DNA from: Glutamicibacter arilaitensis Re117 | GTDB lineage: Bacteria > Actinomycetota > Actinomycetes > Actinomycetales > Micrococcaceae | Assembly (NCBI RefSeq): GCF_000197735.1 | Contig: NC_014550.1 | Coordinates: forward strand, 1,178,001-1,242,000 | DNA length: 64,000 nucleotides | Reading direction: 5' to 3' | Part shown: positions 1 to 64,000 of the stretch, in pieces | Position numbering within the stretch: position 1 is the first letter of the stretch | Layout: each line of letters starts with the position of its first letter | Notes under the pieces: generated by a model | Databases searched by the model: none | The model's input: only the letters and a program-made list of their open reading frames with translations | Told to the model about the DNA's origin: nothing | Position numbers and translations under genes: made by a program

Positions 1-4
1 TCGG

Positions 5-1030
5 TCACCAGGCAATCTCCATCATCGCGGTGTTCAGGCCCGAGCCGACGCCCATGCACAGCACCCGATCGCCCTTCTTCAGCGAATCGGCTTCCTGGGA
101 CAGGGTCATCGGCAAGGATGCAGGGCCAACGTTGCCCCATTTGGAGAACGTGATCGGCACGCGGTCCTTGACCAGGCCCACGGCCTTGATAATGGCGTTG
201 GTGTAGGACTTGGAAACCTGGTGGGTCACATAGCGATCCATGGACTTCCAGTTCCATCCGGATTGATGGGCTTCATCCCAGGCATCCACGACCAGTTCGA
301 GGCCGTTATCCAGCAAGCCCTTGGTGTCCGTGTACATGCCCGAGGGACCGCCGACACACAGCTCGTGGTGCTCGGTGCCGGCACGCGATACGCCGCCGAC
401 GATGCGGTGCGCTTCCGGGTGCGCATCCGCTGGGCCAATGACCGCAGCGGCGGCGCCGGAACCCAAGGTCAGCGTGGCGAATTCACGCATGTAGTCATCG
501 CGCGTGGAAGTTTCAGCGTTCAGCCGCTGGAAAGTGGTTTCCTGCGTTGGCTTGGCGTCTTCGCCGGCAACAATCAGGGCGTACTTGATCTGGCCCGAAT
601 CGATCATGTTCGCGGCCAGGCTCATGCCGTTGACGAAACCGAGGCAGGCATTGGCTACGTCGAAATTCATGGCGGAGGATGGCAAGCCCAAGCCGTTGTG
701 CACCTTGGAAGCCACCGATGGCTCCAAGTTGCGGCGGGTGACCGAAGTGTTGATCAGCAGGCCGATTTCGCTGGCATCGACACCGGCCTGGGCCAGCGCC
801 TTCTTGCCGGCAAGAATTGCAGCGTCGTCGAATTCAACGCCATCGGACCACCAGCGGCGTTCCTTGACCCCGGAAACTCGTTCCAGAAGCTTCTTGGACA
901 GGCGAAGACGTTTCAGGCTAGGAGCAAGTCGCTCGTCGAATTCTGCAGAGCTCACCACCTCGGGTGCGAGGACGCTGTTCACTGATAAAAGCGCAACGTT
1001 GTGGTGCTTAAAGGTGGCATTGCCGTTCAA
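5..1030 (-). CDS. oleA: OleA-type thiolase-fold acyl-CoA condensing enzyme
   Basis: 341 aa, complete, with a TGA stop at the left edge. In the olefin pathway OleA joins two fatty acyl-CoAs head to head into a beta-ketoacid, the first step to long-chain alkenes. The thiolase/KASIII catalytic triad is visible: Cys129 in NACLGF, His270 in THQVS and Asn300 in WGNVGPAS. The overall pattern (GLLINTSV near residue 90, FDVANACL, LTLGSGAAAA, a final GSGLNTAMMEIAW) matches OleA of Xanthomonas and Micrococcus better than FabH. Downstream partners (oleBC, oleD) would lie left of the window and cannot be checked. A general FabH-like annotation is the alternative. Confidence 0.82.
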   Translation of the reverse strand: MNGNATFKHHNVALLSVNSVLAPEVVSSAEFDERLAPSLKRLRLSKKLLERVSGVKERRWWSDGVEFDDAAILAGKKALAQAGVDASEIGLLINTSVTRRNLEPSVASKVHNGLGLPSSAMNFDVANACLGFVNGMSLAANMIDSGQIKYALIVAGEDAKPTQETTFQRLNAETSTRDDYMREFATLTLGSGAAAAVIGPADAHPEAHRIVGGVSRAGTEHHELCVGGPSGMYTDTKGLLDNGLELVVDAWDEAHQSGWNWKSMDRYVTHQVSKSYTNAIIKAVGLVKDRVPITFSKWGNVGPASLPMTLSQEADSLKKGDRVLCMGVGSGLNTAMMEIAW

Positions 1031-1450
1031 AATGGTGCCTTCGTTTCTGCTGGACTATCTATGTGCTGCGTGCTGCATTGAAACGTCGTGGCCGATGAGG
1101 TGAGTGCCATCGGCTGCGTATGTTGTTCTCCCTAGGTTATTCCCTGCATGACGCCAAGACCTATTTGAGCGCGTGTTTTCAGCCGAAAGCTGGAATCAGT
1201 GCCTATGCAGACTATATCGATCCTACAGACTAGTCCTTTGAGAATCATGGAAAGGAGGCGGTTCGTGAATTGGGCTTGCTTCCATCGGGGCAAGGCAGGT
1301 GTGCGCCAAGAAGCGATCATCAGGGTCAAATCTGAAACCCCGAACATGAAAAGCGAGGTGGTTCACATCCCGGTATGGATCTCGGGTTTCATAGATGAAG
1401 CATCAAACATATTGATGCACCCGAGCCCTCATCGACTGAAGCGGTGTCTC
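1031..1450. other. intergenic region, no supported gene
   Basis: About 420 bases between the OleA start and the YjiH-type gene. Short open frames here lack a convincing ribosome binding site or family resemblance. It must hold the promoter of the leftward OleA gene and that of the rightward membrane gene. I see no RNA gene. Confidence 0.5.
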
Positions 1451-2771
1451 ATGACCTCACCTGCAGTAGAAACGAAAGCAAAGTTTCCTGATGTACTGCG
1501 ATTCCTGGCGTACAGCCTGATCGGCATCTTTTTCTTCTTCGTCCCCCGTGGCACTTAACGGCAAGAGCACCATCCCACTGGACCACCGAGTGACCTGGGT
1601 GCAGAACGCGGCTGCACCGGCGGTGCCGGCCTACGCGCTGCTGGTGCTGCTGGCCGGAACGATCATGCCCTTTGCCACCGGCGGTTGGAAGGCTTCCAAA
1701 GTCCGCGGACTGTTCGCCTTCTTGAACGTGCTGGGTCTGCTCGTAGGCTGCGCTCTGGTCTTCGGCTTTGCGCCGGCCTGGCTGATGGAGCCGGACATGG
1801 GTCCATTCCTGTTCGAAAAGCTCGTAATTCCTGTGGGCCTCATTGTTCCCATTGGCGCGATCTTCCTGGCGCTGCTGGTCGGATATGGCCTGACGGAATT
1901 CCTGGGCATCTTCTGCCAGCCCGTGATGCGCCCAGTGTGGCGCACCCCGGGACGCTCAGCCGTTGACGCGGTGGCCTCGTTCGTGGGCAGCTACTCTCTG
2001 GGCTTGCTGCTGACCGACCGCATGTACCGCGCCGGACGCTACACCGCCCGCGAAGCGGCGATCATCGCCACCGGCTTTTCCACCGTGTCAGCAACCTTCA
2101 TGATTATTGTTGCCAAGGCGCTGGATCTGATGGATCACTGGAGCCTGTACTTCTGGCTGGCGCTGTTCGTAACTTTCGCAGTCAGCGCCGTCTCGGTGCG
2201 CATCCCGCCCTCGAGCCGAATTCCTGACACCACCTTCCTGGGCGTAGAGCACGACAAGGAACAGCCTGTAACTGGAAGCCGTCCGCGCGCAGCGTGGGCA
2301 GCGGCCATGGTTTCGGCGAAGTACGCGCCATCGCTGGGCAAGAATATTCTGATCAATGTCTGGGACGGTCTGAAAATGGCAATGGCCATTCTTCCCTCCA
2401 TCTTGTCTGTGGGCTTGATCGGCTTGGTCCTGGCCGGTTACACTCCGATCTTCGATTGGCTAGGCTACCTGTTCGTTCCATTCGCCTGGGTTGTCGGGCT
2501 CGACGACCCGCTGCTGGCTGGCAAGGCTTCGGCTACCGGTATCGCAGAAATGTTCCTGCCAGCTACGCTCGCCGCCGGACATGAGTCCTTGGAACTGCGG
2601 ATGGTCATTGCCATCGTTTGCGTTTCGGCGATTATCTTCTTCTCCGCACTGTTTCCATGCATCTTGGCCACGCAGATCCCGCTGAGCATTCCGCAAATGG
2701 TTGTCATCTGGTTCCAGCGCGTCGTGCTGACCAACCTGATCGCCACTCCACTGGTGCGCATGATCTTATAG
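1451..2771 (+). pseudogene. YjiH-family membrane protein (nucleoside recognition/Gate domain), frameshifted
   Basis: Two frames together give one YjiH-type integral membrane protein of about 439 aa. The N-terminus (MTSPAVETKAKF..., with the first membrane segment RFLAYSLIGIFFFFVP) is read from ATG 1451. The remainder (LNGKSTIPLDHRVTW... to the stop at 2771) is in another frame, open from a GTG at 1548. The shift falls in a run of five C at 1543-1547: with four C the protein reads FFFVPVALNGKSTIP without a break. The family is a multi-pass protein with FeoB-like Gate repeats and unproven substrate. Either the gene is broken, the run is phase-variable, or the base is a sequencing error. If intact, GTG 1548 would give a 407-aa protein lacking the first helix. 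Confidence 0.75.
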
Positions 2772-2801
2772 CGCTCGCCGATCACCAGCCATGGAAGCTT
2801 G

Positions 2802-2849
2802 AAGGCGCTATTACCACCGCATCTGCCTGGTGGTAAGGGCGCCTTTGGC
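2802..2849 (+). terminator. hairpin terminator after the YjiH-type gene
   Basis: Arms 2802-2818 and 2829-2845 pair over 17 bases with two imperfect positions and a 10-base loop. It starts 30 bases after the stop codon. Confidence 0.6.
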
Positions 2850-2968
2850 ATTTGAAGCCAATGCGCATCCCTGCACGGGCGCGTAGCTTGGCGAATCCTG
2901 AACGCTGTTGCATCCTCATGCGCTTCAACGTTGAATGGTCGGATCACGACGAGGGAAAGCAGGCTTAC

Positions 2969-3211
2969 ATGAATCATATTCACGAATCAGTTGCACCCAC
3001 GCAGGGGGATCCGAGTATTCCTCAGCAACCCGATCCACCAGCGCAGCCACCGGCTCCCGATGCTCCACCTAGCCCATCGCAACCTGATGGACCGCCCAGC
3101 CCGTCGCAGCCAGATGGTCCGATTGCGCCTCCTGGGCCGTTGGATCCTTCTGAACCAGCACCGGGGCATCCGGTTGATCCGACAACTCCACCGGCACCTG
3201 CAATCCCGTGA
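2969..3211 (+). CDS. small proline-rich protein of unknown function
   Basis: 80 aa from ATG 2969, which follows a GGAAAG-type ribosome binding site; the frame is open upstream to 2852 but without a better start. After a short polar start (MNHIHESVAPTQGD) the protein is almost entirely Pro/Asp/Gln/Ser/Ala, with two exact copies of PPSPSQPDG and several related P-x-P units. There is no signal peptide, membrane segment or cysteine, so a disordered cytosolic peptide is the simplest reading. A strong terminator follows at 3264, which supports transcription. No family is recognised. Confidence 0.5.
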   Translation: MNHIHESVAPTQGDPSIPQQPDPPAQPPAPDAPPSPSQPDGPPSPSQPDGPIAPPGPLDPSEPAPGHPVDPTTPPAPAIP

Positions 3212-3263
3212 GATGGTCCCCGAAAGGTGGACTAGCTGAGAAATAGATCCGAATCAAGTTGCA

Positions 3264-3305
3264 AGGGTATGGCACCGATGTTCTATCGGTGCCATACCCT
3301 TCTTC
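3264..3305 (+). terminator. perfect 16-bp hairpin terminator
   Basis: Arms 3264-3279 and 3285-3300 are exact inverse complements with a five-base loop (GTTCT), followed by a pyrimidine-rich TCTTCC. It lies 52 bases after the proline-rich gene. Confidence 0.8.
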
Positions 3306-3362
3306 CGTTCCTGACGCTTTTACGTATCCCGGCAGCGGGTGCACCAGCTTCGGGTGCTGTTG

Positions 3363-3400
3363 CTGAACGGGCTAACCCTGAACGGGCTAACCCTGAACGG
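3363..3400. repeat. 15-bp tandem repeat, 2.5 copies
   Basis: CTGAACGGGCTAACC is present at 3363-3377 and 3378-3392, and its first eight bases recur at 3393-3400. It lies in the otherwise gene-free stretch 3306-3594 ahead of the ADP-ribosylglycohydrolase. The 15-base unit keeps a reading frame (LNGLT), but the frame has no supported gene. Confidence 0.85.
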
Positions 3401-3594
3401 TTGTTTTCCTTTATGCATGGCGAGCAACCCGAGAAGCAAAGCTGAGCATTATCCTGTCAAGAAGATGATCTATCTGGAAAACAGCAGATTGCCGGCGGAG
3501 GGGACTGTACGTGCATCTATAGTGTCGCTGGGCATCGCTACATTGGGTTCAAGCAAGTTTCCCTGCGTTGGCATCCAACCGTCGAAAGGCACAA

Positions 3595-4569
3595 ATGGCA
3601 TATCCATTACAGGCGCAAGATCGAATTCGTGGAGTTCTGACCGGAATGGCGTCTGGCGATGCTCTCGGTGCTGGGTACGAATTCAACGCTCCCATGCCTG
3701 AATCCGCAGAAATTTCCATGATCGGTGGCGGATTGGGGAATTTCGCACCGGGGGAGTGGACTGACGATACGTCGATGGCAATAGTCATTGCTCGCGGCTT
3801 GTTGGGATCCGGCGGCAGGTTTGATGCTGCGGCCAGCGACTACATGATTCGAGAATGGGCCAAATGGGCAGTCCAGGCTCCAGATGTCGGTAACCAGACA
3901 CGGGCCGTTCTTTCCCATGCCCAGCGAGTAGCGAGCGAAGGAGGACGAACCGAACCAAACACTGCTGACGCGCTGTCGGGCTCAGAAGAACTACATCGCA
4001 GAACTGGACGTTCCGGAGGAAACGGCAGCCTCATGCGTACAGCCCCGGTAGCCCTTGCCTATTTGTCGGAACCACCAGCTGCGGCCTTTCACGCGGCTGT
4101 GGAGATCAGCAAGCTAACTCATTTTGATGACGAGGCCGCCGAAGCATGTGGCCTGTGGACGGTAGCCATTCAGCACGCGATACTTACCGGCGAACTAGAG
4201 ATCCGTGCCGGACTGCCCCTGCTCAATCCAGAACGGGCAATGACTTGGGAACAGCGCATCGAGCAGGCCGAAAATCGACAGCCTAGGGAATTCAGCAGGA
4301 ATGGTTGGGTGGTCGAAGCGTTCCAGGGCGCTTGGAGTGCAATCACCAACGCCAAGGAAACTAGCAAGGAGCATCATCTGGTTTCGGCATTGGAAGCGGC
4401 AGTTCGCGGAGGTGTAGACACCGACACCGTGGCAGCAATTGCAGGATCGCTGCTTGGTGCAGCTAGAGGGTATTCGAGCATTCCCTTGCCATGGATGGAA
4501 ATTGTTCATGGTTGGCCGAGCCTGAGGATTCAGCACCTATTAGATATTTCTACTGAACTAGCCGGTTGA
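3595..4569 (+). CDS. ADP-ribosylglycohydrolase family protein
   Basis: 324 aa from ATG 3595, chosen because GAAAGG lies just upstream; an in-frame TTG at 3568 is less likely. The family removes ADP-ribose from modified proteins (DraG type) or from related substrates. Family motifs are in order: GMASGDALG near the start, GEWTDDTSMA (di-metal aspartates), GGNGSLMR in the middle and GGVDTDT near the end. That gives the acidic residues expected for a two-magnesium site. It is cytosolic with no signal peptide. No nitrogenase or ADP-ribosyltransferase gene is nearby, so the substrate is open. It converges on the DUF1883 gene. Confidence 0.88.
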   Translation: MAYPLQAQDRIRGVLTGMASGDALGAGYEFNAPMPESAEISMIGGGLGNFAPGEWTDDTSMAIVIARGLLGSGGRFDAAASDYMIREWAKWAVQAPDVGNQTRAVLSHAQRVASEGGRTEPNTADALSGSEELHRRTGRSGGNGSLMRTAPVALAYLSEPPAAAFHAAVEISKLTHFDDEAAEACGLWTVAIQHAILTGELEIRAGLPLLNPERAMTWEQRIEQAENRQPREFSRNGWVVEAFQGAWSAITNAKETSKEHHLVSALEAAVRGGVDTDTVAAIAGSLLGAARGYSSIPLPWMEIVHGWPSLRIQHLLDISTELAG

Positions 4570-4591
4570 GGTCCAGCGGCGGATCTAGCGT

Positions 4592-4903
4592 TTAGTCCTT
4601 ACCTGAGCGTCGTTGTTCAAGCTTTTGCGGTGGCACGACGCTGACTTCATGACGCACTCCTCGCACGTTAAGGCCAGCCACGTCTATCGCTAAGAACCAA
4701 GGGCCGGAATGGGGCACTTTAATGCGGTACGGAGCACGGCGGGCGAGCCCGCCGAAGGCATCGAATTCTTCGCCGTCCTGGAATGCCGCAAAATTTTCCG
4801 GATCCATCAACCTGAGGTGAGCCGGACCGCTGAGAATTACGACCAAGATGCTTCCCCGTTCAAGGAAGTCCCAGGAGTATTCGGCAAATTCAGGTTCCGT
4901 CAT
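4592..4903 (-). CDS. DUF1883 domain protein
   Basis: 103 aa, a single DUF1883-type domain. The family pattern VRLMDxxNF...GGLAxxxPxRIxVPxSGxW appears here as LRLMDPENF, GGLARRAPYRIKVPHSGPW. Function is unknown; elsewhere the domain can be fused to TIR-like or signalling domains, but here it stands alone. No signal peptide is present. It is transcribed convergently to the ADP-ribosylglycohydrolase with only 22 bases between stops. The start ATG at 4903 follows an AAGGAGA-type site. Confidence 0.75.
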   Translation of the reverse strand: MTEPEFAEYSWDFLERGSILVVILSGPAHLRLMDPENFAAFQDGEEFDAFGGLARRAPYRIKVPHSGPWFLAIDVAGLNVRGVRHEVSVVPPQKLEQRRSGKD

Positions 4904-5247
4904 TGCTAGTCTCCTTGGTTTCAGATGGTTTGCTCGGTAGCGAGCCCAGTCCCAATTAACTCAGATTTAGGATGAAAGCGACAAGACAGCTCATCATGCG
5001 TGCTCCGAGCTGCAGTGCGCGTTCATGCACCTAACGGTGGCGAGCCGGCAATCTGACCCCGATGCAAGATCCCGAGCAGCTCTGGAATCGACGGGGACGT
5101 CGGCGCGATCATTTGAAAGCCGTAAGTAAGTGAGCCGCTTCGTAATAAGTTGCGGCATCTGGAAACCTGAAGCCGTCTATTCACAGGGGTGGGGTAACGT
5201 TTCGTACAACTCGGGCTCTGCGGGCCACAAGCGACAGGGTAGGATGC
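4904..5247. other. intergenic region between divergent genes
   Basis: 344 bases between the DUF1883 start and the membrane protein start. It should contain both promoters. No gene, repeat or RNA element is recognised. Confidence 0.5.
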
Positions 5248-5841
5248 ATGGATATCTTGAGCGGGATTGACCTAGAACAGCTTCGAATGTGGATTTGGAT
5301 TCTGGCCATAGGTTTTGCCGTAGGAATGGGGCTCTGGCGTAGGCATCAGCTCGCGCTTGTTGGATTCGCCTCCACGCTGTTATTCGCTACTTTAAACGCT
5401 GGCGCTGGAATCTATGTGCTGAAGCGCTTAGGTGATTCGCGGTGGACCGTTGGAGACCCTCCGATGAGCGCTCCGGAACTTTCCAACGTCCCATTTGCTG
5501 GCCAGTATTTGGAACCTTTGGAATCCTCGTTGGAATCGATCACTGGGCGGGTGAATTCCTTCTGGGAATTCAGCCAGGCACTGCCTGTTGCCCTCGATTT
5601 CTTCACACGCAGCGGCTGGGCCCTGGTGGTGGCAATCCCCTTGATCGTCATCGTTTTGGTTAGAAGCTATAGGACTGCCAGCAGGCGTCGAAAAGACCTG
5701 CAAAATCTCAACGGCACAGTGGCACAGCTCCAATCGGAGCTGGCTGCAATCAAGTTGGCTTTACCCGCAGAGAGTTATCTAGCCTTGCCACCGGAAAACG
5801 AAGAGCAGCCACGGCAGCAACGGACACGACGGAAACAATAG
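5248..5841 (+). CDS. small membrane protein with C-terminal coiled coil, unknown function
   Basis: 197 aa. Three hydrophobic segments (about residues 14-30, 35-57 and 122-139) are followed by a basic stretch and a heptad-like segment (DLQNLNGTVAQLQSELAAIK, about 150-170) that should form a coiled coil. The C-terminal tail is polar and rich in Gln/Arg. ATG 5248 follows an AGGGTAGG site. No family is recognised. A strong bidirectional terminator follows directly. Confidence 0.65.
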   Translation: MDILSGIDLEQLRMWIWILAIGFAVGMGLWRRHQLALVGFASTLLFATLNAGAGIYVLKRLGDSRWTVGDPPMSAPELSNVPFAGQYLEPLESSLESITGRVNSFWEFSQALPVALDFFTRSGWALVVAIPLIVIVLVRSYRTASRRRKDLQNLNGTVAQLQSELAAIKLALPAESYLALPPENEEQPRQQRTRRKQ

Positions 5842-5861
5842 TCGTTGGCCAACAAGATGAG

Positions 5862-5916
5862 AACGGCACCGCATTTGCTCTGCACATCAGGGCAAATGCG
5901 GTGCCGTTTCGTTCTT
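5862..5916. terminator. bidirectional 17-bp hairpin terminator
   Basis: Arms 5862-5878 and 5892-5908 are perfect inverse complements, followed by a T-rich stretch on the + side. It separates the rightward membrane protein from the leftward alcohol dehydrogenase. Confidence 0.85.
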
Positions 5917-5932
5917 TGAGACTACTAACAGG

Positions 5933-6976
5933 CTATGCCAGGGTCGCGGTGTCGATCACGAAGCGGTAGCGTACATCAGACTTCAGAACACGTTCATAGG
6001 CGTCATTGATCTGGTCTGCGGAAATGACTTCGATTTCTGCGCCCAGACCATGCTCCGCACAGAAATCGAGCATTTCCTGGGTTTCTTCGATGCCCCCGAT
6101 TTGCGAGCCGGCAAAGGAGCGGCGGCCGCCGATCAAGGCGAAGGCGTTGACCGGTAGCGGTTCAGCTGGGGCACCCACATTGACCATCGTTCCATTGACA
6201 CGCAGCAAGCCCAAGTAGTCGCTGATGTTGATTGATGCGCTGACCGTGTTGATGATCAGGTCGTAGTGCTTGTGAAGATCTTTGAAGGTACTCTCGTCGC
6301 TGGTGGCGCGGTAGTCGCTGGCACCGAGCTTCAGTCCGTCGTCCTTCTTCTTGAGCGACTGCGAGAGCACGGTGACCTCTGCACCCATGGCGCTGGCGAT
6401 CTTCACTGCCATATGCCCCAGTCCGCCCAGACCTACTACTGCAACCTTCTTGCCCGGCCCGGCGCCCCAGTGCTTCAGCGGGGAGAACGTGGTGATGCCG
6501 GCGCAGAGCAGCGGTGCGGCTACATCGAGGTTGATTCCTTCCGGGATTTTCAACGCGAAGTTTTCGGTGACTACGACATGCGTGGCGTAGCCGCCCTGCG
6601 TCATCGTTCCGTCACGGTCAGTAGAACCGTAGGTTCCTACGCTTTGCTCGCAGAACTGCTGGTCGCCTGCGAGACAGTTCTCGCACTCCATGCAGGAATT
6701 GACCAAGCAGCCAACGCCGACTCGATCACCGATTTTGTGCTTGGAGACCGCGGAACCAATTTCAGCGACGATACCGGCAATTTCGTGGCCAGGGACCAGT
6801 GGGAAGGTGGGTGGTCCCCATTCACCTCGAACCGTATGGATATCGGAGTGGCAGATGCCCGAGAACTTGATGTCTATCAAGATGTCATGTGGGCCAAGTT
6901 CTCGACGCTCAATTTGAGTCGGCACGAGCCCCTCAGTTGCAGACGGTGCCGCATAGGCGTTAACCATGGTTGTCAT
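5933..6976 (-). CDS. zinc-dependent alcohol dehydrogenase (cinnamyl/AdhC type)
   Basis: 347 aa. The GroES-like catalytic domain carries the catalytic zinc ligands Cys42-His43 (SGICHSD) and GHE at 63-65. A structural-zinc loop has four cysteines ([12 protein letters not shown], then C in QFCE). The Rossmann domain has [11 protein letters not shown]. The pattern fits the NADP-dependent YahK/CAD branch that reduces aldehydes. ATG 6976 follows GGAAG on the minus strand; an internal Met4 is the alternative. It stands alone, so the physiological substrate cannot be inferred. Confidence 0.9.
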
Positions 6977-7278
6977 GAGGTACTTCCTTTAAAGTTCTGG
7001 GCAAAAACAGATGCTGCGGCGATCCATGCCGTTTGGCGATAGCGATGAAGCCTTATGGAAAGAATCCGCAAAGCTAGCAGTTTGTCCTCGTGGCCTAAGA
7101 ATTTAACGGTACAACAGTTTGAACCGCCGACTGCTTCTGCCAGCAAATTTCAAGGGAACGACAGTCCGTTGCCGTGGAAGGTAGCCTGCCGGCGCTTTCT
7201 CATGCAAAGAGCGACTGACGGACCGACAGGGGTTGTCGTTCTATCAGCCGCTCAATCGCGGGCTACGGTTTGACGCCG
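6977..7278. other. intergenic region
   Basis: 302 bases between the dehydrogenase start and the end of the surface protein gene. It should hold the dehydrogenase promoter. No supported gene or RNA is seen. Confidence 0.45.
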
Positions 7279-9366
7279 TTAGCTATGGCGACTGCGACGG
7301 CGGATAGCCATGGCGATGCCGCCCACAATGATCAGGCCCAGCGCGAGCCCGCCAGCAATTAGCAGAGCACTGTTTACACCGGTGTCAGCCAGTTCATCGC
7401 GTTGCTTCTTCTGGTTGTCATCCTCATCAGGAGCTTCCTGGGTGGCGCTAGCCGTCGGAGTATTCTCCTGAGTCGGTTCTACTGAGGGCGAAGCGCTCGG
7501 TTCCGCGGTTGGTTCTGCCGAAGAAGACTCAGTTGGCTCTTCAGTTTTTTCTTCATTTGGCGAAGATTCGTCTGACGGAGCGTAGAGGCCGACCCATGTT
7601 GAGACAGTGAGCCCGGTTTCCTCTGCAGCTGGGTTCACGAAGGCCGCAGCTGCGGCTGCCGTGTCGCTGGTTTCTTCCTGCTGCTTGCCACTCAAGTAGT
7701 AGGTGCCTGCGGTAAGACTGGAAACTCTGGAATCATTGATTACCAAGGTTTCGCCGTCAACGACGTAATCGGCATCCGAGAGAACAGCTGGCGTTCCGTC
7801 TGCTGCCACGTATTCCAAATCGAAACTGAAATTATCGCTAGCCACGGTTGGGAATCCTGCAGGGATATCGAAGCGCAGGGCATCGGATCCTGCCTCAGAA
7901 AGCAAGACTCCCAAGCGATCATCGATGATCTCAGACTGCAGTTTCAGGACATTCTCACCGGATAGGAGCGCAGAAATGGCGTTTCCCTTTGGGTCCTCCA
8001 CGGTGACCAGAATCTGGTTGAAGTCCTTGACGTTGTTGCCGAAGGAATCACCATCCTTGATAACAAGCTGTCCGTCCTTCACGGTGCCCTCGATGGTCTG
8101 AGGTTCCGAACTTGGCGAAGTGCGGTAGGTGACAACTGTTTCGCCTTCTTCAACATCTGCGTCGACGTTGAATGCGTAAATTCCTTCAGCAGGATTCGAC
8201 GGATCGCTGTCGTAGGCTAGTTCTTCTTCGCCTGGAGCTACTTGGTCGCCGGACTCTGGAGCTACTGCTTCGGGAACTTCGGTTGGCTCCGTAGTTGGTT
8301 CAGCCGTTGGTTCCTCTGTCGGCTCGGCTGTTGGTTCCGCTGTTGGTTCCGCTGTTGGCTCAGCCGTTGGTTCCTCGGTCGGTTCCGCTGTTGGCTCAGC
8401 CGTTGGTTCCTCGGTCGGTTCCTCGGTCGGTTCCGCTGTTGGCTCAGCCGTTGGTTCCTCGGTCGGTTCCGCTGTTGGCTCAGCTGTGGGCTCTTCTGTT
8501 GGTTCAGGCGTCTCGCCATAAAGCCCCATATAGACCGATGCGTTTTGTTCTTCCGTGGTGCCGCGGAAAGTTACCTGATATGCATCGCCTTCGACAAGCT
8601 CAGAAAGAATGGGGTCCGAGATGGTGAGTTATCCGTCCGAGATGTCCACGTCAGTCAGCTCGACGTCAATGAATCCTCCGTTGGGGGCGTCGGCGGCATC
8701 ACTGTAGTAATTGATGGATACAGTCGCCTGGCTAAGCCACGAAAGGCCGGAAGGAATATCGAAAGACCAAACTTCTGTTCCAACTGGCAAAAACGGAACG
8801 GCATACTTTTGCCCTACTTCGTTGGTGACCAGCGAGATGCCTTGCTCAGGAACGTAGGGGACTCCACCGTGCTGCACCATATCCGGGCCGACTTCTGGCC
8901 CGGTCGAAACGCTAAAAGATACCTGTCGTAATTGATCAGGCCACGTACTGTAACCATCTGGCGAATCGAGTGGACCGTTGAGAACAACCTGGCCGTTTTC
9001 GTGCTTGGCTTCTTGGGTGCTGCCGGTGTTGGGTACCGAGGAAGAACTCAGCCACACCTTATCGCCTGATGAGACCAAACCAGTGTTGTCAGTGAGTACG
9101 ACTACGCCGTTTGCAGGATCGGATTCGTCATAGTTGAAGGTCCAGAATTCTTGGCCCTTGTCAACGAGGGTAAATTCTTCGTCGTTGTAAATCGGGTAGG
9201 CTGCCTGTTCTGCTGCGACTTGGCTCGATGTGGTTTGAGGAGCCGCGACGGCTGGGGTGAACATTGTGGTTCCGCCAACAACACCACCTAGGGCAAGGGA
9301 TCCGGCTGCTACGACAGCTAGTGGCAAACGTGCTTTGCGCACGATACTTTTTCGAGTCTGATACAC
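7279..9366 (-). pseudogene. sortase-anchored surface protein interrupted by one in-frame TAA
   Basis: One reading frame of 695 codons broken only by TAA at 8629-8631. The start is GTG 9366 with GAAGG seven bases upstream. The N-terminal half has a basic signal peptide (RKSIVRKARLPLAVVAAG..., cleavage near AVAAP), then beta-rich repeats. After the stop the frame continues as LTISDPILSEL..., through a Thr-x-Glu-Pro stalk, another beta-rich region and a C-terminal sorting signal (LADTG, hydrophobic helix, RRRSRHS). LAxTG is the motif class used by class E sortases. DG-stop-LTISD closely parallels DGQLVIKD later in the protein, so CAA to TAA is the likely lesion. As read, only a secreted 245-aa fragment without an anchor would be made. 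A ligand or partner is not evident. Confidence 0.8.
8284..8499 (-). repeat. 18 tandem Thr-x-Glu-Pro units (12-bp period)
   Basis: Eighteen consecutive four-residue units TEEP or TAEP (last one TTEP) encoded by near-identical 12-base units. This is the wall-spanning stalk of the surface protein. Such arrays change length by slippage. Confidence 0.9.
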
Positions 9367-9417
9367 AATAAAACCTTCAGAGTCAAGAAGAGGCGCGCAA
9401 TGCTGAATCTGCGACAT

Positions 9418-10016
9418 TGCAGACTAAATCCCTAGCCAGCAGATCACGATTCAATGACCCTTTCAACCAGCAAGTGGATTTTTAATATAAAGCCATGCCG
9501 GCGGAGTATCGGGACAATCATCCACTCCTACACCACGGTAAACAGGGTCTTTACTGGTCAGAGCGAAGATCGGCAAGCCTCAGGTGCGGCGAGCTGAAAA
9601 CCGCTTAAAAGTCTTCATTTCTTAACCCTCCGTGGAGTCATCGCCATGCTGGCACAAAGCTTCCCGGCAACAAGCTGTATGGGCAATGGCAGTCACAAGT
9701 ACCTGTTGCGCATTCCCGCAGCGGGCCGTCTTGGAGCAGCCGCTGGCGCGGGACGAACATTGGGGAACTGCGTCTTTTGCCAATTCCCGGTAGGCTAGTA
9801 CTTGGGTCTGCATATTCTATGCGGGCCCCGACAGAAAATAACTCCCAGGGCTGACTGACCGTTGGTCCCGACCGCCAGTTTCGCGGTCCTCGGTAGTGGC
9901 TTTCGCTAGGACGGATTTGCGTCCCAGCGCGGGTCTCGATCGAAGACCAGATCTGGGTAGGGCCACACGGTTCGCTCATCCACCACGTGGGAGCGATCGA
10001 AAGGAGCACCCCCTTA
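9418..10016. other. long intergenic region upstream of pnp
   Basis: About 600 bases between the surface protein and pnp. It should hold the leftward surface-protein promoter and the pnp promoter/leader. No rpsO precedes pnp here. I find no convincing tRNA, small RNA or protein gene. Confidence 0.5.
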
Positions 10017-12254
10017 ATGGAGGGTCCAGAAATCCAATTCGCCGAAGCACAGATCGACAACGGTCGCTACGGCACCCGCACCATTCGCTTCGAGACCGGC
10101 CGCATTGCCAAGCAGGCTGCAGGTTCGGCAATGGTCTACATCGATGACGAGACCGCACTGCTCTCGGCAACCACCGCTGGCAAGCACCCACGCGAAGGCT
10201 TCGACTTCTTCCCACTGACCGTGGACGTTGAAGAGCGCATGTACGCAGCCGGACGCATCCCAGGCAGCTTCTTCCGCCGCGAAGGCCGCCCATCGACCGA
10301 AGCCATCCTGGCTTGCCGACTGATGGACCGCCCACTGCGCCCAGCTTTCGTCAAGGGCCTGCGCAACGAGGTTCAGGTTGTTGTCACCGTTCTGTCCATC
10401 GAGCCAGATGAGCTGTACGACGTCGTAGCGATCAACGCTTCGTCGATGTCCACCCAGCTGTCGGGCCTGCCATTCTCCGGCCCAATCGGCGGCGTTCGCG
10501 TTGCACTGGTTGACGACGGAAACGGCGCGCAGTGGGTTGCTTTCCCTAAGCACTCCGAGCTGAAGAATGCTGTCTTCAACATGGTTGTTGCCGGCCGCAT
10601 CGCTGGCGACGACGTTGCCATCATGATGGTGGAAGCTGAAGCTACCGACAACGCTTGGGAACTGATCAAGGAACGCGGCGCCCAGGCTCCAACCGAAGAG
10701 GTTGTGGCTGAAGGCCTTGAGGCTGCCAAGCCATTCATCAAGGTTCTGTGCGAGGCCCAGGCTGACCTGGCTGCACGCGCTGCCAAGGAAACCGTTGAGT
10801 TCCCAGTCTTCCGCGATTACGAAGAAGATGCCTACACCGCCGTTGAAGCTGCTGCTTCGACCCGCCTGGCAGAGATCTACACCATCGCTGACAAGCAGGA
10901 GCGCGACAACGCTGCAGGCGAATTCAAGGACGAGATCGTCGCTCAGCTCACCGCCGAAGGCTCTGCCTTCGCCGAGCGTGCCGGCGAGATCTCCAAGGCC
11001 TTCGGTGCTGTCACCAAGCACATCGTGCGCCAGCGCATCCTGACCGAGCAGGTCCGCATCGACGGCCGCGGCCTGGCTGACATCCGTCAGCTCTCCGCCG
11101 AGGTCGAGGTCCTGCCTCGCGTTCACGGTTCGGCAATCTTCGAGCGTGGCGAAACCCAGATCATGGGCGTAACCACCTTGAACATGCTGAAGATGGAGCA
11201 GCAGATCGACTCGCTGTCCCCAGTGAAGTCCAAGCGCTACATGCACAACTACAACTTCCCTCCATACTCGACCGGTGAAACCGGCCGTGTTGGTTCGCCT
11301 AAGCGCCGCGAAATCGGCCACGGCGCACTGGCAGAGCGCGCACTGGTTCCAGTGCTGCCAAGCCGCGAGGAATTCCCATACGCAATCCGCCAGGTCTCCG
11401 AGGCATTGGGCTCCAACGGCTCGACCTCCATGGGCTCGGTTTGCGCTTCGACCCTGTCGCTGCTGAACGCTGGCGTACCGTTGAAGGCTGCCGTTGCAGG
11501 TATCGCCATGGGTCTGGTTTCGGACACCGTTGACGGCGAAACCCGTTACGCTGCCCTGACCGATATCCTCGGTGCCGAAGATGCCATGGGCGACATGGAC
11601 TTCAAGGTTGCAGGTACCTCCGAGTTCGTGACCGCGATCCAGCTGGATACCAAGCTGGATGGCATTCCAGCTTCGGTACTGGCTGCCGCGCTGACCCAGG
11701 CTCGCGAAGCACGTCTGCACATCCTGAACGTTCTGAACCAGGCTATCGACGCTCCGGACGAGCTGAACGTCAACGCTCCACGAATCATCTCCGTGAAGAT
11801 TCCAGTGGATAAGATCGGTGAGGTCATCGGCCCTAAGGGCAAGATGATCAACCAGATCCAGGAAGACACCGGCGCTGACATCTCGATCGAGGATGACGGC
11901 ACCGTGCTGATCGGCGCAACCAACGGCGAGTCCGCTGAAGCTGCCCGTTCGGCCATCAACGCCATCGCCAACCCTCAGGTTCCTGAGGTCGGCGAGCGTT
12001 ACCTGGGCACCGTCGTGAAGCTGACCACCTTCGGTGCGTTCGTTTCGCTGACCCCGGGCAAGGATGGTCTGCTGCACATCTCCGAGCTGCGCAAGATCAA
12101 CGGTGGCAAGCGCGTTGAAGACGTTGAAGACGTCGTCGGCGTTGGCCAGAAGCTGCAGGTGGAGATCACCAAGATTGATGACCGTGGCAAGCTGTCGCTG
12201 GCACCAGTCGTAGAAGATGAAGAAGAAGCCGAAGAAGCAGTTGCTGCTGAGTAG
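10017..12254 (+). CDS. pnp: polyribonucleotide nucleotidyltransferase (PNPase)
   Basis: 745 aa from ATG 10017, with AAAGGAG upstream; an in-frame GTG at 9987 is judged too early. PNPase degrades RNA 3' to 5' by phosphorolysis and takes part in mRNA turnover. Two RNase PH domains (about residues 15-230 and 320-560) flank a helical linker. A KH domain with the GxxG loop GPKG (around 605) and an S1 domain (about 660-730) follow, then an acidic tail. In other Arthrobacter relatives pnp precedes the M16 peptidase and dapB; here about 5 kb of accessory genes have entered between them. A terminator follows. Confidence 0.97.
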
Positions 12255-12275
12255 TCTTTAGATTCTTGCAGAAAG

Positions 12276-12305
12276 CCCCGGTCCACCTCTGTGAACCGGG
12301 GTTTT
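12276..12305 (+). terminator. rho-independent terminator of pnp
   Basis: An 11-base stem (12276-12286 with 12291-12301, one mismatch), a CTCT loop, then TTTT. Confidence 0.88.
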
Positions 12306-12326
12306 CGCTTAATCTCCTGCAGGCAG

Positions 12327-13598
12327 CTAGCCCTGCCCAGCGTCTTTGCTGATCCCGTTCGAGGACAATGCCTGACGATGCATGAGCCGAACCTCGCGCA
12401 GATCTTCTTCTAGTTCCAAGCAGAGTTCAGCCCGGCGCAGAGAATCAACGGCTAGAGCTTTCAACGCCTCGTCCCAAGAAGAATCGGCAATCGCGATCAA
12501 TGCCCCTAACTCCTTTTGGATCCGCATCATGACTTCAACGTTCGCTGCACCGTCACGAGAAGTAGCGCGGAATGCATCCTCCAGTAGATCACGCGGGTCC
12601 AATTGACGAACATGGACCAGGGGAGCCGAAGGTGTTTCAGTGGCCTTCGCGGTGAGCGCGATGTCCAGAACTTTATGAGTGGCGGCCAGCACTTCGATCA
12701 CTGTTCCAGGATCATTAATGCCCGGCGAGAGAGCCTTGCTGGAAATTTCTGACAATGACGTCAGTCCCAGACGAGGGTCCTGCTCAAAGGTCCGGTGCGC
12801 AGCAATGGTGAACGCGCGCTGCACCGCCTGGTGGCTTTCTTGCGACACGGGCTTGCTCAGGTACGCCACAGGGTGCTGGGCGAAGATCCTGGAACCGGTA
12901 CGGCGCTCAACCCAGATCTGGCAGCCTTCTGATTCCGCGATACGCTGCAGTTCGGCCACGTGCACTTTGACGATGAATCCAGAGCCAGTACCTTCCACGG
13001 GGATCGCACTGGCCGGAGGCTGCACCCAGTGCTGTCCACCGAGCAGTGGCTGGCTCGCGTATTCCTGCATGGCTTTGGAAGACGCCTTGCCGACGCGGTC
13101 GATAATGTCCGACATCCGGCCAAAAATCGTGAGGAACGATATCCAACGCAGAAGCGTCACCAAGACCATGGCGATGACCAAGATGGTGCCTAAGAGCAAA
13201 AACGCCCGCTCGGAATCTGAATAGACTCCAATGGACAACGCGATGATTCCCACGATGGAGAATGCGAAGGCGCCGACGTATGTCGATAGGGCATTTTGCG
13301 AAGTCCGGTCCGCAATCAGCAGCTGAATGGAACGTGGAGTGCCAATCTGCGTCGCAGTAGAGTAGGCCGAGACCATGGTGGTAAGCGAGAACGTGGTAAC
13401 CGCAAGCATCGAGGACGCCAGAATCTGCAAGAGCGTCCCGGCTGCATCATTTCCGAATGCATTGGAGAGCCCCTCGGGAATGAGACCGCTGAGCAGAGGT
13501 GCGGACATGGCTAGGACAATGCCCGCAATGGTGAAAACAGTGGCACGGAACCATATGCCGCGAAGCGACTCCCGCACGTAAGTCATTAAATGAACCAT
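12327..13598 (-). CDS. DUF2254 family membrane protein
   Basis: 423 aa. Four hydrophobic segments in the first 170 residues (about 17-36, 58-77, 104-124, 131-152) are followed by a large soluble domain with the family's HPVAYLSKPV-like region and the conserved LSEISSKALSPGINDPGT motif. The family is predicted membrane protein of unknown role. It converges with pnp, with the pnp terminator between them. The start is ATG 13598; Met5 is an alternative. Confidence 0.85.
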   Translation of the reverse strand: MVHLMTYVRESLRGIWFRATVFTIAGIVLAMSAPLLSGLIPEGLSNAFGNDAAGTLLQILASSMLAVTTFSLTTMVSAYSTATQIGTPRSIQLLIADRTSQNALSTYVGAFAFSIVGIIALSIGVYSDSERAFLLLGTILVIAMVLVTLLRWISFLTIFGRMSDIIDRVGKASSKAMQEYASQPLLGGQHWVQPPASAIPVEGTGSGFIVKVHVAELQRIAESEGCQIWVERRTGSRIFAQHPVAYLSKPVSQESHQAVQRAFTIAAHRTFEQDPRLGLTSLSEISSKALSPGINDPGTVIEVLAATHKVLDIALTAKATETPSAPLVHVRQLDPRDLLEDAFRATSRDGAANVEVMMRIQKELGALIAIADSSWDEALKALAVDSLRRAELCLELEEDLREVRLMHRQALSSNGISKDAGQG

Positions 13599-13761
13599 GC
13601 ATCCCCCTCATACTCCACTGTCGCAGTCGGAGTCTTTTCTAATTCCCAGACTGATCAACGTCGCTTACCAGCTAGGAAAAAAGTACCTGAGCTGAGTTTA
13701 CGTCAAGCGTCCAGGTTCCTGAGACCTTCGGGCAGGCAAGGGTCCCCTGTATTTCTCCGGA

Positions 13762-13797
13762 TAAAAACCGTCCAGCTAAGTGTTTCAATTGGACGGT
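13762..13797 (-). terminator. terminator of the atoE-like gene
   Basis: On the minus strand an 8-base stem (13790-13797 with 13767-13774) is followed by a U run (AAAAA at 13763-13767 on +). It lies just past the stop codon at 13839. Confidence 0.65.
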
Positions 13798-13838
13798 CAT
13801 TGATCCGCGCCTGCCTCGTGGATAATCGCTCGGAACTA

Positions 13839-15206
13839 CTACATCGAAATGATCTGCATGGTCGCTCCAAAGACCAACCCTGAAGCAATGAGCACGATTG
13901 TGATGTAGCCGAGGATATCGCGCATTTTGAGTCCAGCGATCGCCAAAAGGGGCAAAGCCCAGAACGGCTGGATCATATTGGTCCACTGGTCCCCGTACGC
14001 GATGGCCATGATGGGAATGGACGGATCTACTCCGAGCTGAGAACCAGCCGAGAGCATGATCGGTGCCTGTACGGCGAACTGCCCACCACCGGAGGGAACG
14101 AAGAAATTTACGACACCGGCAGAGAGGAAGGCCAGCAAGCCAAAAGTCTGCGGAGTGGAAATGGAAATCATGACTTCAGAAATAACCTCGATGAGTCCGG
14201 TTCCGGTCATGATGCCCAAAATGCCTGCGTAGAGCGGGAACTGCAGCAATGTCTCACCGACGTTAGATGCCGCATTCTTCGTTAGCGCCATCAGTTCGAA
14301 TGGATTGCGGACCAAGAGCAGAATCAAGCATAAGAAGGACCAATTGACCACGTCCAAGGTCAGCGTGCCGTCCTTGGTGAAATGAATGATCAAGTAGGCC
14401 AGCAGCATCAGGCCCAGTAGCAACGTTGGAATGCGGCTCGCGTCGACACGGTCCGCAGGCGTGCTGACCTCATCGTCTAATTCGATGAGCTTTTCACGAG
14501 CATCAGTAGCCAGTTCGAAAATCTTGTCATCTCCGCGAGGTGCCACCAGGTATAGCGCCAAGCCCACCACAACGATGGTTGCGACGATTGCGATGAGATT
14601 CCAGGTGGAGAATGTGGTTTCCGAGATCGGTAGAGGAGCACCTAGCTGCTTGGAGATAAAGGAATCAGGGGTCGCAGCGGTAAGCGGCCCTGATCCCGAA
14701 TAACACATATGTCAAATGACAAAGCCTGCGAAGCCGGAAGCAACCAGCATCGGAAAATGCACGCGGTATCCACGTTCCCGGGCCTGGGCAGCGATTTCGC
14801 GGGCGAGCAGACCTCCTACGACCAAACCCAAACCCCACGTGATCAACGATGCGACCGCAGAAACTATGAAGACAAAGGGATAGCTGGACAATGCAGACTA
14901 AGGCAGGCTGCTCAACGCGCGCAGGAGCTTGCGGACCGGGCGAGTGTTGGCGAGCATGAACCCGAGCATCAGAACCAAGGCCATTTGGGTCATGAAGCTG
15001 AGCAAACCTGCCAAGCCATCGCCCCAGCTTTGAACGATGAGAACTGGACCGGAGCCCGTGGCAAAGAATGCCATGAGTGCGACGATGAACGTCAGCACGA
15101 TGGCGAAAACCAGTGCCGACGGAATGAACTTTTCAACCAAATTATTGACCGGGCGCATTGCCCGTGAAGCTGCGGTGCCGCTTCGTTTTGAGGGAGCTGT
15201 GCTCAT
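13839..15206 (-). pseudogene. atoE: short-chain fatty acid permease (AtoE family) with two in-frame stops
   Basis: A single frame of 455 codons with two internal stops, TAG at 14898-14900 and TGA at 14712-14714. Read through, it is a full-length AtoE/TIGR00366 permease. An N-terminal cytosolic stretch and helices come first, then LPxSALSSYPFVFIVS, FVIxHMCYSGSGPLTAATPDSF (family has Trp-His at x-H), and the C-terminal half with FFVPSGGGQFAVQAPI and GDQWTNMIQPFWALPLL. x1 is explained by CAG to TAG and x2 by TGG to TGA. The two stops, without frameshift or length loss, suggest a recently silenced gene. No atoDA transferase genes are adjacent. The ATG at 14708 could only yield a C-terminal piece. 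Confidence 0.85.
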
Positions 15207-15370
15207 TAGTCTGGTACCTCGTGCCTAGGTGAAGGTCGGAGCGCTGATGGTTCGTTGTGAACTTCTATGTTGCGTGCTTCATAATACCTAGTGAGGTGCG
15301 TCATATTGGGGATACTGTGCCTCAAGCGCGACGGACGCCAGAACAGGGCATCATCAAGACAAGAGGCCTA

Positions 15371-15410
15371 AAAAGCTGGGCACCCGGTTGGATTCAACCG
15401 GGTGCCCAGC
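15371..15410 (-). terminator. perfect 16-bp terminator of the nucleosidase gene
   Basis: Arms 15375-15390 and 15395-15410 are exact complements with a GATT loop. On the minus strand the hairpin is followed by UUUU. Confidence 0.88.
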
Positions 15411-15447
15411 AAAGCTTGCGCATGGCCTTAACGCCATATGCTGATGC

Positions 15448-16008
15448 TTAGCTCAGGTGCTTGTCGTAGAACTCGCGCAGCTGAACGCTCTTCTGCTTGG
15501 CAATCTCATCCCACTCGTCGATCGACGCCGAATCATCGGCGTAGTCGGAAGGGATCTTGAAGATCTGCAATGGCACGTTGAAGCGCTGGCAGATGCTCGC
15601 GTAGGCATAGCCTTCCATGTCGACCAGCGAGGCGCCCAGCGACTTGATGTGGATGCGCTGCTCGCCATCGGAAACGAAAACATCACCGGTAGCCATGGTG
15701 ACCTTGTTATCTGGAAGCAATACTTCACCAGTTGGGTCGACATCGGCCGAAGGCAACGGGAAGTCATGCTGAATGAGCTTGGTGATCTGGTAAATGGTAT
15801 CCAGGCTGGGGCGGTCTTCACCGGCATGGCCAACCACGCCAGCAGTACCAAGAACAACTACGTTCTTGATATCCCCGCTGGCGAGAGCGCCAGCCAACGC
15901 TACCGAGGCATTGACCTTCCCGACACCAGAGATCAGGTGCTCGACATCTGCGAATGCTACGGCTTCGTCTGCGTGTGCAAAGACGAGCAAGGACTTCTGG
16001 TCCGACAT
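15448..16008 (-). CDS. MTA/SAH nucleosidase-like (Pfs family) enzyme
   Basis: 186 aa, shorter than classic Pfs (about 230). The purine phosphorylase/nucleosidase fold is visible: GVGKVNASVALAGAL, VVVLGTAGVVG, and the ribose-binding Met-Glu in LVDMEGYAYA. It should hydrolyse S-adenosylhomocysteine and/or methylthioadenosine. It is divergent from luxS with 120 bases between, consistent with two successive steps: SAH to S-ribosylhomocysteine, then LuxS. The C-terminal KIPSDYADD resembles the Asp-containing end of the family (xSDxAD). The ATG at 16008 follows a GAGGGGAA site. Confidence 0.78.
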   Translation of the reverse strand: MSDQKSLLVFAHADEAVAFADVEHLISGVGKVNASVALAGALASGDIKNVVVLGTAGVVGHAGEDRPSLDTIYQITKLIQHDFPLPSADVDPTGEVLLPDNKVTMATGDVFVSDGEQRIHIKSLGASLVDMEGYAYASICQRFNVPLQIFKIPSDYADDSASIDEWDEIAKQKSVQLREFYDKHLS

Positions 16009-16128
16009 GAAATTCCCCTCTGAAGAAATCAGTCCGGGCGTTGCACTGTCCCGAACATCAGAAGTCTATCGGTTACGACTCGCCTGCAGCCCTCGATTCG
16101 CTCTACGGTGAGCAGATAGACTCTATGC

Positions 16129-16620
16129 ATGAGTGATATTGAACTTGCTGAAGTTGAAAGTTTTGCCCTTGACCACACCAAGGTCAAGGCACCGTACGTG
16201 CGCAAGATCGCTGTGGAGCATGGGCCTAAAGGCGATGCCATCACCAACTATGACATCCGTTTTGTGCAGCCAAACCACGGTGAGATCCCGACTGCCGGCC
16301 TGCACACGATCGAGCACACCATGGCTGGATTGCTGCGTACCCGCATGGAAGGCCTCATCGATTTCTCGCCATTCGGCTGCCGCACCGGCTTCCACATGAT
16401 CCTGTGGGGCGAGCCAACCCCGGAGGTCGTCGCCGCTGCCATCAAGAGCTCGCTGGAAGACATCGCTGAGAAGGTTACTTGGGAAGATGTTCCTGGAACC
16501 GAAGCGGTAAGCTGCGGCAACTACCGCGACCACTCCCTGCACTCGGCTCGTGAATGGGCCAAGGTTATCTTGGAGCAGGGCATCAGCCTTGATGCATTTG
16601 ATCGTTCCAAGCTTGCCTAG
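16129..16620 (+). CDS. luxS: S-ribosylhomocysteine lyase LuxS
   Basis: 163 aa, standard length. LuxS converts S-ribosylhomocysteine to homocysteine and DPD, the precursor of autoinducer-2. Metal ligands His59 and His63 (HTIEH) and Cys129 (CGNYRDHSL) are present, and the catalytic Cys84 is in [10 protein letters not shown]. It faces away from the nucleosidase gene. Whether AI-2 is a signal here or only a by-product of methyl recycling cannot be told from sequence. Confidence 0.97.
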
Positions 16621-16641
16621 GCGCTAGCTGAAAGTCGAAAG

Positions 16642-16675
16642 TCCCGTGCGTTCCGTTTGGAGCGTGCGGGATTGC
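16642..16675 (+). terminator. hairpin after luxS
   Basis: Thirteen-base arms 16642-16654 and 16659-16671 pair with three G-U type positions and a GTTT loop. It is a moderate terminator candidate. Confidence 0.5.
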
Positions 16676-16749
16676 CTTGTCTCGTTGGCTCAACGGACAG
16701 AGGAACCGAAAGCGGCCGAGTCAGCGATTCAAAGGATTACATCGGTAGC

Positions 16750-17142
16750 ATGAATAGCATGCGCAAAGTTCATTCCTTAGCAGCAGTACTAGCCGCCATA
16801 GCAATATCCATCAGTGGTTGTGCAAATTTCGATGCAGTAAGAACATCGACCATCAGCGAGGAATGCCAGAGCGCAATTCAAAAGCAGAACGAAGCCTGGT
16901 CTGATCCTGAAACACCGGAAAAGCAGATCAAGGAAGCTGAACAGGCCTCTCTGGGTGCATGCAAAAACCTCGATGAGTGGAGCAGTGCTGTCTCCTCCAA
17001 CCCCGGATCAATGGGATATCAAGAACTAGATACAGAAGCAGCAGCGAATACCGTTTACCTTTCCTGTGCCTCTAATGATCCAGAGCGCCAGACCCCTGTA
17101 TGCGCCGATGCCGCGCAACGTGGATACCTTGACGCATCATAG
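16750..17142 (+). CDS. putative lipoprotein of unknown function
   Basis: 130 aa from ATG 16750; the frame is open upstream to 16657, but that extension puts an unlikely 31 residues before the signal peptide. The signal peptide MNSMRKVHSLAAVLAA... ends in a lipobox ISGC with Cys24. The mature part is polar and acidic, with cysteines in EECQSAI, GACKNL, YLSCASN and PVCADAA that may form two disulfides. No domain is recognised. It is probably anchored to the outer face of the membrane. Confidence 0.7.
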   Translation: MNSMRKVHSLAAVLAAIAISISGCANFDAVRTSTISEECQSAIQKQNEAWSDPETPEKQIKEAEQASLGACKNLDEWSSAVSSNPGSMGYQELDTEAAANTVYLSCASNDPERQTPVCADAAQRGYLDAS

Positions 17143-17317
17143 TTAGCCCGCGGTTCGACAAGTACGGCCGGGACAACGCTTCGAACTCGTAGCGGAGCAG
17201 AATGTGATGGCTCCGTCACCGCTGAGCTATTGCTTTATCTCCGCGCCACTATGGGAGAATGAAAGACAGTGCACTGAGCCTGAAAGGCTCTTCTCAAAGA
17301 ATTAAGGACGTATCTAC

Positions 17318-18688
17318 GTGGCCATGATTCCATTGCCGTTGCATTCGGTGGAGACCACCCAGTTTTCCCCGATTGACCCCGCGGACCCAACACTGGTCCA
17401 CCGCGGCGAAGGCGGCTCTGAAGTCCGGCGCAGCATCCTGCCAGGCGGCGTACGAGTACTGACCGAGGCAATGCCCGGGCAGCGGTCAACCACCGTGGGC
17501 TTCTGGGTGCCCGTGGGTTCCCGCGACGAGGAAGCTGGCCACTACGGCTCCACGCATTTCCTCGAGCACCTGCTGTTCAAAGGCACTGCCAAGCGCACCG
17601 CGCTGGAAATCGCGCAGTCCTTTGACGCCGTTGGCGGCGAATCCAACGCAGCTACGGCCAAGGAATCGACCTGCTATTACGCTCGCGTGCTAGACACCGA
17701 CCTGCCAATGGCACTGGATGTCATTGCCGACATGGTTACTTCTGCCGTGATCGACCCGCAGGAACTGGAGCAAGAACGTGGGGTGATCATTGAAGAACTG
17801 GCTATGGACGCCGATGACGCGATGGATGTCGCCCACGAACGCTTCGTAGCCAACGTGCTGGGCGACCATCCGTTGGGACGCCCCATCGGGGGCACTCCTG
17901 AAGAAATCATGGAAATCTCCCGTGAGGCAGTCATGGAGCACTACCGTGCCCACTACCGTCCAGGCGAACTGATCATTACCGCTGCCGGTTCTCTGGAACA
18001 CGACAAACTCTGCGAACTTGTACTCAAGGCACTGACTGAAGCCGGTTGGGAACTGGACCCAATGGCCGTTCCAGAACCGCGCCGGATGGGCGAACCAGCG
18101 AAGATTAATTCGAAGGCTGGTCTGGAAGTTATCAACCGCCCCGGCGAACAAGCCAACATCATCATTGGCTGCGCAGGCATCACCGGCCATGATGACCGAC
18201 GTCAGGTACTCGCAGTGCTCAACGCTGTGCTTGGTGGCGGCATGAGCTCGCGCTTGTTCCAAGAAATTCGCGAGAAGCGCGGTCTGGTCTACTCGACCTA
18301 TTCCTTCTCAGCGGCCTACACCGACGCCGGCTACTTCGGCATGTACGCAGGTTGCGCCCCGGCTAAGGCCGCCCAGGTTATTGGGCTGTTGGGCGCCGAA
18401 CTTGATCGACTGGCCAAGGACGGGATCACTGAAAGCGAATTGGCACAGGCCAAGGGCCAGCTCTCTGGTGGAACGGTTTTGGCTTTGGAAGATCCAGGAA
18501 GCCGCATGTCGCGTTTGGGCCGCGCAGAAATGATCACCGGCGAATTCCAAGACATCGACGAAGCCCTAGCTCGCGTCAATGCGGTTTCCGCCCAGGACGT
18601 GCAAGACCTCGCTCGCGAATTGGCCGCTAAGGACCGCGTCATTACCGTGGTGGGACCATTTGAAAATGAAGCTGCACTAGGCCTCTAG
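17318..18688 (+). CDS. M16 family zinc metallopeptidase (processing-peptidase-like)
   Basis: 456 aa from GTG 17318, preceded by AAGGACG. The inverted zinc motif HxxEH is clear in THFLEHLLFKGT, and the downstream Glu ligand lies in the EERGV-type segment (ELEQERGVIIEELAMDADD). The C-terminal half has the second M16 fold with GLVYSTYSF. In actinobacteria this gene usually follows pnp and precedes dapB. No signal peptide is present, so it is likely cytosolic. The substrate is unknown. Confidence 0.93.
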   Translation: MAMIPLPLHSVETTQFSPIDPADPTLVHRGEGGSEVRRSILPGGVRVLTEAMPGQRSTTVGFWVPVGSRDEEAGHYGSTHFLEHLLFKGTAKRTALEIAQSFDAVGGESNAATAKESTCYYARVLDTDLPMALDVIADMVTSAVIDPQELEQERGVIIEELAMDADDAMDVAHERFVANVLGDHPLGRPIGGTPEEIMEISREAVMEHYRAHYRPGELIITAAGSLEHDKLCELVLKALTEAGWELDPMAVPEPRRMGEPAKINSKAGLEVINRPGEQANIIIGCAGITGHDDRRQVLAVLNAVLGGGMSSRLFQEIREKRGLVYSTYSFSAAYTDAGYFGMYAGCAPAKAAQVIGLLGAELDRLAKDGITESELAQAKGQLSGGTVLALEDPGSRMSRLGRAEMITGEFQDIDEALARVNAVSAQDVQDLARELAAKDRVITVVGPFENEAALGL

Positions 18689-18699
18689 AACACGCTATT

Positions 18700-18742
18700 T
18701 TGCCCCTGGCATCTGACTGTCTCAGTTGGATACCAGGGGCAA
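18700..18742. terminator. bidirectional terminator between M16 peptidase and hydrolase genes
   Basis: Fourteen-base arms 18700-18713 and 18729-18742 with a single mismatch and a 15-base loop, located between convergent stops. Confidence 0.75.
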
Positions 18743-18758
18743 CTGCGTTGGTAGCGGC

Positions 18759-19493
18759 TTAGGGCACTGCGTCGATGAGGTCCGCAAGCTCGGGTGCATG
18801 GGAGAAGTTGAAGCCATGCGCTCCCTGGCGCATGACGGTGAGGTTGGCTTGCGGTGCTTTAGCAACAAGGCGAAGACCGAATTCTGGGGGAGATAAAGGA
18901 TCTCGGGTTCCGCACACAACATCTATCGAACAGCGCACCGTCCTCAGCATTTCGATAGTGGAGTACTCCAGCATCTGTGCGCAGCTCTTAGCCCACCAGG
19001 GGATCCCGCAACGCAGGTAATCGACCAGAAGAATTGCTTTCACAGAGTTTAATTCGTGCTGGAAATCTTCAATGATCCGTCGTGCTTGCCTGACGAGCGT
19101 AGCTTCCCGATCATTGACTGCCGGAGCTGCAATTATCAGATGCTTGACCAAGTCTGGCCACGCGCGTGCCAGCTCAATAGCAAGTTGCGCTCCCATGGAA
19201 TGCCCCAGAACAATAGCGTTCTCAACTTCCAACTCACGCATTGCCAGCGCTACTTCATGGGCAAATCGCACCACCGTTACGGGACGGCCGCCGTCGAGAT
19301 TCTTGCCGTGTCCTGGAAGCTCGGGGACGATGACACGATACTTTTTTGCCACGATGTTGGCTAGGGGAGTGAAATACCGGCTAGATGCTCCCAGACCGTG
19401 AATGAGCACCACGTCAGGGCCCCGGCCAGCTATCCGTACTGAGAGCCTGGTCTTCAGGGTCTCGGGCAGTTTCCCGAAGTACTTATGCCGCAC
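18759..19493 (-). CDS. alpha/beta-hydrolase
   Basis: 244 aa, GTG start at 19493. The oxyanion segment LIHGLGASSRYF, nucleophile elbow GHSMGAQLA, an Asp in VCGTRDPLSPP and a late His in GAHGFNF make a complete catalytic triad in canonical order. It is cytosolic with no signal peptide. The substrate is unknown; peroxidase-, esterase- and lactonase-type members share the pattern. It lies on the strand opposite to the M16 and dapB genes. Confidence 0.85.
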   Translation of the reverse strand: MRHKYFGKLPETLKTRLSVRIAGRGPDVVLIHGLGASSRYFTPLANIVAKKYRVIVPELPGHGKNLDGGRPVTVVRFAHEVALAMRELEVENAIVLGHSMGAQLAIELARAWPDLVKHLIIAAPAVNDREATLVRQARRIIEDFQHELNSVKAILLVDYLRCGIPWWAKSCAQMLEYSTIEMLRTVRCSIDVVCGTRDPLSPPEFGLRLVAKAPQANLTVMRQGAHGFNFSHAPELADLIDAVP

Positions 19494-19582
19494 GCCGGCC
19501 TTTCATCGTGCGATTAGCGCGCACAAGCTACTGGTTAGGGTAACGACCCGGCGCACCACAAATGGTGTGCCGGAGCGGAAAA

Positions 19583-19993
19583 TTAGCTGCCTGCTCCGGT
19601 GGCATGCTGATTGATTGCAGACCGAAGATCTTCGGGGAAGAGCTCTTTGACATCTTCATCAAATTTGGACCCGTCGTCCGGACGGCGAAGATCTTGCCCG
19701 TCGATGCGGAACGGGAAGGCATCAACTTGTGCCATGGCATCGGCCGATTCGTTGCTGGATGGCGCGCAACTAGCCCAGCCGTAAGTCGTGGAATCCTCAA
19801 TACGGAAAACCTCGACGCTGCAGGTCGGTGCTTCGATGACTGTTCCTTGCTCCTGGACGAGTTCAACAATCGAGGCCTGGTCTTCGTCGGACAGGGCGGT
19901 CGGTTCGCTGGCTAAACCGCATGACGTGATCGCGAAGGCTACGGTGAGCGCTGTGCCCACACCGAAACCAAAACGCTTAATTTTCTGTCCCAT
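19583..19993 (-). CDS. putative lipoprotein of unknown function
   Basis: 136 aa from ATG 19993; the longer open frame to 20077 would put 28 residues before the signal peptide. The signal MGQKIKRFGFGVGTALTVAF is followed by AITSC with lipobox Cys25. The mature part is acidic, with one Cys pair (PTCSVEVF, GWASCAPS) that could be disulfide-bonded. No domain is recognised. A weak hairpin (19548-19573) lies after the stop. Confidence 0.7.
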   Translation of the reverse strand: MGQKIKRFGFGVGTALTVAFAITSCGLASEPTALSDEDQASIVELVQEQGTVIEAPTCSVEVFRIEDSTTYGWASCAPSSNESADAMAQVDAFPFRIDGQDLRRPDDGSKFDEDVKELFPEDLRSAINQHATGAGS

Positions 19994-20188
19994 GGCCCTG
20001 CTTACTACTTGGCGACTACTGAAACATATTTTTCCCCTATTAGCTGGGCAAAACAAGTCGGACTGGCCGTAAGGCACGAGCCGATATCCGCAACTGGCGA
20101 CTTGCTGCAGTTTGCCCGGTGCAAAACTCGGGGCAGATCACGTAACCGTTGGTAAGGCTGATGGTGTCATGGCGATAGGCTTAAGCCT

Positions 20189-20947
20189 ATGAGTGCACAG
20201 ATCAAGGTAGCCGTGCTCGGCGCGGCCGGACGAATGGGCTCAGAAGCGGTTAAAGCCGTGACTGAGGCTGCAGATATGGAATTGGTAGCAGAGCTGGGAC
20301 GAGGCGATGACCTGTCTCAGATCCTTGAATCCGGAGCAACCCACATCGTTGATCTGTCCGTTCCAGCATCAACCGTTTCCAACGTTCGATTCGCCGTTGA
20401 GAACGGACTTCATGCTGTTGTCGGAACGACCGGCTGGGATGATGAACGCCGTGCAAATCTGGAAGCGCTGCTCGCTGAGCACCCGGAAGCAGGCGTGCTG
20501 ATTGCACCGAATTTCGCCCTTGGCTCCGTGCTCGCCAGCGCTTTCGCCGCCACGGCCGCAAAGTACTTCGAATCCGTGGAAATCATTGAACTCCATCACC
20601 CGAACAAGGTCGATGCACCCAGCGGCACCGCTGTGCGTACCGCAGAGCTGATTGCCAAGTCGCGTGAAGCCGCAGGGGTGCCTGCCAGCCCGGATGCTAC
20701 GGAAACCCAGATAGATGGCGCACGAGGGGCCGTGGTAGATGGCATCAACGTGCACTCGGTACGTCTTCGTGGCCTCGTAGCTCACCAGGAAGTCCTGTTT
20801 GGCGGACCAGGCGAGCAGCTGACCTTGCGCCATGATTCCTATGACCGTGCTTCGTTCATGCCAGGAGTGTTCTTGGGCCTGCGCACCGTAGCCTCGCGCC
20901 CTGGGCTGACTTATGGCCTTGACGGATACTTGGAGCTGGGCAAGTGA
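20189..20947 (+). CDS. dapB: 4-hydroxy-tetrahydrodipicolinate reductase
   Basis: 252 aa. It reduces HTPA to tetrahydrodipicolinate in lysine/diaminopimelate synthesis. The nucleotide-binding GAAGRMG is at the N-terminus. The catalytic and substrate-binding region is ELHHPNKVDAPSGTA, with the conserved His pair and Lys, and the C-terminal family motif is seen in SFMPGVFLGLR. The next gene overlaps its stop by four bases, and dapA lies 1.7 kb downstream. Confidence 0.97.
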   Translation: MSAQIKVAVLGAAGRMGSEAVKAVTEAADMELVAELGRGDDLSQILESGATHIVDLSVPASTVSNVRFAVENGLHAVVGTTGWDDERRANLEALLAEHPEAGVLIAPNFALGSVLASAFAATAAKYFESVEIIELHHPNKVDAPSGTAVRTAELIAKSREAAGVPASPDATETQIDGARGAVVDGINVHSVRLRGLVAHQEVLFGGPGEQLTLRHDSYDRASFMPGVFLGLRTVASRPGLTYGLDGYLELGK

Positions 20948-21399
20948 AAACCAAACTGTGGGTAGGCGGCATTCTGCTGCTGTTCACGCTGTACATCGGC
21001 ATGACCTTTACCCAAGCAATCCGCCTGCTGAAAACCGGGGAATTGGTCGCACAGATCATGGGCATCGCCATTTTGGTTATTCCTGCATTGTGCGTCTGGA
21101 TTCTCATCCGTGAAGTGCTTTTCGGTCTGCGCACCGAGAAGATGGGCAAGTCATTGGCTGCCTCCGGCGAATTGCCAGAGGACCTGCCTCGGATGCCATC
21201 GGGCCGGTTCATTCGCTCGGCTGCTGATGCTGATTTCCCAAGGCATCAGCAAGACGTCGAAGAAAATCCAGAATCTTGGAAATCCTGGTACAGGCTGGCG
21301 TTGGCTTATGAGGCTTGCGGCGACAAGCCACGTGCGCGCAAATCGCTGCGTACCGCGATCGGTTTCTGGCGTACCGACCAAAACGTTAACCAGCGGTAG
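20944..21399 (+). CDS. small membrane protein with TPR-like C-terminus
   Basis: 151 aa, starting at a GTG that overlaps the dapB stop (GTGA), so the two are translationally coupled. Two hydrophobic helices (about 5-23 and 38-56) precede a soluble tail, in which ESWKSWYRLALAYEACGDKPRARKSLRTAI resembles one tetratricopeptide unit. The gene is commonly seen after dapB in Arthrobacter relatives. Function is unknown. Confidence 0.75.
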   Translation: MKTKLWVGGILLLFTLYIGMTFTQAIRLLKTGELVAQIMGIAILVIPALCVWILIREVLFGLRTEKMGKSLAASGELPEDLPRMPSGRFIRSAADADFPRHQQDVEENPESWKSWYRLALAYEACGDKPRARKSLRTAIGFWRTDQNVNQR

Positions 21400-21416
21400 C
21401 GCATACCAAGAACATA

Positions 21417-21456
21417 ACGATAGTCCGGGCTCATCAGAGCCCGGACTATCGTTTTA
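21417..21456. terminator. perfect 16-bp bidirectional terminator
   Basis: Arms 21417-21432 and 21437-21452 with an ATCA loop, then TTTAAA. It serves the dapB pair and the leftward acyltransferase-like gene. Confidence 0.9.
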
Positions 21457-22626
21457 AAGTTTGTCCTTTGCCGCGGCGTCGACATCTGCTCCGCTGAGCA
21501 CTCGAACGCCATATTCAAGCGGTCCAGATGCTTTGCTGAAGCCAAGCCATATCCCGAATATGGCTGTGGCTGCCACCAAGATCCACCAGATAGTCGAAGG
21601 CTCCAGATAGTCCTGCATTGCCGGCAACAAGATGAGATGCCCGACGTACAGCGTTAGCGGTGCTCTGCCCGCTCCGGCCACAATCCGTCCCAGTGGACCG
21701 AGATAGCCAATGATCAGCAGGAGCAGTCCAATGATCGCCACAGCGCAGGCAGCATTGTGCAGTGTGGAAAGCAACGAATTGCTGTGGCCAGTAGGCAGCC
21801 AGAGGTAGGCACTGTGGTCGAGCAGAGGTTCTAGATTCATGCCGGGCAGGCGGCCGGTGGTGATCATGGTGGGAACCAAGGATGCTTTGAGGTTCAATTC
21901 GCGGGCAATGAGCTCTGCGTTCTGCAGGCTGATAAGACGAGAACCGATGTAGGTCAGAATCGCAATGAGTGATCCGACTAAGGCGAGCAGTCCCGCCGTC
22001 TTCTTGCTGCGCAAGTTGCAGCTTCCCAGGGCGACCCCGAGCAAGCCAAAGCCTAACCAAACAAGCAAGGGGTAATACCCGGTGACGGTGAGGTCCTTGA
22101 ACAGCAGTTGGGGATTGAGCAGGTCGCCGAAACTTGGATTGTGTCCCAGCGACTGTCCCAAAGCGGCTGCTGCCAGCGGCCGCCAAAGAATTGGCATCAA
22201 GACCAGCCAAAGGGCTGAGACTACCCAAATGGTTATCCTTGGGAGCTTTAGAACTAGTGGAAGCAATAGAAAAAGTAGCCCATAGTGGACAAGTATGATC
22301 GCAATGCCTTCATTTATTGACCCAATCGCCATTCCGAGCACGGCAATAATTAATGCTCTCAAGACGAGGACTGAGTAAACCTTAGGGTGGGAAAACCTCT
22401 TCCGAGTCAAAGAAGTTGACAACAAAGTCAGCGATAAACCAGCTAGAACCATGAACAAAACTGATGCTCGGCCAGAGGCGAAAGTCCCAGTAAACGTTGG
22501 GGAGTAGGCGGGTATGCCACTGGTTTCGTACAGTGGAAAAATATGCGCGGCGAACATCCCGAGGATCGCAACAAGCCGGGCTGCATCCACGCCCAGCAGC
22601 CGCCGGGAACTACGCGTTTCGTTCAT
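21454..22626 (-). CDS. multi-pass membrane protein, HGSNAT/DUF1624-like acyltransferase
   Basis: 390 aa from ATG 22626, chosen because an upstream in-frame start at 22695 would run into the dapA start region. The N-terminal RRLLGVDAARLVAILGMFAAHIFP motif (read in two halves) is typical of the heparan-alpha-glucosaminide N-acetyltransferase/DUF418-related families. About ten hydrophobic helices follow, with GRAPLTLYVGHLILLP near the end. Members move acyl groups across the membrane to surface polymers; the acceptor here is unknown. Divergent from dapA. Confidence 0.7.
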   Translation of the reverse strand: MNETRSSRRLLGVDAARLVAILGMFAAHIFPLYETSGIPAYSPTFTGTFASGRASVLFMVLAGLSLTLLSTSLTRKRFSHPKVYSVLVLRALIIAVLGMAIGSINEGIAIILVHYGLLFLLLPLVLKLPRITIWVVSALWLVLMPILWRPLAAAALGQSLGHNPSFGDLLNPQLLFKDLTVTGYYPLLVWLGFGLLGVALGSCNLRSKKTAGLLALVGSLIAILTYIGSRLISLQNAELIARELNLKASLVPTMITTGRLPGMNLEPLLDHSAYLWLPTGHSNSLLSTLHNAACAVAIIGLLLLIIGYLGPLGRIVAGAGRAPLTLYVGHLILLPAMQDYLEPSTIWWILVAATAIFGIWLGFSKASGPLEYGVRVLSGADVDAAAKDKL

Positions 22627-22693
22627 GAAAACATCGCACCACGAATTGCACCAAGGATGCCATTGCAACATGCGCGAGTGTAGATTTAAACCC

Positions 22694-23605
22694 ATGGCTA
22701 CAAGTGCAATTGATAATCAGGCATACCCGTTCGGCACCGTGTTGACCGCCATGGTCACGCCCTTCGACGAAGCGGGTGAAGTCGATTACGCGTTGGCGGC
22801 GAAGCTGGCCACAAAGCTGGTTGACGATGGCTGCGACGGACTGGTTGTTACCGGCACCACCGGCGAGACCTCGACGCTGACCGATGAAGAGAACATTGAA
22901 ATGTTCCGTACCGTCGTCAACGCAGTCGGAGATCGTGCTGCGGTATTGGCCGGTTCCACGACCAATGACACCCGGCACTCGATCAAGCTGTCGCTGGCCG
23001 CCAAGGAAGCAGGGGTCGACGGTGTGCTGTTGACCACTCCTTACTACAACAAGCCAAGCCAGGCTGGCGTCATTGCGCACGTGAGAGCCATCGCCGAAGC
23101 AGTTGAACTGCCAATCATGCTTTACGACATCCCAGGGCGCGCGGGCATCTCGCTGGCACCGGAGACCATCATTGAGCTCTCCAAGATTCCTCAGGTCATT
23201 GCCCTGAAGGATGCCAAGGCCGATTACCAGTCCACCACCACCGTGCTGGCCAACACCGACCTGCACGTCTACTCGGGCGATGACGGGCTGACTTTGCCAC
23301 TGATGGCCGCAGGTGCTGTCGGCGTGGTTTCGGTAACCGCTCACGTTGCAGCGGCTAAGTACCGTACGCTAGTTAATGCAATGCATGCAGGAGATTTGGC
23401 GACTGCACGCACCACACACTTTGAGCTGGACGCGATCCAGCGCGGCATCATGGGCCACATTCAGGGCGCCGTGGCCGCAAAATATGGACTTCACTGGCAG
23501 GGTGTCCTGCCGAACACCGTCGTCCGACTGCCGCTGTTGGCACCGTCGGACGCAGAGCTCGATGCCATCCGCGCGGACTTACGTGAAGGTGGATGGGATC
23601 TGTAA
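22694..23605 (+). CDS. dapA: 4-hydroxy-tetrahydrodipicolinate synthase
   Basis: 303 aa from ATG 22694; upstream in-frame sequence overlaps the divergent gene and is not family-like. It condenses aspartate semialdehyde and pyruvate in lysine/DAP synthesis. TTGETSTLT (phosphate-binding Thr pair), PYYNKPSQ (catalytic Tyr), the Arg in YDIPGRAG and the Schiff-base Lys in IALKDAK are present. rnj follows after 19 bases, probably as an operon. Confidence 0.97.
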   Translation: MATSAIDNQAYPFGTVLTAMVTPFDEAGEVDYALAAKLATKLVDDGCDGLVVTGTTGETSTLTDEENIEMFRTVVNAVGDRAAVLAGSTTNDTRHSIKLSLAAKEAGVDGVLLTTPYYNKPSQAGVIAHVRAIAEAVELPIMLYDIPGRAGISLAPETIIELSKIPQVIALKDAKADYQSTTTVLANTDLHVYSGDDGLTLPLMAAGAVGVVSVTAHVAAAKYRTLVNAMHAGDLATARTTHFELDAIQRGIMGHIQGAVAAKYGLHWQGVLPNTVVRLPLLAPSDAELDAIRADLREGGWDL

Positions 23606-23624
23606 CGAAAGGGACTAACCACTT

Positions 23625-25331
<1,707 letters not shown>

Positions 25332-25342
25332 GCTCGTACCGG

Positions 25343-25378
25343 AAATGCCCCGGGCCATTTATGGTCCGGGGCATTTTC
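25343..25378 (+). terminator. terminator of rnj
   Basis: Arms 25343-25358 and 25361-25376 pair with one wobble position; the right arm ends in a T run. Confidence 0.85.
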
Positions 25379-25411
25379 GTATCTGCCAGCAGGCAAGGAC
25401 ACAGAAGTCCT

Positions 25412-25642
25412 TTAGTGCCAACCGACGAATTGAAGGTATGGGTGTGCCGCAGTCGTCGAGTCCTCTACGGCTGGAGAATTCTCGTAATTCAGCACTTCTC
25501 CGGTTTCAGCGTCCATCAAGATCACGGAATTCCACTCACCAGTTTGTGCGGGCGCATGCTGGCCGGCGGTAGCTGGCGTTGAAAGTGCTAAGCATCCCAG
25601 AATCACCGGGGCAGCGGCTAGGCCCAGCATTCGTTTGCGCAA
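25412..25642 (-). CDS. small secreted protein of unknown function
   Basis: 76 aa from a TTG at 25642. GGAGG lies six bases upstream (25649-25653 on +), much better placed than for the ATG at 25675. A signal peptide (RKRMLGLAAAPVILGCLALS, cleavage near ATAGQ) leaves about 50 residues: a DAETGEVLNY segment and an acidic middle. No family is recognised. The Asp-x-x-Thr-Gly turn resembles the start of propeptide-like (PepSY) or PBP-like repeats, but the match is too short to call. Confidence 0.55.
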   Translation of the reverse strand: MRKRMLGLAAAPVILGCLALSTPATAGQHAPAQTGEWNSVILMDAETGEVLNYENSPAVEDSTTAAHPYLQFVGWH

Positions 25643-25862
25643 TGTTTTCCTCCAAAGTAGATAGTAAAGTTCCATTCGATCCTATGCGCAAGCTCCCCGG
25701 AACCAGGGGAGGCAGTGAAATTACCGACATGGGTAATCGCTGGCATTGGATGCTGTCAGAGCACTTTTGAGGCAGAATTAGGCTCAACGCCACCTCAAGG
25801 AGACGACATATGCCAAGGCATTACCCAACGATTCGGAACGAAGCAACCGAGCCGAGGTGCGC

Positions 25863-26690
25863 ATGATTGAGTTCGAAAACATCTCCAAGCGGTATCCCGA
25901 TGGCACCGTAGCGGTCGATGATTTCAGCCTGCAGATTCCCGCGCATCAGACCACAGTCTTCGTCGGGTCATCGGGTTGCGGCAAGACCACGCTGCTGCGG
26001 ATGATCAACCGCATGGTGGAGCCGAGCCAAGGAACGGTACGGATCGACGGTGAAGACATCGAGTCCAAACCAGCCGTTCAGCTGCGCCGCAGCATCGGAT
26101 ACGTCATGCAGAATTCGGGCCTGCTGCCACATTTCACGGTGGCCGAGAACATCGCCACGGTGCCACGGCTCATGGGGAGCACGCGCCAGGATTCACACAA
26201 GCGGGCGCTGGAGCTGATGGAGACCGTGGGGCTGCCCGCCTCCATGGCGCAGCGTTACCCCCATCAGCTCTCCGGCGGCCAGCAGCAGCGCGTGGGTGTT
26301 GCCCGCGGACTGGCAGCGGACCCGAATATCCTGCTCATGGATGAGCCTTTCGGAGCGGTGGATCCGATTGTCCGTGCCGAACTGCAAGAAGAACTGATCC
26401 GGCTCCAAAAGGAACTTGGCAAGACCATCGTCTTTGTCACCCACGATATTGATGAAGCGTTCCTGCTTGGCGACCAAGTAGTGATCCTGGCTGCCGGAGC
26501 GCAGAAGCTCCAAGTCGGTAGCCCGAGCGAAATCATCGAGCACCCCGCCGATGATTTCGTGGCTTCATTCATCGGGGCCCAGCGCGGCGCCCGCGCGCTG
26601 CGCGTGAAGCACACCGAACATGGTGCGGTGCTGGTCGATGGCCAAGGCCGCACCCAGGGCCGGCTGGTGGATGGCAGGGACAGCCAGTGA
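25863..26690 (+). CDS. opuCA: osmoprotectant ABC transporter, ATP-binding subunit
   Basis: 275 aa from ATG 25863 (GAGG five bases upstream); an in-frame GTG two codons earlier is possible. It powers uptake of quaternary amines such as glycine betaine, choline or carnitine. Walker A is GSSGCGKTT, the signature LSGGQQQRV, Walker B ILLMDEPFGAVD and the switch His in VTHDIDEA. The C-terminal regulatory part is short, without clear CBS pairs. First gene of a four-gene operon with four-base overlaps. Confidence 0.9.
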   Translation: MIEFENISKRYPDGTVAVDDFSLQIPAHQTTVFVGSSGCGKTTLLRMINRMVEPSQGTVRIDGEDIESKPAVQLRRSIGYVMQNSGLLPHFTVAENIATVPRLMGSTRQDSHKRALELMETVGLPASMAQRYPHQLSGGQQQRVGVARGLAADPNILLMDEPFGAVDPIVRAELQEELIRLQKELGKTIVFVTHDIDEAFLLGDQVVILAAGAQKLQVGSPSEIIEHPADDFVASFIGAQRGARALRVKHTEHGAVLVDGQGRTQGRLVDGRDSQ

Positions 26691-27373
26691 ATTGGATCAT
26701 GGAGAACTTGGGCCTGATCGGATCGCTGTCGGTGGAGCACCTGCGCCAGTCGGCAATGGCGATCCTCATCGGCTTCGCCCTCTCAATTCCGCTGGGATGG
26801 GTTGCCTGGCGGTACAAGCTGGTGCGCGGACCGCTGGTGACCCTGACCGGATTGCTCTATACGATTCCTTCGCTTGCTTTGCTGATGATCCTGCCGGTAA
26901 TTACCGGCATGAGCGCCATCAGCGAAGCAAACCTGGTTGTGGCACTGTCGATCTACGCGGTGGCCATCATGGTCCGCGGCGTCGTTGACGGGCTGAACTC
27001 GGTAGACCCCGCCACCCGCTCCGCGGCAACGGCAATGGGGTACGGTCCAGCACGCCGCTTCTTCGCGGTGGATCTGCCTCTGGCCGGCCCGGTGATCCTT
27101 GCCGGCCTACGAGTGACAGCGGTCAGCACGATTTCCCTGGCTACGGTGGGCATCCTGGTTGGCGTGACCAATCTGGGCTACCTATTCACCAATGGACTGC
27201 AGCGGCGCATCATCGCCGAGGTCTTCGCCGGCATCCTGGCAGTGGCACTGATTGCCTTGGTCATCGACCTGCTCTTGCTCCTGGCAGGACGCTGGCTGAT
27301 GCCGTGGAACTCCAGCGGTTCCAAAACCAAGCGCTCCGTGCAGCAAGCCAGCGGGGAACAGGTGGACGCATGA
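26687..27373 (+). CDS. opuCB: osmoprotectant ABC transporter permease 1
   Basis: 228 aa, starting inside the opuCA stop (GTGA overlap). It is a BPD_transp_1-type permease with about five or six helices and the EAA-like loop AATAMGYGPARRFFAVDLPLAGPVI that contacts the ATPase. It pairs with the second permease encoded next. Confidence 0.9.
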   Translation: MNWIMENLGLIGSLSVEHLRQSAMAILIGFALSIPLGWVAWRYKLVRGPLVTLTGLLYTIPSLALLMILPVITGMSAISEANLVVALSIYAVAIMVRGVVDGLNSVDPATRSAATAMGYGPARRFFAVDLPLAGPVILAGLRVTAVSTISLATVGILVGVTNLGYLFTNGLQRRIIAEVFAGILAVALIALVIDLLLLLAGRWLMPWNSSGSKTKRSVQQASGEQVDA

Positions 27374-28101
27374 ACCTGATTGCCAAAGCCCTTGAATGGA
27401 TTTTCGACGCCGAGCAGTGGAACGGCGATTCGGGACTGCAGGTGCTGCTTGGACAGCATCTGCTGTACACCGCGCTTGCTGTCCTGCTCGCTTCGCTGGT
27501 GGCCATCCCGGCTGGTTGGGCCATCGGACATACCGGCAAGGGCCGGGAAATCGCGGTGGCCGCCGCCGGGATTGCCCGCGCCGTGCCATCCTTCGGCCTG
27601 CTGATCCTGCTGGTGCTGCTGTTCGGGGTCTTGCACAAGCCCGAAGCGGCGCTGGTGACCTTTGTCGTCTTGGCGATCCCATCGCTGCTGGCAGGAGCTT
27701 ATACCGGTTTCGAAGCTATCGACCGCAAGACCATCGACGCGGCCCGGGCCATGGGCATGACCGAATGGCAGATCCTGTTCAAGGTCGAAATCCCCTTGGG
27801 ACTGGGCTTGCTGGTTGGCGGCATCCGCTCAGCGGTTCTGCAAGTGGTGGCAACGGTGACCATTGCCGCCTACGTGAACCTCGGGGGACTGGGCCTGCCA
27901 ATTATCAGCGGTCTGAACCTGCGCCGCTTCGACATGGTACTAGGTGGAGCGCTGCTGGTCGCGGCGCTCGCGCTCTTGCTGGACCTGGTACTGGCTTTGG
28001 CCCAGAAAGCCGCTGAACCGCGCGGGCTTCATTCCTCAAAAACGAAGCCTCAGCCTGAAGACTCTGCATACCGAAAAACCTTAGAAAGGGAACCGTCATG
28101 A
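27370..28101 (+). CDS. opuCD: osmoprotectant ABC transporter permease 2
   Basis: 243 aa from ATG 27370, overlapping the previous stop by four bases (ATGA). About six helices are visible. The coupling loop reads AARAMGMTEWQILFKVEIPLG. It lies between the first permease and the binding protein, the usual OpuC order. Confidence 0.9.
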   Translation: MNLIAKALEWIFDAEQWNGDSGLQVLLGQHLLYTALAVLLASLVAIPAGWAIGHTGKGREIAVAAAGIARAVPSFGLLILLVLLFGVLHKPEAALVTFVVLAIPSLLAGAYTGFEAIDRKTIDAARAMGMTEWQILFKVEIPLGLGLLVGGIRSAVLQVVATVTIAAYVNLGGLGLPIISGLNLRRFDMVLGGALLVAALALLLDLVLALAQKAAEPRGLHSSKTKPQPEDSAYRKTLEREPS

Positions 28102-29000
28102 TATTGAAGAAAATTCTCCCGGCCACCGCGTTGGTGCTGGCCAGCGGGCTGGTCCTAGCGGGCTGTTCAAGCTCGGACCCGTTGGCTGGAGGAAGCAGCT
28201 CGGGCGACAGCGGCAATGAAACCATTGTGGTTGGCTCGCAGGCCTACTACTCCAATGAAATCGTTGCCGAGATCTATGCACAGGCGTTGGAGGACGCAGG
28301 CATGGAAGTTGAGCGCAAATTCAACATCGGCCAGCGCGATGCGTACATGCCGCAGCTCGAAGACGGCAGCATCGATGTCTCCCCGGAGTACACCGGCAAC
28401 TTGCTGCAGTTCTACAAGAAGGACACCGAAGCGCGTTCCGGCGATGAGGTGTATTCCGAGCTGGAGAAGGCGCTTCCTGACTCGTTAGCCGTCTTGGAAG
28501 CGGCTCAAGCTTCGGATCAGGACTCCTACACGGTGACCAAGAAGTTTGCCGAAGAGAACAAAGTCACCAGCATCGAGGATCTGGCTGATGTAGGCAAGAA
28601 GCTGACCGTGGGCGGACCGCCGGAACTGGAGCAGCGTCCCTATGGTCCGAAGGGCCTGGAAAGCACCTACGGGGTGAAGGCCGGCTTCTCTGCTACAGGT
28701 GATACGACGGTGGAAGATCTCGTGGCCGGTACGGTGAACGTGGCTAATGTGTTCACCGCTGATCCGCGAATCAAGACCGAACAGCTTGTGGTCCTTGAAG
28801 ATCCGAAGTCCTTGTTCCTGGCCTCGAACGTGGTTCCGCTGGTCTCGGCGGAGCAGTCCGAAAAATTGGCCGCGGTGCTTGACCCGGTAAGCCAGAAGCT
28901 CAGCGCACAGACGCTGGTAGAACTGAACGTGCAAAGCACGGTAGGGCAACAATCTGCGGCCGATATCGCTTCGGCATGGCTTGAAGCCCAGGACCTCTGA
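28098..29000 (+). CDS. opuCC: osmoprotectant-binding lipoprotein
   Basis: 300 aa, ATG overlapping the previous stop by four bases. The signal peptide ends in the lipobox LAGC, so the protein is anchored outside the membrane. The OpuAC/ProX-type domain shows the family start IVVGSQAYYSNEIVAEIYAQ, the ligand-region VSPEYTGNLL, and the hinge region VNVANVFTADPRI. The product binds a compatible solute. A strong terminator ends the operon. Confidence 0.9.
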   Translation: MILKKILPATALVLASGLVLAGCSSSDPLAGGSSSGDSGNETIVVGSQAYYSNEIVAEIYAQALEDAGMEVERKFNIGQRDAYMPQLEDGSIDVSPEYTGNLLQFYKKDTEARSGDEVYSELEKALPDSLAVLEAAQASDQDSYTVTKKFAEENKVTSIEDLADVGKKLTVGGPPELEQRPYGPKGLESTYGVKAGFSATGDTTVEDLVAGTVNVANVFTADPRIKTEQLVVLEDPKSLFLASNVVPLVSAEQSEKLAAVLDPVSQKLSAQTLVELNVQSTVGQQSAADIASAWLEAQDL

Positions 29001-29031
29001 CACGCGAGTTCTCGTGCGTTAGCAACTTTTG

Positions 29032-29080
29032 AATGCGGCCGTCCCGCCCGGAGAATTCCGGGCAGGGCGGCCGCATTTGC
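29032..29080 (+). terminator. terminator of the opuC operon
   Basis: A long GC-rich hairpin (29032-29052 with 29057-29077) with two G-U type positions, a GAAT loop and a trailing TT. It separates the opuC operon from the metallophore operon. Confidence 0.85.
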
Positions 29081-29133
29081 CGTACCACGTACCCGCCTTG
29101 CCGATCCAGGCGGACACCGGGGGCGTTTTCGTT

Positions 29134-29163
29134 TTGACAATTGATAATGATTCTCATTAGTGT
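29134..29163 (+). promoter_or_regulatory. promoter with overlapping Fur/Zur-type operator
   Basis: A consensus -35 (TTGACA, 29134-29139) is followed by a poor -10 candidate (TAGTGT, 29158-29163). Between them lies a perfect palindrome TAATGA-TTC-TCATTA at 29145-29159, extended on the left as TTGATAATGA. The core AATGATTCTCATT has the shape of Zur boxes in actinobacteria and also resembles Fur boxes. It does not resemble the DtxR/IdeR consensus. A bound repressor would block the promoter of the whole metallophore operon when metal is plentiful. Zur is preferred over Fur on family knowledge; not proven. Confidence 0.7.
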
Positions 29164-29238
29164 TTAGCAATGTTGGCCCATTGAGGCGCCGAGCACCGGC
29201 AGCCCGCCACCGGCCGCTAGAAACGGAAATAAGGATCA

Positions 29239-30258
29239 ATGAAGAGAATTAACCCCTGGATGCTGGCCGTGCCAGCTATCATCTTGGCAACCGCCACCGG
29301 ATGCAGCACCCCTGCAGGAACAGCCAATGAGAATGTCCCTGGCAGCGAGGCGGAAAAGACCGTCCTGGACAGCTGCGGCCGGGAAGTCGTATTCGATCAG
29401 GAGCCGCAAAGCGTCCTGGCCATCGGATCCGAGGCACCTGCCCTGCTGACCGCAGCCGGGGCAGGGGAGAAGATCACCCACTACGCCGGCAGGTACCAAG
29501 TACCTTTCGATGAGGAAACCGAGAAAGCAGTGCGCAACGCACAGCGGGTCATCGAGGATTCGCATGACGTTTCCTACGAAATGATCCTGGACTCCGGAGT
29601 GGATGTGGTTATCGGCACCGACATCGCCGCCGGGATCGACCTGAACGCACTGGCCCAGCGGCTGGAAAGGGCTGGAGTGAAGATGCTGACCGTCAGCGGA
29701 TACTGCGCTGGCTTTGAAGACCGCTCCACCTCGGGGGTGAGCGGCTTCGACCAGATCTACAAGGATGTTGAATCCTACGGGGAGCTATTCGGCACCGAAG
29801 ACCACGCCGCGCAATCGGTCAAGGACATGCGAGCCCGGGTAGATGCCGCAGCGAAGCGTGTTGCGCAGCAGGAGGAACAGCGCGGACTTCCGCTGTATGT
29901 CCCGACCGCCGGAACCCTGGGATCCTACGGCCACGAATCCCTGGTTGCCGAGCAGATGGAAGTGCTGGGCATGGAGAACGTATTCAACAACGTGCCCAAG
30001 CGCTATTTCGAACCTTCCAACGAAGAGCTGGTCGACAGCGCCGCGGACAAGGTCTTCGCCATGTACCTGCCCACCGGTTCCTCAAACTTGGAAACCGACC
30101 AGCAAGTGATCGATGAGCTGCGCCAGCGTACCGAGCTCAAGGGCCTGCCTGCCATTGAAGATGAAGACGGCATCGTGCCGCTGAACTACTACTACTCCTC
30201 GCCCGGACCGCTGGCCGTGGACGGGGTGGAACTGATCGCCGACCGGCTTACCCGGTGA
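29239..30258 (+). CDS. metallophore-binding lipoprotein (FecB/BtuF-like)
   Basis: 339 aa; ATG follows AAGGA. The signal peptide ends at ATGC with lipobox Cys22. The mature protein is a two-lobed siderophore/cobalamin-type binding protein: DSCGREVVFDQEPQSVLAIG near the start (typical of the family), a long middle helix (VKDMRARVDAAAKRVAQQ) and the closing lobe. It presumably captures the metal-loaded opine metallophore and delivers it to the FecCD/FecE pair encoded at the end of the operon. The racemase gene overlaps its stop by four bases. Confidence 0.85.
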   Translation: MKRINPWMLAVPAIILATATGCSTPAGTANENVPGSEAEKTVLDSCGREVVFDQEPQSVLAIGSEAPALLTAAGAGEKITHYAGRYQVPFDEETEKAVRNAQRVIEDSHDVSYEMILDSGVDVVIGTDIAAGIDLNALAQRLERAGVKMLTVSGYCAGFEDRSTSGVSGFDQIYKDVESYGELFGTEDHAAQSVKDMRARVDAAAKRVAQQEEQRGLPLYVPTAGTLGSYGHESLVAEQMEVLGMENVFNNVPKRYFEPSNEELVDSAADKVFAMYLPTGSSNLETDQQVIDELRQRTELKGLPAIEDEDGIVPLNYYYSSPGPLAVDGVELIADRLTR

Positions 30259-31163
30259 GCAACCGGCCTGCGGTGCTGCGCCGGAGTACTCCAGCAGCAA
30301 GCAGAACAGCGCGTGCTCCGCGGAGCACCCGATGCCAGGTCCGCAATGCCACCGCTGTCGACTTCGTGAAGCTCAGTCCGGCCTCGAACACGACCGTGCT
30401 GGTGACTAGCAGGCATCCCGAGACGCAGTATCTGGCCATCGCGGACCGGCTGCTGCGCGCCGAGCATGTGCACGCCGAGCAGGTCGGGTTCATCCTGCCT
30501 CCGCGCAAGCCGCAGGCCCACACCCGGTTGCACATGGCCGGGGACGAATTCTGCGCCAATGCCACCTTGTCCCTGGCCGCATGGCACGCCGCAACCAGGC
30601 CCGGGCCCGACCGGGCCGAGCTGCTCATTGAAACCAGCGGGGCCCGGCAGTCATTGCACTGCCGGGTTGAGCCCTCGGAGGCTGGATACCGCTGCGAACT
30701 GTCGATCCCGTGGCCGCAGAGCATCGAGCCTTATAAGGTTCCGGGCATCGAGCGCGCCGGATTGGTTCGCTACCCCGGCGCCGTGCATCTGGTGGCAGAA
30801 GGCGATGGATCCGATCCGCTGCTGCGTGAACGTGCGCAGCAGCTGGCCGTGGAACTGGGCGCACGCGAAGCGGTCTGCGTGGTGGGCATCATGCTCTATG
30901 ACCGGCACCGCCAGGAACTGGCCCCACTGGTCAGCGTCCCGGCGCTGGGCAGCATGATCTGGGAAGGCAGCTGCGGATCGGGAACCGCCGCAGTCGGCGC
31001 GTATCTGGCTGCCGTCACCGGCACCCCCATCAACGCCAGCGTTAAGCAACCTGGCGGAACCACCCAGGCCTTCGCAGACAGCAGCCGCGCCGAGGCCACC
31101 GCGCTGCGGATCTGCACTGAAGTGAACATCGTGGCCGAAGGGACGGCATATATCCATGTCTGA
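30255..31163 (+). CDS. cntK: CntK-like histidine racemase (DapF fold)
   Basis: 302 aa from a GTG overlapping the previous stop (GTGA). In staphylopine synthesis CntK converts L-His to D-His without cofactor. Both catalytic cysteines are present: Cys100 in AGDEFCANAT and Cys240 in EGSCGSGTAA. Long stretches match S. aureus CntK: FVKLSPASNTTVLV, HVHAEQVGFI, VGIMLYDRHRQ and KQPGGT. The Arg-rich first 33 residues have no counterpart, so a GTG at 30273 or another start could be true. A separate, bona fide dapF occurs at 49 kb, so this copy is not the lysine enzyme. Confidence 0.9.
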   Translation: MSNRPAVLRRSTPAASRTARAPRSTRCQVRNATAVDFVKLSPASNTTVLVTSRHPETQYLAIADRLLRAEHVHAEQVGFILPPRKPQAHTRLHMAGDEFCANATLSLAAWHAATRPGPDRAELLIETSGARQSLHCRVEPSEAGYRCELSIPWPQSIEPYKVPGIERAGLVRYPGAVHLVAEGDGSDPLLRERAQQLAVELGAREAVCVVGIMLYDRHRQELAPLVSVPALGSMIWEGSCGSGTAAVGAYLAAVTGTPINASVKQPGGTTQAFADSSRAEATALRICTEVNIVAEGTAYIHV

Positions 31164-31992
31164 AACACCACTAATCACCCTCAACGGCAGCACCTGGGAG
31201 CTAGCCGGAGCGTTGCGCGGCTACCTGGAGTGCTTCACCGCGGCAGTAGCCAGCTATGACGGGTCCACACGCCACGCCGCAGAGCTCGAAGAGCTGCTGG
31301 CCAGCTATTCGCAGCTGGTCACCGACCCGGCGAATGAAGCGGACTACGAACAGCTGGCCGCCACCGGCACCGGAACGGAACTCATCGCTCAGTTGCGCAG
31401 CGAATCCGCCCGCTGCGTCGCAAGTATCGAGAAGTACCGGGCGCTGCGCCTGCTGGAAGGAGGCGGCGGCGCCGAAGGCTACTTCGCCAATATTGAATCC
31501 TGCATCGCTGAGGAATTCGGAGCGGTCGCCCCGGATGCCAGCAGCATGGTGCTGCTGGTCGGCTCGGGATCCTTCCCGATGACCCTGCTGAACCTCGCCG
31601 CGCGCACCGGGGCCAGCGCACGGGGCATCGACATCGACCCTGAAGCACTGGAATTGGGCCGCAAGGTCGTGGCGCAGCTCGGAGAATCCCTGGATATCGA
31701 GCTGCTCGGCGAACGGATCGAGCAGCTGGACTTCCTGGCTGAGATCACCCACATCGTTTTCAGCTCGACGGTGTCCGTGAAGTACGAGCTGCTGCACCAG
31801 CTGCATGCGCTGACCCGAGACGACGTGGTGGTGGCGATGCGCTTCGGCGACGGATTGAAATCGCTGTTCAACTACCCGCTGCAGCCGGTGGACCCGGACT
31901 TGTGGCACTGCTCGGCAGTGATCCGCCAACCCGAACAGGTCTTTGACATCGCGCTGTACACCAAGACGCGCACGAGAATGGAAAGCAATTAG
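31156..31992 (+). CDS. cntL: CntL-like nicotianamine-synthase-type aminobutyryl transferase
   Basis: 278 aa, overlapping the racemase gene by eight bases. The enzyme moves an aminobutyrate group from S-adenosylmethionine to D-His (staphylopine route) or L-His. The SAM-binding core is clear: LLVGSGSFPMTLL (133-145, with GSGSFP at 136-141), GIDIDPEALELGRK (157-170) and THIVFSSTVSVKYELL. The C-terminal VVVAMRFGDGLKSLFNYP (224-241) and QVFDIALYTK are strongly shared with S. aureus CntL. The N-terminal 110 residues are helical, as in the family. Its position between racemase and dehydrogenase fits the pathway. Confidence 0.9.
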   Translation: MSETPLITLNGSTWELAGALRGYLECFTAAVASYDGSTRHAAELEELLASYSQLVTDPANEADYEQLAATGTGTELIAQLRSESARCVASIEKYRALRLLEGGGGAEGYFANIESCIAEEFGAVAPDASSMVLLVGSGSFPMTLLNLAARTGASARGIDIDPEALELGRKVVAQLGESLDIELLGERIEQLDFLAEITHIVFSSTVSVKYELLHQLHALTRDDVVVAMRFGDGLKSLFNYPLQPVDPDLWHCSAVIRQPEQVFDIALYTKTRTRMESN

Positions 31993-31995
31993 CCG

Positions 31996-33291
31996 ATGGA
32001 TGAACTAGGAAATATCCTCATCGCCGGAACCGGGCCGGTCGCGGTGCAAAGCGCCGTGCTGCTCGGGACGTTGCCCGGAGAACTGGGCATCGCAGGACGC
32101 GGCTCGCAACGCGCGAACGCCTTCTTCGACGCGCTGGACGCCACCGCCGGAACCGCGCAGAGCACGGTGCAAAACCCAGCCCACGGCGCACTGGCCGGAA
32201 CCGTGCGCTTCGCGCACCGCTATCGCGGATACCAGCAGGTCGCCGGCCGGTGGGACACCCTGGTGCTGGCCGTGACCGCCGACGCCTATCTTGCCGTGCT
32301 GCGCGAGCTGGCACCCGAGGTGCTCGTCTCGCTGCGGCGCGTCGTGCTGCTCTCGCCCACGCTGGGTTCGGCCGCCTTGGTGCGTGAATTCGCTGGCGGA
32401 CAGGCGGCGGACCTGGAAATCATCAGCTTCTCCAGCTATCTGGGGGATACCCGCCCGTTGGAGGGGACCGGCGGGGCGCTGGTGCTGAGCGCCGGGGTCA
32501 AGGCCCGCATCTACGCCGGATCCACTCATGGGCACACCCCGGCACTGCAGGCGCTGTGCGCGATCCATGCCGAGGCGGGCACGCAAGTGCAGCTGATGGA
32601 CCAGCCTCTGGAAGCCGAAGCCCGGAACATGTCCTTGTATGTTCACCCGGCCCTGTTCTTCAACGAGGTCGCGTTGCGTGCAGTCTTCGCGCCGGCGCCG
32701 CCGATCCAATACGTCTACAAGCTCTATCCCGAAGGTCCGGTCACCCCGGCGCTGATCCACGCGCTGGCACAGACCTGGCGGGAACTGACCGCGATCACCA
32801 CCGCGCTGGGAGGGAAGGGCGTGAACCTGTTGGCCTTCATGCTCCAGGACGGCTACCCGCTGCACCCCCAGAGCATCAGCCCGGCGCAGGCCGCCAGCTT
32901 CGAACAGCTGCCGCCCATCGAGCAGGAGTACCTGCTCTACGTGCGCTATGCATCGCTGCTGATCGACCCGTTCTCGCAGCCCGATGACCAAGGACGCTAC
33001 TTCGACTTCTCGGCCATCGCCTTCCGCCCGGTCTTCATAAACGAGCTGGGCCAGTGGGATGTGCCGCGGATGCCCAAGGAAGACTACTACCGCACCAAGA
33101 TCATTGCCGGGCTCGCCCGGAAGCTGGCCGTGCCCTGCCCGATGATCGACTCGCTGCTGGCCGCCTACGAAACGGCTCTGGAGCAGGCCGCACACGAGCT
33201 GGCAGGCCAACGCCGCGCGCCGGCTTTTGCCGTGCAGGACTTCGCTGCGGACTTGGACATGATCAGCGCCGGCATCGGGAGCGCGGTATGA
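31996..33291 (+). CDS. cntM: CntM-like opine metallophore dehydrogenase
   Basis: 431 aa, four bases after cntL. It joins the aminobutyryl-His intermediate to an alpha-ketoacid by reductive amination with NAD(P)H. The dinucleotide fold has GTGPVA (11-16), with Arg35 in AGRGSQ at the position of the NADPH-binding Arg33 of S. aureus CntM. Matches run through the protein: SFSSYLGDTR (144-153), SLYVHP with His217, YKLYPEGP (241-248), LIDPFSQPD (322-330) and RMPKEDYYRT (358-367). Asp151 aligns with S. aureus Asp150, reported to favour pyruvate over 2-oxoglutarate. A staphylopine-like product is therefore predicted. Confidence 0.92.
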   Translation: MDELGNILIAGTGPVAVQSAVLLGTLPGELGIAGRGSQRANAFFDALDATAGTAQSTVQNPAHGALAGTVRFAHRYRGYQQVAGRWDTLVLAVTADAYLAVLRELAPEVLVSLRRVVLLSPTLGSAALVREFAGGQAADLEIISFSSYLGDTRPLEGTGGALVLSAGVKARIYAGSTHGHTPALQALCAIHAEAGTQVQLMDQPLEAEARNMSLYVHPALFFNEVALRAVFAPAPPIQYVYKLYPEGPVTPALIHALAQTWRELTAITTALGGKGVNLLAFMLQDGYPLHPQSISPAQAASFEQLPPIEQEYLLYVRYASLLIDPFSQPDDQGRYFDFSAIAFRPVFINELGQWDVPRMPKEDYYRTKIIAGLARKLAVPCPMIDSLLAAYETALEQAAHELAGQRRAPAFAVQDFAADLDMISAGIGSAV

Positions 33292-34550
33292 GCCAGCCAG
33301 AAGCAGAAACCATCCAAGCACTGCCCAGCGAGCGGCGGATCATCGTAGAGATCTGGCCGGCACTGCTGGCCTCCGCGCTGGGTCTGCTGCCCTTCACAGT
33401 GCTGAGCACCTTCTTGGTGCCCATCGCCGACTGGGCCGGAGCAGGCTACGCCGAAACCGGGACCCTGCGCGGGCTGGCCGGAGTCGGTGCGGTGCTCGCC
33501 GGCATCGGGCTGGCCCCGCTGATCGGACGCATTGCCCCGGGCACGGTGGCCGCCGCAGCGCTGGGGCTGATGGGCGCCGCGGCCATCGTGGGAACCTTTT
33601 CGGGTCTCGCCGCGCTGGCCATCTTCTGCCTGGCCACCGGCGTATCCAATGCGCTGCTCTACCCGGCGCTATCAACCGCGGCCGCGGATCGATTCGGCAG
33701 CACCCCGGCTGCCGGCCGGGCCGCCACCTTGGTGATGACCGCCCAGACCTTGGCCTCCACGCTCGGTGCGCCGCTGCTGATCCTGCCGGCCATGTTCTGG
33801 GGCTGGCAGGGCAACCTGATCGCCATCGGCATCATCAGCATCGCGTTGATCCCGGCGGTCCTGCGCTACGGCCGCCGCGGCGCCGTGCAGGCCGATCCAG
33901 CCCAAATCGCGCCGGCTAAGCCACCGGCCCGAGTGGGATACCTGGCAGCCTTCAAGTTGCTGTCGCAGGTGCCCGGCGCCCGGGCGCTGCTCTTGGTCTC
34001 CTTCGGGAGGGCCGGAGCATTCATGGGGCATCTGGCCTTCCTGGCCCCGCTGTACGCGCACAAGTTCGCACTGGATGCCAGCTGGTTCGCCTGGGTCTGG
34101 TCGGTCAGCGGCGGAGCTTTCTTCCTCGGACACCTGCTGGCCGGACGGATGCTGAACGCCGAAGATTCCCAGCGCCGCACCCGCACGGTGATGATCATCT
34201 GCTTAGCCACCGGCCTGGTGGCGCTCTTCGGCGTCTACCTGGCACCGGTACTGCCGCTGGCCGTCGCCAGTACTGCGATGCTCTCAGCCAGCCATGCGGT
34301 CGTCTCGGCCGCGGTAACGAGCCTGCTGGTGGCCCGCTGCACGCAGGTGCGCGGCACCGCGCTGAGCTTGAACGCCGCCGGGATGTCGCTGGGCTTGTTC
34401 TTAGGCACTGCGGCTTCCGGAGCGGCGATGGCCGCGGCCGGATACTTGGCCGCCGCTGCGGTACTTGGCGTCTTGACCGGGATCGCGTTGCTCGCCGCAC
34501 TGAGCCTGCGCGCCGCAACCACCGATGAAATATTGGAAGGCCAATCATGA
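33288..34550 (+). CDS. MFS exporter for the metallophore (CntE-like)
   Basis: 420 aa from ATG 33288, overlapping cntM by four bases. Twelve hydrophobic segments are visible, with a charged loop near residues 195-215 and the MFS-like GRAGAFMGHLAFLAPLYAHKF. In staphylococci the MFS protein CntE exports staphylopine, and the position after cntM supports the same role. The substrate is inferred from context only. The gene overlaps the permease gene by four bases. Confidence 0.82.
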   Translation: MSQPEAETIQALPSERRIIVEIWPALLASALGLLPFTVLSTFLVPIADWAGAGYAETGTLRGLAGVGAVLAGIGLAPLIGRIAPGTVAAAALGLMGAAAIVGTFSGLAALAIFCLATGVSNALLYPALSTAAADRFGSTPAAGRAATLVMTAQTLASTLGAPLLILPAMFWGWQGNLIAIGIISIALIPAVLRYGRRGAVQADPAQIAPAKPPARVGYLAAFKLLSQVPGARALLLVSFGRAGAFMGHLAFLAPLYAHKFALDASWFAWVWSVSGGAFFLGHLLAGRMLNAEDSQRRTRTVMIICLATGLVALFGVYLAPVLPLAVASTAMLSASHAVVSAAVTSLLVARCTQVRGTALSLNAAGMSLGLFLGTAASGAAMAAAGYLAAAAVLGVLTGIALLAALSLRAATTDEILEGQS

Positions 34551-35653
34551 GGCAACCAGGACCCGTACTCGAGGCGGCACCCGCCGCATTGGTGTTCTCC
34601 GCCGATGATTTGGAGCACCGCCAACGCTCCCGGCAGACCTGGTGGTGGATCGCCGGGCTGCTGGCCGCTGTGCTGGTGTCCTTGCCGATGGCCATCGGGC
34701 TAGGGCCGGTTTCCATCGAGCCGGGCGCCGTGGTGGGCATCCTCAAATCGCAGTGGTGGGATGATCCTGCTCTGGCCTCCTGGAGCGCTTCGGATGAATC
34801 GATCGTCCTGTTGCTGCGCGTGCCCCGGGTGCTGCTGGGGGCCGCCGTCGGTGCCGGGCTGGCGCTGGCCGGCGTGGCCTTGCAGGCGCTGACCCGCAAC
34901 ATCCTGGCCGAACCGTACCTGCTGGGCGTGACCTCCGGAGCCTCGACCCTTTCGGCGGCGTCGATTCTTTTCGGTGCCACCGCCGGGATCGGCTCGGCCT
35001 CGTTGGCCACCAGCGCCTTCGCCGGGGCCCTGATCGCCGGAATCGGCGTCTACCTGCTGGCTCGCGTCGGCAATGAAATGACCTCCACTCGACTCGTGCT
35101 GGCCGGCGTATCCGTGGGGTACGTGCTGCACGCACTGACCTCGCTGCTGATCTTCGCCTCGGATGACCCGAATGCCGGTCGCTCGGTGCTCTTCTGGACC
35201 CTGGGCTCGCTAGCGCAGGCCACCGGGCAGTCGGTGCTGATCACCTGGGTGGTGGTGCTCGGAACCCTCGCGCTGCTGGTGTACTGGTCGCGGCCGCTGG
35301 ACGCGCTGGCCATCGGCGATGGCACCGCACAAACGCTGGGCATTTCCCCGGCCAAGCTGCGCGCCGCCGTCATGATCGTCACCGCACTGTGCGTCGGTGC
35401 CTTGGTAGCTTCCTCCGGCGGCATCGGATTCGTCGGATTGGTGATCCCGCATGTGGCCCGGCTGTGCGTGGGCTCTACCCATCGAAAGCTGCTCCCAGTG
35501 GCGGCGCTGCTCGGAGCGCTCTTCCTGGTCTGGGCAGATGTGCTGGCCCGCACCGCGCTGGCGCCGCAGGAACTGCCGTTGGGCATCGTCACCGCATTGC
35601 TCGGCGCCCCGCTGCTGTTCGTCCTCGTGCGCCGGCTGAACTCCGCCCAATGA
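34547..35653 (+). CDS. FecCD-family ABC permease for metallophore uptake
   Basis: 368 aa, ATGA overlap with the exporter gene. It is a BtuC/FecCD-type permease with about ten helices: RVPRVLLGAAVGAGLALAGVALQ (read in two parts), NILAEPYLLGVTSGAS, GGIGFVGLVIPHVAR and the end ELPLGIVTALLGAP are family hallmarks. Only one FecCD gene is present, so it probably forms a homodimer as BtuC does. An N-terminal cytosolic extension of about 30 residues precedes helix one. Staphylococcal staphylopine import uses a different (Opp/Nik type) permease. Confidence 0.92.
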   Translation: MRQPGPVLEAAPAALVFSADDLEHRQRSRQTWWWIAGLLAAVLVSLPMAIGLGPVSIEPGAVVGILKSQWWDDPALASWSASDESIVLLLRVPRVLLGAAVGAGLALAGVALQALTRNILAEPYLLGVTSGASTLSAASILFGATAGIGSASLATSAFAGALIAGIGVYLLARVGNEMTSTRLVLAGVSVGYVLHALTSLLIFASDDPNAGRSVLFWTLGSLAQATGQSVLITWVVVLGTLALLVYWSRPLDALAIGDGTAQTLGISPAKLRAAVMIVTALCVGALVASSGGIGFVGLVIPHVARLCVGSTHRKLLPVAALLGALFLVWADVLARTALAPQELPLGIVTALLGAPLLFVLVRRLNSAQ

Positions 35654-35683
35654 CCAACGTTTTGTGAAAGGCAGGGAAAAACC

Positions 35684-36469
35684 ATGATTACCGCAACCGA
35701 TATTTCCGTGGGGTACGGAGGCAAGCTGGTCATTGAGTCCGTGGGCCTGTCCGCTGGCCCCGGCGAGGTCGTGGGGCTGATCGGGCCCAACGGCAGCGGC
35801 AAATCCTCATTCTTGCGCACGCTGTACTCGGCACTGCGCCCGCAAACCGGACAGGTCAGCCTGGACGGACAGCCGGTCAGCGCGCTGCGCGGCAACGAAC
35901 TGGCGCGGCGGATCGCCGTGGTGGCGCAGGAAACCCCGACCGATCTTCCGGTCAGCGTGGCCGAGATGGTCTTGCTGGGCCGTACCCCGCACCGCACGGC
36001 GCTGGCATCCTTCACCCGCGAGGACCACCAGGCCGTCGCGGCGGCACTGAGCAGGGTCGGCGCGCGCTCGTTGGCAGATCGACGCTATTCGACCCTCTCC
36101 GGTGGCGAGAAGCAACGCGTCTTGGTGGCCCGCAGCCTGGCCCAGCAAGCCGATCACCTGCTGCTCGATGAGCCCACCAACCACCTGGATATCCGCTATC
36201 AGCACGAACTGCTGCGCATGCTCCGGAGCTTGGGAACAACCACCGTCATCGTGCTGCACGACTTGAACTTGGCTGCCCGCTACTGCACCAAACTGGTGAT
36301 GCTCGATGGCGGTGGCGTCGTCGCGGCCGGCAGTGCCGAGCAGGTACTCGATCCGGATCTGTTGCTGCAGGTCTACGGAATTCACGCCGAAGCAGTCCAG
36401 GTCAATGGCACACTGCAGCTGGTCTTCAGCATGGTCGATGAGCCCTTGGCGCAACATACCGCTGGTTGA
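35684..36469 (+). CDS. FecE-type ABC ATPase for metallophore uptake
   Basis: 261 aa. Walker A GPNGSGKSS (34-42), Q-loop in VVAQETP, signature LSGGEKQRV (138-146), Walker B LLLDEPTNHLD (159-169) and the switch His in VLHDLNLAARYC are all present. The type is that of siderophore/heme/cobalamin importers. It is last of the seven co-directional genes and separated by 30 bases from the permease, with GAAAGGCAGGG before the ATG. It energises the FecCD permease. Confidence 0.93.
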   Translation: MITATDISVGYGGKLVIESVGLSAGPGEVVGLIGPNGSGKSSFLRTLYSALRPQTGQVSLDGQPVSALRGNELARRIAVVAQETPTDLPVSVAEMVLLGRTPHRTALASFTREDHQAVAAALSRVGARSLADRRYSTLSGGEKQRVLVARSLAQQADHLLLDEPTNHLDIRYQHELLRMLRSLGTTTVIVLHDLNLAARYCTKLVMLDGGGVVAAGSAEQVLDPDLLLQVYGIHAEAVQVNGTLQLVFSMVDEPLAQHTAG

Positions 36470-36556
36470 CAGCACAGGTGGTAGCCTACCCGGTAGGCGG
36501 ACTTGGCAATTGTCCTGTCTGCCGGGCCTAGCCGTAACCGTGAAAAGGAACCACCT

Positions 36557-37960
36557 ATGACCTCTCCCGCTGCTTTTCAGGTAGACAAGCACTACGATCT
36601 GATCATCCTCGGCACCGGTTCGGGCAACTCCATCCCGGGCCCGGAATTCGATGGCAAGTCCATTGCCATCATTGAAAAGGGTGCTTTCGGCGGCACCTGC
36701 CTGAACGTGGGCTGCATCCCCACCAAGATGTATGTCTACGCCGCCGATGTGGCTCTGGAAACCAAGGAATCGGCCCGGCTGGGGCTTGATGCGCAGGTGA
36801 ATTCCGTGCATTGGCAGGACATTGTGCGCCGTGTCTTCGAGAAGCGTATTGATCCGATCGCCCAAGGCGGGGAAGAGTACCGCCGCGGTGAACAAACCCC
36901 GAATATCGATGTCTACGACCAGCATGCCCGCTTCGTCGCCGAGCGCACCTTGCGTACCGGGCAGGGGGAGCAGGCCGCGACCATCAGCGCCGACCAGATC
37001 GTCATTGCCGCCGGCTCCCGTCCATTCATCCCGCAGGACATCATTGACTCTAAGGTCACCTTCCACACCAATGAAGACATCATGCGCTTGGAGCGCCAGC
37101 CCGAATCCATGGTGATCGTTGGCGGGGGATACATCGCCATGGAATTCGCCCATGTCTTCGATGCCCTGGGCACCAAGGTCACCATCCTCTCGCGCTCGGA
37201 ACTGCTGCGCCATCTGGATGCGGACCTGCGCGAACCGTTCAACGAACTGGCAGCGGCACGCTTTGACGTGCGGGCCGGGCGCACCATGGCCAGCGCGACC
37301 GAAGATGAGCAAGGCATCACCCTGACCCTCGATGACGGGTCCACCGTCAACGCGGAGGTATTGCTCGTGGCCACCGGCCGTATCCCGAACGGGGACCAGC
37401 TGGACTTGGACAAGGCCGGCATTGAAGCCGAAAACGGCAGTATCAGCGTCGATGAATTCGGGCGTTCCACCTCCGCTCAGGGGATTTGGGCCTTGGGCGA
37501 CATCTCGTCGCCGTACATGCTCAAGCACGTGGCCAATGCGGAAATGCGCGCGGTGCGCCATAACCTGCTGCATCCTGAGGACCTGAAGCAGATGCCGCAT
37601 GAACATGTGCCGGCAGCCGTCTTCACCCACCCGCAGATCGCCAACGTGGGCCTGACCGAAGGAGAAGCCCGCGAGGCTGGACACGACATCACTGTCAAGG
37701 TCCAGAAGTACGGGGACGTGGCCTACGGCTGGGCCATGGAGGATTCCACCGGGATCGCCAAGCTCATTGCCGATAGGCAGAGCGGCAAGCTGCTCGGCGC
37801 TCACTACATGGGACCGCAGGCCTCGACCTTGATCCAGCAGATGATCACCGTCATGGCCTTCGGGCTGGATGTGCGCGAGGTGGCGACCAACCAGTACTGG
37901 ATCCATCCAGCGCTTCCGGAAGTCACCGAAAACGCCCTGCTGGGCTTGGACTTCTCATAA
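36557..37960 (+). CDS. mtr: mycothione reductase
   Basis: 467 aa from ATG 36557 (GGAACC upstream). It reduces mycothiol disulfide with NADPH and so maintains the main low-mass thiol of actinobacteria. FAD-binding IILGTGSGNSIPG, the redox pair GGTCLNVGCIPTKM, the NAD(P) motif IVGGGYIAMEFAHVF, GIWALGDISSPYMLKHVAN and the C-terminal interface YWIHPALPEVTENALLGL all match mycobacterial Mtr. It starts 88 bases after the transporter ATPase without an obvious terminator between. A TTGACA at 36466-36471 may start its own promoter, so linkage to the metallophore operon is open. Confidence 0.95.
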   Translation: MTSPAAFQVDKHYDLIILGTGSGNSIPGPEFDGKSIAIIEKGAFGGTCLNVGCIPTKMYVYAADVALETKESARLGLDAQVNSVHWQDIVRRVFEKRIDPIAQGGEEYRRGEQTPNIDVYDQHARFVAERTLRTGQGEQAATISADQIVIAAGSRPFIPQDIIDSKVTFHTNEDIMRLERQPESMVIVGGGYIAMEFAHVFDALGTKVTILSRSELLRHLDADLREPFNELAAARFDVRAGRTMASATEDEQGITLTLDDGSTVNAEVLLVATGRIPNGDQLDLDKAGIEAENGSISVDEFGRSTSAQGIWALGDISSPYMLKHVANAEMRAVRHNLLHPEDLKQMPHEHVPAAVFTHPQIANVGLTEGEAREAGHDITVKVQKYGDVAYGWAMEDSTGIAKLIADRQSGKLLGAHYMGPQASTLIQQMITVMAFGLDVREVATNQYWIHPALPEVTENALLGLDFS

Positions 37961-38014
37961 TGATTCAAGCTAAGTCCTATGTGAAATAAGGCCAAGCCGT
38001 CGTACTCTTGAGCC

Positions 38015-38500
38015 ATGAACGCAAAAACTGCCGCACCAGTGTCATCGATCGCTTTGCGGATCTTCTTGATCGCCGGTGCGGCAGGAGCTCTATTCGGCGT
38101 GCTCGCGTTGCTAGCGCTCTTCTGGGAAGTGGTTGCCAGCGGATTTGCCGGAGGATTCCAGCCAGGCACGGTTGCTGCAGCTTTGCAGTTCATCGCGATC
38201 GCCTGCGGCATTGGACTGGCAGTGGGGTTGCTGTGCGCTTCAGGAATGTACGTCGCCCTGGAAATCCGCGCAGTGCGCAATGAGGGTGACAGCCCAGCCC
38301 GGCAAGCAGCTTGCGCGGCACTTGGCGCAGGCATTGGCGGTCTGCTGCCAGCTTCGATTCTGATGCTGATCGGCGGTTCCGAGGGCCAGTGGGGATTGCT
38401 GAGCTTGATCGCCGTCGGGTTCCTGGCTGTTTGCAGTGCTGCCGGGTACCTCATCACCGCTGGCCTGAACTGCCAGCATCAGCGATCCATGGGCTTCTGA
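38015..38500 (+). CDS. small multi-pass membrane protein, unknown function
   Basis: 161 aa with four hydrophobic segments (about 15-43, 57-80, 101-120, 125-148) and short polar ends. No family motif is recognised. It stands alone on the + strand between mtr and ftsK. A frame in the same region on the other strand looks like a shadow. Confidence 0.6.
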   Translation: MNAKTAAPVSSIALRIFLIAGAAGALFGVLALLALFWEVVASGFAGGFQPGTVAAALQFIAIACGIGLAVGLLCASGMYVALEIRAVRNEGDSPARQAACAALGAGIGGLLPASILMLIGGSEGQWGLLSLIAVGFLAVCSAAGYLITAGLNCQHQRSMGF

Positions 38501-38859
38501 ACCGCAACCGTCTAATGCTCCAAGCGCTGCACCGGATAACTTGGAAACCAAAAACGGCATCCGCGCGTACAGGACCAATGCGTTTGCCGGACTTCGACGC
38601 AACCTCGTGGATCCGGCAGTTTCAGTGCGGCCGTGCCCGCGCGATGCCAGAACCACCAAAATCCCACAGGAGACTTGATGAGCTCGAAACGTCGATTCGC
38701 ATCGGGCCCGCGCCTTGGCCGCTGATCCATGCTGATCATCAACCGCAGACGACAAGTTGATCCCCTAACTGGGTACGTGATCATTCTCTAGCCCTCGCCA
38801 AACCCTGAGCAGACGTGTAAATTCGGGGTGCTTCAAGCTAATGGCGATACCCTTGGAGT
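38501..38859. other. intergenic region upstream of ftsK
   Basis: About 360 bases with no supported gene or RNA; expected to contain the ftsK promoter. Confidence 0.45.
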
Positions 38860-41841
38860 ATGGCCCCACGTACCCAGTCTCAGGGGGCGAAGAAGCCCAC
38901 GACGCGCAAACCCAAGGCGTCCAGCTCTTCGTCCTCCAAGAAAACGCCCGAGAACCCGGAAGCGGAACTCGCCCTGCCGTTGCGCGCTATACGCAGCGTG
39001 TGGATGGGCGTTGCCCGGATCTTTGGCGGAGCATTCCGCCGAATCGGCGGAACCGTCAAGCCTGATTTCGAAGTCCGCCGCGACGGCACCGGACTCTTCC
39101 TCGCGCTGATCTCCATCACCGTGGCGATTATCGAGTGGTGGGGCCTGCGCGAAGCAGGATGGTTCGGCGTTGGCGTGCACGCCGTTGCCGGCGGAACCCT
39201 AGGCTTCATGGCCGTGCTGCTGCCGATCATCTTGTTCATCGGTGCGTTCCGGCTCTTCCGCTACCCGGAAGAAGTCACGTCCAACAACCGCATTGGCATC
39301 GGGCTGCTGATCATGACGCTCTCCGGTTCTTCCATTGCCTCGCTAGCCAATGGATCTCCTGCGGTTTCCGATGAGTTCGAGACGCTCTGGAATGCCGGCG
39401 GCATGGCCGGTTCCATCCTGGGCACCCCGTTGGGCCTGCTGATCTCGGTTCCCGGGGCCATGGCTGTGTTCATTTTCCTGGTCTTCATGTCGATCCTGAT
39501 CGTCACCGCGACGCCGTTCACCCAGATCCCTTCTCGCTTGCGTGCTGGCTACAACCGGTTGCTGGGACAGGATCCCGATGCGCCGCGTGCCAGCAGCGCA
39601 CGTTCCACCATGGAACTTGATCCGACGCGCGAAGACCATGACCAGTCCTACCTCTACCCGGAGGAGGACGCTCCCGCGCCCGCACCGAAAAAGAAGAAGC
39701 CCGGCTTCTTCGAACGCCGTGCAGCAGCGGCCCGCCAGGTCACCGAGGTCTACGACGTGGATGGCACAGAAACCTCCGAACGTCCTGGCGACGTCGCCTA
39801 CGACACCGCGGTCATCGACCCGAACGAGCCTTCCACCGACGCGCTGCCGGCCATCAACCGCAATTCGGGCAAGATTTTCGACGCCGATGAGGCAGCCACC
39901 CAGGCCATTGCCCGCCCTGACTTCACCGAGGAGTCCAGCAGCTCGCAGGATGACTCGGCCACCGTTGCCATCCCGAAGCCTTCAGGACCGCCACCGGGGG
40001 TCAAGCGCCCCACCAAGGCTGAAACTGAAATGGCCGAGATCATGGCCAACATCGGTTTGCAGTCCGAACCGGAGGCCACTACCTCCGCCATGGACCAGGT
40101 CTCCTCGCGTGCCGCCGGGCTCTCCGCCTCCCCACAGGCGCCAATTCCAGCCCGCAGCGAACAGCTGCAGCTCTCCGGAGACGTCACCTACACCCTGCCA
40201 GAAGAGCACTTCCTTCCTGCCGGCCCTCCGGCCAAGGAAGCTTCCGAAGCCAACCAGGTAGTGGTCGATGCACTGACCAACACCTTGCAGCAGTTCAAGG
40301 TCGATGCCCAGGTCACCGGATTCTCCCGCGGCCCAACGGTGACACGCTACGAGATCGAGCTGTCCCCGGGAACCAAGGTGGAGAAGGTCACCGCGCTGTC
40401 CAAGAACATCTCCTACGCCGTAGCTTCCTCGGATGTGCGCATCCTTTCGCCAATCCCCGGCAAGTCCGCCATCGGCATCGAAATCCCGAATACGGATAAG
40501 GAAGTCGTCGCCCTGGGCGACGTGCTGCGCAGCTCCAACGCCCGCAAGTCCGAGCACCCGATGGTCATGGGCGTGGGCAAGGACGTGGAAGGCGGCTTCG
40601 TCGTCGCCAACCTGGCCAAGATGCCGCACCTGCTGGTGGCAGGCGCCACCGGCGCCGGCAAGTCCTCGTTCGTGAACTCGATGATCACCTCGATCCTGAT
40701 GCGCTCCACCCCGGATGAAGTGCGCATGGTCATGGTCGACCCCAAGCGCGTGGAGCTCACCGCCTACGAGGGCGTGCCGCACCTGATTACCCCGATCATC
40801 ACCAACCCGAAGAAGGCCGCCGAAGCGCTGGGCTGGGTAGTGCGCGAAATGGACACCCGCTACGACGATCTGGCGAACTTCGGCTTCAAGCACATCGACG
40901 ACTTCAACAAGGCGGTCAAGGCCGGCAAGGTGCACCCTCCCGAGGGATCCAAGCGAGTGCTCAAGCCCTACCCGTACCTGCTGGTCATCGTCGATGAGCT
41001 CGCCGACCTGATGATGGTCGCCCCGCGCGACGTCGAGGAGTCGATTGTGCGCATCACCCAGCTGGCCCGTGCCGCCGGCATCCACCTGGTGCTGGCCACC
41101 CAGCGCCCGTCGGTGGACGTGGTCACCGGATTGATCAAGGCCAACGTGCCTTCGCGCATGGCCTTCGCGACCTCTTCGGTCACCGACTCCCGCGTGGTGC
41201 TGGACCAGCCGGGTGCCGAGAAGCTGCTGGGCCAGGGTGACGCCCTGTTCCTGCCGATGGGCACTTCCAAGCCGATGCGCGTGCAGGGCGCCTGGGTGAC
41301 CGAATCCGAGATCCATCGGGTGGTCGAGCACGTCAAGAGCCAGCTGGCTCCTGAATACCGCGACGACGTCATTCCAGCCGCCGAGAAGAAGAAGCAGATC
41401 GACGAGGACATCGGAGACGATCTGGATCTGCTGCTGCAGGCGACCGAGCTCGTGGTCACCAGCCAATTCGGTTCCACCTCGATGCTGCAGCGCAAGCTGC
41501 GCGTAGGCTTCGCCAAGGCTGGACGCCTGATGGACCTGATGGAATCGCGAGGCGTGGTCGGTCCTTCCGAGGGCTCCAAGGCCCGCGATGTGCTGATCCA
41601 GCCCGATGAGCTGCCGATGGTGCTGGCCGCCATGCGCGGCGATGACCCCTCAACCACTGCGCCATCGGCCACCGAGGCGGCACTGGTCCAAGAGGCCAAC
41701 GTGAACCACGCTGAGCCGGTCGCTGAGTATGCCGAGGACCTGGTTGCCAAGGATCTGGACGATCGCCCGCAAGCCGTTGACTACTTTGATGGCTCCGACG
41801 AACCCGGCGAAGACGCCTGGGACCTGACAGGAAGAAACTGA
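38860..41841 (+). CDS. ftsK: DNA translocase FtsK/SpoIIIE
   Basis: 993 aa. It pumps chromosomal DNA at the division septum and delivers dif sites for dimer resolution. Four to five membrane helices lie in about residues 75-225. An acidic/proline-rich linker (about 230-420) follows, then the motor with Walker A in [14 protein letters not shown], Walker B in [11 protein letters not shown] and [25 protein letters not shown]-terminal gamma winged helix starts at [22 protein letters not shown]. The N-terminal tail is very basic. pgsA follows after five bases. Confidence 0.96.
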
Positions 41842-41846
41842 TACCC

Positions 41847-42449
41847 ATGAGCGAGCAAGCAGGCAGCAGTGCCCAGCAGCCGGTACCGACGCTGAATATC
41901 GCCAACGTGCTCACTACCATCCGCATCATCATGGTGCCGTTCTTCGTGTGGGCCCTGTTGTTCGACGACCATGAGCAGCGCTTGTGGCGCTGGGTCGCGC
42001 TGGGACTTTTCGTCGTGGCCATGTACACCGACAAGCTCGACGGGGACCTGGCGCGCAGCCGTGGGCTGGTCACCAACTTCGGCAAGATCGCAGACCCGAT
42101 CGCCGACAAGCTGCTCACCGGTTCCGCGCTGGTTTGCTTCTCGATTCTGGACGAACTGCATTGGTGGGTCACCATCGTGATCCTGGTGCGCGAATGGGGC
42201 ATCACCTTGCTGCGCGTGGTGGTCATCCGCTACGGCGTGATTGCAGCGAACATGGGCGGCAAGATCAAGACCGTGCTGCAGGCAATCGTGATCGGCCTGT
42301 ATCTGCTGCCATACACTTACGACATTGATTGGCTGGGCACAGTGGCCTGGTACCTGATGCTGCTGACTCTGGCAGTCACCGTGGTGACGGGGCTGGAATA
42401 CCTGGTCAAGGCAGGCCAGCTGGTGGCCACTGCCAAGAAACAGAAGTAG
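41847..42449 (+). CDS. pgsA: CDP-diacylglycerol-glycerol-3-phosphate 3-phosphatidyltransferase
   Basis: 200 aa. It makes phosphatidylglycerol phosphate at the membrane. The CDP-alcohol phosphotransferase signature D(x2)DG(x2)AR(x8)G(x3)D is only partly standard: the segment reads YTDKLDGDLARSRGLVTNFGKIADPIADK, so the first part is TDKLDGDLAR. About five helices are visible. The position between ftsK and the cinA-domain gene is the usual actinobacterial order. Cardiolipin synthase is the less likely alternative. Confidence 0.9.
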   Translation: MSEQAGSSAQQPVPTLNIANVLTTIRIIMVPFFVWALLFDDHEQRLWRWVALGLFVVAMYTDKLDGDLARSRGLVTNFGKIADPIADKLLTGSALVCFSILDELHWWVTIVILVREWGITLLRVVVIRYGVIAANMGGKIKTVLQAIVIGLYLLPYTYDIDWLGTVAWYLMLLTLAVTVVTGLEYLVKAGQLVATAKKQK

Positions 42450-42459
42450 GATCAGCGCC

Positions 42460-42942
42460 ATGAAGCCCAAAGCACCAGAGGTGATCGCCAAAGCCATTGA
42501 CAGCGCAGTGCAGTTGGCTACCGCTGAGTCACTGACTGCTGGCATGATCGCCGCGCGCCTGGCTGAGGTGCCAGGGGCTTCAGCGGTGCTGCGCGGGGGA
42601 GTAGTCAGCTATTCCTCTGAGGTCAAGGCATCCTTGCTGGGTGTCGATGCTCAACTCCTTGAAGCTCATGGCTCGGTGGATCCGGAAGTTGCCCGGCAAA
42701 TGGCCGTAGGCGCACAACGTGCCTGCGGAGCAGAAGCAGCGGTTTCTGCCACCGGCGTCGCTGGACCTGAACCACATGACGGCAAGGCCGTGGGGACCGT
42801 GTATATTGGGTGGGCCATGGGCACTGAGTCCGGATCCGAGGTCCACCATTTTGTGGGAGACCGAGCGCAGATTCGTGAACAGAGCACCCAGGCAGCACTT
42901 CACCAGTTCATTGCCATCTTGGATAAAGCTTCTTCACAGTAA
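42460..42942 (+). CDS. pncC: nicotinamide-nucleotide amidohydrolase (CinA C-terminal domain)
   Basis: 160 aa, a stand-alone CinA C-terminal domain. It deamidates NMN in NAD recycling. The family motif TAESLTAGMIAARLAEVPGAS (broken here into TAESLTAG and LAEVPGAS), GGVVSYSSEVKASLLGV and ATGVAGPEPHDGKAVGTVYIG are present. The family usually has GP(D/E)GG where this has EPHDG. It is ten bases after pgsA and ahead of clgR. Confidence 0.9.
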   Translation: MKPKAPEVIAKAIDSAVQLATAESLTAGMIAARLAEVPGASAVLRGGVVSYSSEVKASLLGVDAQLLEAHGSVDPEVARQMAVGAQRACGAEAAVSATGVAGPEPHDGKAVGTVYIGWAMGTESGSEVHHFVGDRAQIREQSTQAALHQFIAILDKASSQ

Positions 42943-43231
42943 GACGCGAAATACTCTTTTTCCCGAGATGTTACGCAAAAATCACCTCCAATGTGGCGTA
43001 GGTCGCAATTATGTGATTAGGGTGAATGCACGGGAACAAATTCGTATGACCCGTCGTTGTACGAACTGTAGGGCCGCAAGGATGGCCCCCGTATTTGATT
43101 AGATCTTCGAGATGGACCTAGGAGCAGAGGCTAAATTCATGGTCAAGCAACCCGTAACTGTCAATGGTGTCGTCCGTTGGCGCGATATGGGAGAAGCCCA
43201 TATGGTCCAGCCCGAGAAGGAGGAGCACAAA

Positions 43232-43552
43232 ATGGTAGTACTCCGTCATGAAATCGGCGACGTCCTGCGTGACGTCCGCCAGCGCCAGGGCCGCACCCTG
43301 CGCGAGGTTTCGCATAGTGCACGAGTCTCCCTCGGATACCTGTCCGAGGTTGAGCGCGGTCAGAAGGAAGCCTCTTCTGAGCTGCTCTCTTCGATCTGCG
43401 TCGCACTGGAAATCCCACTATCTGTGATGCTCCGCGAAGTATCCGAGCGTGTTGCGCTGGCCGAAGGCATCGCAATCCCGGATACCGTACCAACGGATAT
43501 GGCCAACGAGTTCGCGGCTAAGGGCAGTAACAAGCCGCTGGCTTCGGTCTAA
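43232..43552 (+). CDS. clgR: ClgR-type XRE-family transcription factor
   Basis: 106 aa from ATG 43232, preceded by AAGGAGG with eight bases spacing. In-frame starts at 43112 and 43139 would add residues but lack a site of this strength. The helix-turn-helix [25 protein letters not shown] (two halves: [25 protein letters not shown]) and [20 protein letters not shown] are close to ClgR of corynebacteria and Streptomyces, which activates clp protease genes under stress. The Ala-rich C-terminus of ClgR family members is itself a Clp target; here the tail ends SNKPLASV. Confidence 0.88.
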
Positions 43553-43605
43553 CGCCAAATTTTCAAGGCTACCGCTACTCAGTAATCGAGACTGCCGGCG
43601 GCCGA

Positions 43606-43640
43606 GCAAGGAGCCTACGCGAAATGCGTGGGCTCCTTGC
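43606..43640 (+). terminator. terminator after clgR
   Basis: Fifteen-base arms 43606-43620 and 43626-43640 with one wobble pair and a GAAAT loop. Only a short non-T tail follows, but the stem is strong. Confidence 0.65.
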
Positions 43641-43662
43641 CTATGCGTGGGAGAATAACTAG

Positions 43663-43887
43663 GTGAAAAACAGCGATTTCTGGCGCAACATGGAAAACGA
43701 GTTTGGCTCGAGGTACTCCCACGTGCTGGCCGACTCCATGTCCCTAACCGAACTTGATAGCCTCACCGCAGCCGAAGCGCTGAATAAGGGCGTCAAGCCG
43801 AAAATGATCTGGGAAGCCATCTGCCGGGCACAAGATGTTCCGGCTGAACGCTGGCTCGGCGTAGATATCGAGCCAAAGGACTCCTGA
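43663..43887 (+). CDS. DUF3046 family protein
   Basis: 74 aa, GTG start. The family pattern FWRxMExEFG...DSMSLxEL...AAEALNxGVxPxxIWxAICxAQDVPxERWxG is complete. DUF3046 genes sit directly before recA in many actinobacteria, as here. The function is unknown. It may be part of the SOS neighbourhood, but no LexA box precedes it; the box lies after it. Confidence 0.88.
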   Translation: MKNSDFWRNMENEFGSRYSHVLADSMSLTELDSLTAAEALNKGVKPKMIWEAICRAQDVPAERWLGVDIEPKDS

Positions 43888-43941
43888 ATATCCCGTTCGA
43901 AAACCACGACTTCGAATCTTCGAACACGCCGTGTTGAATTT

Positions 43942-43955
43942 CGAACATCTGTTCG
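43942..43955 (+). promoter_or_regulatory. LexA (SOS) box of recA
   Basis: CGAACATCTGTTCG is a perfect actinobacterial SOS box (CGAAC-N4-GTTCG). It lies 174 bases before the recA start and just upstream of a TAGGGTTAT-like -10 region, so recA is under LexA control. Confidence 0.92.
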
Positions 43956-44128
43956 GATAGGGTTATCCTAGAAACGGCGCAGGAAACTGCGACGAAAACT
44001 TAAGCACTGAGATTGTCCACACTTGAGGGCTATCGGAGTCCAAAGTGTCGGTGGACGAGCATACTGTCTATTGCAGGACAAAATTCATGAGCAAGCACGT
44101 AGCAGGCTTGCAAGAGCAAAGGTGAACC

Positions 44129-45181
44129 ATGGCAGCAAAAAATGATCGGGAAAAGGCGCTAGAGGCTGTCCTTGGCCAAATCGACAAGGCCTACGGCAAG
44201 GGCTCGGTCATGCGCCTGGGCGATGAAACCCGCGCACCCATTGAAGTAATTCCTACCGGCTCGGTCGCCTTGGATGTCGCCCTTGGCATTGGCGGACTGC
44301 CACGCGGCCGCGTGGTGGAGATCTACGGTCCTGAATCATCGGGTAAAACCACTGTGGCCCTGCACGCTGTTGCCAGCGCACAGAAGGCTGGCGGCGTCGC
44401 AGCATTCATCGATGCTGAGCACGCATTGGATCCGGAATATGCGAAGAAGCTGGGCGTCGACACCGATGCACTGCTGGTCTCCCAGCCGGATACCGGTGAG
44501 CAGGCGCTGGAAATCATGGATATGCTCGTGGGCTCCGGCGCACTGGACATCATCGTCATCGACTCCGTGGCGGCCTTGGTTCCACGTGCCGAAATCGAAG
44601 GCGAGATGGGCGACAGCCACGTTGGCCTTCAGGCGCGACTGATGTCCCAGGCCCTGCGTAAGATTACCGGTCGCCTCTCCGCCTCGAAGACCACCGCAAT
44701 CTTCATCAACCAGCTGCGTGAAAAGATCGGTGTCTTCTTCGGCAGCCCGGAAACCACCACCGGTGGCAAGGCGCTGAAGTTCTACGCTTCGGTACGTATT
44801 GATATTCGACGCATCGAGACCTTGAAAGAGGGCACCAACGCGGTCGGTAACCGTACCCGCTGCAAGATTGTCAAGAACAAGATGGCCCCGCCATTCAAGC
44901 AGGCTGAATTCGATATCCTTTACGGCCACGGTATTTCTCGTGAAGGTTCGCTCATCGACATGGGTGTTGAGCACAACCTGGTCAAGAAGTCCGGCGCTTG
45001 GTTCACCTACGACGGAGACCAGCTGGGCCAGGGCAAGGAAAACGCCCGCCGCTTCCTGCGCGATAACCCGGACCTGGCCAATGAGCTCGAACGCCAGATC
45101 CTGCAGAAGCTTGGCGTTACGCCAATGGAAGAGGTCGAAGAAGACGAAACAGAACTGCGAGTCGTCGAGGGCGATAAGTAG
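44129..45181 (+). CDS. recA: recombinase RecA
   Basis: 350 aa. It forms nucleoprotein filaments for homologous recombination and triggers LexA self-cleavage. Walker A is GPESSGKTT, the L1/L2 loops and the [20 protein letters not shown] region are standard, and no intein is present. The C-terminus is acidic ([17 protein letters not shown]). recX overlaps the last base of its stop codon. The SOS box upstream shows damage induction. Confidence 0.98.
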
Positions 45182-46068
45182 TGGCCTCAGGCTTTCAACG
45201 ACGTAGCGTCCGCCCCGGAAAAAAATCCGGGGCGGACGCTACGTCCGTTTCCAAAGAGTTCCAGGGCGATCTGGACGATATGCCAGACTGGGCCAAACCC
45301 AGCCCGGAAGAATTGGAAAAGCAAGCGGCTGAAGAAGCAGCCAGGCAAGAACGTGCTGCGGCACGCGCCGCTGCCCCAAGCATGCCAGCGGGCAGTACCT
45401 CACGCACCATTGCCAGCCTCGCGAATGAATCCAAAGCGCCGGGCAGCATTGAAGAGCTGCGAGCTGCTATGGAGCAGATTGTTGCGGCTCCGGCCGTAGC
45501 TCAGCCTTCGAAGAAAGAACGGCGTGAAGCGCGCCAAGCACGGCAAGTGGCGCGCGAAGCGGGGGAGCCTGAGCAGCTCAGCGATGATCAATGGCGTGAA
45601 AAAGCGCGGAGCATTTTGCTGCGCCAGCTCACGGCCAGTGATAAGACGGCCAAACAGCTCAAGGACAAGCTCCTTGAAAAGGAATGCCCTGAAGACATAG
45701 CCGATGAAGTCATTGACCGTTATGTCGAGATTAATCTCGTTGATGATCAACGCTTTGCCAAGTCCTGGGTAGTTGCCCGTGCTCGCTCACGTGGACTGGC
45801 CCGCGGCGCAATCAAGCACGAGCTGCGTTCCAAAGGCATTGATGACGAATCGGCTGCCGAAGCACTTGAGCAAATAGACGATGAATCCGAGGAGCAACGA
45901 GCCCGTGAACTTGTGCGGGCAAAGCTGCGTCCAGAATCAATGGGAGCAGATCGCGACAGGGCATTGCGCCGACTCGTCGGGATGCTGGGCCGCAAGGGTT
46001 ACCACGGCGGAATGGCCTTTAAAGTTGCGCGCGAGGAATGGGAAGAGCGATTCGGCAATCGCTACTGA
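45181..46068 (+). CDS. recX: recombination regulator RecX
   Basis: 295 aa from a GTG that overlaps the recA stop by one base. RecX restrains RecA filaments. The C-terminal 160 residues carry the three-helix RecX repeats (LLRQLTASDKTAKQLKDKL, YVEINLVDDQRFAKSWV, SRGLARGAIKHELRSKGI). The first 130 residues are a low-complexity Ala/Glu/Lys extension, typical of actinobacteria but not conserved. Codons 7-22 lie in a 20-bp hairpin (see the separate entry), so the true start could be downstream. Confidence 0.9.
   Translation: MASGFQRRSVRPGKKSGADATSVSKEFQGDLDDMPDWAKPSPEELEKQAAEEAARQERAAARAAAPSMPAGSTSRTIASLANESKAPGSIEELRAAMEQIVAAPAVAQPSKKERREARQARQVAREAGEPEQLSDDQWREKARSILLRQLTASDKTAKQLKDKLLEKECPEDIADEVIDRYVEINLVDDQRFAKSWVVARARSRGLARGAIKHELRSKGIDDESAAEALEQIDDESEEQRARELVRAKLRPESMGADRDRALRRLVGMLGRKGYHGGMAFKVAREEWEERFGNRY
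45200..45245 (+). promoter_or_regulatory. perfect 20-bp hairpin between recA stop and recX body
   Basis: Arms 45200-45219 and 45226-45245 are exact complements, with a loop of six A. It begins 19 bases after the recA stop and lies inside the first codons of recX. The shape is that of a terminator/attenuator, though only three T follow the stem (CGTTTCC). It could reduce recX expression relative to recA or stabilise the recA message. Confidence 0.8.
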
Positions 46069-46370
46069 TTGCGCTTTGATTTTCGAATTCGTTCCTTGCC
46101 GCGGCGGTCAAGCCAATCATCCAGGCTCTGATAGCCCCACAAATACAGGGCGCCGAAGCCGGCGAGCACTGAGCCAACACCGATGTTGAACAGCAAATCA
46201 TCGATTTTGTAGTCAATTGGTGGAATGAGGCGGATGCTGATTGGGACAGCGAAGAGGAATAGCACGGACAAACTGGCCATCCACCAATGGAAAACCTTCA
46301 TGCCATGGCTCAAAGGCAGCGCACGGTTCTTCTTAGTTTCCGATGGCGGCAGTTGCGAATGGTTTTCCAC
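46062..46370 (-). CDS. small membrane protein, unknown function
   Basis: 102 aa with two hydrophobic segments (about 27-47 and 61-80) and a basic C-terminus. Its 3' end overlaps the end of recX by seven bases in the convergent direction. No family is recognised. Confidence 0.6.
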   Translation of the reverse strand: MENHSQLPPSETKKNRALPLSHGMKVFHWWMASLSVLFLFAVPISIRLIPPIDYKIDDLLFNIGVGSVLAGFGALYLWGYQSLDDWLDRRGKERIRKSKRNQ

Positions 46371-46545
46371 GAGGATCCCTCTGATAGGACGAAATAGCTA
46401 GCCGATAGTCTAATTCCATGCTAACCCTCGGGCACGCATGTAGCGAAGCCGACCGCTTGCCGGACTTCGCGCCCAGTGGAGTGCAGTAATTCACCCTAGG
46501 GTCACCTATATTTCAGCAGTACACGATCTTCGGTAATCTTGAAGG

Positions 46546-48075
46546 GTGACTGAGCTAGAACCCCTGAGCAGAATCGGCAGTGAAGACCATCCCCGTACCT
46601 ATGAAGTACGTACCTTCGGCTGCCAAATGAACGTCCATGACTCCGAACGCCTCTCCGGACTCCTCGAAAATGCAGGACTATCCCGCAAACCCGAAGAGCA
46701 GGCCGAAGAAGTAGCTGACGTTGTCGTCTTCAACACCTGCGCCGTGCGCGAAAACGCGGACAACAAACTTTATGGGCATCTTGGCCTGCTGAAGAATCTC
46801 AAGGCCGAACGTCCAGGGATGCAGATTGCAGTCGGCGGCTGCCTAGCTCAGAAGGACCGCGACACCATCGTCAAAAAAGCTCCATGGGTAGACGTGGTAT
46901 TCGGTACGCACAATATCGGCTCATTGCCTGCGCTGCTGGACCGTGCGACCCACAACAAGAAAGCACAGCTGGAGATCCTTGAATCTTTGGATGTCTTCCC
47001 CTCGACCTTGCCTACCCGCCGCGAATCGGTGTACGCAGGTTGGGTTTCGATCTCCGTGGGCTGCAACAATACCTGCACCTTCTGCATCGTGCCTTCGCTG
47101 CGCGGCAAGGAACGCGACCGCCGACCAGGCGAAATTCTCGCCGAGATCCAAGCACTGGTTGACGACGGCGCCATTGAAGTAACCCTGCTGGGTCAAAACG
47201 TAAACTCCTACGGCGTGGAATTCGGAGACCGGTTGGCCTTCGGCAAGCTGCTGCGCGCCTGCGGTGAAATCGAGGGACTGGAACGCGTGCGATTCACCAG
47301 TCCGCATCCGGCTGCGTTCACCGATGATGTCATTGAGGCCATGGCCGAAACGCCTAATGTCATGCCGCAGCTGCACATGCCCCTGCAGTCCGGCTCGGAC
47401 AAGGTCCTCAAGGACATGCGCCGTTCCTACCGTTCGAAAAAGTTTCTTGGCATTTTGGATAAGGTCAGGGAACGCATCCCGCATGCAGCAATCACCACCG
47501 ACATCATTGTCGGCTTCCCTGGTGAAACTGAAGAAGACTTCCAAGCGACGCTCGACGTAGTTCAAGCATCGCGATTCTCCTCCGCATTCACCTTCCAATA
47601 TTCCAAGCGACCTGGCACTCCGGCGGCTGAATTGGAAGAGCAGCTTCCCAAAGCCGTGGTTCAGGAACGCTATGAGCGTTTGACGCAGCTCCAAGACCGC
47701 ATCGCCAAGGAAGAGAATGCAAAGCAGCTGGGCAGGACGGTAGAAGTCATGGTCACCGAGCAGTCCGGCCGTAAATCTGCCGAAACCCACCGTTTGACCG
47801 GACGCGCACAGGACCAGCGCCTGGTGCACTTCTCCGTACCAGACGGCGCTGAAACACCGCGTCCAGGCGATCTTGCGACCCTTCCTATTACCGAAGTGGC
47901 AGCATTCCACTTGATCTCTGATCCATCCGCTAGCCAGTATTCCTTGCGCCGCTCACGCGCTGGGGATGCATGGGACCGCGCCCAAGCCGAAAGCTGTGGT
48001 GTGCCGAGTCCCGGTGCAGCCTCCTCCACTGGCGCTACGAATTTGGGCATGCCAACTTTGAAGGTGCGCAGCTAA
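46546..48075 (+). CDS. miaB: tRNA-2-methylthio-N6-dimethylallyladenosine synthase
   Basis: 509 aa, GTG start. It methylthiolates i6A37 in tRNAs reading UNN codons. The N-terminal UPF0004 domain begins [18 protein letters not shown] and has two further cysteines ([15 protein letters not shown]). The radical SAM motif CNNTCTFC is followed by the TRAM domain (about 380-450) and a Ser/Ala-rich C-terminal tail. Its substrate is made by the product of the next gene, miaA, five bases downstream. Confidence 0.96.
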
Positions 48076-48079
48076 GTAC

Positions 48080-48982
48080 ATGACCAATTCGAACCTGCCG
48101 GTAATTGCCGTCGTTGGCCCCACCGGGACCGGCAAGTCAGATTTAGCGATTTCTCTGGCCCAAGAACTGGGTGGAGAAATCGTCAATTCTGATGCACTGC
48201 AGTTCTACCGCGGCATGGACATCGGCACCGCCAAGCTGCCTATCAACGAACGCGGTGGAATCGCACACCATCTGCTGGACACCATGTCGATCCGCGAGGA
48301 AGCCTCCGTTGCTGCTTTCCAAGCGCAAGCGCGAGAGCAATTCGCTCAAATACGTGCCCGCGGCAAGGTCCCGGTGATGGTCGGCGGTTCGGGGCTGTAC
48401 GTGCGTGCAGCGTTGGACGTCATTGACTTCCCACCCACAGACCCTGACGCTAGGCGCAGGCTGGAAGCAGAAGTTGAGGCTGAAGGCGATGGGAGCTTGC
48501 GTCGCCGGCTAGCTGAAGTGGATCCGGTATCGGCCGGACGCAACCTGGATCTGCGCCGAGCCATCAGGGCCTTGGAAGTCTATGAGATCTCGGGGCGTGC
48601 TTTCAGTTCTTTCATGCCCCAACGCGAGTACTTTGCACCAGCCATCCAAATTGGTTTGAACTATGAACGCCAAGCCTTACATGCGGCCTTGGAAAATCGT
48701 GTGCACAAAATGGATTCCATGGGATTGGCCGAAGAAGTTGCCGGATTGCTTGAGCAGGGATTGCGCGAAGGCAAAACCGCATCACGCGCCATCGGGTACC
48801 AGCAGTACATCGACTATTTGGATTCCCAAATCACCAGGGCAGAAGCCATCGAGCAAACGGTCATTGCGACTCGGAAATTCGCCCGGCGGCAGATCACCTG
48901 GTTCAACGCAGATGCGCGGGTCAGCTGGTTGGATCCGACCGAACCAGATCTGCTGGAAAAAGCACTAAAGATTATTGGCTAG
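48080..48982 (+). CDS. miaA: tRNA dimethylallyltransferase
   Basis: 300 aa. It adds a dimethylallyl group to A37. The P-loop [40 protein letters not shown] and the C-terminal GYQQYIDYL are family motifs. Catalytic Asp is in NSDA. It is part of a miaB-miaA-dapF operon. Confidence 0.96.
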
Positions 48983-49014
48983 CCAACGTAAGTACGAAAA
49001 CTCTAGGAGCATTG

Positions 49015-49950
49015 ATGTACCGCACCGAATTAGGACAGCTGGCTGGACAACGTTTTGCCAAAGGCCATGCCACCGGCAATGACTTCGTACTGGTTGCAGA
49101 CCCCGAAGCCAAGCTCGAGCTCAGCCCGGAACAGGTAGCGGCCGTGTGCCACCGCCGCTTCGGCATTGGGGCAGACGGGCTGATCCGCGCCGTGCCAACC
49201 TCCCTCGTCCCAGGATATGAAGAACAGTTCCTCGATAATCCCAAGGCCTACTGGTTCATGGATTACCGGAACAACGACGGTTCCATCGCCGAAATGTGCG
49301 GCAATGGTGTGCGTGCCTTCGCGCACTACCTGATCGCCGAAGGTCTGATCAGCCTGCAGGTTGGGCAAAGCTTCCAGATCGGCAGCCGTGCAGGAGTCAA
49401 GGAAATTACCCGGCTTGCCGATGGCTATGCGGTGAATCTGGGTCCTTGGGGATTGATCTTCGAACAGGAAGCGACCGAAAGATCAATTGACTCCATGGTC
49501 AAGCCACGTGGATGGGAGCAGGCACTGCCTGCTTTGAGCATCACCATGGGAAACCCCCATACCGTCGTGGCCCTGCCCGATGCCCAAATGCTCGAAGAGC
49601 TGGACCTCTTCCAAGCACCAGAGGTCTCTCCGGTTCCGGTCAACGGCACCAACGTGGAATTCGTAGTTCCATCCGAGCCACTCATTGAAGAAGATGGAGT
49701 GGCGCAGGTGCAGATGCGTGTATACGAACGCGGGGTTGGGGAGACCCTTTCCTGCGGCACCGGAGCCTGCGCGGCAGCCGCAGCCGTACGGTACTGGGCT
49801 CGCAGCACCGCACTGATCAATCAGTGGGCTGTCACTGTGCCAGGTGGAGTCGTGGGAGTTGAATTCCGCAGCAATGAGGCAGGTGGCGAAGACACGATCC
49901 TCAGCGGACCGGCGGATCTGGTTGCCCGCGGAGTAATCGGGACGGAGTAG
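49015..49950 (+). CDS. dapF: diaminopimelate epimerase
   Basis: 311 aa from ATG 49015, with AGGAG upstream; a TTG one codon earlier is possible. It converts LL- to meso-diaminopimelate for lysine and cell wall. Both catalytic cysteines are present in EMCGNGVRAFAH and LSCGTGACAAA; KGHATGNDFVL starts the domain. This is the real DapF; the cntK homologue in the metallophore operon is a distant paralogue. The backbone breaks right after it. Confidence 0.96.
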   Translation: MYRTELGQLAGQRFAKGHATGNDFVLVADPEAKLELSPEQVAAVCHRRFGIGADGLIRAVPTSLVPGYEEQFLDNPKAYWFMDYRNNDGSIAEMCGNGVRAFAHYLIAEGLISLQVGQSFQIGSRAGVKEITRLADGYAVNLGPWGLIFEQEATERSIDSMVKPRGWEQALPALSITMGNPHTVVALPDAQMLEELDLFQAPEVSPVPVNGTNVEFVVPSEPLIEEDGVAQVQMRVYERGVGETLSCGTGACAAAAAVRYWARSTALINQWAVTVPGGVVGVEFRSNEAGGEDTILSGPADLVARGVIGTE

Positions 49951-50106
49951 TTTTCCCCAGCACGAAGCAGGATGGCGAGATAAAAAGTATTTTTAGGTAA
50001 TGTGATTCAACACACTCTTGCGGATCGATCCGTCAAGCGTATACTTTCAAGTACGGGGGTAAGTGGGTAATACCCACAAACCGTAGCCAGATTTTGGAGT
50101 GTAGTA

Positions 50107-50406
50107 ATGAATCCGACAGGTAAATTTGTTCCGGTTGGGGAATCCAGCACCGATGTGCGATCTCGAATCTCGCTTGGCAAAGCTGGCGTGCGACGTGACG
50201 ATAGATACGCAATAGCCGTGAACGAGGAGGGTGAAATCTTGTTAACCCCATTGGTCTCAATCCCAAAGCGGGAGCTCTTGGTTTGGGAAAACTCGGTCAT
50301 CCGCGATTCCCTGGGTAGGGCCCTGCAGGATTCTGCAACGGGTAGGGTAAAGCGCCGCGGTAGCTTCAGCAAGTTTGCCGAAGAATCAAGCGACGATATC
50401 TCCTAG
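50107..50406 (+). CDS. putative type II antitoxin (AbrB-like)
   Basis: 99 aa. The N-terminal half (SRISLGKAGVRRDDRYAIAV, NEEGEILLTPLVSIPKREL) has the look of a swapped-hairpin AbrB/SpoVT DNA-binding domain. The C-terminal half (VIRDSLGRALQDSATGRVKRRGSF) should wrap the toxin. It precedes the toxin gene by ten bases, as in relBE-like operons. Upstream 49951-50106 is AT-rich and holds the likely autoregulated promoter. Related proteins are usually annotated only as hypothetical. Confidence 0.65.
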   Translation: MNPTGKFVPVGESSTDVRSRISLGKAGVRRDDRYAIAVNEEGEILLTPLVSIPKRELLVWENSVIRDSLGRALQDSATGRVKRRGSFSKFAEESSDDIS

Positions 50407-50416
50407 GGGCACGGAG

Positions 50417-50716
50417 ATGCCATCGTTTGAACTTCTTTTCACGGAAGAAGCTTCTAGCCAGCTTGATGAGCTGGAATCGAGAGCCGATATGGCAGTGAAG
50501 CTGAAAAAGGTCTATAAGGCCTTAGGATTTCTAGAAAATGACCCGAAGTATCCCGGTCTTAATTCCCATAAATATTCCTCATTGTCTGGGATCTCTGGTG
50601 AGGATGTTTGGGATTCCTATGTTGAAAACCGTACTCCGGCCGCTTGGCGAATTTTTTGGCATTATGGACCGAAATCTGGAGAGATTACGGTTCTAATGAT
50701 CACCCCGCATCCGTAG
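50417..50716 (+). CDS. RelE/ParE-like toxin
   Basis: 99 aa from ATG 50417; an upstream in-frame start at 50375 would overlap the antitoxin. The RelE/ParE-type small fold is suggested by LLFTEEASSQLDELE at the start, LKKVYKALGFLENDP in the middle and AAWRIFWHYGPKSGEITVLMITPHP at the end. RelE relatives cut mRNA at the ribosome; ParE relatives poison gyrase. The class cannot be settled by eye. Confidence 0.7.
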   Translation: MPSFELLFTEEASSQLDELESRADMAVKLKKVYKALGFLENDPKYPGLNSHKYSSLSGISGEDVWDSYVENRTPAAWRIFWHYGPKSGEITVLMITPHP

Positions 50717-50786
50717 AAGCTGTCATGCATTCACGCCGATGAAGTATGCTCAAAAACACTATCGGATTTTGGGGGGTGCTGTGGAG

Positions 50787-51182
50787 ATGGACGGCCAGCG
50801 AAAAGAGCGACTAGTTTTGAATGCTCTTATTACTTTTGCGGATGCTTGTACATTGCCGAGCCTTACTCCATCCTGCCCTTTCTATGAGTTAGAAAATGAC
50901 TTGCCCTCATGTCAGGAGCAGTGTCGCCAACTTGCTAGTGAAATGGGGTCCGAAGACCGGCCGGTAGTTCAACAGCGGATTGGCGGGCTGGTGATGAAAG
51001 GGCGACAAATACCTAAGTTCGTAGTCGGGGGCATGAACGACTTTGATGCCGGCCGGGAATTTATGGCTCAAAGGCACCTAGATCCCGACAGCCAATCAGT
51101 GACATCTCTTCTAATCGGTCTGGAAAGTCACTTCATCCGTGCGGTCTTGGGCAGTCAAACTTCAATTAATTTAACGATGTGA
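50787..51182 (+). pseudogene. 5' part of an IS-split gene of unknown function
   Basis: About 131 codons, starting at ATG 50787 (GTG 50781 is possible), end at a stop created by the IS insertion. Six cysteines are spread over the part before residue 60. The segment QSVTSLLIGLESHFIRAVLG is helical. Removing the element and one copy of the 16-bp duplication joins it in frame to the piece at 52787-53909: 505 codons in all, a multiple of three. The gene belongs to the accessory insert with the toxin-antitoxin pair. Confidence 0.75.
51163..51178. repeat. left target-site duplication of the IS
   Basis: CAATTAATTTAACGAT, identical to 52771-52786 on the other side of the element. Confidence 0.9.
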
Positions 51183-52770
51183 TGTCTCAAGACACCGGTG
51201 ACACTTCTGTCCCAGGACATCGGTAACACTCGGTGTCTCAGGACATCGGTAACAGATCAGACCGGGTCAGGCATGTTTTGGAACTTCTCCGTGGCATGCT
51301 TCAAACTCAAATACTTCACGCCCTGCGGGAACGGGTAATCGAATTTCGCGACCAGTTCACCCTCCATGCTCAGCACCATCAAGTCTGTCGGGTCCCAAAC
51401 CACATTTACCACTGTGGAGCGCAGTAGCTTGCCCAGATAAATTTCAACCCCGGCAACCCGCAGGCAGCGGTTCTTATTGGCTCGCAGCACGTGACTTCCG
51501 CTCTCGCCCATGAGTTCAGAACGCAGCGTGGCGCTGAGCTTAGCCGGCTCTGGAGGGGTTCGTGCAGCAGCCAGCTGCCGGGCCACGCGCTCACTTCCGG
51601 CTTGGACGCCAAGAGCTACTTGAGCCTGGCTCGGTCCTGGTTTCGTGCTCAGTTCCTTCCATTGCCCAAGCTCCAGCGGCTCAGCTGCGGGCGTTGCATC
51701 CCACGCTTCTTGCGGAGTCATCCGATCTTCCAGGGACTGGTGCCCGCGTTGGGTGTTATAGGCATGGTCGAAGACATCCAGCTGCGCCTGCAACTGTGCT
51801 AGATCGGTGGCGAACGGCTGCTTTTTCAGCCATTTGAACAAGGTTGAATGAAGCCGTTCGTTCTTGCCCTGGGTGGTGGGCTTGTGGGGTTTGCCAGTGA
51901 TCGTCGCGATGCCCAGACCGTTGGCGTAAGCGACCAGCTCGCTCAGCACGCCACGGCGGATGGGGTTCAGCGCATCACCATTATCGGTGAGCAGTCTTTG
52001 CGGCACGCCGCACGATTCGATGCCTTTGCGGAAGACCTTCACTGCATCTTGGCCGTTCTCGGTCTTGGCGGCCAATGAAGCGACCGCCAGCCGGGAATGG
52101 TCATCGATCAGCTGGAAGATCACGCATTTGCGTCCTCCTTCCAGCACGTATTCGGTGGCGTCCAGCTGCCAGCAGGAATTGGGCATCGGATAGCGGAAGG
52201 ACCGGTAGGAGGAACGCGGACGCTTCTGCGGGGCTGGGGTAACCAGGCCTCGTTCGGAGAAGATCCGGGCCAGTGCCGAGATCGATACCGTGGGCATGCC
52301 CAGCTTCTTCATGTGATCGTGCACGCTGATCGGTCCGTGATCCCAGCCCGAGGCTTGCAACGCCTTGCGCATTGCGACCGCTTGGTCCTTGACGGCGTCG
52401 TTTGTTGCGGTAGGCGCTTTTTTCGGCCGTCGGGAGCGGGGTTCCAGGGCTGCTGCTTGGCCTTCGGTTTGGGCTCGTTTGCGGATTTGGTAGAAAGTCT
52501 TGCGGCTAATTTCGTGTTCCGTGCAGAAGGCGGTGACCGCGCCTCTGGGAGCGTCTTGTGGCCATCGGGCGATGGCTAAGCGTATTGTCGAGTTGACTGG
52601 ATCATTTTTCACACTTTCCAGTTCATCAGCCCGCGTGCTGGCCGAGAGGCCGGTAGGCGGGCTGTGTCCTTCGGGGCGTTAAATCCCGGGGAGAAGTGTC
52701 ACCACTTTAAATGTTGAAGTGTTACCGATGTCCTGAGGCAGAACTGTTACCGATGTCCTGAGAGAAAACA
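51179..52770 (-). mobile_element. IS481-family insertion sequence
   Basis: About 1.59 kb between the two 16-bp direct repeats. It carries one transposase gene on the minus strand. The imperfect terminal inverted repeats hold an iterated 16-base motif CAGGACATCGGTAACA: 51213-51228, 51239-51254 and a degenerate copy at 51188-51203 on the left; inverted copies 52720-52735 and 52745-52760 on the right. These are probably transposase-binding sites. The ends and the ORF are intact, so it may still be active. Confidence 0.9.
51257..52612 (-). CDS. IS481-family transposase
   Basis: 451 aa. N-terminal helix-turn-helix (RGAVTAFCTEHEISRKTFYQIRKRA in two parts) and a second winged region precede the DDE integrase core: WQLDATEYVLEGG (first Asp), LTDNGDALNP (second Asp) and GKNERLHSTLFKWLK (Glu). 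A C-terminal Mu-type beta-barrel region follows. The length is larger than the 300-400 aa of short IS481 members. The gene is complete from ATG to TGA within the element. Confidence 0.93.
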   Translation of the reverse strand: MKNDPVNSTIRLAIARWPQDAPRGAVTAFCTEHEISRKTFYQIRKRAQTEGQAAALEPRSRRPKKAPTATNDAVKDQAVAMRKALQASGWDHGPISVHDHMKKLGMPTVSISALARIFSERGLVTPAPQKRPRSSYRSFRYPMPNSCWQLDATEYVLEGGRKCVIFQLIDDHSRLAVASLAAKTENGQDAVKVFRKGIESCGVPQRLLTDNGDALNPIRRGVLSELVAYANGLGIATITGKPHKPTTQGKNERLHSTLFKWLKKQPFATDLAQLQAQLDVFDHAYNTQRGHQSLEDRMTPQEAWDATPAAEPLELGQWKELSTKPGPSQAQVALGVQAGSERVARQLAAARTPPEPAKLSATLRSELMGESGSHVLRANKNRCLRVAGVEIYLGKLLRSTVVNVVWDPTDLMVLSMEGELVAKFDYPFPQGVKYLSLKHATEKFQNMPDPV

Positions 52771-52786
52771 CAATTAATTTAACGAT
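52771..52786. repeat. right target-site duplication of the IS
   Basis: CAATTAATTTAACGAT, identical to 51163-51178. Confidence 0.9.
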
Positions 52787-53909
52787 TGAAATTTGGACCG
52801 AACTAAAGAAGCGAAAATTCCCAGTCGCAGTAGCTACATCGAGCGGCATGAGTGCCACTCTGGCCGACACGATATTGGCCCTCATCTCCCTACCCACCTT
52901 GCGAAAGCATGGCTACTTAGTGCCGGCCATCGAGACGGTCGAATCTGAAATCGAAAATTGTTGGATTGATTTAGCCACTACCTCATTTAATAAATTTCGA
53001 GAAAATGATGTTCCAGAGGCCGACGTACGTCCGCAAAAAGTCTTGATTATCCCTAAGGCGTTGCGGCCGAAGGAGCTTCAAAGTGATGAAATCGTCAGGA
53101 TCGCACGTAACGACGAGTTTCTGTCCTATATTTTCCATCCGGATTTTTTTGTTCGAGTTCATCAGTGGTTCAGCAAGATTCTCCTCGAAGGGCCAGAAGC
53201 CGCCCTCGCGCGTATAGTTCCGAATGCTTCGTTGTTTTCGAGTCTCGAAAAGAAATCACAGCAAGACGAATACGGGCGATGGCTCTGGGACAGACTTACA
53301 GTGACCCAGCTAGACCAATGGGCTTTGACTTCACTCACGCATGAATGGAACTGGATCAAGAACGCAGACGACCACGGGATAGATCGACGATTTCTGCGTG
53401 CGCGGGAAACCGAACTCGAAAGAGTCACAGACACGTACTTTGAAAAATTATTGTCGGTCAAAACCGTCCAAAGAAGTTCAAATTTTAGTACTGCATCCTT
53501 CACGCACGCGGCTGTTGAAAAACTGCGTGCGGGTAACCCCAATGAAGCGGCGGAGATTTTCGCAGGACTAACTGAGATACTCCCCTCTTCAGGTGAGGCT
53601 TGGAACAATCTCGGTTTTTGTAGGATGGCCTTTGATCTTGATTCTGCGTTGAAGGCGTTCGCCAGATCGGCGCAATTTAGCCGTAGCTTCGCTCCGATTT
53701 GGATTGCGAATCATATTCTTGCGCTGCACTTGGGTGGTAGAACGGAAGAAGCGCTCTTATTGTCTAAATTGCCAGTGCCGCCGGAACATGTCGATGCTGT
53801 CTGGGCTTGGGAAATTACATCCTTACCCCACCGCCCGACGTTAATCCAGATGGACAATAGCAACGAATATCTTGAGCAGGTCATCGCGTTCGTGAGTCGC
53901 AGTTCTTAA
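52787..53909 (+). pseudogene. 3' part of the IS-split gene, TPR-like C-terminus
   Basis: In frame with the 5' fragment once the element is removed; an internal ATG at 52848 could give a 353-aa product by itself. The first 250 residues are mostly helical without a recognised domain. From about residue 230 of the 353-aa frame there are tetratricopeptide-like repeats: HAAVEKLRAGNPNEAAEIFAGL, EAWNNLGFCRMAFDLDSALKAF and PIWIANHILALHLGGRTEEAL. Base composition is lower in GC than the flanking core genes, which suggests transfer. Function is unknown. Confidence 0.75.
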
Positions 53910-53962
53910 TGGGAACTCAAAGCGTTCAACGGAAGAAAAATATTATGTCCTTGAATCTTGCA

Positions 53963-54568
53963 CTAGGCAGGCCGGGAGACCTTCAAGACCCGGAAAGCCT
54001 TGGAAGTTGCCTCGCGGGTGACCTTCCAAGCGGAAGGAAGCTGAGCTACCAGCCACTTCTGTAACGAATCACTGCCCAGATTCTTCTGAACCACCATCCA
54101 CGCTTCGCCACCAGGTGCCAATCGAGGCAGCCACAGCATCAGCAACTCATGCAGGGCATCCTTGCCAATGCGAATCGGCGGGTTGGACCAAATGGTGTCG
54201 AACTGCAGGCTTGGATCTATGGAATCCGGGCTGCCCACGACAACGTTCGACAAGCCGAACGCCGTAGCGTTTAACCGAGCAAGGTCGATGGAACGCTCGT
54301 TGACGTCAACGCCGTAGACCTCGGAGTCAGGGGACTGCTCGGCAGCAGTCAAGGTAATAGGTCCCCAGCCGCATCCGATATCCAGAATGCGCCCGCGAGG
54401 GGTCGGTACGTACTGCAGCAGTACCGCAGTGCCCTTGTCCAACCCGGCAGGGGAGAAAATTCCCGATGCAGTCTGTACCTTGCGCAGCGAGCCATTGAGC
54501 TCAACTTCGATGGTGCGACGTTCGTCTGCTGAGGCCGGGCTGGCGGTGAAGTAGTGATCCGAGGTCAT
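53963..54568 (-). CDS. RsmC-like class I methyltransferase (MTS domain)
   Basis: 201 aa from ATG 54568; the open frame starts two codons earlier at a TTG. The SAM motif is LDIGCGWGPITLTA, and SNPPIR is the N-P-P-x motif of N2-guanine rRNA methyltransferases. FAMILY start DHYFTASPAS is also typical. It likely methylates 16S rRNA (G1207-type). It is the convergent neighbour of the split gene and is transcribed away from hflX. Confidence 0.85.
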   Translation of the reverse strand: MTSDHYFTASPASADERRTIEVELNGSLRKVQTASGIFSPAGLDKGTAVLLQYVPTPRGRILDIGCGWGPITLTAAEQSPDSEVYGVDVNERSIDLARLNATAFGLSNVVVGSPDSIDPSLQFDTIWSNPPIRIGKDALHELLMLWLPRLAPGGEAWMVVQKNLGSDSLQKWLVAQLPSAWKVTREATSKAFRVLKVSRPA

Positions 54569-54706
54569 AGGCAAAGTTTATCGCCCAGTTCGGATACCCA
54601 AAGAACAGCGCCGGCAACGTGAGCAAAGCAATATGGGCACCAAGCCGGTTCACTGATAGAGTTTTCTCTATGACTTTCATTTTCGTCTAATACGTAACCC
54701 TCTTGG

Positions 54707-54844
54707 TTACCTCCGATCCGCGCAGTCGGCGGCACTGTTTTTGTGCGCCCACCTGCATGCTTCGGCAGACGGCAAGGTCATTTTCTTTTCTTCGCGGGAC
54801 TTCTTTCCAGTACCTCGCATTCGCCTTTGCTTACCGGTAACCAT
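54707..54844 (-). CDS. possible 45-aa basic small protein
   Basis: A short frame from ATG 54844, with AGGTGA six bases upstream, encodes a Lys/Arg-rich peptide ending AHKNSAADCADRR. The frame is open further upstream to 54928. It lies in the 418-base gap between the methyltransferase and hflX, the rest of which shows nothing else. No family is recognised, so it may be chance. Confidence 0.25.
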   Translation of the reverse strand: MVTGKQRRMRGTGKKSREEKKMTLPSAEACRWAHKNSAADCADRR

Positions 54845-54986
54845 GCATTCACCTGTCTGCTCATAGACCTTTACTCCTTGCAAAGGACCACGAATGTTTG
54901 ATGAACCATCCGAAACTGAACGCGCCACGTCGCAAAGTGGGGCCCACCGGCACTATTCTGGAAAGCGAAGTACTTCTAAGGAGACC

Positions 54987-56555
54987 ATGACTAACTCCGA
55001 GTCACACGAACACGATTCGGCATCGATGGACGATGCCCAGATTCAGGCCGCCATCGATCGAATTCTCGAAGCCGATGATGCGCAGAGCCCGCAGATCCAG
55101 CACTTCGGTGAAGAAGAGAGCTCAATCTTCACCGGCCAAGCTACGGCACTGAACCGTTTTTCCTCCGGCCTGTCGCACTTTGACGGGGACCAGGAAGACC
55201 TGGATGATCGCCGCGCCCTACGCCGCGTCGCAGGCCTGTCCACCGAGTTGGAAGACGTCACCGAAGTCGAATACCGCCAGCTTCGCCTTGAGCGCGTCGT
55301 GCTGGCCGGGATTTGGAGCGAAGGAACTGTCACCGACGCCGAGAACTCCTTGCGTGAGCTCGCCGCTTTGGCAGAGACCGCTGGCTCCGAAGTTCTAGAC
55401 GGACTGGTTCAGCGTCGCAGCAAGCCAGACCCATCGACCTTCCTGGGCTCGGGCAAGGCCGAAGAGCTGCGCGCAATCGTCGCCTCATCCGGTGCCGATA
55501 CCGTGGTTGTCGATGCAGAATTGGCTCCTTCGCAGCGCCGTGCCTTGGAAGATATCGTCAAGGTCAAAGTCATCGACCGCACCAGCCTGATCCTGGACAT
55601 CTTTGCCCAGCACGCCCAGTCGCGTGAAGGCAAGGCCCAGGTTGAACTGGCTCAGCTCGAATACCTGCTGCCACGCCTGCGTGGCTGGGGTGAATCGATG
55701 TCCCGCCAGGCCGGTGGCCGAGTGGGTGCCGCCGGTGGCGGCATCGGTTCGCGCGGACCGGGTGAAACCAAGATTGAAATGGACCGCCGTCGCATTCGCG
55801 ATCGCATGGCCAAGCTGCGCCGCGAGATCAAGGCCATGAAGCCTGCACGCGAAGCCAAGCGCGCCAATCGAAAGCGCAATGCGGTTCCAGCGGTAGCCAT
55901 TGCCGGCTACACCAACGCCGGCAAGTCCTCGCTGCTGAACCGGCTGACCAACGCCGGGGTGCTGGTGGAGAACGCGCTGTTCGCCACTCTTGATCCAACC
56001 GTTCGCCAGTCCGCGACCGAGGACGGATTGACCTACACCCTGGCCGACACCGTTGGATTCGTCTCTAACTTGCCGACTCAGTTGGTGGAAGCCTTCCGCT
56101 CCACCCTGGAGGAAATCGCCGATTCGGATTTGATCTTGCACGTTGTAGACGGGTCCCACCCGGACCCTGAAGGGCAGATTCAAGCAGTACGCACTGTGCT
56201 GGGCGAAGTCGACGCGTTGAACATCCCCGAGATCATCGTGGTGAACAAGGCTGACGTGGCTGATCCGTTTGTCATCGAACGCATCCGCAACCGGGAGTCG
56301 AACACCGCCGTCGTTTCTGCGCACACCGGTGAAGGCATCGAAGAGCTGCTGGAAAAGATCAGCTCCTCGATTCCACGACCAGGCATCCAGCTTGAGGTGC
56401 TCATTCCCTATAACCGTGGGGATTTGATCGCCAAGCTGCATCAGAGTGAATCTGAGATCTTGGAAAGCGAACATCTGGAGAACGGCACCCGACTGATCGT
56501 CAAGGTGCGAGATTCCTTTGCTGCAGAGTTGGAGACTTTCAACCTTCATGGATAA
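54987..56555 (+). CDS. hflX: GTPase HflX
   Basis: 522 aa from ATG 54987, with AAGGAG upstream; the frame is open to 54894 but that start has no site. HflX splits stalled ribosomes. The N-terminal glycine-rich domain includes RRSKPDPSTFLGSGK and the G domain has G1 GYTNAGKSS, G3 DTVGF and G4 NKAD. The actinobacterial linker MSRQAGGRVGAAGGGIGSRGPG is present (shown to about residue 265). The helicase gene overlaps its end by eight bases. Confidence 0.95.
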   Translation: MTNSESHEHDSASMDDAQIQAAIDRILEADDAQSPQIQHFGEEESSIFTGQATALNRFSSGLSHFDGDQEDLDDRRALRRVAGLSTELEDVTEVEYRQLRLERVVLAGIWSEGTVTDAENSLRELAALAETAGSEVLDGLVQRRSKPDPSTFLGSGKAEELRAIVASSGADTVVVDAELAPSQRRALEDIVKVKVIDRTSLILDIFAQHAQSREGKAQVELAQLEYLLPRLRGWGESMSRQAGGRVGAAGGGIGSRGPGETKIEMDRRRIRDRMAKLRREIKAMKPAREAKRANRKRNAVPAVAIAGYTNAGKSSLLNRLTNAGVLVENALFATLDPTVRQSATEDGLTYTLADTVGFVSNLPTQLVEAFRSTLEEIADSDLILHVVDGSHPDPEGQIQAVRTVLGEVDALNIPEIIVVNKADVADPFVIERIRNRESNTAVVSAHTGEGIEELLEKISSSIPRPGIQLEVLIPYNRGDLIAKLHQSESEILESEHLENGTRLIVKVRDSFAAELETFNLHG

Positions 56556-58542
56556 GCAAGAGCAGGCCCTGGGACTTCTGGAGGCCGCGGTCACTTCCAT
56601 GGGCGGTGCCATGCGCACCGGCCAGCAGGAAATGGTCAAGCACGTTGTCAGCGCGTTGGAAGACGAGAAGCATCTGCTGGTGCAGGCCGGTACCGGAACA
56701 GGTAAGTCGATGGGCTACCTGATTCCGGCCCTGGCTCATGCGCAGACCAGCGCCAAGCCAGTGATTGTCTCCACCGCGACGTTGGCGCTGCAATCGCAGA
56801 TTGTTGGCCGTGACGTACCGCGATTGCTTGAATCGCTCAAGGGCAAGCTCTCGCGCCCAATGGACGTGGCCCTGCTCAAGGGCCGCTCCAATTACCTGTG
56901 CCAGTACAAGCTCGGTGGCGGGTACCCGGATGATGAGGGCACCTTGTTCTCCATGGATGAGCCAGCAGTACCTGCTGGCACCACCTACTCTCCACTGGCC
57001 AGCGAAGTGATGAAACTTCGCGAATGGGCTGAAGAGACCGAAACCGGTGACCGCGATGAGCTGGTGCCCGGCGTCAGCGACAAGGCTTGGAAACAGGTCT
57101 CGGTCTCGGCCATGGAATGCCTCGGCTCGCAGAAGTGCCCGATGGCCGACGAGTGCTTCTCGGAAATGGCGCGCGCTCGCGCGGCCGAATCCGATGTGGT
57201 GATCACCAACCATGCGCTGCTGGCGGTTTCGGCCTTTGAAGGGCTTTCGGTCCTGCCGGACTTTGAAGTCGCGATCATCGATGAGGCCCACGAACTGCAA
57301 GATCGTGTCACCAGTTCGGTTTCTGGTGCGCTTTCTTCGCGCATGGTGCTGACCGCTGCTGGTGGAGCCAAACGCCATTGCGGTGTCAACGTCGATGAAA
57401 TGGTCAAGGCCGCCAACCGTTTGGAGAAAGCGCTGACCGGCGTGCCCACAGGCTTGCTGGAACAGGGCCTGCGCGAAGATATGGGCATTGCCCTGAACGA
57501 CATTGTGGAGCAGGCCCGCTTGGCGCTGGCATTGTCCAAGCCGGAAGCCAATGCGCCGGCCGATGGCGGTCGGCAGACCGCACGCTCCCAGCTGCAAGCC
57601 GTTATGGATGATGCGATTCGCATGCTCGAATGCGAAGAGCGGCGCGAGGTCCTCTACACCACCCGTCCACGCGAATTCGTCGAAGGCCGAGGCTACGTCG
57701 AGGCTGATGAAACTCAGCCGGCCACCTTGAACGTGGCGCCACTGTCGGTAGCCGGCAAGTTGCGCGAAGGCCTGTTCGACGGACGCACGGTCATCTTGAC
57801 CAGCGCCACGTTGGCCATCGGATCGCAGTTTGATTCAGTCGCAGGTTCCCTGGGCTTGATGGGTGCTGGCGCACCCTCTTGGACCGGCGTGGACGTGGGC
57901 AGTCCCTTCGATTACCCGAAGCAGGGCATCCTCTATGTCGCCAAGCACCTGCCGAAGCCCGGCCGTCAGCTAGCGGCCGAGACCTTGGATGAGATTGAAG
58001 ACCTGATCAAGTCCTCGGGTGGCGGCGCCTTGGCGTTGTTCACTTCCAAGCGTTCTGCAGAAGAAGCAGCCAGCATCTTGCGCGAGCGCCTGGACGTCGA
58101 AATCTTGTGCCAGGGCGAAGCCAGCATGAAATCACTGGTCGAGCAATTCAGCAGCGAACGGGACACCTGCCTCTTTGGAACCATGACCCTGTGGCAGGGC
58201 GTGGACGTGCCCGGTGATTCGTGCCGCCTGGTGATCATCGACAAGATCCCTTTCCCGCGCCCCGATGATCCCATCTCCAAGGCCCGTTCTGAGGACGTAG
58301 CCAAACACGGTGGCAATGGGTTCATGCAGGTTGCCGCGACGCACGCGGCGATCCGCCTGGCCCAGGGTGCTGGGCGCTTGATCCGCTCGGTTGGGGACAA
58401 GGGCGTTGTAGCGATCCTTGATTCGCGGATGGCCACGGCACGGTACGGAAGCTTCTTGAAAGCTACCTTGCCGCCGATGTGGCCAACGGTTGATAAGAAG
58501 GTCATCTCCGGTGTTCTCAAGCGTCTGAACCCGGGCGAATAA
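56548..58542 (+). CDS. DinG/XPD-type ATP-dependent DNA helicase
   Basis: 664 aa from ATG 56548, overlapping hflX. Walker A is AGTGTGKSMGYL, the DEAH box is IIDEAHELQD, and motifs V/VI are LWQGVDVPGDSCR and RLAQGAGRLIRS. Four cysteines around C in YLCQYK and in MECLGSQKCPMADEC fit the XPD/DinG iron-sulfur domain. The enzyme should unwind 5'-tailed or forked DNA in repair. It lies between hflX and a GH76-like gene, with lexA close by. Confidence 0.92.
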   Translation: MDKQEQALGLLEAAVTSMGGAMRTGQQEMVKHVVSALEDEKHLLVQAGTGTGKSMGYLIPALAHAQTSAKPVIVSTATLALQSQIVGRDVPRLLESLKGKLSRPMDVALLKGRSNYLCQYKLGGGYPDDEGTLFSMDEPAVPAGTTYSPLASEVMKLREWAEETETGDRDELVPGVSDKAWKQVSVSAMECLGSQKCPMADECFSEMARARAAESDVVITNHALLAVSAFEGLSVLPDFEVAIIDEAHELQDRVTSSVSGALSSRMVLTAAGGAKRHCGVNVDEMVKAANRLEKALTGVPTGLLEQGLREDMGIALNDIVEQARLALALSKPEANAPADGGRQTARSQLQAVMDDAIRMLECEERREVLYTTRPREFVEGRGYVEADETQPATLNVAPLSVAGKLREGLFDGRTVILTSATLAIGSQFDSVAGSLGLMGAGAPSWTGVDVGSPFDYPKQGILYVAKHLPKPGRQLAAETLDEIEDLIKSSGGGALALFTSKRSAEEAASILRERLDVEILCQGEASMKSLVEQFSSERDTCLFGTMTLWQGVDVPGDSCRLVIIDKIPFPRPDDPISKARSEDVAKHGGNGFMQVAATHAAIRLAQGAGRLIRSVGDKGVVAILDSRMATARYGSFLKATLPPMWPTVDKKVISGVLKRLNPGE

Positions 58543-58565
58543 CAGCCATTGCCAACATATGATTC

Positions 58566-58598
58566 TGAGCTGCCCTTGGATAAGGGGCAGCTCAAGTC
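58566..58598 (+). terminator. hairpin after the helicase gene
   Basis: Ten-base stem 58566-58575 with 58585-58594 around a loop of nine, 24 bases after the stop. Confidence 0.6.
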
Positions 58599-58680
58599 AT
58601 TTAACCGCCAGCGGCTTGAAGGTTTCCTGATGCGCTAATGTCGGCATTAGAAGCGATAATTCTTGAGTCGGAAAGGCGCC

Positions 58681-59736
58681 ATGGATTCCATGCAGGTATT
58701 GGCACATCAAACCGCGATCGATACCCACGCTCGCTTTGGGCATCGCCTCATGGGGTTGCCTGGAACGTGGATTGGACGCAGCTACAGCACAGCGCAACGA
58801 TTGCTCGATGGAAGCATGCTCAGCGACCTCAACGGGCTCTCGCATCCCTTCAGTGAATGGAACTACTGGTGGCAGGCTCATTACCTGGATGCCATCATCG
58901 ATGATGGCTACGCGTACCTGAATGAAGGCAACGACAAGCTGGCTGGCGAAGCACTAGCCCTGGCCAACGCCTTATTGCGTGGCATCCACCTGCGGAACTT
59001 CGGGGTCCTGCCCAACTATTTTTTCCACGATATGGCATGGCTGGCCCTGGCCAGCGAACGCTTGGTTCGGTTCACCCATGAGGCGTCCGGTAAGAAGAAC
59101 AAGCATGCACAGCTGGCAGTGCGAGTGCTGGGCAAGCAGCTTCATCAAGGCAAGGATGATGTACTGGACGGTGGCCTGTACTGGTCCAGGAAGCGGGACT
59201 TCAAAAACACGCCCGCTAACGCGCCAGCGGCATTGTTCTTCGCCCGTACAGGACAGAAGGATATCTCGCGTGAGCTTCTGCAATGGCTGGAAGCTAAGCT
59301 GTTCAGCTCTGAACACGGGCTGTACTTGGACGGACTGCGGATAAATGAACGCGGACACCGGCTGGAACCAGCGGTCTACAGTTATAACCAGGGAACCGTC
59401 CTTGGTGCATTGCTTGAGCTCGGCGAACCTGCGGACCTGGCTCATGCCCAGGTGCTGATCAAAGCGACCGCGCAGTCCCTGGCCTCAGAATCAGGGGTGC
59501 TGGCATTCAACCATGGAGGAGATGGCAATCTGTTTGCGGGGATCCTCTGCCGCTACCTGGCTCTTGCCGCCACCGATGAGCGGTTGGAGGCCTCTAGCCG
59601 CGACACCGCCAAGACGCTGGTCATGGCGACCTCGCATCATCTAAAAGACCAAGAGCCACGCCGGCTTTCAGCAGCAGTGCAGCGTTGGATGATCTTCTGC
59701 GCCGCGGCCGGCCTCGAATCAAGCACTGGGCGCTAG
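58681..59736 (+). CDS. GH76-like alpha-mannanase family protein, cytosolic
   Basis: 351 aa from ATG 58681 (GGAAAGG upstream); an in-frame TTG at 58663 is less likely. The (alpha/alpha)6 glycoside hydrolase pattern is visible: WNYWWQAHYLDAIIDDGYAY, NYFFHDMAWLALA, GGLYWSRKRDFKNTPANAPAALFF (in two parts) and YSYNQGTVLGAL. Family GH76 enzymes use a pair of adjacent aspartates before x-A-W; here that pair reads His-Asp. No signal peptide is present. It may thus be a non-mannanase paralogue or a protein acting on a cytosolic sugar. A terminator follows. Confidence 0.75.
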   Translation: MDSMQVLAHQTAIDTHARFGHRLMGLPGTWIGRSYSTAQRLLDGSMLSDLNGLSHPFSEWNYWWQAHYLDAIIDDGYAYLNEGNDKLAGEALALANALLRGIHLRNFGVLPNYFFHDMAWLALASERLVRFTHEASGKKNKHAQLAVRVLGKQLHQGKDDVLDGGLYWSRKRDFKNTPANAPAALFFARTGQKDISRELLQWLEAKLFSSEHGLYLDGLRINERGHRLEPAVYSYNQGTVLGALLELGEPADLAHAQVLIKATAQSLASESGVLAFNHGGDGNLFAGILCRYLALAATDERLEASSRDTAKTLVMATSHHLKDQEPRRLSAAVQRWMIFCAAAGLESSTGR

Positions 59737-59749
59737 CGCATCAAACGAA

Positions 59750-59780
59750 GATTGCGCTGGTGCCAAGCACCAGCGCAATC
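59750..59780. terminator. perfect 14-bp bidirectional terminator
   Basis: Arms 59750-59763 and 59767-59780 with loop CAA between the convergent GH76-like and lexA genes. Confidence 0.85.
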
Positions 59781-59792
59781 GAGGGGCAACTA

Positions 59793-60512
59793 TTAGAGTG
59801 AGCGCATCACGGAGACGACACGTCCCATAATGGTTGCTGCATCGCCCAAAATTGGTTCGTAGCGCGAGTTCTGCGGAAGCAACCACGTATGCCCATCGCG
59901 CTGGCGGAACGTCTTGACCGTGGCTTCTTCGTCGAGCAGTGCTGCGACGATATCCCCGTTGTCTGCCGTCTGCTGGCGACGGACAACTACCCAGTCGCCA
60001 TCGCAAATCGCAGCGTCAACCATTGAATCGCCGGATACCTTGAGCATGAACAATTCGCCATGTCCAACGAGCTGACGAGGCAACGAGAAAACATCTTCGA
60101 CGGATTGTTCGGCCAGGATTGGGCCACCAGCGGCAATGCGACCTACCAGCGGGACCATGGTCGTGTCAGCGGAAGTGCTCAGCTCAATGATCTTGGCGTC
60201 TTCGTTGATGACCGGCTCTGCTGGTTTCGAAGCTTCAGCAGCCTCTGAATCTTCGGCCAGCTGCAGCGGGAGCAGGATTTCCATGGCGCGCGGACGGCGT
60301 GGATCGCGACGGATGTAGCCCAGCTTTTCCAACTGGCTCAACTGGTGAGTCACGCTCGAAAGGCTCTTGAGGCCAACTGCGTCGCCAATCTCACGCATCG
60401 ATGGTGGATAGCCGTTCTTGCCGATAGACCGCTGGATCGTCTCCAGGATCTTCTTTTGGCGTATCGTCAGCGAACGTGCATTCGATCGGGGAGTGCGTTG
60501 TGAAGCTGACAT
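59793..60512 (-). CDS. lexA: SOS repressor LexA
   Basis: 239 aa. The N-terminal winged helix ([33 protein letters not shown] in two parts) binds SOS boxes. The C-terminal S24 protease domain has the cleavage site Ala-Gly in IAAGGPI, the serine in SGDSMVDAA and the lysine in EATVKTF. The linker (about 85-120) is longer and more Glu/Ala-rich than in E. coli, typical for actinobacteria. It is divergent from a LysM membrane gene, with shared SOS boxes between. Confidence 0.97.
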
Positions 60513-60699
60513 GAGATTTTGCCTTCCCTAGCAAATATTCGAAAGTTCGTAAGTCCAAACTGTCGGAGCTAGATGGTGTGATGTTTTCATTGCTCGTCTA
60601 CTTCGAAATCTTAGTAGATAAGCGAGCTTCTTTCAAAGATTTGTTCGAAAACTTCTGGACAAGTCCTGCAAACCTCTGTTAGAACAGATATACGAAGTT

Positions 60700-60713
60700 A
60701 GAACAAGTTTTCG
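60700..60713. promoter_or_regulatory. LexA box, imperfect
   Basis: AGAACAAGTTTTCG matches CGAAC-N4-GTTCG at eight of ten defined positions. It lies between lexA and the LysM gene. Confidence 0.6.
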
Positions 60714-60725
60714 AATCGATAGTTT

Positions 60726-60739
60726 CGAATACACATTCG
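60726..60739. promoter_or_regulatory. LexA box
   Basis: CGAATACACATTCG is a symmetric variant (CGAAT-N4-ATTCG) of the SOS box, 31 bases before the LysM gene start and 214 bases from the lexA start. It would put the LysM gene under LexA control. Confidence 0.75.
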
Positions 60740-60770
60740 CATCACTTGAATTTTTTGAGGAGACAAAGTC

Positions 60771-61124
60771 ATGGCTACCGTCGCACTTGACTCAAATCAG
60801 ACCCAGACGCCACTGAAGATCCGCATCAACCGCCGCGGATGGGCCGTGCTGGTTGGACTGCCTATTTTTGCACTCACCGTCGCAGCAGCGTTCTTCATCG
60901 CAATGTTTTCTTCCGACGCGCATGCTGCAGCGAACACTCCGGCGGGAATCGAAACCGTGGACGTCACCGTTATTCCAGGAGATACCCTGTGGAGTCTGGC
61001 ACGGGAATACGCCACTGGCTATGACGTAACCTCCGCAGTCGACCACATCGCAGAATTGAACGCGTTGAACAGCAGCGAAATCCAGATCGGCGAGACCTTG
61101 TCCATTCCGGTCCTCGCCGGCTAG
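60771..61124 (+). CDS. LysM membrane protein, probable SOS cell division inhibitor (YneA/DivS/ChiZ-like)
   Basis: 117 aa, ATG after GAGGAGAC. A cytosolic start of about 25 residues is followed by one membrane helix (about 28-48) and an external LysM domain (VTVIPGDTLWSLAREYA, then LNALNSSEIQIGETLSIP). Small LysM membrane genes divergent from lexA (yneA in Bacillus, divS in Corynebacterium, Rv2719c in mycobacteria) delay septation during DNA damage. The same layout and the SOS boxes support this role; the exact family cannot be fixed by eye. Confidence 0.8.
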   Translation: MATVALDSNQTQTPLKIRINRRGWAVLVGLPIFALTVAAAFFIAMFSSDAHAAANTPAGIETVDVTVIPGDTLWSLAREYATGYDVTSAVDHIAELNALNSSEIQIGETLSIPVLAG

Positions 61125-61205
61125 CTTGCACCACCTGCCTCAGGTTTGTTACCTGCCCTCGTAGCGGATTCACCTGCAGGCACACTGCGCACGTAGACTT
61201 GATGC

Positions 61206-62312
61206 GTGAATGACCGCAGTGAACTTTTGAGTCAGCTGCCCTTGCGTGAGAATCTCCGCGGGCTATCCCCTTATGGCGCACCACAAATTGATGTGCCCAT
61301 TCAGCTGAACGTCAACGAGAACACCCATCCGTTGCCACCAACAGTCGTAGACGCCATTTCCCAAGAAGTGGCTAAGGCTGCGGCAACGTTGAACCGCTAC
61401 CCGGACCGCGAATTCACCGAACTGCGTGAATTGCTCGCCGATTACCTGGGGCATTCGCTGACCAAGGAAAATATCTGGGCTGCTAACGGCTCCAACGAAA
61501 TCCTTCAGCAAATCCTGCAAGCCTTTGGCGGTCCTGGCCGTTCGCTGATGAGCTTCGCTCCTACCTACTCCATGTACCCACTGCTTGCTAGTGGAACAGA
61601 CACGTCTTACATTGCCGGAACGCGCGCTGCAGATTTCACCCTGTCCGCTGAATCCGCGGCCGCACAGGTCCGCGAGCACAAGCCGAATATCGTATTCCTC
61701 TGCTCGCCCAACAACCCCACCGGCACGGCGCTTGGCCTGGACGTCATCACCGAAGTGTATGAAGCCCTGAGCGAGCATGACGGCGTGCTGATCGTCGACG
61801 AAGCCTACGCAGAGTTCTCATTGGCCAGCACCAAATCCGCACTGACCTTGCTCGATGGCCGCCAGCGTTTGATCGTCTCGCGCACCATGTCCAAAGCCTT
61901 CGGGCTGGCCGGCGCACGCGTAGGCTATTTGGCTGCAGCTCCTGAAGTTACTGACGCGATCCGGTTGGTGCGGTTGCCGTACCACCTCTCGGCAGTTACC
62001 CAAGCGACCGCCATTGCCGCGTTGAAGAACATTGAGCTGTTGCTGGCCCAAGTTGAAGACATCAAGTCGCAACGCGACCGTATTGTCACCCGACTGAAGG
62101 AACTTGGCCTCAAGCCTTCGGTCTCCGATTCCAATTTCGTGTTCTTTGGTGGTGTTGAAGATCCCCATGCTATTTGGGAAGGGCTGTTGGAAGCCGGCAT
62201 CATCATCCGCGACAATGGAATCCCGGGAACCCTGCGCGTCACTGCAGGAACCGAATCCGAAACCACAGCCTTCTTAGAACGGCTTGCCGAACTGCTCGGC
62301 TCACAGAAGTAA
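61206..62312 (+). CDS. hisC: histidinol-phosphate aminotransferase
   Basis: 368 aa, GTG start. It is a PLP fold-type I enzyme of histidine synthesis. [12 protein letters not shown] at the start, [20 protein letters not shown] and the PLP-lysine in [17 protein letters not shown] are present. It heads the histidine operon; hisB follows after 22 bases. Confidence 0.96.
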
Positions 62313-62334
62313 TCCAAGACAAGCGAAGGAAGAC

Positions 62335-62955
62335 ATGTCTGCCGAATTGATTGGTGCACGCCGCGCCCGCATGGAACGCGTCACCAGCGAATCGTCCGTA
62401 TTCGTTGAACTGGACCTCGATGGTACCGGTGTCTCTGAGATCAGCACCTCGGTGCCGTTCTATGACCACATGCTGACTGCGCTATCCAAGCATTCGCTCA
62501 TCGACCTCACCGTGCGCGCCACCGGTGATACCCATATCGATGTTCACCACACGGTTGAAGACACTGCCATCACCATTGGTGAAGTATTGCGCGTTGCACT
62601 TGGCAATAAGGCCGGCATCCGCCGCTTCGGCACCTCCTATGCGCCACTGGATGAAGCACTGTCCCGCTCGGTCGTCGACGTGTCGGGCCGCCCATACCTG
62701 GTGCACTCCGGTGAACCAGCAGGCCAGGAATATCACCTGATCGGCGGTCACTTCACTGGTTCGATGACCCGTCACGTCTTTGAAGCCATCACCTTCCACG
62801 CGCAGATCTGCGCGCACATCGAGGTGCTCTCGGGTCGCGATCCGCACCATATCGTCGAAGCGCAGTTCAAGTCCTTTGCCCGCGCCCTGCGCGAAGCAGT
62901 AGAGCGCGATGAGCGCATGGGCGACAAGATCCCATCCACGAAGGGTGCCCTGTAA
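62335..62955 (+). CDS. hisB: imidazoleglycerol-phosphate dehydratase
   Basis: 206 aa from ATG 62335 (GAAGGAAG upstream). It dehydrates IGP to imidazole acetol phosphate with manganese. Metal-binding motifs [10 protein letters not shown] and the related H-x-x-E near the end ([12 protein letters not shown]) are present. It is the monofunctional form, without a phosphatase domain. hisH begins at the next base after its stop. Confidence 0.97.
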
Positions 62956-63591
62956 GTGGAAAAGAAAACTGTAGTTGTTCTGGACTACGGTTCAGGCAAC
63001 GTGCGCTCGGCCGTGCGCGCTTTGGAAGCTGCCGGTGCCGAAGTGGAATTGACCGCTGATCCAAAGAAGATTGTGGCTGCCGACGGGCTGGTCGTTCCCG
63101 GCGTGGGCGCGTACGCCTCGGTGATGGAACAGCTGACAGAAACCGGTGCGCTGCGCTGGATTGGCCGCCGTATCGCTGGCGGCTTGCCGGTACTGGGTAT
63201 TTGCGTCGGCCACCAGGTCTTTTTCGAAGAAGGCGTGGAGCACGGTGCGAAAACTGAGGGCATTGGAGAATGGCCAGGCAAAGTCGAACGACTGCAGTCC
63301 GAGGTCATCCCGCACATGGGCTGGAACACCGTACGCCCGCCCGAAGGCTCCAAGCTCTTTGCTGGCATCGAAGATGAACGATTCTACTTCGTGCACTCCT
63401 ACGCCGTGCTGCACTGGGCATTCGATGTCACCCAGCCAGCGATGACCCCACCACAGGTGACCTGGTCAACGCATGGCACGCCGTTCGTGGCAGCCGTTGA
63501 GAACGGCCCGCTTTCGGCGGTGCAGTTCCACCCTGAGAAGTCCGGCGATGCTGGAGCTCAGCTGCTTCGCAACTGGTTGGGGACGCTCTAA
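62956..63591 (+). CDS. hisH: imidazole glycerol phosphate synthase, glutaminase subunit
   Basis: 211 aa, GTG start directly after hisB. It supplies ammonia to HisF. The class I amidotransferase triad is seen: Cys in [10 protein letters not shown], and His-x-Glu in VQFHPEKSG. Note that the usual LGICLG is LGICVG. hisF is not in the window and should lie beyond hisA. Confidence 0.96.
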
Positions 63592-63593
63592 AG

Positions 63594-63743
63594 ATGTGGA
63601 CCCTAATTCTGGGCGTTGTCGGTGCCTTCCTCGCAGGTGGAGCGATCTCGCTTAAGAGCCAGAAAGCCCACATCTCATGGATCATCGCGTTGTGGGTGCT
63701 TGCAGGCCTGAGCCTCATCGCCGCCTGGACCTTGACCTACTAA
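63594..63743 (+). CDS. 49-aa membrane protein within the his operon
   Basis: ATG 63594 lies three bases after the hisH stop and the frame runs to TAA 63743. Two hydrophobic helices (about 4-19 and 28-47) flank a short polar KSQKAH turn. A small membrane gene at this place, between hisH and hisA, is common in Arthrobacter relatives. Function is unknown. Confidence 0.75.
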   Translation: MWTLILGVVGAFLAGGAISLKSQKAHISWIIALWVLAGLSLIAAWTLTY

Positions 63744-63770
63744 ATTCATTACTTCTTCACAAAGGACATC

Positions 63771-64000
63771 ATGAGCGAGCAACCAATTCTCGAGCTTTTG
63801 CCTGCTGTAGATATCGCTGGCGGCCAGGCAGTACGCCTGGTTCAGGGCGAAGCCGGTTCGGAAACCGGATACGGCGATCCGCTGGAAGCGGCGCTTTCGT
63901 GGCAGAACGCCGGAGCAGAATGGCTGCATCTGGTTGACCTGGACGCGGCCTTTGACCGTGGCAGCAACGTGGACATTGTCCAGCGCATCGCCAAGGAACT
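63771..64000 (+). CDS. priA: phosphoribosyl isomerase (HisA/PriA), cut by window end
   Basis: The first 76 residues are visible, from ATG 63771 with AAAGGACA upstream. [31 protein letters not shown] and [16 protein letters not shown] are the HisA family start, with the catalytic Asp in AVDIAGG. In actinobacteria lacking trpF the same protein (PriA) also serves tryptophan synthesis; this cannot be settled here. Confidence 0.93.

What the first reader, a model, noticed from the sequence alone, without database searches (positions are those of the whole stretch)
29134..36469. Complete staphylopine-type metallophore system in an actinobacterium
Seven co-directional genes, mostly with 4-8 base overlaps, encode receptor lipoprotein, CntK, CntL, CntM, MFS exporter, FecCD permease and FecE ATPase. 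CntK keeps both catalytic cysteines (C100, C240). CntL keeps GSGSFP, GIDIDP and MRFGDGLKSLFNYP. CntM matches the staphylococcal enzyme along its length. Known examples are from Staphylococcus, Pseudomonas, Yersinia, Paenibacillus and similar bacteria. A self-contained version with its own exporter and importer in a Micrococcaceae-like genome is, as far as I know, little or not characterised. It should make, secrete and re-import a His/aminobutyrate/ketoacid metallophore.
Basis: partly seen in the sequence, partly recalled or inferred. Interest (0 to 1): 0.92.

Follow-up and report, generated by a model that had tools for sequence, protein, structure and literature searches.

The report
Zinc-scavenger operon in a soil actinobacterium
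A soil-type bacterium carries a complete gene set that looks built to make, release and take back a small zinc-catching molecule like that of Staphylococcus; the kind was already mapped in actinobacteria, but its zinc-type control site, a probable second importer elsewhere, and a close relative that has lost the synthesis genes alone are new leads.

Summary
Window 29239-36469 is a tight seven-gene operon: FecB-type lipoprotein, CntK, CntL, CntM, MFS, FecCD, FecE. CntK/L/M match the staphylopine enzymes by profile and solved-structure sequence, with key residues kept (CntM Asp151 = S. aureus Asp150, predicting pyruvate). 'Little characterised' is only partly right: opine zincophore clusters with racemase, MFS and FecCD were mapped in actinobacteria in 2020 (PMC7438024). 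I found no experiment on one.

New here: (1) the promoter holds a 7-1-7 palindrome like the published Streptomyces Zur box (13 of 15 bases); its exact pattern occurs twice in the genome. (2) The second copy abuts an unlinked NikA/Opp-type importer operon, a likely second importer. (3) Among 18 genomes of the genus (Glutamicibacter) 6 have CntM; the Azt zinc importer, with the same box, occurs in 7 of the 9 genomes lacking both CntM and this Opp operon and in none of the 9 others. In one close pair azt and opp fill the same slot. This fails outside the genus. (4) One relative (G007) lacks cntKLM at the locus but keeps SBP, exporter and importer intact: a probable non-producing user.

Product, export, uptake and regulation are inferred, not shown.

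The parts
29134..29163 (+). Promoter region: TTGACA (29134-29139) followed by the Zur-type 7-1-7 palindrome TGATAATGATTCTCA (29142-29156; 21-bp form 29139-29159)
   Evidence: Exact pattern TGANAATSATTNTCA only twice in the 3.9-Mb genome, control pattern 0; at most 1 mismatch upstream of the SBP gene in 12 of 13 seven-gene relatives. The sigma-70 scan found no promoter here.
29239..30258 (+). FecB/BtuF-type substrate-binding lipoprotein, predicted metallophore receptor
   Evidence: Pfam Peripla_BP_2 5.1e-13; PDB 5cr9 3.1e-27; lipobox-like ATGC near the N-terminus
30255..31163 (+). CntK, histidine racemase; GTG start overlapping the SBP stop; about 30-residue N-terminal extension
   Evidence: NCBIfam NF033599 1.8e-52; PDB 6l4l 2.2e-30 from residue 31; C100 and C240
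31156..31992 (+). CntL, nicotianamine-synthase-like aminobutyrate transferase
   Evidence: NF033601 6.5e-82; PDB 7c9m 2.8e-65 over residues 15-272
31996..33291 (+). CntM, opine dehydrogenase; Asp151 aligns with S. aureus Asp150 (pyruvate type)
   Evidence: PF10100 4.3e-192; PDB 6h31 4.5e-103; YLGDTR at 148-153
33288..34550 (+). MFS transporter, predicted exporter of the apo-metallophore
   Evidence: MFS_1 1.9e-17; 4-base overlaps with cntM and fecCD; directly after cntM in the 16 actinobacterial relatives
34547..35653 (+). FecCD permease of the metallophore importer
   Evidence: PF01032 9.8e-85
35684..36469 (+). FecE-type ATPase of the importer
   Evidence: PF00005 2.7e-31; FecE, heme and corrinoid importer ATPase models

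Best explanation
A zinc-starvation operon of a Glutamicibacter species. When zinc is scarce, Zur leaves the box at 29142-29156 and the seven genes are transcribed. CntK turns L-His into D-His, CntL adds an aminobutyrate unit from S-adenosylmethionine, CntM reductively joins pyruvate, giving staphylopine or a close analogue. The MFS protein exports it; the metal complex is caught by the lipoprotein and imported by FecCD-FecE. A second, unlinked Opp/NikA-type importer with the same box (C3:3552435) is probably part of the same response. Shown by sequence: gene families, residues, conserved order, the box and its distribution. Inferred: Zur binding, product, metal, direction of the MFS, substrates of both importers.
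For: Family and structure-sequence matches; residues; same order in 13 of 16 other actinobacterial loci. The box matches 13 of 15 bases of the S. coelicolor Zur consensus TGAAAATGATTTTCA (PMC2823685, passage; comparison). PMC6103462 (passages) lists Zur-controlled metallophore clusters in actinomycetes. The genome has two Fur-family genes: one near an ABC-3 (Znu-type) permease gene, with best PDB matches to Streptomyces Zur (3mwm 3.3e-44) and M. tuberculosis FurB/Zur (2o03 2.3e-39), the other next to a KatG-like peroxidase gene. In 18 genus genomes the exact box occurs 26 times, control 1: before azt zinc importers (6), opp (7), cnt or its remnant (4), COG0523-like GTPase genes (4, one inferred from spacing), a cation-efflux gene (1).
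Against: No expression, binding or chemical data. All three Cnt proteins score under NCBI's equivalog cut-offs, so the product could differ from staphylopine. The MFS matches nothing in the Bacillota cnt loci. The SBP, FecCD and FecE families are mostly named for iron, corrinoid, heme or F420-0 import. The Znu-type genes of G000 near the Zur-like gene show no box at one mismatch or less. 4 of 26 boxes have no clear zinc-uptake context: 3 lie inside unrelated ORFs and 1 before an ADH-family gene, overlapping the end of another ORF.
Confidence: 0.86

Rival explanations
1. Same operon, but the product is a staphylopine analogue (different keto acid, histidine form or amino acid) rather than staphylopine itself.
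For: CntL is 56-77% and CntM 58-82% identical to the window's even within the genus; G005 has Ser and Actinokineospora Gly at the keto-acid position; scores below equivalog cut-offs.
Against: The window's own CntM keeps Asp at that position, which PMC7438024 links to pyruvate; a racemase gene is present.
Confidence: 0.3
2. The unlinked Opp/NikA-type operon at C3:3552435 is a nickel or peptide importer that merely carries a Zur box, not a second metallophore importer.
For: Its SBP is closest to NikA (3t66 1e-35; NCBIfam Opp5A_nikA 1.5e-57) and only weakly like CntA (1.7e-13); 3 of 12 CntM-negative genomes have it too; on the species tree its link with cnt is weak (same direction in 1-3 of 5 independent pairs, none opposite, p 0.25-1).
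Against: 5 of 6 CntM-positive genomes have it (Fisher p 0.043, relatedness ignored); in the seven boxed cases printed the box ends two bases before an ATG; in G012 it sits in the slot that holds azt in its close relative G001; one solved NikA-type match is titled nickel/metallophore binding protein (8spm).
Confidence: 0.4
3. The regulator of the box is an iron Fur rather than Zur, so the system is for iron.
For: TGATAATNATTATCA is also the classical Fur-type 7-1-7 pattern (recalled).
Against: The same box in sister species precedes azt zinc importer and COG0523-like genes; of the two Fur-family genes, one is next to a peroxidase gene and the other is Zur-like.
Confidence: 0.06

Closest known systems
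Staphylopine system cntKLM-ABCDF-E of Staphylococcus aureus
   Same: CntK, CntL and CntM in the same order and same enzyme families; Asp at CntM position 150
   Different: FecB/FecCD/FecE importer instead of CntABCDF; SBP gene first; MFS directly after cntM and not detectably similar to proteins of Bacillota cnt loci (S. aureus itself was not in that set); Opp-type importer unlinked
Actinobacterial opine zincophore clusters of PMC7438024 (CntM cluster 1)
   Same: Racemase, CntL, CntM, MFS and FecCD; this is the kind to which the window belongs
   Different: That paper's text ties FecCD-only clusters to an added methyltransferase, or finds Opp and FecCD side by side; here no methyltransferase gene is added and Opp is unlinked. 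Pseudonocardiales loci L009 and L010 do carry a PF13649 gene. The paper's species table was not readable here.
Bacillopaline system of Paenibacillus mucilaginosus
   Same: Racemase present; CntM in the same network cluster as actinobacteria (PMC7438024)
   Different: Ala, not Asp, at the keto-acid position; Opp-type importer (PMC7438024)
Pseudopaline and yersinopine systems
   Same: CntL-CntM core; the yersinopine cluster has a FecCD-type importer (PMC7438024)
   Different: No racemase; EamA exporter (PMC7438024); CntM more distant in sequence
AztABCD zinc importer
   Same: Same type of Zur box in sister species
   Different: Imports zinc itself; no metallophore synthesis

Membership tests
Opine-type zincophore cluster | CntM-type opine dehydrogenase | tested here: met
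   PF10100 4.3e-192; PDB 6h31 4.5e-103
Opine-type zincophore cluster | CntL directly upstream of CntM | tested here: met
   31156-31992, 3 bases before cntM
Opine-type zincophore cluster | Importer and exporter genes within six ORFs of cntM | tested here: met
   SBP, FecCD, FecE and an MFS gene; export direction not tested
Opine-type zincophore cluster | Production of the opine compound | not testable with these tools
   needs LC-MS
Staphylopine (D-His, pyruvate) type | Histidine racemase CntK with both catalytic cysteines | tested here: met
   C100 and C240
Staphylopine (D-His, pyruvate) type | Asp at CntM position 150 | tested here: met
   D151 aligned to D150, counted along the alignment; YLGDTR
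Staphylopine (D-His, pyruvate) type | Opp-type importer CntABCDF in the cluster | tested here: not met
   FecCD type in the cluster; Opp-type operon unlinked and only weakly like CntA
NCBI equivalogs CntK/CntL/staphylopine DH | Score over curated cut-off | tested here: not met
   178.5/300, 274.7/350, 452.6/675 bits
FecCD-only actinomycete clusters with methyltransferase | Added PF13649 methyltransferase gene in the cluster | tested here: not met
   Of the seven genes only CntL itself matches PF13649, below cut-off; the four genes upstream are ABC/OpuAC genes and the two downstream a flavin-type reductase and an unknown protein; present in L009 and L010
Zur regulon | Actinobacterial Zur-type box in the promoter | tested here: met
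Zur regulon | Zinc-dependent Zur binding or repression | not testable with these tools
   needs EMSA or RNA-seq

The most novel reading that the evidence does not exclude
In Glutamicibacter, Zur-controlled high-affinity zinc import has repeatedly switched between direct import (Azt) and zincophore use (Cnt plus Opp), once visibly by swapping operons in one chromosomal slot, and a producer has turned into a transporter-only user by a clean loss of cntKLM between short repeats: a natural producer-to-cheater series for zinc.
Probability: 0.45. Interest if true: 0.7.

Novelty: new variant of a known kind. Interest (0 to 1): 0.5.

Why it matters
The four opine zincophores characterised by 2020 are from three pathogens' genera and Paenibacillus (PMC7438024). 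A genus in which close species look like producers, importer-only users, or Azt users would make questions on zincophore sharing, cheating and cost testable by coculture. It also offers a Gram-positive FecCD-type route for opine metallophores, of which no experimental study showed up in my searches of the open-access library, judged from listings and passages.

Tried and rejected
Idea that the operon is unique to this genome: rejected (same order in 13 of 16 other actinobacterial loci annotated). Idea that it arrived recently from Bacillota: not supported; CntKLM of 17 actinobacteria and of 10 Bacillota (10 of the 70 loci held were used) fall on two sides of a 100/100 branch. Idea that Azt and Cnt exclude each other everywhere: rejected; of 395 family genomes, 1 of 11 CntM-positive ones (G106, Kocuria polaris) has AztB at E 1e-50 against 66 of 384 others (Fisher p 0.70); on the genus tree the opposition of Azt to Cnt-or-Opp rests on 3-4 of 5 independent pairs, none against, sign-test p 0.125-0.25. 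Idea that the Opp SBP is a CntA orthologue: rejected (weak match). Idea that the five one-mismatch box sites of the genome are Zur targets: no clear zinc context seen in the first residues of the neighbouring ORFs (no family search). A looser pattern gave two more sites, no better than its control of two. A sigma-70 scan found no promoter. Structure prediction was not used.
Full report
WHAT IS THERE. The seven genes exist as described. CntK, CntL and CntM match their staphylopine models and the solved S. aureus enzymes by sequence; the SBP, MFS, FecCD and FecE genes match general transporter families. CntK keeps C100 and C240, CntL its three motifs, CntM an Asp at the position that PMC7438024 ties to pyruvate. 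G+C of the operon is 0.659 against 0.586 for the window. Upstream lies a glycine-betaine-type (OpuAC) ABC operon, downstream a pyridine-nucleotide disulphide reductase gene.

HOST. The window lies in a 3.86-Mb contig of a three-contig genome.

RELATIVES. The scan of genome contigs gave 126 relatives of CntM, 80 kept. Of 16 actinobacterial loci annotated, 13 have the window's order (Glutamicibacter, Paeniglutamicibacter and its genus-mates, Kocuria, Austwickia, Nocardioides, Pseudonocardia) and 3 (Actinokineospora, Actinophytocola, Actinosynnema) have K-L-M-MFS-SBP-FecCD-FecE; in the two of these three that I tested a PF13649 methyltransferase gene follows. Of the 70 Bacillota loci, 68 have an Opp-type SBP match somewhere in the locus; none has an ORF of 100 aa or more matching the window's MFS at E 0.01. 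In a CntKLM tree the 17 actinobacteria are separate from 10 Bacillota (100/100), and the window groups with G011, then G005; G010 sits with the Paeniglutamicibacter rows (99/99), unlike in the species tree, which suggests transfer or uneven loss. In G004 and G017 the cluster lies at other places in the genome.

PRIOR KNOWLEDGE. I read the results (section 5) and passages of PMC7438024. It reports actinobacterial clusters, 14 of 24 with FecCD only and 10 with FecCD and Opp, some with racemase and MFS, and says that the FecCD-only species also encode a methyltransferase. The window fits the kind but neither subtype as worded. Zur control of metallophore clusters is known in actinomycetes (coelibactin, ethylenediamine-disuccinate; PMC6103462, passages). 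Other papers were seen as search listings or passages. No experiment on an actinobacterial opine zincophore appeared in these; the library is open-access only.

CONTROL. The box TGATAATGATTCTCA lies 97 bases before the SBP gene. In the whole genome the exact pattern TGANAATSATTNTCA occurs twice, its reversed control never. Upstream of the SBP gene, 12 of 13 seven-gene relatives have it with at most one mismatch; the thirteenth (Austwickia) has two, overlapping the gene start; none of 3 Pseudonocardiales loci has it before cntK at up to 3 mismatches. In the 17 sources scanned (390,638 positions) there are 13 sites with at most one mismatch, as many as the upstream ones (window and 12 relatives). 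PMC2823685 (passages) gives the S. coelicolor Zur consensus TGAAAATGATTTTCA, of which the window's box keeps 13 of 15 bases, and names znu and COG0523 genes as the actinobacterial Zur core. In 18 genus genomes I count 26 exact boxes, control 1: 4 at cnt or its remnant, 7 at opp, 6 at azt, 4 at COG0523/CobW-like genes (G015's second box is inferred from spacing, not inspected), 1 at a cation-efflux gene, 1 before an alcohol-dehydrogenase-family gene (overlapping the end of another ORF), 3 inside ORFs (2 of them adenosine deaminase, one shown by Pfam). G002, G008 and G009 have no exact box; G008's azt has one with one mismatch. AztB passes its equivalog cut-off (329 over 280 bits; AztA just misses, 214 against 220).

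SECOND IMPORTER. The other exact box in G000 ends two bases before an ATG of an operon of two ATPases, an SBP_bac_5 lipoprotein and a two-domain permease. Orthologues (64% identity or more; next best 38%) are in 8 of 18 genus genomes: 5 of 6 CntM-positive (not G017) and 3 of 12 others (G007, G012, G014). The exact box precedes it in 7 of 8; G004 lacks it.

SWITCHING. CntL and CntM are in the same 6 of 18 genomes. AztB orthologues (64% or more; next best 35%) are in 7 (G001, G003, G006, G008, G013, G015, G016), none of which has CntM or the Opp orthologue; G002 and G009 have none of the three. Fisher p is 0.038 against CntM and 0.002 against CntM-or-Opp, both ignoring relatedness. A tree of RNase J, FtsK and PgsA (some rows incomplete) needs 6 changes for cnt, 5 for azt and 6 for opp; independent pairs oppose azt to cnt-or-opp in 3-4 of 5 and never the other way, too few for significance. 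Outside the genus the rule fails: Kocuria has both, and family counts show no association. All 18 genomes also have a weak (22-26% identity) AztB match; the one of G000 is an ABC-3 permease near the Zur-like gene. In G001 and G012 (98.8% identical over the three proteins), the azt and the opp operon lie in the same slot between a LUD-domain gene and an MFS gene, each with the box; in G005 (cnt and opp) the slot has no azt.

LOSS OF SYNTHESIS GENES. G007, sister of G011 and then of the window's genome (starred branches), has RNase J, the OpuAC-type operon, the box, SBP, MFS, FecCD, FecE in the same place, but no match to CntM (E 1e-20) or CntL (E 1e-5) in its genome (CntK was not searched genome-wide; 40 contigs). 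Its SBP gene runs straight into the MFS gene. In G011 the starts of cntK and of the MFS gene share 13 bases, ATGAGCCAGCCAG, and G007's junction keeps the first 11, so loss between these repeats is the likely path; the window's cntK start no longer has the repeat. The four kept genes have no internal stops and dN well below dS against G011 (0.033-0.070 against 0.343-0.433). Since this ratio covers time before the loss too, present function is inferred. Ten other genomes show the site without the cluster: G003, G006, G013-G016 with opuC next to the reductase gene, G001, G008, G009, G012 with opuC near ftsK.

VERDICT. Real, well identified, of a kind mapped in 2020; the regulatory, second-importer and evolutionary findings raise it above an ordinary annotation. 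Chemistry remains to be shown.

Noticed in passing
L210:5823-10020 (G007): cntKLM missing from an otherwise intact operon; junction at a short repeat found at both gene starts in sister G011
   Followed up: yes
L161:1915-11911 and L222:3169-13795: azt and opp operons occupy the same slot in two close species (G001, G012)
   Followed up: yes
L007:10001-11313: cntM of Paeniglutamicibacter terrestris is split over two frames; a real break or a sequencing error
   Followed up: no
L102 CntM (G005) and L009 CntM (Actinokineospora): Ser and Gly at the keto-acid position, suggesting other keto acids
   Followed up: no
L171:4799-6022 (G004): An MFS gene (MFS_1 4.7e-28) lies inside the opp operon, which has no exact box
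   Followed up: partly
window 8280-8505: Array of about 4.7 copies of a 48-bp unit (12-bp subunit), score 263
   Followed up: no
L227:2021-5187 (G000 C3, about 3418020-3421190): Another ZnuA/ABC-3 metal importer beside a DtxR-like repressor gene, possibly manganese
   Followed up: partly
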